From Cyanobacteriota bacterium (lineage in GTDB: Bacteria; Cyanobacteriota; Vampirovibrionia; LMEP-6097): DNA of 37,931 nucleotides. Of the stretch, positions 1 to 37,931 are shown piece after piece. Under the pieces are notes generated by a model that saw nothing but the letters and a program-made list of their open reading frames with translations, was not told the origin of the DNA and searched no databases. The stretch is taken from positions 1 to 37,931 of the forward strand of contig JAQCFG010000013.1 of the NCBI GenBank assembly GCA_027618255.1. The letters run 5' to 3'. Every line of letters begins with the position of its first letter. Position 1 is the stretch's first letter. The translations under genes were made by a program, and so were the position numbers.

Positions 1-1
1 G

Positions 2-64
2 GGAAATTCGTTTTGTCATAAGCTTCAAGCTGAAAATCTGAGAGCAGCTGCCCTAGGTGAATAG
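2..64 (+). CDS. possible 3' end of an upstream gene (partial)
   Basis: A reading frame is open from the window edge to a TAG at 62-64 and encodes about 20 residues ending in ENLRAAALGE. It could be the tail of a gene that starts before the window. It is too short to recognise and could be chance. The next 70-90 bases hold a TGC-TATTAT -10-like box and no other gene. Confidence 0.3.
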   Translation, partial: GNSFCHKLQAENLRAAALGE

Positions 65-107
65 TTACGCCCCAGTACCAACGGCAAGATAAGAAAGTAC
101 TAGCTGG

Positions 108-116
108 TGCTATTAT
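108..116 (+). promoter_or_regulatory. extended -10 box for the first complete gene
   Basis: TGC followed by TATTAT fits an extended -10 element. It lies 36 bases before the preferred TTG start at 153. I see no clear -35 box. Confidence 0.4.
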
Positions 117-152
117 TTATTCTGTCAATTCATATTGCTTAGGATTTTTATT

Positions 153-1139
153 TTGCAAATCGCTCCTTCCGCTGAACAGACTCAGATAAACCATCCGGCC
201 CTTGCTGAATCAGTTTCTATTGAGCCGCTAGCCAATTTTGTTAACGACAAAAAAACAGAAATTCCCAGTCAGTCTAAAGATCAGCTTTTACTAAAACAAG
301 AAAAACAAAACTCACAAAATATTTTAAAACAAATTACTGAGCATTTCTTTGTGAAGAAATTCATTCCAGAAGCTGCTAATTTCCTCTCGATTTTTGGGAA
401 CGCGGCTTCTGCAATAGCTCATCGATATAATTTTTCTGATACCGTTAAAAGCTTTGCTGATGGCTTTGGTAAATTTGGAACGAAGGCATTTTTGATTCTC
501 AATGGAGCAATTAATATGCTTGAATATTTACTTAAGTTTGATTTACTTGGAGCACTTGGGCATTTTAACGATATTGTTGTCGGTCTTTTTGCACCACAAG
601 ATCACACCTATCTTGATCGAGGAACGGCTTCTGGTACTTATACTCTTGCTAATTCTCTTTCAATTATTAATGGTAATGATCACTTTCACTCAGCTGGGGA
701 GCATTTCAAACATATTCTTAATGGACTTAAAAAGACTTATCACAATTTTGCGAGCAAGGATATACTCAAAAATTTGGCTGATTCTAATAATGCAATGATC
801 GGAGTGATTGCCAGTATTATGACTAATCTGGGAGCTTTGACTTGGCTGGTGACGGGCAAGGAGAAATTTGCTACTGCGTTAAGAGATCTAGGTGGAATTA
901 TGATTGATTTTGAACAGGCACATCCAGGTCATTTCAAAAATGGTAAGAAGTTCTACTTTGCTTCGGGTTTAGGTTTGATCGGTGGTACCGTTTTTGACTT
1001 TCTCTCCAAAATGCTCCCTTCTCACAGAGATACTTTTGTGCCATTAAGTCTCTGTATTGATGGTATTGGCAGATATTTATTGAGAATGTCACATAACGCT
1101 GGTGAATTAAAGAAACCCCTTCCGGGGCTTTCGTTATAA
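153..1139 (+). CDS. hydrophobic protein of unknown function, distantly related to the gene at 34992-35939
   Basis: About 328 residues; I do not recognise a family. The start is uncertain: TTG at 153 has an AGGA eight bases upstream, while TTG at 135 would add six residues. There is no clear signal peptide. The first 80 residues are polar. The rest alternates hydrophobic and amphipathic helices, for example around the segment ASIMTNLGALTWLVTGKE. A C-terminal stretch with TGKE, then RDLGG, then a conserved D, followed by VFDF and GRYLL, can be matched in the same order in the 315-residue protein at 34992-35939, so the two are probably paralogues. A CCCC-TTCC-GGGG hairpin lies in the last codons. 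The lpd start follows after 9 bases. An inner-membrane or membrane-associated place is possible but unproven. Confidence 0.75.
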   Translation: MQIAPSAEQTQINHPALAESVSIEPLANFVNDKKTEIPSQSKDQLLLKQEKQNSQNILKQITEHFFVKKFIPEAANFLSIFGNAASAIAHRYNFSDTVKSFADGFGKFGTKAFLILNGAINMLEYLLKFDLLGALGHFNDIVVGLFAPQDHTYLDRGTASGTYTLANSLSIINGNDHFHSAGEHFKHILNGLKKTYHNFASKDILKNLADSNNAMIGVIASIMTNLGALTWLVTGKEKFATALRDLGGIMIDFEQAHPGHFKNGKKFYFASGLGLIGGTVFDFLSKMLPSHRDTFVPLSLCIDGIGRYLLRMSHNAGELKKPLPGLSL

Positions 1140-1140
1140 T
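1135..1140 (+). promoter_or_regulatory. -10 box of lpd, close to its start codon
   Basis: TATAAT overlaps the stop codon of the preceding gene and lies 8 bases before the lpd ATG at 1149. A transcript from it would have almost no 5' leader. No good -35 box is seen. Confidence 0.4.
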
Positions 1141-1148
1141 AACTTGAG

Positions 1149-2318
1149 ATGTCTAAACTAAATGACAAAGCAATAGTGATTATCGGGGGCGGACCTGCTG
1201 GCTATATGTCGGCGTTGGAACTCCGTAAAAGATTTAGCGAGCAAAAAATAATTTTAATAGAGAAAAATAAACTAGGCGGCGCTTGTCTTCATGTTGGTTG
1301 TATCCCAAGTAAACAATTGCATTCTATTGAGAATCTTGCTGACTTTCCTAAGTTAATTACCAAAAATAAAATGATGCTAGAAAAAGCTATCGCTAGTGAA
1401 CTTAAAGCTGCAGACATTGAAGTGATCATTGCAGAGGCGCAAGTCTCAGAAGATGGAGTTGTGGTTGATGCTAACAAGATCGACTATTGCAAATTAATTA
1501 TTGCAACTGGCACTAAACCAAGGACACTTAAAGAGTTTCCAGATGCTTTGACTAGCGATAGTTTTTTCTCTGAAGAGAGCTTGGCCAAAGGGTTTGCTGA
1601 CAAATATTTATTTATAGGAGGTGGATATATCGGGCTAGAACTTGCTTCGATGTTGGCGCATCATGGTAAACAAGTAAGAGTAATTGAAATGATGAATGAG
1701 ATTATGCCTTTTCTTGATAAGGATATCCACGCCAAGTTCATGCAAGGACTTAAGACTCAGAAGATTAAAGTAGAAACTGGCGTCAAAGATTTGAGTAGCA
1801 TTCAAATAGAAGAAGGTGAAGAAGTTTTTGTTTCTATCGGTAGAGAAGCCTCGAGCTTTAAGCCTCGAACCTCGAACCAATGCGTCATTGGTGACGCTTC
1901 CGGTCAAATAGCACTTGCTCACTATGCCTATGCCCAAGCAAAACAACTAGCTGCTAGTTTTGCTGGTGAGCACTACCACCTTGATCCAAACAAAGTGCCG
2001 CTCGTGGTATTCACTCATCCTGAACTCGCTTCTATTGGGCTCACAGAGCAAGCTGCACGTGAAATCTATGGGGCTAAAGTTGAAACTAGAATCATCAACT
2101 GGGCAAGCAACGGCAAGGCTCGTGTTTCTGGTCACGATAGGGGGATGACCAAGTGGGTCATTGTTGATAATCACATCGTTGGCTGCCACATTATCGGACA
2201 CTCTGCTACAGATTTAATTTCAATTGTAGTGCCAATTATTAATATGAATCCAAGTATTGAAGAAATGAAGAGATGGATTTATCCGCATCCGACTTTGGGC
2301 GAGATTTTTTCCTTTTGA
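1149..2318 (+). CDS. lpd: dihydrolipoyl dehydrogenase (E3 / glycine cleavage L protein), compact form
   Basis: Flavoprotein disulfide reductase that reoxidises the dihydrolipoyl arm of GcvH (or of 2-oxoacid dehydrogenases) with NAD+. The FAD-binding GGGPAG is at 13-18. The redox disulfide motif GGACLHVGCIPSK gives C46 and C51, and ATGTKPR is at 119-125. The second Rossmann motif GGGYIG is at 157-162. FAD contact GD is at 248-249, and the C-terminal PHPTLGE supplies the His380/Glu385 pair. All catalytic landmarks are present, but the protein has 389 residues against about 460-475 in the family. The missing part lies mainly in the NAD and central domains around residues 205-250, where the usual segment between the GR motif and the GD motif has collapsed. 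gcvT and gcvH follow on the same strand, which supports the L-protein role. Confidence 0.88.
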   Translation: MSKLNDKAIVIIGGGPAGYMSALELRKRFSEQKIILIEKNKLGGACLHVGCIPSKQLHSIENLADFPKLITKNKMMLEKAIASELKAADIEVIIAEAQVSEDGVVVDANKIDYCKLIIATGTKPRTLKEFPDALTSDSFFSEESLAKGFADKYLFIGGGYIGLELASMLAHHGKQVRVIEMMNEIMPFLDKDIHAKFMQGLKTQKIKVETGVKDLSSIQIEEGEEVFVSIGREASSFKPRTSNQCVIGDASGQIALAHYAYAQAKQLAASFAGEHYHLDPNKVPLVVFTHPELASIGLTEQAAREIYGAKVETRIINWASNGKARVSGHDRGMTKWVIVDNHIVGCHIIGHSATDLISIVVPIINMNPSIEEMKRWIYPHPTLGEIFSF

Positions 2319-2347
2319 TTAGGGTTTGAACTTGCTTCAAAATTGTT

Positions 2348-2433
2348 CAGAACAAGGCTTGCGAAGTTCTGATAAAGCTGAGTTGACTGAGCCGTCAATG
2401 ATGGTTTATCAGAGCAAGCGTAACGCAGTTCTG
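2348..2433. repeat. palindromic intergenic element upstream of gcvT
   Basis: Two imperfect 24-base copies (2348-2371 and 2410-2433), each able to fold through CAGA..C / G.TCTG ends, flank a centre. The copies are extended by ATAAA and TTTAT, so TCTGATAAA (2368-2376) pairs with TTTATCAGA (2405-2413). The centre contains TTGAC and GTCAA arms. This looks like a small REP- or MITE-like element. No open frame is seen in it. Confidence 0.5.
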
Positions 2434-2455
2434 GGCGATTTGGGAGTAAGTTCAG

Positions 2456-2464
2456 TGCTATAAT
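2456..2464 (+). promoter_or_regulatory. extended -10 box of gcvT (leaderless type)
   Basis: TGC-TATAAT is a perfect extended -10 box. The hexamer ends 7 bases before the ATG at 2472, so transcription would start at or next to the start codon. There is no room for a riboswitch or Shine-Dalgarno site. Confidence 0.6.
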
Positions 2465-2471
2465 TGTGGCT

Positions 2472-3596
2472 ATGGCAGAACTCAAATTACCTATCTCTCA
2501 TTATTTCAATCAAACTAATGGTGCACGTTTTGCGGATTTTGCTGGTTGGAAGATGCCGACTTTTTATACTTCTATTATTGAAGAGCATAAAGCAACTCGA
2601 GAACATATTGGGATTTTTGATGTTTCACATATGGGACGTTGGTTGGTTTCTGGAAAAGAATCCCTAGATTTTTTGAATGACTTAGTTACTAATGATCTTG
2701 AGCCTTTGTTTGCTGGTTCTGGTATCTATACAGCGATGCTCAATGAAGAAGGTGGCATTATTGATGATTTGATTATTTACAAGATTGGTGATGAAGAATT
2801 TATGTTGGTGAATAACGCCGGTAATCATGATATTGATACTGCCTGGTATGAAAAACAAATTGAAAACTATGACGCTGAAATGATAGATATGACTGAGGTC
2901 TGGGGGCAGATTGCGGTTCAAGGTCCTATGGCAAAACAGGTACTAGAGCAGCTTCTGGGCATCGATGAGCCTCTTGAGTATTTTGGTTTTGGTGTTGTTG
3001 ATTGTGATGATGATACTGAAGAGCCGTTAATTATTGCTGCGACTGGTTATACCGGTGAAGAGGGTTACGAGCTATATGGTGACCCTGATATATTAATGGA
3101 TATTTGGGAAGACTTGATTGATGAGCATGATGCAACGCCTTGTGGTTTAGGTTCACGTGATTTACTGAGGCTTGAAGCTGGCTATTGTTTGCACGGTAAT
3201 GACATTGATATTAAGACGACTCCATATGAGGCTGGGCTTAGTTGGGTTACCAAAATGGAGAAGGAAGATTTTATTGGTAAGTCTGCAGCCACCAGAAAGG
3301 ACAAAAAACTAATTGGACTTGCGTTTCCTGAAGGAGACAAAATTATTCCAAGGTCACATACCAAAGTATTAAATGAGGCTGGTGAAGAGATTGGTGAAGT
3401 TACCAGTGGTAATTTTTCTTCGATGCTTAATAGAGCAATAGCCTTGGCCTACATTAAGCCTGAATACGAAGACGCTCAAGTAAAGGTGTCGATACGCAAT
3501 AAAGAGTCTATTGCACAAGTAGGAAAGCCTTGGTTTTATCGCAATATCGGTAAAAAACAAGTTCAGGAATTTAAGTCCTCTGCGATTGTAAGTTAA
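2472..3596 (+). CDS. gcvT: glycine cleavage system T protein (aminomethyltransferase)
   Basis: Transfers the methylene group from the aminomethyl-lipoyl arm of GcvH to tetrahydrofolate, releasing ammonia. Its 374 residues fit the usual length. N-terminal folate-binding GCV_T domain (about 10-265) includes SHMGR, YTGEEGYELYG and the family signature LRLEAGYCLHGNDI followed by TPYEAGL. The C-terminal barrel domain has TSGNFSSMLNRAIALAYI. The ATG at 2472 is preferred because a perfect extended -10 box ends 7 bases upstream. A GTG at 2466 would add two residues. gcvH follows after 65 bases and has its own promoter-like box, so the two may be transcribed separately. Confidence 0.95.
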   Translation: MAELKLPISHYFNQTNGARFADFAGWKMPTFYTSIIEEHKATREHIGIFDVSHMGRWLVSGKESLDFLNDLVTNDLEPLFAGSGIYTAMLNEEGGIIDDLIIYKIGDEEFMLVNNAGNHDIDTAWYEKQIENYDAEMIDMTEVWGQIAVQGPMAKQVLEQLLGIDEPLEYFGFGVVDCDDDTEEPLIIAATGYTGEEGYELYGDPDILMDIWEDLIDEHDATPCGLGSRDLLRLEAGYCLHGNDIDIKTTPYEAGLSWVTKMEKEDFIGKSAATRKDKKLIGLAFPEGDKIIPRSHTKVLNEAGEEIGEVTSGNFSSMLNRAIALAYIKPEYEDAQVKVSIRNKESIAQVGKPWFYRNIGKKQVQEFKSSAIVS

Positions 3597-3645
3597 TTTT
3601 AATTAAAAAAATACCGGATTTGCTATACCCGGGAAGCCAAAATTC

Positions 3646-3654
3646 TGCTATAAG
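3646..3654 (+). promoter_or_regulatory. extended -10 box of gcvH (leaderless type)
   Basis: TGC-TATAAG ends 7 bases before the ATG at 3662, the same spacing as at gcvT and gcvP. No clear -35 box is seen. Confidence 0.55.
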
Positions 3655-3661
3655 TTTGTTT

Positions 3662-4027
3662 ATGGTTCAATACTTTAAGTCACATGAATGGATAGCAGAA
3701 AAGGGTGAAGGTGTATACCAAATGGGTATCAGCCAGTATGCTTGTGATCAGCTTGGTGATATAGTTTTTGTTGAAGCGAAAGAAGACGGCGAGGTCTATG
3801 ATTCGGCTGATTCATTAGCTATTTTAGAGTCTGTTAAGGCGGTTGGAGATATTTATGCACCGTTTAAAGCGAAGCTCATCAGCACCAATAAAGAAGTTGT
3901 TAATAGCCCTGAAGAGATCAATTCAAAGACCTGGATAATAGAAATTAGCTCAGTAGACGGAATTGATTTTGATGACTTGGATACTATGAATAGTGGTGAG
4001 TATGATGACTATTTAGAGACGCTCTAG
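3662..4027 (+). CDS. gcvH: glycine cleavage system H protein
   Basis: Lipoyl carrier that shuttles the aminomethyl group between GcvP, GcvT and Lpd. Its 121 residues are typical. It opens with the family hallmark HEW (KSHEWI) and has LGDIVFVE. The lipoylation site is the lysine in the motif ESVKAVGDIYAP. The ATG at 3662 is chosen because the protein then begins just before the conserved YFKSHEW and an extended -10 box lies 7 bases upstream. An upstream TTG at 3620 would add 14 unsupported residues. The 3' end overlaps the convergent gcvP by 15 bases. Confidence 0.95.
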   Translation: MVQYFKSHEWIAEKGEGVYQMGISQYACDQLGDIVFVEAKEDGEVYDSADSLAILESVKAVGDIYAPFKAKLISTNKEVVNSPEEINSKTWIIEISSVDGIDFDDLDTMNSGEYDDYLETL

Positions 4028-6829
4028 AGCGTTAGAACGCATAGCTTCCATCCTCTCACTCAAAATCGGTTCCTTAACTGCTTTAACATCATCAAAACGT
4101 GAAAACTCCGTACTGTGCGGTGCCGTCTTGAGCGTTGCTCTACCTTCTTCAGTCTGTGCCTCGGTAATGATCTCTTCAAAGGCAGTAACCAAGGCGTCAA
4201 GGCTTGATTTTGGTTCTGTCTCGGTTGGTTCTATCATGATTGTTTCTGGGATAGTCAGGGGGAAGTAGATAGTTGGCGCGTGAATACCTTTGTCTAAGAG
4301 GCGTTTAGCTACGTCAAGAGCAGTGATGCCATATTTCTCTTTGAGCTTTTGGGCTGAAATAATGAATTCATGTTTGCAAATTCTATTGAATTTGGGACTG
4401 AAGACACCGCTATTAGAAAGGATTTCACTTTGCTTAATTCTTGACTGAATATAGTTGGCATTAAGGGTTGCAGTCTCCGCAATACGTTTGATACCTTCCT
4501 TGCCGTTACGTTTGATATAAACAAGAGCTCTTAAGAGCACATTGAAATTGCCATTGAATGCTCTTACTCTACCAATGCTTTCGCGTGACTCATGGTTCCA
4601 GAATAAATCACCTTCGCTATCTTTTTTGAGACTTGGACCAGGAAGATAAGGAGTTAAAGCTCTGCTTGCTCCTATAGGACCAGCTCCAGGACCGCCACCA
4701 CCATGCGGGGTAGAAAAGGTCTTGTGTAAATTAAGATGTAGCAAATCAAAACCCATATCACCAGGACGACAGATACCAGCAATTGCATTTAAGTTGGCTC
4801 CGTCATAGTACATGAGTCCACCATCTTCACGAATTAGTCTGACGACTTCAAGGATGTTTTGATTGAATAATCCAAAAGTGTTTGGGTTGGTGAGCATCAT
4901 CACTGCAATTTGATTCTGATGTTTCTCTAGTACTCGTTTCAGGTCTTCGATATCAACATTGCCATCACTAGATGATTGAACAGAAACAGTCTTAAATCCT
5001 GCCATTGATGCTGATGCTGGATTGGTACCATGAGCGGAATCCGGAACCAAAACAATACTACGATCTTCTTTGCGGTCTTTGAAATAATGCTTTGCCATTA
5101 ACAGCGCTGAGTACTCACCGTGCGCGCCAGCAGCGGGTTGCAAACTAAATTTGTGAAAACCAGTGATCTCGCAAAGAGCGCTATTGAGTTCTGTATAAAC
5201 TTCAAGGGCTCCCTGGATATTTTTTTCATAATCATAAGGATGTAAATTAGTCCAAGCTGAATCACTGGCAATAATGTCATTGATCTTGGGATTGTATTTC
5301 ATTGTGCAAGAACCTAGTGGATAAAAATGAGTATCTATAGAGAAGTTCTTCTGTGACAATCTGGTGAAGTAACGACACACAGTCAGCTCACCCTGATCAG
5401 GGATCTCGATTGAAGGCAGGTTAGAAGCATAAAAATCATAACTAAGTTTGGCTAGGTCTGTTTCTTGGATGACCGGTGCTCTCAAATCTTGCCCATCCTC
5501 AGAAAGGATAGCTGCAATTTCTTCAAGGAATGAATTGAGATCGCTGACGCTATGTAACTCTGTGACAGTAACTAAATAGAGGTTCTTGCTAAAGTCAAGA
5601 GAGAATAAACAAGAATTGTCTTTGAGTAGTTTGTTGACATTGACAGTATAAGTCTTGAATAAATCATTCAATGGACTGTCTGGATTAATTGATAAGCAAA
5701 ACTCATTGAATGGATTTTCAGTTTTGATTTCAATGCCATCAATGGTTCCAAGTGCTGCTTTGAAAGCGCGAGTCTTGGTCCAGTTGTCTTTAGCGATATT
5801 GCGCAAGCCCGTTTTGCCCATCTGTGCAAGATAGATAGCAGTGCAAAGTGCGTGCAGTGATTGATTGGTGCAGATGTTTGAACTTGCTCTATCTCTTTTG
5901 ATATGTTGTTCGCGGGCTTGAAAGGTAAGTACGTAACCCTCTTTGTCATTTCGGTCAGTGGTCTTGCCGATGATACGTCCTGGCATTTGACGTACATGCT
6001 CTTGTTTACTAGCTATGAAACCAACTTGAGCTCCGCCGTAGTGACTTGGATTGCCAAAGCTTTGGCAAGAGCCGCAAATTATATCAGCACCAAGCTCAGA
6101 GAGTTTTGCTTGAGCTACTAGTGCATATGCTTCTGGTACAACTACTATCAAGAATAGATTGTGATCTTCAACTGATTTGCGTAGGATCTGAGTTGTGTCC
6201 TTGTTAATAGTTTCACCGTAAAAATTAGGATTAGCAATCACCATGGTTGATCCATCTGGAATATCTGCGATACTTTCATAGAATTTGTATTCAATACCAA
6301 GCGGTTCTAGGTAGTTCTTGGCTACATTGATATATTCAGGATGAATGTATTTAGAGAGATAGACTTCGCGTTTTTTGTTGATGCGCCATGACATTGTAAT
6401 CGCCTCAGCAAAAGCGGTTGCGCCATCATACATTGAAGCATTCGCGATATCCATTCCTGTTAGCTCAACAATGAAGCTCTGGAATTTATAAATTGCTTCA
6501 AGTGTACCTTGAGATACTTCTGGTTGATACGGAGTGTATGCAGTAAGAAATTCTCCTCGATTAGAAATTGCTTTAACCAAAGCTGGTACATGATGCTGGT
6601 AACATCCTGCTCCCTTGAAGCTAGTGAAACGAGTTTTAGTTTGATTCTTTGCACCAAGTTTGGAGAAATATTTTTCTAATTCCCATTCTTGATAGCCAGA
6701 TTCAAGATTGAGGTCACGCTTGAGCAAGAGATTTTCTGGGATGTCGATAAATAAATCATCAAGACTGGTGATTCCTGTAGTTTGAAGCATTTCTTGGCGT
6801 TCTAGGTCATTAAGTCCGATATATGGCAT
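4013..6829 (-). CDS. gcvP: glycine dehydrogenase (decarboxylating), single-chain P protein
   Basis: PLP enzyme that decarboxylates glycine and loads the aminomethyl group on GcvH. 938 residues. The N half (1 to about 448) has FKGAGCYQHH, TAYTPYQPEVSQGTLEA and ANASMYDGATA. The C half (about 455-938) has HFYPLGSCTMKYNPK, DSAHGTNPASA, and NLHKTFSTPHGGGGPG, in which Lys703 is the PLP lysine. These motifs resemble the two-subunit GcvPA/GcvPB type more than the long E. coli type, so this looks like a fusion of the split form. It is convergent with gcvH, overlapping by 15 bases. The start codon has a TACAAT box 7 bases upstream. Confidence 0.95.
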   Translation of the reverse strand: MPYIGLNDLERQEMLQTTGITSLDDLFIDIPENLLLKRDLNLESGYQEWELEKYFSKLGAKNQTKTRFTSFKGAGCYQHHVPALVKAISNRGEFLTAYTPYQPEVSQGTLEAIYKFQSFIVELTGMDIANASMYDGATAFAEAITMSWRINKKREVYLSKYIHPEYINVAKNYLEPLGIEYKFYESIADIPDGSTMVIANPNFYGETINKDTTQILRKSVEDHNLFLIVVVPEAYALVAQAKLSELGADIICGSCQSFGNPSHYGGAQVGFIASKQEHVRQMPGRIIGKTTDRNDKEGYVLTFQAREQHIKRDRASSNICTNQSLHALCTAIYLAQMGKTGLRNIAKDNWTKTRAFKAALGTIDGIEIKTENPFNEFCLSINPDSPLNDLFKTYTVNVNKLLKDNSCLFSLDFSKNLYLVTVTELHSVSDLNSFLEEIAAILSEDGQDLRAPVIQETDLAKLSYDFYASNLPSIEIPDQGELTVCRYFTRLSQKNFSIDTHFYPLGSCTMKYNPKINDIIASDSAWTNLHPYDYEKNIQGALEVYTELNSALCEITGFHKFSLQPAAGAHGEYSALLMAKHYFKDRKEDRSIVLVPDSAHGTNPASASMAGFKTVSVQSSSDGNVDIEDLKRVLEKHQNQIAVMMLTNPNTFGLFNQNILEVVRLIREDGGLMYYDGANLNAIAGICRPGDMGFDLLHLNLHKTFSTPHGGGGPGAGPIGASRALTPYLPGPSLKKDSEGDLFWNHESRESIGRVRAFNGNFNVLLRALVYIKRNGKEGIKRIAETATLNANYIQSRIKQSEILSNSGVFSPKFNRICKHEFIISAQKLKEKYGITALDVAKRLLDKGIHAPTIYFPLTIPETIMIEPTETEPKSSLDALVTAFEEIITEAQTEEGRATLKTAPHSTEFSRFDDVKAVKEPILSERMEAMRSNALERL

Positions 6830-6836
6830 AGAAATA

Positions 6837-6845
6837 ATTGTATCA
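6837..6845 (-). promoter_or_regulatory. extended -10 box of gcvP (leaderless type)
   Basis: On the minus strand TGA-TACAAT ends 7 bases before the gcvP ATG, matching the spacing at gcvT and gcvH. The -35 region is weak. Confidence 0.5.
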
Positions 6846-6955
6846 TGCAGTAATCTCGCGAATTATTAGAGATCTTGCGCTTTTGCATTAGGACCATAGA
6901 ATGATCCTGTTTTTACTTTATGACACGCTGAAAATGAAGTTTTATGCTCGAGTCC

Positions 6956-9721
6956 TTAGTCAGCAACAAAGCCTCTACGCATAGTATTTTCTGAGATCGT
7001 CTTTTCGTGAATAAACTGCAAGAGATAGTTTGGTCCACCAGCTTTAAGCCCAATACTAGATTCTTTGATCCCACCAAAGGCTTGTCTTGAGACGACAGCT
7101 CCGGTGCAAGGTCGATTAATGTAGAAATTACCAACTTGCATTTCCCTTGTGACTTTCTTTATATTGTTAGGGCTTCTAGAATAGAGTCCACCTGTTAAAC
7201 CAAAGTCTGAGTTGTTTGCTAATTCAATAGCGTGGTCAAGATTTTTGGCTCTTAGCAAAACTAAAACAGGTCCGAAGACTTCTTCTTGAACTAATTTGTG
7301 ATTAATATCAAGTCCTTCGATAATGCAAGGACTGATGAAGTTTCCTTCCGGCAAATCTCTTTCTTCTAGCAATAAATTACCATCTCGTTTACCGACTTTA
7401 ATATAACGTTGAATCTCTTGGTAGGCATGCTTGTCTATTACTGGTCCAAGGCTAGTAGCCTCATTAGCTGGATCACCGATGTTGATTGACTTTGCTGCTT
7501 CAACAAGACGTTGTTTGAATTCATTATAAATCTCGTCTACTAGAATCAAACGCGAGCAAGCTGAGCATTTTTGCCCGGCAAAAGCAAAGGCTGAATAAAG
7601 TATTCCAGGTATCGCTTCATCAGGATCAGCACTCTGGTCAACTATAATTGCATTCTTACCGCCCATCTCGGCTATCATGCGCTTGGTTGGTCTTGCATTA
7701 TTTGCAATATCATTGAGCTTCATGCCGGTTTTGTTTGAACCAGTAAAGGCAATGATTTTAGTTAGTTTGTGCTCAGCTAAGTAAGAGCCTACGGTTTTAC
7801 CCTCACCAATAATGAGATTGAATAAACCCTCGCTGTAATGAGGAGCTAGTTTTTCTAGTGACTCATTAAGCAGTTTGATAAATTCATGAGCGACAATTGA
7901 GCTTCTTTCTGAAGGTTTGACTATTACTGAATTGCCCATCACTAGTGCGCCGCAGCTCATTCCTGCCATTATGGCAAGTGGGAAATTCCATGGTGAGATT
8001 ACGAGTGCAATACCCTGAGCTTGGTAGTGATTAGTATTTTTTTCGCCAGGTTTAGAGTTGAGCTTGCTAGTGGCATGAAGTTCAAGAGCTTGATCTGCAT
8101 AGTAATTCAAGAAGTCAATCGCTTCAGAGGTCTCTCTGTCTGCTTCTTGCCAAGGCTTAAAAACCTCAAGGCAAAGTAGAGCATTAAATCTATGCCTTTG
8201 TTTTTCTAGTTCTTGAGCGCAATGTTTGAGAACGGCTGTTCTAAGCTCTGGTTTCACTTGAGACCACTTGAGATAGGCACTCTCTGCTTGTTTGATTGTT
8301 CGGTCACAATCATTAAGGTTGGATTTGTATAGTTCGATGTTTGAGATTTCTTGCTTTACTTTTTTAATTGCGAGTTCCATTTTTTGGCGATTGATTTTTT
8401 GCGAGAAGTCGGTATTGGCTATATTGTCAAAATTGTGATCGGAGCCCTTTTCTCTATTCTCTATTTGCTTTGCCCGTGGATCTTGAATCAATTTATCAAC
8501 ATCGGCTTTGTCTAAAAATCCCTGCTTGAGAAAAGAATCATTAGCCGTGTTTTCTAGTAGGCGCCTAACTAGGTATGACATCCCTGGAATGAGCTCACCA
8601 TAAGGCATATAGACTCGACATTCGTAGCCTTGCTTCACCAGGTATTCTTTGATCGGATCGAGCATACCATAGAGCATTTGAAATTCATATTGAGATTTAT
8701 CAAGCCCTATCTTTTCTGCATAATTGATCGCAACCGATAGTGATCTAATGTTGTGCGAGGCAATAGCAGGTCTAAGTAGCTTATGGTTATCTAGTAAGAC
8801 TTTGGTGAGATTTTCATAATTGATATCAGACTCATGTTTTTGCTGATAGACAGGAACTTCAAAGCCATTTTGCAAAGCCAGTGCTCTTTCTGAATCCCAG
8901 TAAGCACCTTTCACAAGACGTACTGTGATGGGAGTGCCGCGTTTGCGTGACCAATTGAGCCAAGTATTGAGATCTTCAGCACTTTCTTTAAGGTAGGCTT
9001 GAAGTACAATGCCAGCATCATCCCAGTTTCTAAACTCCTCTTCCATAAGAAGTTCTTGTACTATTTCATAGGTCATTTCTTTCCATGCATAGTGCTCTGT
9101 ATCTACGTTGATTAGACAGTTTTGTTTAATTGCAGTTCTGTAAATCTCTCTAAGTAAGTTTTTGAGCTTGGTTTTTTTGCCTTGATAATCTAGTTGATTG
9201 GTTTGCGGGATAAGTGCTGAGAGTTTGACTGAAATATTAGTTTCCGTAAGGTGCTCGATTAGATTGAGGTAATCCTTGTAATAATGATCAGCTTCTTTTT
9301 GGCTAAGTGCGAGTTCACCAAGTATATCGATACTGCAGCTAAGTCCTTTGCTTGTAAGTTGGCGGATGCTTTTTCTGGCTTCATCAATATTGCTGCCGCA
9401 AATAAATGATTTTGCCATAATGCTGATTGCAAGCTTGCTACCAAGCTCTAAGCCCTGGCTAAATATTTGACTTTGATGAATAAAGCTAGGTAGGTATGGA
9501 GCAACATACTCAGTAAAAAATTGAGCTTTTTGTTTGGAGCTTTTGAGTACAGGCAAGACATCAATAAAATGAAACAGGCTTTGTTTTATTTTTGGTTGAG
9601 CAATACTTAGTTTAAGTAGTAGGTCTTTGATATTGCGCAACTTGAACATATTCAAGCCCGAATTTTGGGCCTTTATATATTTAAAAAGCTCTTTTGCAAT
9701 CTGTTCAGTCGAAGAGTGCAT
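6956..9721 (-). CDS. putA: bifunctional proline dehydrogenase / L-glutamate gamma-semialdehyde dehydrogenase
   Basis: Oxidises proline to P5C with FAD and then to glutamate with NAD+. 921 residues. The PRODH barrel occupies about 85-395: VRLVKGAYWDSE (267-278), ASHNIRSL, EFQMLYGM and the substrate-binding YLVRRLLEN (383-391). The ALDH domain occupies about 470-915: SPWNFPLAI (576-584), FTGSNKTG, the general-base region EMGGKN (Glu685) and FAGQKCSACSR with nucleophile Cys719. No N-terminal DNA-binding ribbon-helix-helix domain is present, so it is not a self-regulating PutA of the E. coli kind. It is shorter than typical bifunctional PutA (about 990 residues or more). It is divergent from the gene at 9758, with only 36 bases between the two starts. 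Confidence 0.95.
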   Translation of the reverse strand: MHSSTEQIAKELFKYIKAQNSGLNMFKLRNIKDLLLKLSIAQPKIKQSLFHFIDVLPVLKSSKQKAQFFTEYVAPYLPSFIHQSQIFSQGLELGSKLAISIMAKSFICGSNIDEARKSIRQLTSKGLSCSIDILGELALSQKEADHYYKDYLNLIEHLTETNISVKLSALIPQTNQLDYQGKKTKLKNLLREIYRTAIKQNCLINVDTEHYAWKEMTYEIVQELLMEEEFRNWDDAGIVLQAYLKESAEDLNTWLNWSRKRGTPITVRLVKGAYWDSERALALQNGFEVPVYQQKHESDINYENLTKVLLDNHKLLRPAIASHNIRSLSVAINYAEKIGLDKSQYEFQMLYGMLDPIKEYLVKQGYECRVYMPYGELIPGMSYLVRRLLENTANDSFLKQGFLDKADVDKLIQDPRAKQIENREKGSDHNFDNIANTDFSQKINRQKMELAIKKVKQEISNIELYKSNLNDCDRTIKQAESAYLKWSQVKPELRTAVLKHCAQELEKQRHRFNALLCLEVFKPWQEADRETSEAIDFLNYYADQALELHATSKLNSKPGEKNTNHYQAQGIALVISPWNFPLAIMAGMSCGALVMGNSVIVKPSERSSIVAHEFIKLLNESLEKLAPHYSEGLFNLIIGEGKTVGSYLAEHKLTKIIAFTGSNKTGMKLNDIANNARPTKRMIAEMGGKNAIIVDQSADPDEAIPGILYSAFAFAGQKCSACSRLILVDEIYNEFKQRLVEAAKSINIGDPANEATSLGPVIDKHAYQEIQRYIKVGKRDGNLLLEERDLPEGNFISPCIIEGLDINHKLVQEEVFGPVLVLLRAKNLDHAIELANNSDFGLTGGLYSRSPNNIKKVTREMQVGNFYINRPCTGAVVSRQAFGGIKESSIGLKAGGPNYLLQFIHEKTISENTMRRGFVAD

Positions 9722-9757
9722 CTTTATATGTTATTCCCCTATTTAACGGAGAAGATA

Positions 9758-10546
9758 ATGCAAAGAATGATACTTGTCTCATATAGTACTAGTATCTGTC
9801 ATGCTAGGATTGTTTGCGTGCGTAGCTTTATTGCTATTTCTATCTTATTTCTGTCTATTACTTCAGTTGGAGCGATAGATCAAAGTCTTTTGCAGCAAAA
9901 CACTAGGATCTCAAAGAAAATTAATTCGCTGAACACTCGTTTGAATCAGCTGAATACTTTATTTGATAATGGACAGTACAAAGCATTCAAACAAAAAGCC
10001 AAGATTCTAAACCGCATCCAAAAGGTTCTTTTTACAAGATTTGAAGCAGTTAATGATATTAGTTTAAGTCGTGAGTTTAGTAAACTCGGACCAAGTTTGA
10101 AAGCACTTCGACGTAGTCAGATTAGTTCTTTTGAAGCTATTGTTAATGACTTAGAAAACAATAATTTGATTCTTGCTCAAGCTCTTGCTCAAGCAAAAGC
10201 AGCTAACATGGGATTAGCAACAGATGCGACTGGACTTTTTGGTCAAGTGAAATTAATTGAAGGCAATTGTATGCCTAGTATCGCTGGCAGCAAGACGAGC
10301 TGCTCTGAAACTGGTTTTAGTACTAAGGTGATTGTACGTGACACTTCTGGTATATTGATTGCTGAAACTAAAACTGACGAAAAGGGTTATTACGCAGTTG
10401 AGTTAGCTCCTGGTGATTATAGTGTTTGGCTTAATGACTCAGGTGAAGAATACTGCAATTGGTACTCAGGAGATGGCATAGCTTGCAAAGTTGAAATTAT
10501 CGATACCTTCGAGTATGATCCCAAGATTGATCATGCTGTTTGGTAG
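9758..10546 (+). CDS. exported coiled-coil protein with a C-terminal carboxypeptidase-regulatory-like domain
   Basis: 262 residues, no specific family recognised. The ATG at 9758 is chosen for the GGAGA a few bases upstream; a longer frame reaches back into putA. The N-terminus has basic residues and then a hydrophobic stretch (FIAISILFLSITSVGA), a likely signal peptide. Residues about 45-155 are helical with heptad-like spacing (QQNTRISKKINSLNTRLNQL), suggesting a coiled coil. The last 90 residues (VIVRDTSGILIAETKTDEKG, then YYAVELAPGDYSVWL) look like the beta-sandwich CarboxypepD_reg fold found in surface and periplasmic proteins. Four cysteines in the C-terminal part could form disulfides. 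It converges on the lipoprotein gene with a 9-base gap. Role unknown; periplasmic or surface location inferred. Confidence 0.75.
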   Translation: MQRMILVSYSTSICHARIVCVRSFIAISILFLSITSVGAIDQSLLQQNTRISKKINSLNTRLNQLNTLFDNGQYKAFKQKAKILNRIQKVLFTRFEAVNDISLSREFSKLGPSLKALRRSQISSFEAIVNDLENNNLILAQALAQAKAANMGLATDATGLFGQVKLIEGNCMPSIAGSKTSCSETGFSTKVIVRDTSGILIAETKTDEKGYYAVELAPGDYSVWLNDSGEEYCNWYSGDGIACKVEIIDTFEYDPKIDHAVW

Positions 10547-10555
10547 AAGTTTGTC

Positions 10556-11530
10556 TTAGGGAGCTAGACCGAAATTTTTCTGCAGTATTTGAAGAAGCTC
10601 TTGCTCTGAAATTACTATAGTGTCTAGTTTCTTGATTCCTTGACCAAGATCTTCACCAGTTGTTAACTGTGTTGTCGTGTCTCTCCAGCCATAGCCTGGT
10701 CGTCTTAGTCTTGGTGGCTCCCCTGGTTTTTGCTCTTCCTCGTTAAACTTGAATTGTTGAGCTTTGGGAATTTTATCTCCTGGTCTTACTGGATTGAGAC
10801 TTCCATCATTAAGACCTTTGAGGTAGTTATCAATCGTCTTGAAATTATCAAAACCAGTTTCTTCTGAACCATCCATCTTGCCTCGGGATGCTTGAATTGC
10901 TTCTCTGGCTGTGATCTTTGCTTGCGACAGTGCTTTAATGATGTTGTCATGTAAATCACTAAATAATTTAACGGCTTCATTAATAGACTCATTGTCGTAT
11001 TCATCAAGTCCATATTGTTCAAACAATAATAATGCGTAGTGTTGTGGATTAGTTTTTAGTAAGATCGTGAGCAATTCTGTTTCTGCTGGATTCAATTCTG
11101 TTTTGTTAGCCAATTGATTAAAAATCTCTTGTCTAATTTCAAGTAATTCAATACTTGCTGCTGTGAGCTTCCCTTGATTGTTTGGATCAGCATTTAGGAT
11201 TTCTTGTAACTTAACTAATTGCCTAGGTTTGATTAGTCGAAGCTCGATGGTTCTATCAACGATGTTTTGAATTTCAATAACTGAATTTATAGTATTTTGA
11301 AAACCATAGAAGCTTAGTGCAGTATCCTGATCTGTTGGTGGTGCTATTAAGCCTGGATCATTTTTGACTATTGCAAGTTCAGCCCCGCCAATTCTTGTTG
11401 TTTCTGCTGAATGATCTATCTCTTGTTGATTTGACTCGGGAGCTGAGGGAATCTCATTAGTCGAGCAACCTATAAGCCCAGCAGTCATAGCTAGACTTGT
11501 CATTATTTGTTGTACGAATGGAACCTTCAC
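10556..11530 (-). CDS. predicted lipoprotein of unknown function
   Basis: 324 residues from the GTG at 11530. This start gives a short basic N-terminus (MKVPF), a hydrophobic core and the lipobox AGLIGC, so the mature protein would carry a lipid on that cysteine. Upstream ATG codons at 11548 and 11536 would spoil this layout. A promoter (TTGACT, 18 bases, TGC-TATTCT) ends 8 bases before the GTG, which also supports it. The mature region is acidic and helical, rich in leucine, glutamate and asparagine. It has a proline- and glycine-rich patch near residue 275 (RRPGYGWRD) and ends with ELLQILQKNFGLAP. No domain recognised. Outer- or inner-membrane anchoring is expected but not shown. Confidence 0.72.
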   Translation of the reverse strand: MKVPFVQQIMTSLAMTAGLIGCSTNEIPSAPESNQQEIDHSAETTRIGGAELAIVKNDPGLIAPPTDQDTALSFYGFQNTINSVIEIQNIVDRTIELRLIKPRQLVKLQEILNADPNNQGKLTAASIELLEIRQEIFNQLANKTELNPAETELLTILLKTNPQHYALLLFEQYGLDEYDNESINEAVKLFSDLHDNIIKALSQAKITAREAIQASRGKMDGSEETGFDNFKTIDNYLKGLNDGSLNPVRPGDKIPKAQQFKFNEEEQKPGEPPRLRRPGYGWRDTTTQLTTGEDLGQGIKKLDTIVISEQELLQILQKNFGLAP

Positions 11531-11538
11531 GTACATAC

Positions 11539-11568
11539 AGAATAGCAAATCAGAGTGGATTTAGTCAA
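11539..11568 (-). promoter_or_regulatory. promoter of the lipoprotein gene
   Basis: Minus-strand TTGACT (11563-11568), an 18-base spacer ending in TGC, and TATTCT (11539-11544). The hexamer ends 8 bases before the GTG start. Confidence 0.55.
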
Positions 11569-11637
11569 GATATTGCCAGATGCAGCTGCAGGATCACCCG
11601 ATATACAAATTCTTAAGGATTATTGCCTTTAATATCC

Positions 11638-11667
11638 TTGAAATTATCTCCTCAACTGGGCTATCAT
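11638..11667 (+). promoter_or_regulatory. possible promoter of rpsD
   Basis: TTGAAA (11638-11643), an 18-base spacer and TATCAT (11662-11667). The hexamer ends 9 bases before the ATG at 11677, so the leader would be nearly absent. Confidence 0.4.
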
Positions 11668-11676
11668 GACCAGTCT

Positions 11677-12282
11677 ATGGCTAGATACAGAGGACCCAAG
11701 GATAAATTATCACGCAAATATGGAGAGTTACTTTCCGGAATGCCTGTGTTTGAGGTAGCCAAAAGACCTTATAAGTCGGGCCAGCATGGTCAGCGCAAGG
11801 CGAAATTATCTGAGTATGGCGTTCTTTTAAAAGAGAAACAAAAACTTAGACTTAGCTACGGCGTTATTACTGAGAAACAATTCCGCAAATATGTTCAAAG
11901 AGCAACTCGCGCCAATGGACCTACTGGTGAGATTCTTATTCAATTACTTGAAAGAAGACTCGACAATTTGGTTTACAGAATGGGTTTTGCGCCTACATTA
12001 GCTTCTGCTAGACAATTAGTTGGTCACGGACATATCCTAGTAAACGATTTTAAAGTAGACATCGCTTCTTACCCTGTTAAAGCAGGCGACAAGATTAGCG
12101 TTCACCCTAAAGCTCGCAAATTGATTTTAATTGAAGATTCAATGAAGAACTGGATAGATACTCTTGCTTACATCAAACGCGACAAAAAAGAATTTGAAGG
12201 TGAGTTTGTAGAAATACCTGCTCGTGAGCTAATTCCTGTCAACGTTAACGAACGTATGATTGTTGAGTTCTATAGTAGATAG
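11677..12282 (+). CDS. rpsD: 30S ribosomal protein S4 (uS4)
   Basis: Primary 16S rRNA-binding protein of the small subunit, 201 residues. It starts with the standard MARYRGPKDKLSRKYGE. The S4 N-terminal domain is followed by the S4 RNA-binding fold (LERRLDNLVYRMGFAPTLASARQLVGHGHILVN). An in-frame upstream start (11623) adds residues not found in S4 and is rejected. Here rpsD stands alone, away from rpsM-rpsK-rpoA, with which it is often linked. No zinc-binding cysteines are seen at the N-terminus, so it is the C-minus form. Confidence 0.96.
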   Translation: MARYRGPKDKLSRKYGELLSGMPVFEVAKRPYKSGQHGQRKAKLSEYGVLLKEKQKLRLSYGVITEKQFRKYVQRATRANGPTGEILIQLLERRLDNLVYRMGFAPTLASARQLVGHGHILVNDFKVDIASYPVKAGDKISVHPKARKLILIEDSMKNWIDTLAYIKRDKKEFEGEFVEIPARELIPVNVNERMIVEFYSR

Positions 12283-12325
12283 GCTCTTAACCCTCTCTTA
12301 ACTAAACTAGGCAATAATAATATTA

Positions 12326-12847
12326 GTGGCTTTCACTCCAAAATACATTAGAGCTGTATTGGTTTTTGCAATTTTGTTTGCAAATCCTTTAGTTTGCTTG
12401 GCCTACCAAGAACAAAGCCTAAGTATTCCAAACACTTATATTAGTTCTGAACCAAAGAGCACTTTTAAACTCAATGCTGTAAGTTCTGATGCTGTTTTTG
12501 CACCTTCAGATGTTGGAATTATAGGTGTCAAGTATTTGCACCGTCGAGGCGAGATGAGTAACGTCATTGACGTCTATCCGCATACACCGGCGGCAGCTGC
12601 AGGGGTGAGAATTGGTGATCAAATTATTGAAGTTGATCATATGAATATAATGCCTTTTGATGCTGATCAAGTTTTTTCGCTTATCGCCGGAAGCCCAGGT
12701 GAGCCAGTACATCTTAAACTAATGCGTTGTGATTCTAATCATGGCAGCTACTCAGCTTGCCGCCCTTATGAAATCAATCTTAAACGCATGGATATGAATC
12801 AACTTGCTTCTGATAATGTATTCAAAGTATATAAATACGGGCAGTAA
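12326..12847 (+). CDS. exported PDZ-domain protein
   Basis: 173 residues from a GTG. Residues 1-28 look like a signal peptide (hydrophobic AVLVFAILFANPLVCLAY). A single PDZ domain spans about 60-140: GIIGVKYLHRRGEM, then VIDVYPHTPAAAAGVRIGDQIIEVD, the hallmark of the degenerate PDZ fold of HtrA- and Ctp-type proteins. No protease domain is attached, so it is probably a binding or adaptor protein in the periplasm. Two cysteines near the C-terminus (LMRCDSNHGSYSACR) could pair. It lies 43 bases after rpsD. An A/T-rich AATAAT lies 7 bases before the GTG, but the promoter there is weak. Confidence 0.8.
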   Translation: MAFTPKYIRAVLVFAILFANPLVCLAYQEQSLSIPNTYISSEPKSTFKLNAVSSDAVFAPSDVGIIGVKYLHRRGEMSNVIDVYPHTPAAAAGVRIGDQIIEVDHMNIMPFDADQVFSLIAGSPGEPVHLKLMRCDSNHGSYSACRPYEINLKRMDMNQLASDNVFKVYKYGQ

Positions 12848-12976
12848 GTCCTTCATAGGTTTTGGAGTCAATTCCTTTAAATTTGAGCTGTACTTACTTT
12901 GCTAGAAAAGCTTTTTGAGAATTTGTTTTGAATCTTGCAGGGTACTTTGCGATGAGGAGCGATAATGGACATTGTT

Positions 12977-13006
12977 TTGCCAGCGGATTAAGCAATAACG
13001 TATAAT
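12977..13006 (+). promoter_or_regulatory. promoter of the NUDIX gene (leaderless type)
   Basis: TTGCCA (12977-12982), an 18-base spacer and a perfect TATAAT (13001-13006). The hexamer ends 6 bases before the ATG at 13013, so the mRNA would start at or within a base or two of the start codon. The rest of the 165-base gap after the PDZ gene shows nothing I recognise. Confidence 0.65.
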
Positions 13007-13012
13007 AAAACA

Positions 13013-13549
13013 ATGATAGAAAAAATCATCTCCACTAAAACACTACATAAAGGCAAGTTCCTAGATTTTATTGAAGACCAGATAGAGATTGAGGTTGAGC
13101 CTGTTATAAAAGCAAGTCGTCAGTATTTTACTCATCCTGGTGGAGTTTGTATATTGCCAATTATTGGTGATCAAATTGCTTTAATAAAACAATATCGCAC
13201 TCCTGTACAAAAAATAATTTATGAAATTCCAGCTGGTAAGTTGGATTCAGGGGAGCAACCTTTTGAGGCAGCCAAAAGAGAGCTTCAAGAAGAAACTGGT
13301 TATAGTGCAGGCAAATGGACAGACCTTGGATTTATTTACCCTTGCCCTGGTTACTCTACCGAACGACTCTACGTCTATCTCGCTCAGGATCTAGACGCTG
13401 GCACGCAGAATCTAGACCACGGTGAAATCGTAGAGCTCGAGCTCATGACTATTGCTAAAGTAACTGAAATGATTCAGCAAGGGCTAATACCCGATGCCAA
13501 AACCATTGCGGCATTGTTTCTTGCGCAACAATATATTAGACCTGTTTAG
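13013..13549 (+). CDS. NUDIX hydrolase, ADP-ribose pyrophosphatase-like
   Basis: 178 residues. The full NUDIX box is present: Gly75, Glu81, then REL (89-91), Glu93, Glu94 and Gly96 in GKLDSGEQPFEAAKREL followed by QEETGY. The layout with an N-terminal beta region (TLHKGKFLDF) and IEIPAGKLDSGE matches the ADP-ribose pyrophosphatase subgroup, which hydrolyses ADP-ribose to AMP and ribose 5-phosphate. The exact substrate cannot be read from sequence. The last codons (IRPV and the TAG) lie inside the dispersed repeat at 13534-13651, so the natural C-terminus may have been changed by the repeat. Confidence 0.9.
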   Translation: MIEKIISTKTLHKGKFLDFIEDQIEIEVEPVIKASRQYFTHPGGVCILPIIGDQIALIKQYRTPVQKIIYEIPAGKLDSGEQPFEAAKRELQEETGYSAGKWTDLGFIYPCPGYSTERLYVYLAQDLDAGTQNLDHGEIVELELMTIAKVTEMIQQGLIPDAKTIAALFLAQQYIRPV

Positions 13550-13651
13550 AAACAGCGTTTCGAAGATACAGGTCGCTTAAAAAGGTAGCAACCATGCGTA
13601 ACGCATGTGTTGACCCTCTAGAGAATTGCGACTTTCAAAACAAGTCTATTA
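13534..13651 (+). repeat. dispersed hairpin repeat, copy A
   Basis: 118 bases with ends TAGACCTGT and ACAAGTCTA, an imperfect terminal inverted repeat. It contains a first hairpin (partly decayed here), the conserved AAAAAGGTAGCAACC, a second hairpin ATGCG-taa-CGCAT, and a third GACTT/AAGTC. Related copies lie at 24927-25046 (minus) and 35994-36113. It begins inside the NUDIX gene's last codons and ends 1 base before the stop codon of the convergent LuxR-type gene. Confidence 0.75.
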
Positions 13652-13652
13652 G

Positions 13653-13946
13653 TTAACTCAACATTATCAACGAATTCTTCAAGGCAATAACTACAGCTTC
13701 GGTTCTATTCTTAGCTCCTAGTTTTTGCAAGATACTTCTGACGTGATTTTCAACTGTCTTAGTACTCAAACCCAAATTGGCTGCAATTTCTGGATTGCGC
13801 AAACCCTCTTTGATTTGAATCAAGACTTCCATTTCACGTTTTGATAATCTACCCTTGGCACGTGTACCGTATTCTGATAATTTCTCATCAGTCGTTTCCA
13901 ACAACTCTCCTAACGGAATTGTTTTCTCTATTTGGTCATTAGTCAT
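13653..13946 (-). CDS. small LuxR/GerE-type DNA-binding regulator
   Basis: 97 residues, essentially only a LuxR-type helix-turn-helix (about 32-93): LSKREMEVLIQIKEGLRNPE, then IAANLGLSTKTVENHVRSIL and QKLGAKNRTEAV. There is no receiver or ligand-binding domain. The first 30 residues are acidic. It is the last gene of a minus-strand run metG-kdtA-lpxK and overlaps lpxK by 8 bases, so it is probably translated by coupling. It may be a free-standing HTH protein that responds to a partner or is controlled only by its own amount. Linkage to LPS genes suggests, but does not prove, an envelope-related role. Confidence 0.85.
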   Translation of the reverse strand: MTNDQIEKTIPLGELLETTDEKLSEYGTRAKGRLSKREMEVLIQIKEGLRNPEIAANLGLSTKTVENHVRSILQKLGAKNRTEAVVIALKNSLIMLS

Positions 13947-14886
13947 GTTTTACCCCCTTAGCTAACTCTGACAAGAAACTATTTGGATGAAAATCCAATA
14001 CCAGTTTCGCTACTACAAATTGATCCTGATACTCCGCAGGTATTTTAACCAGATCTTTCGCAGTCGTTATTATGTTTATACCCAATGCTAGTACCTCCTT
14101 AACTTCACCTACACTGAAATAATGATGGTCCGGAAAGAACCTTTGTTCAATGTTTTCAAGGTTTTTTGCCTGAAATCCCTGGCCCAATAACTCTTTTTTG
14201 ATTAGTCTCAAAACAGAATTAGGGTCAGCCACTCCGGTAAAAACCCCTAGGCTATTTTCAGGATGCAATTTTTTGGTTAAGCTCAGGTTAAACTTGACAA
14301 AGTTTATTGGATTTTTTGTTTCTTGGTTGTTTTCTATCCACTCATCACTTACCTTGGTATAAATCAAGTGATCTGCCTTCGTTTCCGCAAAAGGAAATTC
14401 ACGCATAAAACCTGATTCATTGGTATTTTTGAGAACGATTTCAGAGTCCCGAGCTATAGCAAGATGCTGCATCCCGTCATCTAATATAAAGACATCCACT
14501 GGGTATTTTTGACTAGTTTTTATTGCGCCGCGGTATCTATTTGGATCTATTGTAAGTCTTATATCTGACCCTGCAAAAGCATTGAGCATTTCCATCGGCT
14601 CATCACCAATATTTTCAACCTTGCTGCTGGCGTCAGCAAAAATCGGATAATTGCGCCCACGTCCTTTGTAGCCCCTTGTGAGCACAGCAACTTTGAGTCC
14701 TTGCTTAGCTAAGTATTTGGCAATCGCAATCACCACCGGGGTTTTGCCAGTACCACCAAAGCTCATATTGCCTACCGAGATTGTGTAGGCTGGGAGTTTC
14801 TTTTGTTTAAAGATCCCAAGATCGTAGAGACTTGATCTCATTGCATGAACGACTTGGTACGGAAAAGAGAAAACTTGTTTGATCAT
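13939..14886 (-). CDS. lpxK: tetraacyldisaccharide 4'-kinase
   Basis: Phosphorylates the 4' position of the lipid A disaccharide at the inner membrane. 315 residues, near the usual 320-350. P-loop GGTGKTP is in SVGNMSFGGTGKTPVV (residues about 37-52). VFILDDGMQH carries the conserved DDG-QH motif. It overlaps the upstream kdtA stop by 4 bases (ATGA) and the downstream regulator by 8. With KdtA next to it, it shows that this organism makes Kdo-lipid A. Confidence 0.95.
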   Translation of the reverse strand: MIKQVFSFPYQVVHAMRSSLYDLGIFKQKKLPAYTISVGNMSFGGTGKTPVVIAIAKYLAKQGLKVAVLTRGYKGRGRNYPIFADASSKVENIGDEPMEMLNAFAGSDIRLTIDPNRYRGAIKTSQKYPVDVFILDDGMQHLAIARDSEIVLKNTNESGFMREFPFAETKADHLIYTKVSDEWIENNQETKNPINFVKFNLSLTKKLHPENSLGVFTGVADPNSVLRLIKKELLGQGFQAKNLENIEQRFFPDHHYFSVGEVKEVLALGINIITTAKDLVKIPAEYQDQFVVAKLVLDFHPNSFLSELAKGVKHD

Positions 14887-16217
14887 AGTTGTTCTCCAAG
14901 TTCGCGTTTGATCTTGTTGGCAACATCAACGAGTATTTTGCGGTTTTGATCAACAACTGTTTTGGCATTTGCACCCATGAGCACACGTTTGTTTGGGTCT
15001 TTGGCAATATCACGTAAGGCAAGTCTCAAGTCTTCTTTGGTTTCGGTCACTTCAAGTGCCTCAGCTGCTTCAAGCATCTCTACCATCTCTGTGTTTTTAT
15101 AGTAATGAGGTCCAACTAGGATGGGAACAGCATAGCAAGCGGGTTCTAGGACATTGTGACCGCCGACACTTTCATTGATGGTGCCACCAACAAAAGCAAT
15201 ATCTGCAATAGAATAAATATCCATCAAGTCACCAATAGTATCAAGCAAGAGCACATCATTAGTTGAGCCGATACGAGGTCTGGTTTCTTTGGGTAGTTTT
15301 TTGATTAGACTATATCGAATTGGTTCAAGTTTGGCAGCTGAATTAATAAAACTTTCTACAGTGTTGAATCTCTCTGGGTGTCTTGGAGCAATCACTAAGC
15401 GCAGATCTTTAATCTCGTTTTGCAGTTCTTGAAAAATAGAAACGAGCAGTGATTCTTCTTCAGGATGCGTGCTGCCACAAACCCAAATGATGTCTGTATC
15501 CTTGTAACCAAGCTTGGTTCTGAAATCACGTGCCTGATCTTGATTGATATCCGGCAGGGCAGCAAATTTGATATTGCCTGTCATGAAGACTTTATTTTTA
15601 GCTACTTTCATTTCGATATATTTACGTGAGTGTTGAGCACTTTGTGCCAGTACCAAAGTGAGTCTTTTGAAGATACCAGCAACTAACCATGAGGCTTGTT
15701 TGTAGAAACGCAATGATGAGTCAGAAAGTTTGGCATTGATTACCATGACTTTGATTTTGCGTTTATATGCTTCAATAATTAGAGCAGGCCAAATCTCACT
15801 TTCCATTAGAATAATGGCGCTGGGCATAATTTGATTGAGTGTTTTTGCAATTATATAAGGATGGTCCCAAGGCATATAAATTAATTTGATTGCATTAGTT
15901 TCAATTTCTTTTTCTAGTTTTTCTTTTGCCATTTTGTGGGCTGTGGCTGTTCCAGTGCTAAGTAGCAAGGGTCTACCCATAAAAGCAGAGAGTAGAGGGA
16001 TGAGCGCATTAAGCTCACCAACTGAAATAGCGTGAAACCATATTGGCCGTGCTAGTGGGTTTGTTTGAGCAGTTATAAATTGATTGGGATCAATGATGCC
16101 AAGTCTACCTTTGAGACCTGGTTTCCATTTAGGCACAAAAGTTATTGCCATGAGATAAAGAACCGGGATGATTAGTGTCCAGCCGATATAATAGATTAGG
16201 TAAAATATCTGTTCCAT
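14883..16217 (-). CDS. kdtA: 3-deoxy-D-manno-octulosonic acid transferase (Kdo transferase)
   Basis: GT30 glycosyltransferase that adds Kdo from CMP-Kdo to the lipid A precursor. 444 residues, slightly longer than the usual 420-430. It has an N-terminal membrane anchor (FYLIYYIGWTLIIPVLYLM), the motif MESEIWP, GSTHPEEE, and the C-terminal sugar-nucleotide site FVGGTINESVGGHNVLEPA. It overlaps metG by one base at 16217 and lpxK by four, so it is in the same transcription unit. Whether it adds one or more Kdo units cannot be read from sequence. Confidence 0.95.
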   Translation of the reverse strand: MEQIFYLIYYIGWTLIIPVLYLMAITFVPKWKPGLKGRLGIIDPNQFITAQTNPLARPIWFHAISVGELNALIPLLSAFMGRPLLLSTGTATAHKMAKEKLEKEIETNAIKLIYMPWDHPYIIAKTLNQIMPSAIILMESEIWPALIIEAYKRKIKVMVINAKLSDSSLRFYKQASWLVAGIFKRLTLVLAQSAQHSRKYIEMKVAKNKVFMTGNIKFAALPDINQDQARDFRTKLGYKDTDIIWVCGSTHPEEESLLVSIFQELQNEIKDLRLVIAPRHPERFNTVESFINSAAKLEPIRYSLIKKLPKETRPRIGSTNDVLLLDTIGDLMDIYSIADIAFVGGTINESVGGHNVLEPACYAVPILVGPHYYKNTEMVEMLEAAEALEVTETKEDLRLALRDIAKDPNKRVLMGANAKTVVDQNRKILVDVANKIKRELGEQL

Positions 16218-17767
16218 TATGCAGCCACAGGAGCTTTTTCGAGTCGCTGGAAAATCCCTACAGGTTCTTCAAGAACTTTGATACCAGCGATGCTCTTGTT
16301 GATTTGCTCAAAGCCAAGATAGTTTTGCAAAAGATCTTTTCTATCTAGTTTATCTAAGTCACTTGCTTGATAGATACCTAGGTTTATAAAGATTTGTTTT
16401 GATAGTTGTGGTATTAGCGGGGCAAGGTAGATAGCTGCAACTTTGCAGGCATTAAGTGCGTCAATCAAGCTCAGTAAGGCAGCTTCATTGTCGGGTTCTG
16501 TTTTGAGTGCACGCCATGGTTCAACTACGTTAATCTCTACATTTACAGCATCAAGCATTTTAAAGACAGCTTCAAGCGCAAAATAAGGATTGAGATTATT
16601 TATTTCTTCAAGAAATTGTTGATGTAAGCTGTCAAAGTTTTGATCGCTGGTTAGTTCAGGAATGATTCCGTCATTATATTTATTGATTAATTTAAGAGCT
16701 CTGTTAAGTAAGTTGCCTAAATTATTAGCAAGATCAGAATTGAGTCTTTCGATAAAACCTTCGTTGGTGTAATCACCATCACGTCCAAAAACTATATCTC
16801 TAAGTAAATAAAACCTCAATGCTTCAGCACCATATTTCTCTGACAGTGCTACTGGGTCAATGATATTGCCAAGTGTTTTGCCCATTTTCATACCGTCTTT
16901 GGTAAGAAAACCATGTCCGAAAACCCTGTAAGGCAAAGGATATCCAGCTGACATTAGCATTGCCGGCCAGTAGACTGCATGAAAGCGTAAGATATCTTTG
17001 CCAATAATATGCACGACTTTGCTGTCTTGATTCCAGTACTTTTCTTTGTCGGCGCCAAGACCGGAAATATAACCTAAGAGGGCGTCAAACCAAACATAGG
17101 TTACTTGATCACTACCTTCAATTGGAATACCCCAATCAAGATTCGCTCTTGAAATAGGGAAATCTCGAAGACCATCTTTAATCCAGCCCATCACTTCATT
17201 CTTGCGATAGTCCGGACTAATAAAATCAGGATTGTCATTGATATATTGTTCTAAGCGGTCTTGGTATTTGGTTAGGGCAAAGAAATAATTCTCTTGCTGA
17301 TACTCTTCCACTGGTTTTTTGTGAGTGGGACACAAGAGCTTCTTGCCATCTTTGACCAGATCTTTCTCTAGCCAAAAATCTTCACAATGACTGCAATAGA
17401 GACCGGTGTATTTGCCTTTGTAAATATCACCATTGGCTTGTACTTTCTTGAAAAACTCAGTAACGAATTTATAATGCGCTTGATTACTTGTTCTTACAAA
17501 GTAGTCATAGTTGATACCCAATATCTCCCAGAGCTTTTGAAACTCATCGGTGATATAATCGCAATGCTCGATTGGAGTCTTGTTAGCTTCTTTGGCTGCT
17601 TTTTCGATCTTTTGACCATGCTCATCAGTGCCAGTAAGAAAGGCAACCTCCTCACCACGTTGCAGCATATGTCCAGCAAAAAAATCACAAGCGATAGTAG
17701 GATAAGCGCTACCTATATGAGGTAGATCGTTTACGTAAAAGAGTGGAGTAGTAATGTAATAAGTCAT
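16217..17767 (-). CDS. metG: methionyl-tRNA synthetase
   Basis: Class I aminoacyl-tRNA synthetase. 516 residues, the short form without the C-terminal tRNA-binding (EMAP-II-like) domain. The HIGH-type motif is HIGSAYP (residues 17-23). The zinc knuckle is CSHC...LCPTH (about 129-150). The KMSKS-type loop reads KMGKTLGN. The anticodon-binding helical domain fills the last 160 residues. It is first in the run metG-kdtA-lpxK-regulator. A TGC-TAAAAT box lies 15 bases upstream of the ATG. Confidence 0.96.
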   Translation of the reverse strand: MTYYITTPLFYVNDLPHIGSAYPTIACDFFAGHMLQRGEEVAFLTGTDEHGQKIEKAAKEANKTPIEHCDYITDEFQKLWEILGINYDYFVRTSNQAHYKFVTEFFKKVQANGDIYKGKYTGLYCSHCEDFWLEKDLVKDGKKLLCPTHKKPVEEYQQENYFFALTKYQDRLEQYINDNPDFISPDYRKNEVMGWIKDGLRDFPISRANLDWGIPIEGSDQVTYVWFDALLGYISGLGADKEKYWNQDSKVVHIIGKDILRFHAVYWPAMLMSAGYPLPYRVFGHGFLTKDGMKMGKTLGNIIDPVALSEKYGAEALRFYLLRDIVFGRDGDYTNEGFIERLNSDLANNLGNLLNRALKLINKYNDGIIPELTSDQNFDSLHQQFLEEINNLNPYFALEAVFKMLDAVNVEINVVEPWRALKTEPDNEAALLSLIDALNACKVAAIYLAPLIPQLSKQIFINLGIYQASDLDKLDRKDLLQNYLGFEQINKSIAGIKVLEEPVGIFQRLEKAPVAA

Positions 17768-17782
17768 CTAGCTGAATTCATG

Positions 17783-17791
17783 ATTTTAGCA
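17783..17791 (-). promoter_or_regulatory. extended -10 box of the metG-kdtA-lpxK operon
   Basis: Minus-strand TGC-TAAAAT, 15 bases before the metG ATG. No convincing -35 box is seen, as expected for an extended -10 promoter. Confidence 0.45.
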
Positions 17792-17851
17792 CCGTCATTG
17801 TTGCTATGAAGCAATCTAGTAGATGCTTTTAGTTTTGTAATTTACTGATAA

Positions 17852-18073
17852 TTATATGAGTGAAGCCCCAGATTTATATAATTCATCAAACTTGCTTTGG
17901 ATAAATTGACGATCTGCTTCAGTCATTGCTCTTTGCAATGCCCAGCGAATTGCCGCTTCTGGCTTACAATTCTTGGTAGCACAAAACTTTTTGAGCATTG
18001 CGTCAAACTCGTCTTGCGATGCGTATGCCAGATTATCTAGATCCCCGCCTAATTGCATTCCTCTTGAAGCCAT
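17852..18073 (-). CDS. small protein of unknown function
   Basis: 73 residues, not recognised. The sequence is predicted helical, with two cysteines (KKFCATKNC) and a run EAAIRWALQRAMTEADRQFI. There is no signal peptide or membrane segment. A perfect TATAAT box 6 bases upstream of the ATG supports it as a real, separately transcribed gene. Confidence 0.65.
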   Translation of the reverse strand: MASRGMQLGGDLDNLAYASQDEFDAMLKKFCATKNCKPEAAIRWALQRAMTEADRQFIQSKFDELYKSGASLI

Positions 18074-18079
18074 AGCCTG

Positions 18080-18085
18080 ATTATA
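18080..18085 (-). promoter_or_regulatory. -10 box of the 73-residue protein gene (leaderless type)
   Basis: Minus-strand TATAAT ends 6 bases before the ATG at 18073. The -35 region is not recognisable. Confidence 0.45.
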
Positions 18086-18108
18086 CTCTATATCTTAGTT
18101 TTATGCTT

Positions 18109-18136
18109 AGGTCGCTTCGCTCACTTAGGATGACCT
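18109..18136 (-). repeat. short palindrome after the VWA-FHA gene
   Basis: AGGTC (18109-18113) and GACCT (18132-18136) flank TCGCTTCGCTCA-like sequence. On the minus strand the hairpin begins at the VWA-FHA stop codon. There is no T-run after it, so it is not a classic terminator. Confidence 0.3.
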
Positions 18137-19971
18137 CATAACAGACTTATTTGGTATTTCTCACCACCTAATTCAATAATATCCTGATTTCTTAGTTGAT
18201 ACTCGTCACGTCGTGGTACCAAATGGCCATTGACATAAGTGCCGTTTTGAGACGCTACATCTTCTATGAATAATTCACCATTGCGAAGTGATAGTTTGCA
18301 ATGATACCTACTCACTTTGACATTTTTAAGCCCAATGTCGCAATTGGGGTGTCTTCCAAGAACTAGGCTAATATCTTCACGAATCAAGAAATCTGTAGCG
18401 GTTTCCTGATGTCCTTTGGCAAAAAGACCATTACCACTGATCTTTTCAAAATGCAAAGCAAGCGCGTCAGTGTCAATTTCTTCTGCTATTTCTGCGGGAG
18501 CCTCCACTTCCTTCATGGCAGAGTTTCTATGAGAAGAGCTTGATCCTCCATGCGCAATTGTATAACCATCTATTCCAAGCCCCTGCTTTGTTTCGCCTGG
18601 TAGTATATTGCCCATGTCTTGTAAAAGACCTCCTAATGACATACTGACTGACTGATCGCTCATCATCGTTCTTGATGCATCCTCGTCACCTCTTTCGTTA
18701 TATTCTTCAAGTCTCTTGGCGATATCCTCAAGTCTCATTTGAAATGCTATATCAATGTCTGGATTTTCTTGAAGGAAGTCTCGAATCGCTTGTGGATTAC
18801 GTTCTTGAAGTATTTGCATTTTTATTGCTTCAAGTGGTGCATTACAAATCAACCTTGCATCCTGCGGGCTGAGACCCAAGTTATCAAAGTCTTTGATAGT
18901 CAATTCTTCTGTGTTAATGATTTTAGCGTTAGCAGATTCTCTAAGTAGGGAATGCACTCTTGCATTATTCAACTTGTCTTCATCTATAAAACCAACTGCA
19001 AAACCTTTGTGTTGATAACCGACAGCTGCTTTGTATCTATAAAGCTCACTGTCAGGATCTTCTTTGACTGGTCTAATACTAGGGTTGAGATTTACTACTG
19101 TATCAAACCACTGATTAAATGCAAGTACCGGGAAGTATGGCGCTGAGATCATCTCAGTGACATAGTTTGGTAATAGCTCACCAAAGACATCAACTGCTCC
19201 TTTACCCTTTTGCGGGATGTGAGCGGTAGCTCCGGTGCCAGCTTGCTCAAGTACTTGTGCCATCAAGAATCTATTGTAGCCAGTGCCAACTCCTAAATTA
19301 AAAGCTGTTGCATTGTGTGCTTGGAACTTAGCAGCTTGCTCATAAACTAGATCATCTTCACCTCCATTTTGCCCATCACTCACTAAATTAATGAGGTTGC
19401 GGTATCGTATTCCTTCAGCTGTATATGGTTCCTTTCTGATTTGCTCAAGTGCTTCAGCGATTGGAGTTTCTATAACTGTGCCAGAATGGCTTTGGAGTTT
19501 TTGAACAGCCTTGACGAGTTTTTCTGCAGTATCAAAATCTCCCAACAAACTTGAGTCTACGCCGTCTGTATAAGGAATAAGAATATGTCTTATGCCTTCT
19601 GGAAGTTTGTTTGCCATTCTTTCAATCGTCTCTTGTACTAAAGCTAATTTGCTTTGCCAAGTTGTTGCACTATGATCAGCTCGTTGGCCCATGCTTGATG
19701 AACAATCAACTAAGTGAAAAATACGAGCTGGATATCTTTTGTCGTCATCATGATTTTGAGCCTTCTGCCAGGCATTTACAGGGGGCTGAGTCTGGTGATC
19801 TTTATCCCCTGCAGTCATCGCTGCAAGCCCAGCTGGAATTAGTATCTCGGCGTCTGTTTTATTACCTGCTGCTGTGCCGCCTTGTTCAAGCATCACAACT
19901 ACTGGTACTTTCTTTTTGCCGTTTAATTTTATGCTCGGCATTGCAAATGCCTTTAGATCTGGTTTATCCAT
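18136..19971 (-). CDS. VWA-domain protein with a C-terminal FHA domain
   Basis: 611 residues, no signal peptide, presumed cytoplasmic. The von Willebrand A domain (about 80-290) has a complete MIDAS start DCSSSMG (Asp89, Ser91, Ser93), a threonine-bearing loop (SHSGTVIETP) and the later SDG. The middle part (about 300-500) is helical and unrecognised. The FHA domain (about 530-611) has GRHPNC (539-544), SRYH (554-557) and NGTYVNG (576-582), the residues that bind phosphothreonine peptides. So a metal-dependent adhesion domain is tied to a phosphothreonine reader. This suggests a signalling scaffold controlled by Ser/Thr kinases, but no kinase or phosphatase is nearby. AGGAG lies upstream of the ATG. 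Confidence 0.88.
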   Translation of the reverse strand: MDKPDLKAFAMPSIKLNGKKKVPVVVMLEQGGTAAGNKTDAEILIPAGLAAMTAGDKDHQTQPPVNAWQKAQNHDDDKRYPARIFHLVDCSSSMGQRADHSATTWQSKLALVQETIERMANKLPEGIRHILIPYTDGVDSSLLGDFDTAEKLVKAVQKLQSHSGTVIETPIAEALEQIRKEPYTAEGIRYRNLINLVSDGQNGGEDDLVYEQAAKFQAHNATAFNLGVGTGYNRFLMAQVLEQAGTGATAHIPQKGKGAVDVFGELLPNYVTEMISAPYFPVLAFNQWFDTVVNLNPSIRPVKEDPDSELYRYKAAVGYQHKGFAVGFIDEDKLNNARVHSLLRESANAKIINTEELTIKDFDNLGLSPQDARLICNAPLEAIKMQILQERNPQAIRDFLQENPDIDIAFQMRLEDIAKRLEEYNERGDEDASRTMMSDQSVSMSLGGLLQDMGNILPGETKQGLGIDGYTIAHGGSSSSHRNSAMKEVEAPAEIAEEIDTDALALHFEKISGNGLFAKGHQETATDFLIREDISLVLGRHPNCDIGLKNVKVSRYHCKLSLRNGELFIEDVASQNGTYVNGHLVPRRDEYQLRNQDIIELGGEKYQISLL

Positions 19972-20074
19972 GATTTATATCTCCTGTTTATAATTCGTCA
20001 TTGAATTGTAATAATAAATAAAATCTTAACGCGGCAGGGCGTGAAATAATAGAGCTTTACTTAATAATAGCTAC

Positions 20075-20108
20075 AAAAAAACCGACAGCTTGTGACTGTC
20101 GGTTTTTT
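20075..20108. terminator. bidirectional rho-independent terminator after rplL
   Basis: A perfect 8-bp stem ACCGACAG (20081-20088) / CTGTCGGT (20096-20103), loop of 7, is preceded by six A and followed by six T. It terminates the minus-strand rplJ-rplL unit. No gene is seen between it and the VWA-FHA start, where the latter's promoter must lie. Confidence 0.9.
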
Positions 20109-20132
20109 CTTTTAATTGATTGATGCTTCGAA

Positions 20133-20516
20133 CTATTTAAGAGTTACAGTAGCGCCAGCTTCTTCAAGCTTAGCTTTGAAAGCGTCAGCGTCAGCTTTGT
20201 TAGCTCCAGCTTTAACTACTTTAGGTGCTGCTTCAACTAGATCTTTAGCTTCTTTAAGCCCAAGACCAGTGATCTCACGAACGATTTTGATAACGCCGAT
20301 TTTTGATGAGCCCGCTGCAGTCAACTCAACGTCAAAAGCAGTCTTCTCTTCAGCAGCTTCGCCACCACCAGCACCGCCAGCAGCAGCCATCATCATAGGC
20401 GCTCCTGAAGCTGCAGTAATACCGAACTTCTCTTCCATTGCATCTTTAAGTTCTGACGCTTCTAAAAGCGTTAACTCTGATAATTTCTCTAATACATCTT
20501 GTACTTTTGTAGCCAT
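20133..20516 (-). CDS. rplL: 50S ribosomal protein L7/L12 (bL12)
   Basis: Stalk protein that recruits translation factors. 127 residues. The N-terminal dimerisation region ([22 protein letters not shown]), the alanine/glycine-rich hinge ([11 protein letters not shown]) and the C-terminal domain ([20 protein letters not shown]) are all present. GGAG overlapping the rplJ stop codon gives a good ribosome site, so it is coupled to rplJ. The strong terminator at 20075-20108 ends the unit. Confidence 0.97.
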
Positions 20517-20522
20517 AATAAT

Positions 20523-21149
20523 TTACTCCTTGATATCTTCTTTATTACTATTGTCCTCTTCACTAGCAGGCGAAGCACTTTCCACAGTTGTTGCGCTAGA
20601 TACAGAAAATTCTTTAACAGTTTTAGCGGCGTCACCTTTTTCGCTAAGTTGTTTTAATATAGATGCAATGTCTGATGCTGATGCACCAAGTAAGCCAGCA
20701 ATTTGTGATGTTGGCTGTACTAACATTCCAGCAATTTGGCTCAATAGCACTTCTTTGCTTGGAAGGTTGATTACTTTAGTTGTTTGAGCTTGGTCATAAG
20801 TCTGACCATCGATATTGGCTCCAATAAGACTTACTTTGTCACCATTGCCTTTTGAAAAATCTTTGACTTTGGACGCAGGTACAACTGCATCGTCATAGCA
20901 AAACAAAAACGCGCTTGGACCTTTAAGTCCTTCTGTTAATGCTTCAAATTGAGTGCCCTTTGAGGCGATTTTGAAAAGTGTGTTCTTGGCGATTTTGAAT
21001 TCACCACCGATTGAGCGGATTTCATCTCTAAGACTAGTGATTTGTTTAACACTAAGGCCTAGTTGTGTAGTTGAATATACAGATTTGGCGCGGCTAAATT
21101 TGTCCTTTAGCTCGTCTACTGTTTTTTCTTTATCTGATTTAGTAACCAT
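20523..21149 (-). CDS. rplJ: 50S ribosomal protein L10 (uL10)
   Basis: Base of the ribosomal stalk. 208 residues from ATG 21149 against the usual 165-180. The standard N-terminal region (KFSRAKSVYSTTQLGLSVKQITSLRDEIR) and the L12-binding C-terminal helix region (ASDIASILKQLSEKGD) are followed by an unusual Ser/Glu/Asn-rich tail of about 30 residues. A longer frame back to 21248 adds residues unlike L10 and is rejected. rplK and rplA are not upstream and rpoB is not downstream in this window. The -10 box TGC-TACAAT lies 11 bases before the ATG, leaving no space for the classical L10-binding mRNA leader. Confidence 0.95.
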   Translation of the reverse strand: MVTKSDKEKTVDELKDKFSRAKSVYSTTQLGLSVKQITSLRDEIRSIGGEFKIAKNTLFKIASKGTQFEALTEGLKGPSAFLFCYDDAVVPASKVKDFSKGNGDKVSLIGANIDGQTYDQAQTTKVINLPSKEVLLSQIAGMLVQPTSQIAGLLGASASDIASILKQLSEKGDAAKTVKEFSVSSATTVESASPASEEDNSNKEDIKE

Positions 21150-21160
21150 AAGAGCCCATG

Positions 21161-21169
21161 ATTGTAGCA
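21161..21169 (-). promoter_or_regulatory. extended -10 box of rplJ-rplL
   Basis: Minus-strand TGC-TACAAT, ending 11 bases before the rplJ ATG. Confidence 0.45.
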
Positions 21170-21327
21170 TTTGCTGTAAAGCATTCGCAGCGCACAAACG
21201 TTCAGTAATGCTTAAATTTTGGGCTTCTTTACTAGGCCTGGGGATCAAGAATTCAAAAAACTACTGGATCTGTAGTAAATAATATGCTAGGATAATCCGT
21301 ATATTCGTATTGACCGAGGATTTCAGA

Positions 21328-22674
21328 ATGATTGCACCAGTTTCAGGAAAGAGAATAAAAGATATAGTAGGCCAGAAAGGTAAATATCCAGTTCGTGTTG
21401 ACAAACATGATCCTGAAGCTAGTAGAGATAAAGCAGCCAAAGGCCTTCAACAAAGTGATATTGAAGACGTTAGTAATGCAGTGCCTAAGTTTGCCGCACT
21501 TACAAATCTTGAACAAGTTAAAGAACTAAAACAAGAAAGCGGTGAGCCTCTTAGTAAAGCTGATCAAAAACGTATTCTTAAAGTTTTAAAAGGTATAGGT
21601 TTTGGTCAAGCAATGGATAGAGAGAAGGGTGAGTTTCTGTCAGTGCATATTGCAATTAGTCATAAGCCCACTGATAAAGATCCAAAGAATCAAGAAATCA
21701 AAATTACGGCTGATTTTGGAACCAATTTTGCAAGGACTTTAGACAAGCATGGATTTTTCAATGCTGTCTTTGGTTGGATACCTAATATGTTTAGAACGGT
21801 TGATGCTAAGACAATGAGTAAGTTTGTTAAGTCTGGTTTCAATCCTGGTGATCCTGACAACACGGCTGCTGAATTGCATCCTGGCTTGAAGAGATTGCGC
21901 GAAGGCATTGAAGCTGGACGTTACACAACTTCAGTTATGTTTGATGTAAGTTCCGATAGTCCAAGCAAAAAACCAATTGCTTTGCAAGTCTATGACAATA
22001 TGAAATCACAACTAGAGCATATGCAAAAGCTTGTTGAATCATTGGGTGAGGATAATCCAATGGCAAAACAAATTCAAACTCAGCTTGCCGAGGCAGATGC
22101 TGAAGGTTTAGACAAGGTTTGTATCGCTGGTACTACTTTTGTTAATCCAGAATTGGTTAAAGATTTCATTGGTAAAGGCAATAATCAAATGGCAAGACGT
22201 GAGTCGCTTCAAGCAATGTTTGCTGAGACGATGAATCCTGGTACGGTTTTGATTAGTCCATTGCATGTATTTGCCGCTGACGATGCCGCAACAAGAGGGC
22301 ATGTATCTGAAAGTGTTGATTTAACTTCTGTTGAGATTGTTGACGGTAAACTAGTAGAGCATAAAGGTGCAGCGAGTATCATTAGAGACAAGGCTAGTGC
22401 CTTTGAATCGATTCCTGCAGCCCATCTTGCACAGTTTTTTGCTGCACATACTTTGTATGATATTGCAGAGAGACCTGATGAACTGACTAAAGAGATGCAA
22501 GCTACATTGATGGATATTGTCAAAAAGAATACAGTGGCGCTCGAGGCATTTAATGAGAGAATAGCTCCTGCAGAGAAAGTACAAGAAGAAACTAATGCAG
22601 ATACTAGCCTTGCACAAGATCCGGTAAAACCGAGTAGGGCAGAAGCACAGTCTTCAAAAGCACTAAGCACTTAA
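21328..22674 (+). CDS. protein of unknown function, first of a tandem related pair
   Basis: 448 residues, not recognised. The ATG at 21328 is preferred because CCGAGGA lies 7-13 bases upstream; a TTG at 21310 gives six more residues. There is no signal peptide or membrane segment. The N-terminal 100 residues are basic and polar (KRIKDIVGQKGKYPVRVDKH). The middle has RTLDKHGFFNAVFGWIPNMF, then LKRLREGIEAGRYTTSVMFD. The C-terminal region has VDLTSVEIVDGKLVEHKGAAS and AHLAQFFAAHTL. These blocks occur in the same order in the next gene, so the pair looks like an old tandem duplication. The next start is only 3 bases after its stop, which implies one transcript and probable joint function. Confidence 0.75.
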   Translation: MIAPVSGKRIKDIVGQKGKYPVRVDKHDPEASRDKAAKGLQQSDIEDVSNAVPKFAALTNLEQVKELKQESGEPLSKADQKRILKVLKGIGFGQAMDREKGEFLSVHIAISHKPTDKDPKNQEIKITADFGTNFARTLDKHGFFNAVFGWIPNMFRTVDAKTMSKFVKSGFNPGDPDNTAAELHPGLKRLREGIEAGRYTTSVMFDVSSDSPSKKPIALQVYDNMKSQLEHMQKLVESLGEDNPMAKQIQTQLAEADAEGLDKVCIAGTTFVNPELVKDFIGKGNNQMARRESLQAMFAETMNPGTVLISPLHVFAADDAATRGHVSESVDLTSVEIVDGKLVEHKGAASIIRDKASAFESIPAAHLAQFFAAHTLYDIAERPDELTKEMQATLMDIVKKNTVALEAFNERIAPAEKVQEETNADTSLAQDPVKPSRAEAQSSKALST

Positions 22675-22677
22675 TCA

Positions 22678-23886
22678 ATGCCAGCAGTCCTCAACAAATC
22701 TAATCCATCTGCAAGAGCAGCAAGTCTCAAGCCACGTCAGGCGCAAGTTAAAGCTCATCAAACTAAAGCCAAGAGCAAAGTGCCGGACGAACTTCATGCC
22801 AAGCCCCAGACTCTGACTAAGTCATATGACTTTAGCAAAGTCTCTGCTGGCGATGATGGCATAGACGGCAAGCTCAAAAAACTTCTTGATAGATTTCAAA
22901 TTAATTCAAACGCTACTGACTATGACAACGCAGTACTAAGCAAAGACGGTAATACTTTGGTTGTCGTTAACAGAGGGCAAGTTGCCTTGAAACAACTTTT
23001 CGGTGGTACGAATGCTTTTAGTCGAGGTTTCTATAAGGTTTTTGGTGGACTTGCTCGTTTCTGTGGAGTCGCGCACAAAGCTGAAGCTGCAAATAAATAC
23101 AAAGATCTCTTTAATGCAGAAGATATTGAAATGCAACATGAACCGATCAAGCATCTATTTAAGGCACTCAAGTCTGGTGAGTACCATTCTGTCAGCATCT
23201 TCTACAAAGATCCCCAAACTGGCGACTTTACTAAGAACCCTGCTGCTGTCACTATCATAGATGCCTATGAGAACTTGATAGAACCAAATATCAGGCGTGA
23301 GCTTGAAGAGCGTGGTGAAACGGCTGAAGCGATTGAAGCTCAAATTAAATCTAAATTATCCAAATATAGTGATTACTACTCAGCTGACAAAATCATTCCC
23401 CTTGCAAAGGACATCCACATGACAGAAATCTTTCATCAAACTACAGAAGGACTTTATCAAGCACAAGGCTTCAAAGCCTTTGTGGTACCAGGACAGGTGC
23501 ATACAAATCCAAACATGAACTCAAATGATTTAAACTACCAAGAACTTGACTGGCATACTGTCAATCAAAGACAAGATGGTGAGTGGATAGTCTCAGGCAA
23601 TCCTGCTGTTGTCGACAAACTAACAACTATCAATGCAACAGAAAAAACAAAATACAAAACTAAACTGCAATCAAGTTCGTTTAATCCCAAAATCACTTTT
23701 GTAAGACCCAAAGATCAAGCTAATAAAGCCATCGATCCCTTCCTGGCTTTCTTGCAGCAATGGTCTTTGATGTCACAAGGCGGGGAGCTGAGAACTACTA
23801 GTAAAGATGATTTGGCTTTAATCGAACTATCTGAGCCGGTTAATGCTGGCATCATAATGCAACACAATGAAAAGCTTGCTGACTGA
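22678..23886 (+). CDS. protein of unknown function, second of a tandem related pair
   Basis: 402 residues, not recognised. The lysine/alanine-rich N-terminus (about 1-45) is probably disordered. Blocks shared in order with the preceding protein are: FSRGFYKVFGGLARF; IKHLFKALKSGEYHSVSIFY followed by a short run and PAAVTIIDAYENL; and LDWHTVNQRQDGEWIVSGNP. The spacing between blocks differs, with an extra helical charged insert (IRRELEERGETAEAIEAQIK) here. No secretion signal or catalytic motif is visible. It starts 3 bases after the upstream stop and converges on lptB with a 4-base gap. Confidence 0.75.
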   Translation: MPAVLNKSNPSARAASLKPRQAQVKAHQTKAKSKVPDELHAKPQTLTKSYDFSKVSAGDDGIDGKLKKLLDRFQINSNATDYDNAVLSKDGNTLVVVNRGQVALKQLFGGTNAFSRGFYKVFGGLARFCGVAHKAEAANKYKDLFNAEDIEMQHEPIKHLFKALKSGEYHSVSIFYKDPQTGDFTKNPAAVTIIDAYENLIEPNIRRELEERGETAEAIEAQIKSKLSKYSDYYSADKIIPLAKDIHMTEIFHQTTEGLYQAQGFKAFVVPGQVHTNPNMNSNDLNYQELDWHTVNQRQDGEWIVSGNPAVVDKLTTINATEKTKYKTKLQSSSFNPKITFVRPKDQANKAIDPFLAFLQQWSLMSQGGELRTTSKDDLALIELSEPVNAGIIMQHNEKLAD

Positions 23887-23890
23887 CTTG

Positions 23891-24631
23891 TTACAACTTA
23901 AAGTTGGCACCTAGATAGTGCTTCTTCACTAATTCATCATTCGCAATCTCTTGAGAACTTCCTTCTCTGATGATTTTACCGTCGCGCATAATATAAGCTC
24001 TATCAGTAATTGACAGGGTTGCCGCTGGGTTGTGGTCGGTAATTAAAAGACCAATGTTTTTTTGTTTGCAGAGATTGTGAATGATCAATTGAATCTCATT
24101 AATTGCAATTGGATCGATGCCAGTAAAAGGCTCATCGAGTAAAATAAATTTGGGATCGGTAACTAGTACTCGAGCGATTTCCAGTCGGCGTCGCTCACCA
24201 CCAGAAAGGCTAATTGCGTTAATGTCTTTAAGATGAAAAATTCCAAACTCTTCGAGTATTTTTTGAGTTTTGACTTTGCGACTTTCTGCGTCGTAACCAT
24301 GAAGCTCTAAAACTAGAGCGAGATTGTCTCTGACACTGAGGTTACGAAAGGCACTTGGCTCTTGGGTTAGGTAACCAATACCCATATGAGCTCTGTCATG
24401 AATCTTGGTTGTGGTGATGTCTACTGAATCAAGTTCAATAGAACCTGCATCGGGTTGAACCAGACCTACGACAACATCGAAGCTGGTAGTTTTACCAGCT
24501 CCGTTGGGTCCGAGTAAGGCAATAATTTCACCTTGGTCAATTGAAAAACTGACTCCATCAACGACTTTGCGTCTGTCATAAGACTTAGACAAAGCCTTTG
24601 CTGCCAAGGTGCTTTTGTGATTATTGAGCAA
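23891..24631 (-). CDS. lptB: LPS export ABC transporter ATP-binding protein
   Basis: ATPase of the LptB2FG complex that extracts LPS from the inner membrane. 246 residues, the usual size. Walker A GPNGAGKTT (41-49), Q-loop in YLTQEPSAFRNLSV, signature LSGGE (142-146), Walker B FILLDE (162-167), H-loop His200 in ITDHN. The text FTGIDPIAINEIQ and the YLTQEPSAF segment are typical of LptB and distinguish it from branched-chain amino acid ATPases. The TTG start at 24631 has AGTAGGT upstream and follows the rpsU stop by 11 bases. lptF, lptG, lptC and lptA are not in the window. Confidence 0.9.
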   Translation of the reverse strand: MLNNHKSTLAAKALSKSYDRRKVVDGVSFSIDQGEIIALLGPNGAGKTTSFDVVVGLVQPDAGSIELDSVDITTTKIHDRAHMGIGYLTQEPSAFRNLSVRDNLALVLELHGYDAESRKVKTQKILEEFGIFHLKDINAISLSGGERRRLEIARVLVTDPKFILLDEPFTGIDPIAINEIQLIIHNLCKQKNIGLLITDHNPAATLSITDRAYIMRDGKIIREGSSQEIANDELVKKHYLGANFKL

Positions 24632-24642
24632 TATATTACCTA

Positions 24643-24867
24643 CTACGATCTATTATTATTGCTACCGCTATTGCTGTTGCTATATTTGTTTGTTATCATC
24701 GCTTTGCGTTTAGATTCTTCTTTCTTACGTTTTTTGCGTTGACGTTTATTCTCGTGATGTGTACGTTTCTTAATTTCAAGGATAATACCTGCTTTAAGCA
24801 CTTCTCTTTTGAAGCGTCTTAACGCGGCCTCGATTGATTCACCATCATGTACTTTAACTTCTGCCAA
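24643..24867 (-). CDS. rpsU: 30S ribosomal protein S21 (bS21)
   Basis: 74 residues from a TTG start with AGGTG upstream. The family core is clear: VKVHDGESIEAALRRFKREV, followed by the basic RTHHENKRQRKKRKKEESKRKA. The last 15 residues are a low-complexity Asn/Ser run encoded by AAC/AAT/AGC repeats, an unusual extension over the normal 58-70 residues. lptB follows after 11 bases. Confidence 0.93.
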   Translation of the reverse strand: MAEVKVHDGESIEAALRRFKREVLKAGIILEIKKRTHHENKRQRKKRKKEESKRKAMITNKYSNSNSGSNNNRS

Positions 24868-24926
24868 TTCTTAATCACCTGCCCTTTCTGTGTTTGCTTA
24901 GGCTCTAGAACAATAGCACATTACTC

Positions 24927-25046
24927 TAATAGACTTGTTTTGAAAGTCGGAATTATCTCCAAAGGCAACACGCTCATTCCGCGCGGTTGCTACCTTTTTT
25001 TGAGCGACCTGTACATCGAAACTGTGTTTCGATGTACAGGTCTAAT
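24927..25046 (-). repeat. dispersed hairpin repeat, copy C
   Basis: The best-preserved copy, about 120 bases on the minus strand. The first hairpin is a perfect 17-bp stem, GACCTGTACATCGAAAC with its complement, and a 3-base loop. The conserved run of A followed by GGTAGCAACC comes next. A second hairpin (GCAAC-C-GCGC / GCG-T-GTTGC) and a third (GACTT/AAGTC) follow. It begins 4 bases after the stop codon of the O-antigen-ligase-like gene and ends about 60 bases before the rpsU start. Confidence 0.8.
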
Positions 25047-25050
25047 CTGT

Positions 25051-26688
25051 TTAGAGGTCGATTTCGTGCCTGTTTCTTTCTTTTTTCTTAGGCATTGGTT
25101 TGAGCTTGGCAGCTTCTAGAGTTTCTTCAATATCAGCTGGAAGATCATCATGTAAGTAAGGTAATGGCAGCGCAATTATTGGACCTGTACGAAAGAAAGC
25201 ATGAATGCGGGCATCAGAGTTAGCTTGTCCGATATATGAATTAGCTTGGTAGCGTGGATCTTTAAGGATTTTGGAAATTTCTGGATTGCGTTTCAATGCT
25301 TGAGTTAAAAGGTCCTTAAAGAGTGCCTTATCGTGAGAATAGTTGGCAAATGCTTTAATTATTAGCCAGTATGGTTCAGGTCCATCCATGAAGAGAGCTT
25401 GATCAGCGGACTTATCCGCTTCTTCAAATTGTCTATTTGCTAGTCGAGCTGCGGCAAGGAAACCATGGAAGTAGGAAATATTGGGAGAGAGTTCAGTTGC
25501 TTTTTCAAGACTAATTAAGCTCTCTTGGATATTGCGATTAAGTAAGTCGGTGCCGCGACTAAAATGATAAAGCGAATTGAACTGGTCCCATTTGATTGCC
25601 TTATTGAAAGCACCTTGCGAATAATAATAATGACCAACAGCACTAGAAATAAAAATGATCGCTGCAATTGCATAGGCAACAGGCTTGGCATATTCGTGCC
25701 AGCTTGGTTTGAGTTGCTTAAAAGCAAAATTGGGTTTGAGAAAAGGTACCAAGATTAATGCTGCTAGTATATATTGATTAAAAACCATTAGTGTCGCATC
25801 AAGAATTGAAGTGATCATCAGTGTTAGAAATGCAGGTCGTGCGTGTTTGTAGACTAAGTAAAAAAGAATTAGACAAAGAGCCAAACCAAATAGTCCTTGC
25901 TCAAAAAGATAGTGAGTGAAGAAACCGTGACCGTGAGCAACTTGTTGATGCAACCTTGCTCCAAAAGTATCGTTGTGCGAGCGAAAGGGAGGAAAGTCAA
26001 TAGCAAAGGTGGCAAAACCATGTCCAAATATGGGTTTGGCTAGCCAGCCTTCGATTGATGATTGCCAAATAAAGATTCTTGACAATAATGAGAGTTGGAT
26101 AAAGCGATGAATTTTTTCAATATAAATAAATGAAAATACCAGCATGCAAGTTGCTATCGCCAGTAAATAGCGGACTTTAATAAATTTGGCAATTTGCGCT
26201 AAGTAAGCAAGTACTATTGTGGTTTTGGTTGAAAAGCTCAAAGCAATCCCCGAAAGGAAATATGTAATAAAACTTTCTTTGTTTTTCTTGGTGTAATAAA
26301 GTGAAAGAAATATCGGCGCCCAAATTAAAAGTGAACCCCTTTCGTAGAGACCATAATCGGTTCGATGAATAATAAAGATCATTATAAAAAGAGCAATTAA
26401 AATATATTTGCGTTCTTTTTCTGTTTTGTTTGTCCACCAAGGTTGGCTAGCAAAGGCAATGCAACTTGAAGTGATGAGCAAGTATTCAAGACTAAAACGT
26501 GGTTCTGATGCAAAGAAAAATCCAATTAGTAGAGTTATCCAAAATAAATAATATTGACTTGCTCTGTGTAGATTAAATAAAGCAAAGATAATTAAGCCAA
26601 GATGGCCCCACCACAAAGTCATCCCTTGCGGCGAAGCAAAGAAGTATATTAGAACAAAAATAGGCAGGCTTTGTAAGTATTTAAGCAC
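25051..26688 (-). CDS. O-antigen ligase / Wzy_C-type membrane protein with TPR-like C-terminus
   Basis: 545 residues with roughly ten hydrophobic segments in the first 350, then a soluble helical C-terminal part (about 360-545). The hallmark of the WaaL/Wzy_C superfamily is the large loop: FGHGFATFAIDF, then RSHNDTFG and HQQVAHGHGFFTHYLFEQGLFGLAL. The C-terminus has TPR-like repeats (SLYHFSRGTDLLNRNIQESL, EKATELSPNISYFHGFLAAA, EADKSADQALFMDGPEPYW). It probably transfers or polymerises lipid-linked glycans at the periplasmic face, but which substrate cannot be told. It starts at a GTG 36 bases after the stop of the upstream gene in the same operon. The dispersed repeat copy C follows its stop. 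Confidence 0.82.
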   Translation of the reverse strand: MLKYLQSLPIFVLIYFFASPQGMTLWWGHLGLIIFALFNLHRASQYYLFWITLLIGFFFASEPRFSLEYLLITSSCIAFASQPWWTNKTEKERKYILIALFIMIFIIHRTDYGLYERGSLLIWAPIFLSLYYTKKNKESFITYFLSGIALSFSTKTTIVLAYLAQIAKFIKVRYLLAIATCMLVFSFIYIEKIHRFIQLSLLSRIFIWQSSIEGWLAKPIFGHGFATFAIDFPPFRSHNDTFGARLHQQVAHGHGFFTHYLFEQGLFGLALCLILFYLVYKHARPAFLTLMITSILDATLMVFNQYILAALILVPFLKPNFAFKQLKPSWHEYAKPVAYAIAAIIFISSAVGHYYYSQGAFNKAIKWDQFNSLYHFSRGTDLLNRNIQESLISLEKATELSPNISYFHGFLAAARLANRQFEEADKSADQALFMDGPEPYWLIIKAFANYSHDKALFKDLLTQALKRNPEISKILKDPRYQANSYIGQANSDARIHAFFRTGPIIALPLPYLHDDLPADIEETLEAAKLKPMPKKKERNRHEIDL

Positions 26689-26724
26689 TGATTATATGGT
26701 AAACCAAGTATCTTTATCAGGCTG

Positions 26725-27303
26725 CTATTCAGCCGTTGTAAAATCTAATTTGATCAAGAATCTACCTTGGGCTCCACTTTCAGAAAAAGAGCCAGAGAGA
26801 GTGCCCATATCATTAAGACGTTTATTGGTAATTTTCTTTGATGTAAATCTGTGATTTGCTGATTCAATAACATCAGGTATGTTATTTGCGTTAGTGTATG
26901 TCATTTCAACACTTTGAAGGCTTTGAACTTCTGAAACTAGTTTTGTTGTAGAACTACTCATCACACTTGAAAGTACAGCAACTTGAAAACTATATTCTGG
27001 TTCTGTGTCACTCACTTCAACTAAGTCAAGTACAGACCCGCCGCTGTAACTACCAGAGACCGTGATTTTCTTTTGTTTTGGAAGTTTGGATGCGCTGCCA
27101 GTAAACAAGTCGATCAAATCTTCTGGGAAATTTTTACGTTTGGTTCTCAACGTGACGACTCCTGTTGCCGTCGCCAAAATGGCGCTAGGGCTTGTTTCTA
27201 TAATTGGTTCAGCCGAAACTAAATTCTTGGCCCAAGAAGCACTCAATTGTCCTTGAAGATAGAAGCTTATGATTAGTAATGTCGCAATACGGAATAATTT
27301 CAT
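26725..27303 (-). CDS. exported protein of unknown function
   Basis: 192 residues. The start is the ATG at 27303, which overlaps the mraY stop as ATGA and gives a classical signal peptide (MKLFRIATLLIISFYLQGQL followed by SASWA). An in-frame ATG at 27336 lies inside mraY and is less likely. The mature part is rich in Ser, Thr and Val with beta-strand character (KKITVSGSYSGGSVLDLVEV, GRFLIKLDFT). I recognise no domain. Position between mraY and the ligase-like gene suggests a periplasmic envelope role, by context only. Confidence 0.65.
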   Translation of the reverse strand: MKLFRIATLLIISFYLQGQLSASWAKNLVSAEPIIETSPSAILATATGVVTLRTKRKNFPEDLIDLFTGSASKLPKQKKITVSGSYSGGSVLDLVEVSDTEPEYSFQVAVLSSVMSSSTTKLVSEVQSLQSVEMTYTNANNIPDVIESANHRFTSKKITNKRLNDMGTLSGSFSESGAQGRFLIKLDFTTAE

Positions 27304-28268
27304 AAGAACTTTATGCCCAGGAATAAGCCCGAACATAAGATCTGTAAGATGATAAAGGTTAAAAGTATTTTAACTTCATGGAAGCCACAAAGCTCAAAAT
27401 GATGGTGTAATGGCGCCATTTTTAGGGGTCTAAGGTCTTTGCCGATGAATTTACGGGATAATTTGGCAGACATAACCTGCAGGACTACAGAGAGAGTCTC
27501 AATCACTGGTACTAGTGCAAATATAAGGAGATACCATTCAAGTTTGGCTAAATAAGCAATTGTGCCAAGCCCCATACCCAGAGCAAGGCTACCCGTGTCG
27601 CCCATAAAAACCTTGGCTGGATGTAAATTGAAAAACAAAAAGGCAATCAATGCAGCAACGACTGTGATGCAAATTAAAGCCAGACTAAAGTCTTCATTTA
27701 TATATAAAAGGATGCCAAGTCCGGCAAATGCCAGTGCCGATAAACTCGCTGCAAGTCCATCAAGTCCATCAGTCAAATTGATGGCATTGGAACTTCCCGC
27801 AATAACAATAAATGCCCAAATGAATTCTAAGCCAATTATTATTGGACTTGGGATCTCTGTCTCAACACTGGCAAATAAATATCTGCCAGAAAAATATGCA
27901 ATCGCAAAACTAGTAACAAGTTGTACTAATAGTTTTTGTTTTGAATCTACTCCTTTGTAGTTTGCTCCAACTACTTTGAGGATATCGTCTATCGCACCAA
28001 GTACTGTCCCTGTAAGGAAGGCAGTGAAGGTCAAAATTATTTTCATATTGGGATCATTGAAATAAATCATGATCATCGTAATCAAAATAGGGATTAGAAA
28101 TATCCAAGCGCCCATTGTTGGAGTGCCTGATTTTGTTTCTATATGAGACTTGGGTCCTTGTTCTCTAAAGCTTTGAGTTGACTTGATTGCAATTAATTGT
28201 GAGATTATCGGTTTTGCAATTACTATTCCAATTACAAAAGCAATACTAGAGTATAGGTAGAAATTCAT
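27300..28268 (-). CDS. mraY: phospho-N-acetylmuramoyl-pentapeptide transferase (lipid I synthase)
   Basis: Transfers phospho-MurNAc-pentapeptide to undecaprenyl phosphate in the inner membrane. 322 residues with about ten membrane segments. Signature residues: KSGTPTMGAW near the N-terminus, SNAINLTDGLDGLAA, FMGDTGSLALG, and the HHH motif in MAPLHHHFELCG. Unusually it is not in a mur-fts cluster but between yggT and an exported protein, overlapping each neighbour by 4 bases. Confidence 0.95.
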   Translation of the reverse strand: MNFYLYSSIAFVIGIVIAKPIISQLIAIKSTQSFREQGPKSHIETKSGTPTMGAWIFLIPILITMIMIYFNDPNMKIILTFTAFLTGTVLGAIDDILKVVGANYKGVDSKQKLLVQLVTSFAIAYFSGRYLFASVETEIPSPIIIGLEFIWAFIVIAGSSNAINLTDGLDGLAASLSALAFAGLGILLYINEDFSLALICITVVAALIAFLFFNLHPAKVFMGDTGSLALGMGLGTIAYLAKLEWYLLIFALVPVIETLSVVLQVMSAKLSRKFIGKDLRPLKMAPLHHHFELCGFHEVKILLTFIILQILCSGLFLGIKFL

Positions 28269-28531
28269 AGTGCAGGTGTAATTAAAAGCGAGGCTATTAT
28301 TCTTTGAATTAATCCAAGAGCAATAAATGCCACGATTACTGAGAAATCAAAGCCGCCTAGTGGCGGAATCAAGTTGCGAAATATTTTAGTGTAAGGCGCT
28401 ACTGCTTGATCTATAAACCTATAGAACTTGGTGCCCTGTATTTGTGGAAACCATGAGCCTATCACCCAAATTAATAGCATATAGCTATAGATTTCGATGG
28501 CTTGTAATAATAATGATGCAATTTGTCCCAT
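28265..28531 (-). CDS. YggT family membrane protein
   Basis: 88 residues with two hydrophobic segments (LLLQAIEIYSYMLLIWVIGSW and FSVIVAFIALGLIQRIIASLL) joined by the family loop FYRFIDQAVAPYTKIFRNLIPPLGG. YggT/Ycf19 proteins are small inner-membrane proteins; in Cyanobacteria and other lineages they have been linked to cell division or membrane protein organisation. It overlaps mraY by 4 bases, which fits an envelope role. Confidence 0.92.
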   Translation of the reverse strand: MGQIASLLLQAIEIYSYMLLIWVIGSWFPQIQGTKFYRFIDQAVAPYTKIFRNLIPPLGGFDFSVIVAFIALGLIQRIIASLLITPAL

Positions 28532-28576
28532 TGATTAGATTATAAACTATTTTTAGGGAGCACAGCGACCACACAA

Positions 28577-28816
28577 TTACCACTCAACTGGTATATAGAT
28601 TCTTACCTTACAGGATGGACAAACGTAGACTGGGTCATTGCGTTTGGGTAAAAGCTGACGAGTGAAGATATGTTTACATTCGGGGATGGAGCATTGCATG
28701 GTCACAGTGCGTCCTTGGATTTCCATTCGGTCTGGCAAGACGGCGTTGCGTTTATCGGCATTCTGAAACCATTCAGCAAGTTCTTCAGGACTAGGATCAA
28801 CATTATAAAAAGACAC
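28577..28816 (-). CDS. small predicted zinc-ribbon protein
   Basis: 79 residues from the GTG at 28816, which shares one base with the upstream stop (TAGTG) and has AGGGG about 8 bases upstream. A longer frame to 28852 would run back into the upstream gene. Four cysteines in two pairs, CSIPEC and CPSC, form a likely zinc-binding ribbon (about 42-70) that ends IYIPVEW. The N-terminal part (SPEELAEWFQNADKR) is acidic and helical. Function unknown; nucleic-acid or protein binding is possible. Confidence 0.7.
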   Translation of the reverse strand: MSFYNVDPSPEELAEWFQNADKRNAVLPDRMEIQGRTVTMQCSIPECKHIFTRQLLPKRNDPVYVCPSCKVRIYIPVEW

Positions 28817-29715
28817 TAGTTTACCCCTGTTGTAAGATCCTTTATAAGCCAAATAAAATTACCCCTCTCATCAACGAGTAGATCTTCGGCGTTTTGGATA
28901 CTCTGTTTCATATTCTGTGGTCTTAAGATGAGCTTTGCTGATGAGCTTAGCTTAATTGGTTTGGAACCATAGTTTAGAAATTGAGGTTCGTAAATATCAT
29001 TATGGATAGTCCAGCCTGAACCAATGGTTTGATTGCCAGGCTCAATAATATCTATATGAACCTCTCTATCACTGATGTTTGCAATCTTGATAGAGCGCTT
29101 AGTGTCAATAATTGCTTCAGCTTGTTTTATAACGGGTTGAGCTATAAGAGTTTGAGGTTGTAGCCCTTCTTGTTTAGCTGGTTCTTCTTCTGTTGTTAGA
29201 ATTAATTCGGCTTTTTCTAAGACTTTAATTTGTATTGGCTTAAAGACGTATTGTCTCACTAAAAGGAATGGACTAATTTTAATTTCTTTTTGTTCAATTA
29301 TATTTTCTCTTAATTGCCCGAGGCTTTTACCGTGAATATTGTATACATGAACTTGATATTCAATGTTTTGTCCAAGACTCAGTTTGTCAAGGTCTTCGTA
29401 TGCATGTAGATACAATTCTTTTTTGTTCTCTAATGTCTCAGCTTGGAAAATAATTTTGATGGTTTCTGGAAATTCATTCTTGATACTCACGAATCTTGTG
29501 CCTTGAATCTGAGCTTCTATGCTTTTGATCGTTTCTATGAACTCCTCACCCTTAAGAATGCTTTGCTCTTGAAGTTCTTCTTTGTTGAGGTCTAATATTT
29601 CTTGATAGCCTTTTTCTGCTTCAGTGGTGTCGGGAGCTGAGGTAGATTCTTCAGCCAAGCTGGGTTGGCTCATGCAGAGTGAAATAAAAATCAGAATTAG
29701 TATTGTTTTTTTCAT
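28816..29715 (-). CDS. exported protein of unknown function
   Basis: 299 residues with a clear signal peptide (MKKTILILIFISLCMSQPSL then AEE). The mature part is charged at first (helical, Glu/Lys-rich, about 25-70), then beta-rich with repeated patterns such as RFVSIKNEFPETIKIIFQAE and IKIANISDREVHIDIIEPGN. The ATG directly follows the proS stop with no gap, and its own stop shares one base with the next start. I recognise no family. Periplasmic location is expected. Confidence 0.68.
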   Translation of the reverse strand: MKKTILILIFISLCMSQPSLAEESTSAPDTTEAEKGYQEILDLNKEELQEQSILKGEEFIETIKSIEAQIQGTRFVSIKNEFPETIKIIFQAETLENKKELYLHAYEDLDKLSLGQNIEYQVHVYNIHGKSLGQLRENIIEQKEIKISPFLLVRQYVFKPIQIKVLEKAELILTTEEEPAKQEGLQPQTLIAQPVIKQAEAIIDTKRSIKIANISDREVHIDIIEPGNQTIGSGWTIHNDIYEPQFLNYGSKPIKLSSSAKLILRPQNMKQSIQNAEDLLVDERGNFIWLIKDLTTGVN

Positions 29716-31164
29716 CTAGTATGCTCGTGCTACTAAAATTTCTACATTGTTTGTAGAGCTCTCTCCTGAAAGGACGCAAGGATGCTTGCTTGCATCCAGC
29801 TCTTTGTCGTCAGGCATGCATCTTATAGTCGCTTTGAATTTATCTTTGAGAATCTTTTCAAGTTCAGTATCTCCGTTCCACATTGCTCTTGCAAAACCAC
29901 CTGGTTTGTCGAGTGCCACTTCCAGCTCTTCAAGTGATTGTACGATAGTTGTATGCTCTGTCCTGAAGTCGATAGCTCTTTGCCAGATTTGGTTTTGGAT
30001 TTGTGCAAGCAGGTCTTTAAGTCTTGAAGCAATGCCATCTCTTGGAATATCTTTTTCTTTGCTTTGAATATCGCGTCTATGGACTTCTAGTTTACCTTCT
30101 TCCAGATCCCGTGGACCAATGACTAAGCGGATCGGTACACCTTTTTGTTCGTATTCATTGAACTTGTGACCCTGTGAAATAGTGAGTCTGTCATCAAGCT
30201 TGGTTCTAATGCCTTCTGCTTGCAGTTCGCTATTGATGGTTTTGGCTGCTTCAAGTATCGCTGTATTGTCTTGATTCTTTTTGAGAATCGGAATCACAAC
30301 AACTTGATAAGGAGCAATTTCTGGAGGAAGTATCAAGCCCACATCATCATGATGTCCCATTACTAGTGCTCCAATTAATCTAGTACTAACTCCCCAACTA
30401 GTTTGGTAAACATATTCAAGTTGATTTTTGTCGTTAGTGAATTGAGTCTCAAAAGCTTTTGCAAAGTTTTGTCCAAGGTTGTGCGAAGTGCCTGCTTGCA
30501 AGGCTTTGCCGTCACGCATCATGGCTTCAATTGTATAAGTAGCCTCGGCACCTGCAAATCTTTCTGATTCGGTTTTTTTGCCAGTATGAACAGGTACTGC
30601 CAAGTATTTTTCGAGTAGTGTTTTATAACAAGCAAGCATGGTTGTTGTTTCTTCTTGAGCTTCTTGCCAAGTTGCGTGACAGGTGTGACCTTCTTGCCAT
30701 AGAAACTCCGAAGTGCGCATGAATAATCTAGTGCGCATTTCCCATCTCACGACATTTGCCCATTGATTTAATTTCATCGGCAAATCGCGATAGGACTCTA
30801 TCCATTTTGAGAACATGTGATTAATGATTGTTTCAGAAGTTGGTCTTAAAACATATCTTTCAGTAAGCTCTTTGCCACCAGCATGAGTAACTACAGCACA
30901 TTCAGGTGCAAAGCCTTCTACGTGCTCAGCTTCTTTCTGTAAAAAGCTTTCAGGTATGAGCATCGGGAAGTATGCATTCTCGTGACCAGTGTCTTTGATC
31001 ATTTTGTCGAGAATTTCTTTGATCCTTTCCCATATGGCATAGCCGTAGGGTCTAATAACCATGCAGCCTTTGACAGGGCTATAATCCGCTAGCTGAGCTT
31101 TTAGCGCAATATCAGCGAGGGTAGATTCTGCTGTATTTTGCTCTTCCTTTGCTTTTGTTGACAT
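29716..31164 (-). CDS. proS: prolyl-tRNA synthetase, archaeal/eukaryote-like type
   Basis: Class II aminoacyl-tRNA synthetase. 482 residues; it lacks the insertion domain of the common bacterial (about 570-residue) form. Motif 2 region MRTRLFMRTSEFLWQEGHT, the TSETIINHMFSKWI block, motif 3 GVSTRLIGALVMGHHDD, and a C-terminal zinc-domain-like tail ending in ARAY are features of the archaeal/eukaryote-like ProRS also found in some bacteria. The start codon shares one base with the sigma factor stop (TAATG), so the two are translationally coupled. Confidence 0.95.
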   Translation of the reverse strand: MSTKAKEEQNTAESTLADIALKAQLADYSPVKGCMVIRPYGYAIWERIKEILDKMIKDTGHENAYFPMLIPESFLQKEAEHVEGFAPECAVVTHAGGKELTERYVLRPTSETIINHMFSKWIESYRDLPMKLNQWANVVRWEMRTRLFMRTSEFLWQEGHTCHATWQEAQEETTTMLACYKTLLEKYLAVPVHTGKKTESERFAGAEATYTIEAMMRDGKALQAGTSHNLGQNFAKAFETQFTNDKNQLEYVYQTSWGVSTRLIGALVMGHHDDVGLILPPEIAPYQVVVIPILKKNQDNTAILEAAKTINSELQAEGIRTKLDDRLTISQGHKFNEYEQKGVPIRLVIGPRDLEEGKLEVHRRDIQSKEKDIPRDGIASRLKDLLAQIQNQIWQRAIDFRTEHTTIVQSLEELEVALDKPGGFARAMWNGDTELEKILKDKFKATIRCMPDDKELDASKHPCVLSGESSTNNVEILVARAY

Positions 31165-32060
31165 TAGGGTTGATCTTTTTTTGCTTTGAGTCTAGCACCA
31201 AGACTGGAACGAGATACGCGTTTTGTTCTACCCTTACTTACGTCTCTTCCTGTACTGTACATGCTAGCTGAACCGTTGCCGTTCATTAGTTCTTGCAAGG
31301 CTGCCGTTGCTTTTTTGAGCCTTCTAGAAACTTGCATTTGAGAAATATCGAGTTGCTCAGCGACGTCTGCTTGTGGTACATCTTTGAAATATATCAAGTC
31401 AATAATTTCAGCAAGAGGCTTTTTGAGTTGTTTGATAAGTTCTTTGACCATGAAAAAATCTTCGCGGGTGTCGGTGCGTTTGTGTTCTTTGATATCCATT
31501 AAAGTATCAATTAAATAAGTATCATTGTCCTGTGATGAGCCGCTCGTAAGACTTTGATCAAGTGAAACTAATGTGCGGCGTCTATCAACTTCATAAGCCT
31601 CGTTGATTTTGGTTTTCTTGACGTCTTGTAATATCTCAGCAATTTCTAGATCAGTTGGATCACGCCCGAATTCAGTTCTTAATTGATGAATGATTTTATT
31701 GATTCTAAAACTTAGTTCTTGCAGTTCACGTGGGGCTCTAATCATGGAAGTTTTGTCACGAAGATAGTGACGGATTTCACCAGTGATTAAGTGAGTTGCA
31801 TAAGTTGTAAATTTGGCACCAGCTTCTGGCTTGAAATAATCAATTGCTTTAATTAAACCAATTGAACCAATTTGAATTAAATCATCAACAGGGTCACTAC
31901 TTCTTCGAGCAAGACCATGGGCGATTTTTTTGACGAGATTGAAGTTTTGTTCAACGATTTTGTCTCTAATTTTCTTATCTTGGGTTTTTTTGTATTGCCC
32001 CAAGAATTTATGTAGGGCTTGCGCCTGCTCATGTTTGGTTAATTGATCGTCGGTCGTCAT
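31164..32060 (-). CDS. RNA polymerase sigma-70 family factor (SigB/SigF-like, group 3)
   Basis: 298 residues. Region 2 (about 36-105): FNLVKKIAHGLARRSSDPVDD, LIQIGSIGLIKAIDYFKPEA, FTTYATHLITGEIRHYLRD. Region 3 (about 108-185) includes IRAPRELQELSFRINKII. Region 4 HTH (about 205-260): DVPQADVAEQLDISQMQVSR. No region 1.1. This layout fits general-stress, sporulation and motility sigma factors (SigB/SigF/SigG and the cyanobacterial SigF group). A basic 38-residue tail (KGRTKRVSRSSLGARLKAKK) is unusual. No anti-sigma factor gene is next to it; instead proS follows with a 1-base overlap. AGGA lies 7 bases before the ATG. Confidence 0.93.
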   Translation of the reverse strand: MTTDDQLTKHEQAQALHKFLGQYKKTQDKKIRDKIVEQNFNLVKKIAHGLARRSSDPVDDLIQIGSIGLIKAIDYFKPEAGAKFTTYATHLITGEIRHYLRDKTSMIRAPRELQELSFRINKIIHQLRTEFGRDPTDLEIAEILQDVKKTKINEAYEVDRRRTLVSLDQSLTSGSSQDNDTYLIDTLMDIKEHKRTDTREDFFMVKELIKQLKKPLAEIIDLIYFKDVPQADVAEQLDISQMQVSRRLKKATAALQELMNGNGSASMYSTGRDVSKGRTKRVSRSSLGARLKAKKDQP

Positions 32061-32114
32061 TTGTATTCCTATATAAAGATGACTCTAGGTTAAGAGCTTG
32101 GCTTCAGTATATCA

Positions 32115-32222
32115 TTTAATCGTCTCTGGGTTTAATTCCCCGCAGCTTGCTGCGCAAAAGGGAAGTCGCAGGAAACCGTAGGTTTCTTGCTGAGGGGAAT
32201 TAAACCTAGAAAGACGATTAAA
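32115..32222. repeat. MITE-like element with long terminal inverted repeats
   Basis: Arms 32115-32141 and 32194-32222 pair over 13 perfect bases (GGGGAATTAAACC side), one mismatch, AGA, a 2-base bulge and 10 more perfect bases (GACGATTAAA side). Inside are two small hairpins, GCAGC-tt-GCTGC (32142-32153) and GAAACC-gta-GGTTTC (32172-32186). There is no coding frame and no T-run on either side, so it is not a terminator. Confidence 0.65.
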
Positions 32223-32240
32223 AAAACAAAAAAAAATCAT

Positions 32241-32340
32241 ATCGAGTGCTCTGGTGTTTTGGTGGTGGACTGGAGATTAGCTAAGCACTCGATTAAATGT
32301 AGATACCCCTAGGCTTGCCTAGGGGTTCTTCATTCCTTTT
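32241..32340 (+). ncRNA. possible small structured RNA ending in a terminator
   Basis: A 10-bp stem ATCGAGTGCT (32241-32250) / AGCACTCGAT (32284-32293) encloses a G/T-rich 33-base loop. It is followed by the terminator hairpin at 32305-32326 and a T-rich run. No gene precedes it on this strand for this terminator to serve, which hints at a short independent transcript. It fits none of the RNA families I know (SRP, 6S, tmRNA, RNase P). No strong promoter is visible. Confidence 0.3.
32305..32340 (+). terminator. rho-independent terminator between the sigma factor and fabH
   Basis: A perfect 10-bp stem ACCCCTAGGC / GCCTAGGGGT with a 2-base loop is followed by TCTTCATTCC and six T. The stem is strong, the T-run imperfect at first. 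It lies upstream of the fabH promoter and would insulate it. Confidence 0.65.
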
Positions 32341-32362
32341 TTAGTTGATTGGATAAATAGAT

Positions 32363-32392
32363 ACTGACATGAGTGTCAGTTTTTGCTATAAT
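32363..32392 (+). promoter_or_regulatory. fabH promoter with a palindromic operator-like site
   Basis: -35 CTGACA (32364-32369), a 17-base spacer, and extended -10 TGC-TATAAT (32384-32392). The palindrome ACTGACA-TGAG-TGTCAGT (32363-32380) covers the -35 box, a typical place for a repressor site. The expected start of transcription is about 20 bases before the ATG. Confidence 0.75.
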
Positions 32393-32418
32393 TTGTCTAT
32401 CCCTTGTGGGACTACAAT

Positions 32419-33453
32419 ATGAACAACTCTGCAAGATATGGAGCTAAAATTATCAGCTGGTCTAGGGCCCTGCCTGAGCGTGTGGTTACGAATGATGATC
32501 TTGCTCAAATTTTAGATACTGATGATGAATGGATAACTAAACGTACTGGAATCAAGGAACGTAGAATAGCTGATCCAGCCAAAGCTGAAAATGCAACTTA
32601 CTTTGGAGCCATGGCTGCCAAAGCTGCCTTGGCGAATGCTGAAAAATATTCTCAAACTAAAATTGACGCTAGTGAAATTGATTTGATTATTTGCGCAACT
32701 GCCACTGGTGATTTTATTTTCCCTTCAACTGCTTGTATGATTCAAGAGCAAATAGGTGCGACTAATGCAGCTGCTTTTGATATGTCTGCTGCTTGTACTG
32801 GTTTCGTATTTGCAATTAATACTGCTTACAATTTTATACACGCCGGTCAATTTAAAAATATCATGGTCATCGGTGTTGATTTAATGTCTAAATATATTGA
32901 TTGGGCTGATAGAGGCACTGCCGTGATATTTGGTGATGGTGCCGGAGCTTGCATAATTAGTGCAACTGATGAAGTTGATGATTGTTTTCATTCCTTCTAT
33001 ATCAAGTCGAGAGGGGATACCGAAATGTCTCTTTATGCCGATGCTGTGGCAAATCAATATCCAATTATAGCTGCTGATATTAAAGACAAGCCAGCGATGG
33101 TGAAGATGAATGGTAAGGCGGTTTATGAGTTTGCTGTTAAAGCTGTGCCTGAAGCACTGGAAGCAGCCATCAAGCAAGCTGGTTTCCAGGCTGATGACAT
33201 TGATTACATTATTCCACATCAAGCAAATATCAGAATTGTGCAAAGTGCTGCTAAACGTTTGAATATTCCAATGGACAAATTTATTTGTAATATTGAGCGT
33301 TATGGTAATACCAGTGCTGCTAGTATTCCAATTGCTTTTGATGAAGCTTTTGAACTCGGTCTAATCAAAAGAGAACCAGGCAAGAAACTCAAGATTGCTT
33401 TAGTTGGCTTTGGGGCGGGGCTTACTTGGGGTGCAACCATCATTGAATTTTGA
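32419..33453 (+). CDS. fabH: 3-oxoacyl-[acyl-carrier-protein] synthase III
   Basis: Condenses acetyl-CoA with malonyl-ACP to start fatty acid synthesis. 344 residues. The catalytic triad is visible: Cys126 in SAACTGF, His267 in IPHQAN, Asn297 in YGNTSAASIP. The N-terminal TDDEWITKRTGIKERR and C-terminal GFGAGLTWGA are standard. The ATG at 32419 is preferred over TTG 32404, which would be only a few bases from the predicted start of transcription. Preceded by a strong promoter with a palindromic operator-like site; no other fab genes are nearby. Confidence 0.96.
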   Translation: MNNSARYGAKIISWSRALPERVVTNDDLAQILDTDDEWITKRTGIKERRIADPAKAENATYFGAMAAKAALANAEKYSQTKIDASEIDLIICATATGDFIFPSTACMIQEQIGATNAAAFDMSAACTGFVFAINTAYNFIHAGQFKNIMVIGVDLMSKYIDWADRGTAVIFGDGAGACIISATDEVDDCFHSFYIKSRGDTEMSLYADAVANQYPIIAADIKDKPAMVKMNGKAVYEFAVKAVPEALEAAIKQAGFQADDIDYIIPHQANIRIVQSAAKRLNIPMDKFICNIERYGNTSAASIPIAFDEAFELGLIKREPGKKLKIALVGFGAGLTWGATIIEF

Positions 33454-33475
33454 GCCTACCTTATAAGCTCCATCT

Positions 33476-33541
33476 GCTGCGTTACGTTTTCCGTTGTATT
33501 ACGGGGGACTCAGTCCACTCATCCGGTGAAAACTAAGCAGC
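33476..33541. repeat. palindromic element after fabH
   Basis: Outer arms 33476-33491 (GCTGC, TTA, GTTTTC with two single-base bulges) and 33528-33541 (GAAAACTAAGCAGC) pair. An inner palindrome GGACT-C-AGTCC lies at 33506-33516. There is no T-run, so it is not a clear terminator. Confidence 0.4.
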
Positions 33542-33584
33542 CTTGCATATAAAACTTTGAGAATAGAATCACCATTGGCTCTAA

Positions 33585-33593
33585 TGCTAAAAT
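33585..33593 (+). promoter_or_regulatory. extended -10 box of the prenyl synthase gene (leaderless type)
   Basis: TGC-TAAAAT ends 6 bases before the ATG at 33600. Confidence 0.5.
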
Positions 33594-33599
33594 GAAATC

Positions 33600-34502
33600 A
33601 TGCGCACTGGGGAAACTACTCTCAATTTAAAGAACTTGCTCGCTGATTATAAGTCAGCCATTGACCTTGAGCTTGCTGAGCTTTTAGAAAGTTCTGATCT
33701 TGATAATTTTGCACGGTCACAGTTATTCAAATCAATTCAATATAGTGTAACGAATGGCGGCAAAAGGCTTCGACCGATCTTGTCATTAATGACAGCAGAA
33801 GCGATTCATGCAAAAGCGATTCCTGTCAGAGACAATCCTGCATTGAAATTAGCACTTGCTGTTGAACTCGTTCATTGCGGTTCTTTGATTCATGATGATC
33901 TTCCTTGTATGGATGATGATGATTTGCGGAGAGGTAAGCCAACTAATCACAAAGTTTATAACGAAGCAGTTGCTTTACTGGCTGGTGACACTTTGCTTTG
34001 TTACCCGATTCAGGTTTTATTAGAAGCAAATCCACAAGCGCAAGTGATTAATGAATTTATTGAAGCTATCAAGGATATGATAGCTGGTCAGGCTATGGAT
34101 TTAGAATTGCCTCAGCAGAAAGTGTCTATGGAGCAAATGCAATCAATGCAAGAACTTAAGACCGGTGCTTTATTGAGAGCATCAGTTGTGCTAGCAGCTA
34201 AGATGGTAGAGGCTAATCAAGTGCAAATTGATGCTTTAGAAAATTATTCAAGCAAAATTGGTTTGGCTTTTCAGATTGTTGATGATATTTTGGATGTCAC
34301 TGCAAGTACAGAGCAGCTTGGCAAGACGGCTGCTAAAGATATTGAGCAAAATAAAGCTACTTATGTCAAGTTCTACGGACTTGATAAAGCGGGTATAATG
34401 GCACAGGAGCTCATTGATCAGGCGAAAGAATCGCTTGATGTGATTCCGAATTCGGAGAAATTAAAAGCACTTGCTGACTATGTCCTTTCTCGCCAAAATT
34501 GA
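33600..34502 (+). CDS. ispA: short-chain isoprenyl diphosphate synthase (FPP/GGPP synthase)
   Basis: Trans-prenyltransferase that extends DMAPP/GPP with IPP. 300 residues. The first Asp-rich motif with a two-residue insert, DDLPCMD (99-105), followed by DDDLRRGKPT, and the second, DDILD (228-232), are complete, as is GGKRLRP (53-59). The bacterial-type first motif fits FPP or GGPP synthase (IspA or CrtE); chain length cannot be fixed by eye. The product may feed undecaprenyl phosphate and so MraY. The next gene, a divergent-PAP2 protein, overlaps its 3' end, an order I recall from cyanobacterial crtE loci. Confidence 0.93.
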   Translation: MRTGETTLNLKNLLADYKSAIDLELAELLESSDLDNFARSQLFKSIQYSVTNGGKRLRPILSLMTAEAIHAKAIPVRDNPALKLALAVELVHCGSLIHDDLPCMDDDDLRRGKPTNHKVYNEAVALLAGDTLLCYPIQVLLEANPQAQVINEFIEAIKDMIAGQAMDLELPQQKVSMEQMQSMQELKTGALLRASVVLAAKMVEANQVQIDALENYSSKIGLAFQIVDDILDVTASTEQLGKTAAKDIEQNKATYVKFYGLDKAGIMAQELIDQAKESLDVIPNSEKLKALADYVLSRQN

Positions 34503-34956
34503 TTCGACAGGTTATGAGGTTCTCACTGCTTTAGTGATAGCCAATGTTACAGCGCAGATAATCAAGACTATCGTCTTTGCTATGCAGCATAAGAAAGCAG
34601 ATTTGCGTATGCTTTTTACTACTGGAGGGATGCCTTCAAGTCACAGCTCATCGGTTGTGGCGATGGCAACAACGATTGGATTTTTACATGGATTTGAGTC
34701 GACAATTTTTGCATTGGCAACTACTTTTGCAATAGTGGTAATGTATGATTCCGCGGGAGTAAGACGAGCAGCTGGAAAACAAGCTGCCGTACTCAATAGT
34801 ATTTTGGCTGAATTGGTCTCTGATACTCATCATTTAAGTGGTGCCAAACTCAAAGAATTATTAGGACACAGTCCGAAACAAGTTATAGTTGGTGGTTTTT
34901 TAGGCTTTTTGGTTAGTTATTTGCTTCGAGAAGCCATTCTGTCTGGCGTAGTATAA
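34480..34956 (+). CDS. divergent PAP2 family (DUF212) membrane protein
   Basis: 158 residues from ATG 34480, overlapping the prenyl synthase gene by 23 bases. The family core is GGMPSSHSSSVVAMATTIGF, then VMYDSAGVRRAAGKQA, with the SSHS and RRAAG elements of acid-phosphatase-like PAP2 proteins. About four hydrophobic segments suggest an inner-membrane place. Coupling to an isoprenyl diphosphate synthase suggests action on a prenyl phosphate or diphosphate, but this is inferred from context. Confidence 0.9.
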   Translation: MSFLAKIDSTGYEVLTALVIANVTAQIIKTIVFAMQHKKADLRMLFTTGGMPSSHSSSVVAMATTIGFLHGFESTIFALATTFAIVVMYDSAGVRRAAGKQAAVLNSILAELVSDTHHLSGAKLKELLGHSPKQVIVGGFLGFLVSYLLREAILSGVV

Positions 34957-34991
34957 TTAATTGGTCTTATCGTATTGACGAGAGGCGTTGA

Positions 34992-35939
34992 ATGACAAAA
35001 ACAAACACTATTGCAGAAGCTCCTGCGATGGACTTTGCTGTGCAGGGCCAAGAAAGCCATGTGCAATTAGCGAGTCCTAGTTTTGCTATGGATGAAAATC
35101 GTGATCAATTAACCCAGCTTGCAACAGAACGAGAGGGTTCAAGTTATCAGGCACCAATATGGAAAAAGAATCTTGATAAGGCAGCTACTTGGTCAAGCTG
35201 GGTTGCTTTTGCTTCTAATCTTTTGGCGGCGCCAATGATCTTGATGAAATTTAGTGATAAGACCAAAAAATTTATTGAAGCAAGTGTAAACAACATTCTC
35301 AATATGAGTTTTGTTTTTTATGGAGCAAGCGGAGTTGCTAACGGAAAAGAAAAGAAAAATATTTTTATGATGATTGGATTTCTTGGAGAAATGATTTTCC
35401 CCTGGTTTGGTAGTCTCAAATATACTTATTTGCTAAGAGGCTTGCCAACAGCCTTAGATCAGCTTTGGGTTGCAACTGATCCTCGTCTGAAGCATAAATT
35501 CAAGGATGGAATTTTTCCTGATGTCAAAACTGGTTTTAAAGAAGTCAGTAAAATGCTTGGCACTTTGACAAAAGAATTTATTCAGAATCCTCTAGGGACG
35601 ATCTTGACCAAAGAAACCAAAGGTCATCATGCTTTTTTGAGTAGTGTGGGTTCAGCGCTTGCTTCTATCGGTTATATACTGACCGGTAAAGAAGGATTGT
35701 TTGGACCCTTGCGTGATCTTTCTGGACCACTCTTTGATTGGGCTATGCTTGCAACCAAAAACAAATTACAAAACATTTCTGGAATCTTCTTTATGTTTGA
35801 GAGTGTCTTTGATTTTGTTGCTCGTATTTTTGATGGACATTATCCTCGTATTGCTTGTAATATGCTCTCGCATGCTTGTGGTAGATTTGCTCTTGAGCTT
35901 TATAAGAACTCTGACTCGGTAGCAACAGTCAAGGTCTAG
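34992..35939 (+). CDS. hydrophobic protein of unknown function, distantly related to the gene at 153-1139
   Basis: 315 residues with GAGAGG just upstream of the ATG. The polar N-terminal 55 residues are followed by several hydrophobic or amphipathic stretches (FASNLLAAPMILMKF, ILNMSFVFYGASGVA, MMIGFLGEMIFPWFG). The C-terminal third has YILTGKEGLFGPLRDLSGPL, then a conserved D, VFDFVARIF and GRFALELYKNS. The same landmarks occur in the same order in the first gene of the window, pointing to a paralogous family. No catalytic motif is visible. Its stop is followed by a palindrome plus T-run and then by dispersed repeat copy B. Confidence 0.75.
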   Translation: MTKTNTIAEAPAMDFAVQGQESHVQLASPSFAMDENRDQLTQLATEREGSSYQAPIWKKNLDKAATWSSWVAFASNLLAAPMILMKFSDKTKKFIEASVNNILNMSFVFYGASGVANGKEKKNIFMMIGFLGEMIFPWFGSLKYTYLLRGLPTALDQLWVATDPRLKHKFKDGIFPDVKTGFKEVSKMLGTLTKEFIQNPLGTILTKETKGHHAFLSSVGSALASIGYILTGKEGLFGPLRDLSGPLFDWAMLATKNKLQNISGIFFMFESVFDFVARIFDGHYPRIACNMLSHACGRFALELYKNSDSVATVKV

Positions 35940-35944
35940 TATTT

Positions 35945-35985
35945 CGTAATCTTATCCATTCCGGGTTATTACGAGATTACGTTTT
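35945..35985 (+). terminator. possible terminator formed by the left arm of the inverted repeat
   Basis: CGTAATCT (35945-35952) pairs with AGATTACG (35974-35981), followed by TTTTT (the last G of the stem precedes the T-run). The loop is long (21 bases), so termination strength is doubtful. Confidence 0.4.
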
Positions 35986-35993
35986 TGCGTCTT

Positions 35994-36113
35994 TATTAGA
36001 CCTGTACTTCGAAACGAAGTTTCGAAGTACAGATCGCCTGAAAAAGGTAGCAACCTCAACGAATGTTGCGGGTTGCTTTTAGGATAATATTGACTTTCGA
36101 AACAAGTCTATTT
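35994..36113 (+). repeat. dispersed hairpin repeat, copy B
   Basis: About 119 bases. The first hairpin is GACCTGTACTTCGAAAC with its near-complement (one mismatch near the base) and loop GAA. Then AAAAAGGTAGCAACC, the second hairpin (GCAACC, inner CAAC-gaat-GTTG, GGTTGC) followed by TTTT, and the third GACTT/AAGTC. Compared with copy C, a T-A pair in the first stem is replaced by an A-T pair, and the second stem is paired with wholly different bases. Confidence 0.8.
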
Positions 36114-36123
36114 TAGAAAATGA

Positions 36124-36151
36124 TTGAGTTGTAGTGAATGCGGGGTAAAAT
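36124..36151 (+). promoter_or_regulatory. promoter-like sequence inside the inverted-repeat segment, pointing at the hydrolase gene
   Basis: TTGAGT (36124-36129), a 16-base spacer and TAAAAT (36146-36151). Transcription would cross the right arm before reaching the ATG at 36212. Confidence 0.4.
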
Positions 36152-36211
36152 CTATTAAGAAGAACGTAATGATGTAATAACCCGGAATGGATAAGATTAC
36201 GTTTTGATATT

Positions 36212-36979
36212 ATGGTAGAAACGATTATATTGGGAATTCATGGACTAGGCGGACATAGTGGCTGGTTTAAAAATCTTGAAAATGATCTTGAAAAACAAGG
36301 TATAGACTTTTATGCTTTTGATCTTCCTGGTTTTGGCACAAACCACAATCTAGTAAGTCAAAGTTCATACATCAAAGGACATGTTGATTCTTACAAAGAG
36401 TGGATCAGTTGTGCTCAAGCTGAATATCACAAGCTTAGAGAAAAGAATCCAGAAGCTGAAATTATTGTTTTGGGACATAGTCTTGGTGCACTCATTGCAG
36501 CCAATATGACGGAGATAGATCAAGGCACTAAGCTAATTTTGTCTGTCCCTGGTTTTAAGGGGTCTCCAAGTACCTTTAATCAAAGCTTCTTTTGGAGTAC
36601 TTTGCGCAAAGTTGTAATTGATAAATTGATTTTGCAACGTGATGTCTATGTCAAGTTGCCAAGCTCAGCAAAAAAATCGACTCCTGCAGACACAGACCCT
36701 TTACGAATTTCGGAAGTGACTCAAACTATGTTGCTTGAAATAATGAAGCTGAGAGCTGCAAGTAAAAAACGCATGACTGAAATTGAAGCACCAGTCTTTA
36801 TGATTCAAATAGCAGACGATAAAGTCGTTGATAACCCAACTCAGCAAGAGCATTTTGATTTAATTAAAGCTGATGGCAAGCTATTTAAAGTTTATGAAGA
36901 TACTGACCATGATTGGATCTGGTCCATGACCTGTTGCCAGCAGGTTACGGCTGATATTGTTGATTGGCTAGCTAGCTAA
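36212..36979 (+). CDS. alpha/beta hydrolase, monoacylglycerol-lipase-like
   Basis: 255 residues, no signal peptide. HGLGGHSGWF (10-19) supplies the oxyanion region. The nucleophile elbow is GHSLG (88-92) with Ser90. An aspartate in QIADDKVVD (202/203) and His233 in TDHDW complete the triad. The opening and the YAFDLPGFG segment resemble monoacylglycerol lipases and lysophospholipases (Hydrolase_4), but the substrate is unknown. No Shine-Dalgarno sequence is seen. Its ATG lies 10 bases past a 28-bp inverted-repeat arm, so expression may depend on that element. Confidence 0.88.
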   Translation: MVETIILGIHGLGGHSGWFKNLENDLEKQGIDFYAFDLPGFGTNHNLVSQSSYIKGHVDSYKEWISCAQAEYHKLREKNPEAEIIVLGHSLGALIAANMTEIDQGTKLILSVPGFKGSPSTFNQSFFWSTLRKVVIDKLILQRDVYVKLPSSAKKSTPADTDPLRISEVTQTMLLEIMKLRAASKKRMTEIEAPVFMIQIADDKVVDNPTQQEHFDLIKADGKLFKVYEDTDHDWIWSMTCCQQVTADIVDWLAS

Positions 36980-37007
36980 GTAAAATCTTTTACCTGCTAG
37001 AGAAGCC

Positions 37008-37931
37008 TTAGATGCCACGGACTAATATGATATTCACTACTATTATGATAGTCACTACTATTGGACAAACCCACTTACACAAGAAAATAAATATATCAAA
37101 ATACAATTGTGAAGTATGGGACAATTCTTTTCTTAATATCTTTTTGTCTAAGACCCAGCCAACAAAGATAGCAATAAAAATAGCGTTACTTGGCACAACT
37201 AAATTAGAAATAAATTCATCAATATTGGTAAATAAACCAGTTTGTTCAAGCGAACTTGAAACGATCCAGAATAGACCAAGTGCTGTTGCTGCTGCTCCAG
37301 AAACAAGAGTTGCGGGGATTCTTTTGTACTTATGTGCATCAATCATATGAGTGACACAAGGCTCTAATAAAGAGATTGAAGAAGTTAAAGCCGCAAAGAA
37401 AAGAAGAATATAAAAGAGTGGGGCAAGAATTGCTCCTCCTGGTATTTGAGAAAATAAATTAGGTAGAGTAACAAAAACCAATCCAGTACCGGCTTCAGGA
37501 TCTAAACCAAAAGCAAAAACGATAGGGAAAATCACAAGTCCACCAAGGATACCTACCATTGTATCCATGACGACAACGATTGCACCAAGATTGGCAATGT
37601 TTTCGTTTCTCTTGAGGTAACTACCGTACGCAACCATGGTTCCAACTGCGATACTCAAAGAGAAGGCTGCTTGCCCGAGTGCTTGAAACATGGATTCAGC
37701 TGTGAATTGCTCCCAGCGCGGATGAAACATAAAGTCAATAGACTTTGCAATTCCGCTACCAGCAGCTTGCATTGATGCTTCTAAATTTAATCCAAACAAA
37801 GCAAGACCTACTAGTATCATTAGCAAAATCGGCATAAGTATACTGGCTACTTTTTCGATGCCACCACTGACACCACCGGAAACAATTGCAATAGTGACAA
37901 TTGAAAAGCCAACATGCCAAAAAATTTGACG
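37008..37931 (-). CDS. neurotransmitter:sodium symporter (NSS) family transporter, C-terminal part
   Basis: Open from the window's right edge: 307 residues are visible and the N-terminus lies beyond it. The frame continues upstream of the ATG at 37835, reading IAIVSGGVSGGIEKVASILM, typical of the region before TM6 in bacterial NSS proteins such as LeuT. Later landmarks are MFQALGQAAFSLSIAVGTMVAYGSYL (TM6-7 region with the Na+ site) and FFAALTSSISLLEPCVTHMID (TM8). It probably imports amino acids with sodium; the substrate is unknown. It converges on the hydrolase gene with a 28-base gap holding the small palindrome GTAAAA-tc-TTTTAC. Confidence 0.9.
   Translation of the reverse strand, partial: RQIFWHVGFSIVTIAIVSGGVSGGIEKVASILMPILLMILVGLALFGLNLEASMQAAGSGIAKSIDFMFHPRWEQFTAESMFQALGQAAFSLSIAVGTMVAYGSYLKRNENIANLGAIVVVMDTMVGILGGLVIFPIVFAFGLDPEAGTGLVFVTLPNLFSQIPGGAILAPLFYILLFFAALTSSISLLEPCVTHMIDAHKYKRIPATLVSGAAATALGLFWIVSSSLEQTGLFTNIDEFISNLVVPSNAIFIAIFVGWVLDKKILRKELSHTSQLYFDIFIFLCKWVCPIVVTIIIVVNIILVRGI

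Follow-up and report, generated by a model that had tools for sequence, protein, structure and literature searches.

A family of short palindromic elements with IS5-type ends, probably miniature transposons, between and within genes of Melainabacteria

Results

Three copies of a hairpin-rich unit in one contig

The window, by which we mean the whole 37,931-nucleotide stretch of DNA that was analysed, contains three related units that align over 110-113 bp with a mean column identity of 84%. Without target duplications, they occupy positions 13538-13647 on the plus strand (copy A, 110 bp), 24931-25043 on the minus strand (copy B, 113 bp) and 35998-36109 on the plus strand (copy C, 112 bp), each flanked on both sides by ATT. 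Copy C, which matched the covariance model described below at 106.5 bits, has hairpin 1 at 35999-36035 (+), whose near-perfect 17-bp stem carries the left terminal inverted repeat (TIR). This is followed by the conserved core AAAAAGGTAGCAACC at 36041-36055 (+), a motif that recurs across the genome, by hairpin 2 at 36050-36076 (+), which the fold and pair counts resolve into a basal GCAAC/GTTGC stem and an interchangeable inner stem, and by hairpin 3 at 36092-36108 (+), which, from sequence and fold, also forms the right TIR. The ATT triplets of copy C at 35995-35997 and 36110-36112 were assigned from the sequence and the general rule for target sites given below. The imperfect TIR, central core and hairpins described in the initial annotation are all present in the window copies, and folding z-scores against shuffled sequences were -6.8 for copy C, -3.2 for copy A and -8.9 for copy B.

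The same annotation placed every copy right after a stop codon, a rule that fails at copy A. This copy (ATT at 13535-13537 and 13648-13650), identified by its sequence, a covariance-model match and an empty site in a relative, has entered, in frame and ahead of the final codon, a NUDIX gene (13013-13549, +; NUDIX domain match and orthologue in a congeneric genome), whose C-terminus now runs into the element. The present stop codon of this gene (13547-13549) arose by a TCG-to-TAG change within copy A, later than the insertion, and the original TAA (13654-13656) was displaced. Copy B (ATT at 25044-25046 and 24928-24930), identified by sequence and a covariance-model match, lies 7 bp beyond the stop codon of the gene at 25051-26688.

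Copy C is itself enclosed by an inverted repeat with 42-nt arms (35945-35986 and 36160-36201). A long-stemmed hairpin with entirely different stem sequences occupies the same intergenic place in two relatives (G001 and G002), and the loop of the hairpin around the copy C position retains a promoter-like TTGA..TAAAAT. The G001 stem at this place resembles a dispersed CGGGT-GTAACG palindrome found at four loci of the window's own genome.

A multi-copy family in a few related genomes

The genome and its relatives were searched with a covariance model, as the initial annotation had proposed. The model, built from 39 distinct copies, found at least 139 matches at E <= 0.01 (150 candidates scored) in the 1.99-Mb own genome, or about 0.8% of its length, so the annotation's three copies, while genuine, are not the whole family. 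The core alone, allowing up to one mismatch, occurs 70 times, as compared to none for the reversed control. Among the relatives, all genomes compared being fragmented metagenome-assembled genomes (MAGs), the model matched 58 times in the congeneric MAG G001, 24 times in G004, which belongs to another genus of the same family, and twice in G002, with no matches in 56 others. A strict pattern scan returned two assemblies only, both Melainabacteria-type MAGs: Candidatus Melainabacteria SI037S4_bin4 and uncultured bacterium Loclat_bin-07551, the latter with more than 20 near-identical copies. The copies in these two assemblies match those of G001 and G004. Four main subfamilies share their ends, an A-run and the core, while both arms of the stems differ. 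No Rfam family reached its gathering score in the window, and the initial annotation had not recognised the element as a named family; no tRNA or tmRNA was found, and a search for phage carriage gave no exact match to the unit among viral contigs.

Evidence of insertion: target duplications and empty sites

An intact copy reads ANT-AGAC...GTCT-ANT, a unit of about 111 bp with the TIRs AGACCTGTTTCGAAA / AGACTTGTTTCGAAAG, or their equivalents in each subfamily, and a target duplication of 3 bp. Among 43 well-delimited copies, 41 carry the same base to the left of TAGAC as to the right of GTCTA (21 expected), with A preceding the flanking base in 40 and T following it in 41. A 1-bp duplication was rejected, since the single base is the N of an ANT triplet that is duplicated whole. 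The exact 3-bp duplication is present in 78 of 102 delimited copies from three genomes (ATT 37, AAT 36, ACT 3, AGT 2). In G004, near-identical copies, 18 of 19 of them with exact duplications, record a recent burst.

Sites lacking the element complete the picture. Where the window's NUDIX gene ends CAA TAT ATT [copy A] ATT AGT TAA, the G001 orthologue ends CAG TAT ATT AGT TAA, and the empty site reads caacagtatattagtTAA. The intergenic region that holds copy C measures 146 bp in G001 versus 262 bp in the window, a shortfall of about one element plus its duplication, and in seven relatives the MurE orthologue is missing precisely the 38 residues that a copy adds. Target duplications and empty sites together indicate insertion rather than inheritance. 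No transposase gene is present within the ~111-bp copies.

At two loci (L061:1147-1371 and L035:1147-1356) copies stand as head-to-tail pairs with a short common junction, the outcome expected if a unit inserts at an ANT beside its own end.

The ends resemble those of IS5-family elements

A search with Pfam DDE_Tnp_4 found a single fragment in G004, assigned to IS5-family transposases, and nothing in the own genome or in G001. The G004 gene is a 76-residue remnant with only one matching end, ATT followed by AGATCATTTGCGAAAGT, beyond its stop codon. No intact transposase was found, and the own genome has no match to PF13359 or PF13586.

Plasmid-borne IS5-family relatives have the following TIRs: AGACCTCTTCGGAAAC with an ATT duplication in Fukatsuia, AGACCTCCTGCGAAAGT with AAT in Deinococcus psychrotolerans, AGACATCTCC with AAT in Rippkaea and AGACCTCTTGCAAAAGT with TTT, which does not fit ANT, in ISCysp19. 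Three of the four relatives with ends found are thus flanked by ANT duplications; a fifth, from Nostoc, showed no convincing ends. The Deinococcus TIR matches the right end of subfamily 3 at 16 of 17 positions, and none of its shuffled versions reached 14 against any end. The similarity of the ends suggests that an IS5-type transposase acts on the unit. NCBIfam labels these transposases 'IS5 family' only; the ISL2 label follows the IS classification.

Other candidates were set aside. The own genome carries a split DDE_Tnp_1 transposase gene (209 + 255 residues, without an NCBIfam name; L065, C4:18110-21598), whose ends are not of the type seen here. No autonomous copy lies beside the lone TIRs of G004, which belong to two further MITE families. 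These are likewise flanked by ANT and have ends akin to those of the present unit, AGACCTGTTGCGAAAGTGCAAC...CGCAACAACTCT in one and AGACCTCTTTCGAAACC...GGTTTCGAAAGAACTCT in the other (loci L185, L188, L190, L191, L193, L196 and L199 in G004, and L058 in the own genome). A 490-bp repeat of G004, with copies 92% identical (L187:686-1175 and L192:728-1217), contains the left end of another MITE family.

TIRs, target duplication, empty sites and IS5-type ends together define a miniature inverted-repeat transposable element (MITE), and we are highly confident that the unit is a non-autonomous DNA transposon of about 111 bp, of the IS5 family and ISL2-like, which is tolerated in genes as a 38-residue linker. 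Of the readings first offered for the three copies, it is the MITE with a conserved fold that the TIRs, 3-bp ANT duplications, empty sites, IS5-family ends and the burst of near-identical copies in one relative bear out.

Position and orientation relative to genes

The other early reading was a 3'-end RNA element, whether terminator, processing or stability site, kept after stop codons. In its favour, each of the three window copies runs in the direction of the gene before it, and stable hairpins, paired changes and an excess of G.U-type changes on the plus strand (described below) also count for it. Genome-wide, however, copies lie with the upstream gene in 47 cases and against it in 48, and the copies near stop codons divide into 28 sense and 27 antisense, as judged from our own codon-usage calls of open reading frames rather than curated annotation. 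With such counts, the shared orientation seen in the window is a coincidence of three copies. Most copies are intergenic, many of these being located upstream of a gene, and a minority is found within genes. In addition, no U-run follows the plus-strand stems, no terminator was called at copy C, the target duplications and empty sites are signs of insertion, and about 14 copies are within reading frames. We therefore consider a 3'-end RNA element very improbable.

Paired changes in the hairpins

The paired change that distinguishes hairpin 1 of copies B and C, and the exchanged stems of hairpin 2, both pointed out in the initial annotation, are real and recur throughout the genome. Of the second basal pairs of hairpin 2, 42 are C-G, 21 are G-C and one is mismatched, and the inner stem of this hairpin exists in many complementary versions. 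An RNAalifold consensus lacked hairpin 2 because MAFFT had misplaced its arms, so pairs were counted within each subfamily; this gave 14 distinct double Watson-Crick changes, all pair statistics being taken over related copies. Single changes within stems comprised 33 of the G.T and 12 of the A.C class, as compared to 34 and 32 at unpaired positions (Fisher p = 0.03), which suggests constraint on the plus strand as a single-stranded nucleic acid.

The original argument that compensatory change favours selection on structure holds in part: the double changes and the G.T excess speak for it, but palindrome correction during replication could also yield some paired changes. Hairpin 1 occurs either with a short, TIR-like 5' arm or with a long arm perfected as if copied from its own 3' arm, as template switching would leave it. 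A strand-blind DNA process would not be expected to produce more G.T than A.C singles, however, and the inner stems of hairpin 2 vary in numerous respects. Correction in place of selection on structure is thus possible as the source of the paired changes, though we lean against it, and the three hairpins have probably been kept as paired structure on the plus strand. The fold may serve in transposition, in protection of the transcript, or, on the antisense strand, as a terminator-like hairpin followed by a U-run.

Insertions within genes are in frame

Insertion of copies in frame into genes was not noted in the initial annotation. The number of copies that interrupt long reading frames rose from 10 to 13 and then 15 as loci were added and criteria loosened, and we put it at about 14. 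All convincing cases are read through the plus strand of the unit in phase 0, with ANT as a codon. The unit is 111 bp long in all but L032, a shortened copy that was delimited at 103 bp and whose right end is damaged. When the flanks of 104 copies were joined, a different phase turned up once, in a weak case (L006, 110 bp). Each insertion adds 38 hydrophilic codons. The host genes encode MurE, GalE, RNase HII, MsrAB, PurL, MurI (glutamate racemase), a CoA-binding protein and a protein with a POR domain. For GalE, the alignment to the solved homologue 2c20 is split by the insert, with residues 3-65 of the homologue on one side and 64-321 on the other. As far as these alignments and reading frames tell, some copies sit inside essential genes, always in read-through orientation and frame. 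An intron, intein or translational bypass is not favoured, as the flank-joined gene insertions are essentially all in frame and open, and we infer that the inserts are translated as part of the host protein.

Openness alone does not explain the sense bias, since antisense phase 0 is also open in 75 of 105 copies. The crude odds of finding sense insertions only are (83/158)^14 = 1e-4 against the antisense frame and (83/217)^14 = 1e-6 over all open frames. In three diverged subfamilies the GRAVY of the sense peptide is -0.8 to -1.2, as compared to 0.0 to 0.3 for the antisense peptide, and in the antisense transcript hairpin 2 directly precedes a run of seven U. Either an antisense peptide that is not hydrophilic or a terminator-like antisense hairpin could make antisense insertions in genes harmful.

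An intrinsic terminator on the antisense strand (hairpin 2 followed by TACCTTTTTTT) might by itself, without any role for the peptide, explain why only sense copies survive in genes. The reverse strand does fold as a G+C-rich stem immediately before the U-run, and within 60 bp upstream of gene starts 26 copies are sense and 11 antisense. Spacers between tandem genes show no such bias within 150 bp (7 versus 8), however, and a terminator leaves unexplained why the gene insertions measure 111 bp and share one phase, so that we regard this account as rather unlikely. Selection could instead have acted on the sense peptide, with a benign, hydrophilic, stop-free frame of 37 codons evolved for settling in genes. 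Three diverged subfamilies do retain the open hydrophilic sense frame and the 111-bp length. Substitutions are evenly spread over codon positions (145/175/174), with no third-position excess, which gives no indication that the family as a whole is under amino-acid selection, and subfamily 2 (110 bp) spread despite having lost the frame; we consider a selected peptide rather unlikely.

Discussion

The transposon that we favour would work as follows. A DDE transposase supplied in trans would recognise the ends AGAC.T(C/G)(C/T)TGCGAAAG and insert the unit at ANT with duplication of 3 bp. Read as ANT AGA ... TCT ANT, the sense frame is open and hydrophilic, so that an insertion in this orientation and in the phase of the ANT codon would add a 38-residue linker (111 + 3 = 114 bp, or 38 codons) that the host protein may tolerate. 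Insertions in other phases or orientations would destroy the gene and be lost, and the remaining copies would survive between genes. A more speculative extension, which we would not yet favour, is that the lineage has adapted to life in genes by a length divisible by three, a 3-bp duplication, a benign, hydrophilic sense frame, a fold that in sense is compatible with both transcription and translation, and a terminator-like antisense strand that purges the wrong orientation. If true, this would provide a general route from IS5-type MITEs to protein-coding palindromic elements, perhaps including the Rickettsia palindromic elements (RPEs).

RPEs and the Wolbachia palindromic elements are 100-150 bp long, with TIRs, palindromic stem-loops and an open frame, and they occupy intergenic sites and also, in frame, conserved genes (PMC2229807, PMC3767692, PMC10969869). 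The present family shares their size, stem-loops, TIRs and same-strand, same-frame insertion in genes (about 14 here), and from this likeness in structure and insertion pattern it appears to work as RPEs do. Unlike RPEs, it belongs to a distant host phylum (Melainabacteria) and displays a clear ANT duplication and IS5-type ends; a review enters the target duplication of RPEs as '?' and describes the movement of such elements as unproven (PMC2229807). What is new here is a protein-coding palindromic family in a distant phylum with target duplications, empty sites, recent copies and IS5-family ends, which makes the mobility of such elements testable.

With IS5-family (ISL2-like) MITEs the family has in common its ends, AGACCTC.TGCGAAAG, and the 3-bp ANT duplication. 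It differs from them in its many in-frame gene insertions, its three conserved hairpins and its internal 75 bp, which as far as seen do not derive from a transposase gene. RUP, Correia/NEMIS and ERIC are likewise structured, non-autonomous and present in many copies of roughly 100 bp, but their termini are 5'-TA or their targets TA, and they lie chiefly between genes (PMC2229807), while the duplication here is ANT. Palindromic repeats with coding potential, described as protein-coding, are also known from the archaeon Methanocaldococcus jannaschii (PMC2996958), and resemble the present family, by description, in both respects.

The natural 38-residue insertions in MurE, GalE, RNase HII, PurL and MurI provide material on how proteins tolerate inserts. 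In one orthologous gene of two species (L040:4267-4377 and L143:576-686), the element sits at the same codon; one species has AGT/AGT as the duplication and the other AAT/AAT. The copy in the window's own genome is identical to young copies. These are perhaps two independent insertions at one site.
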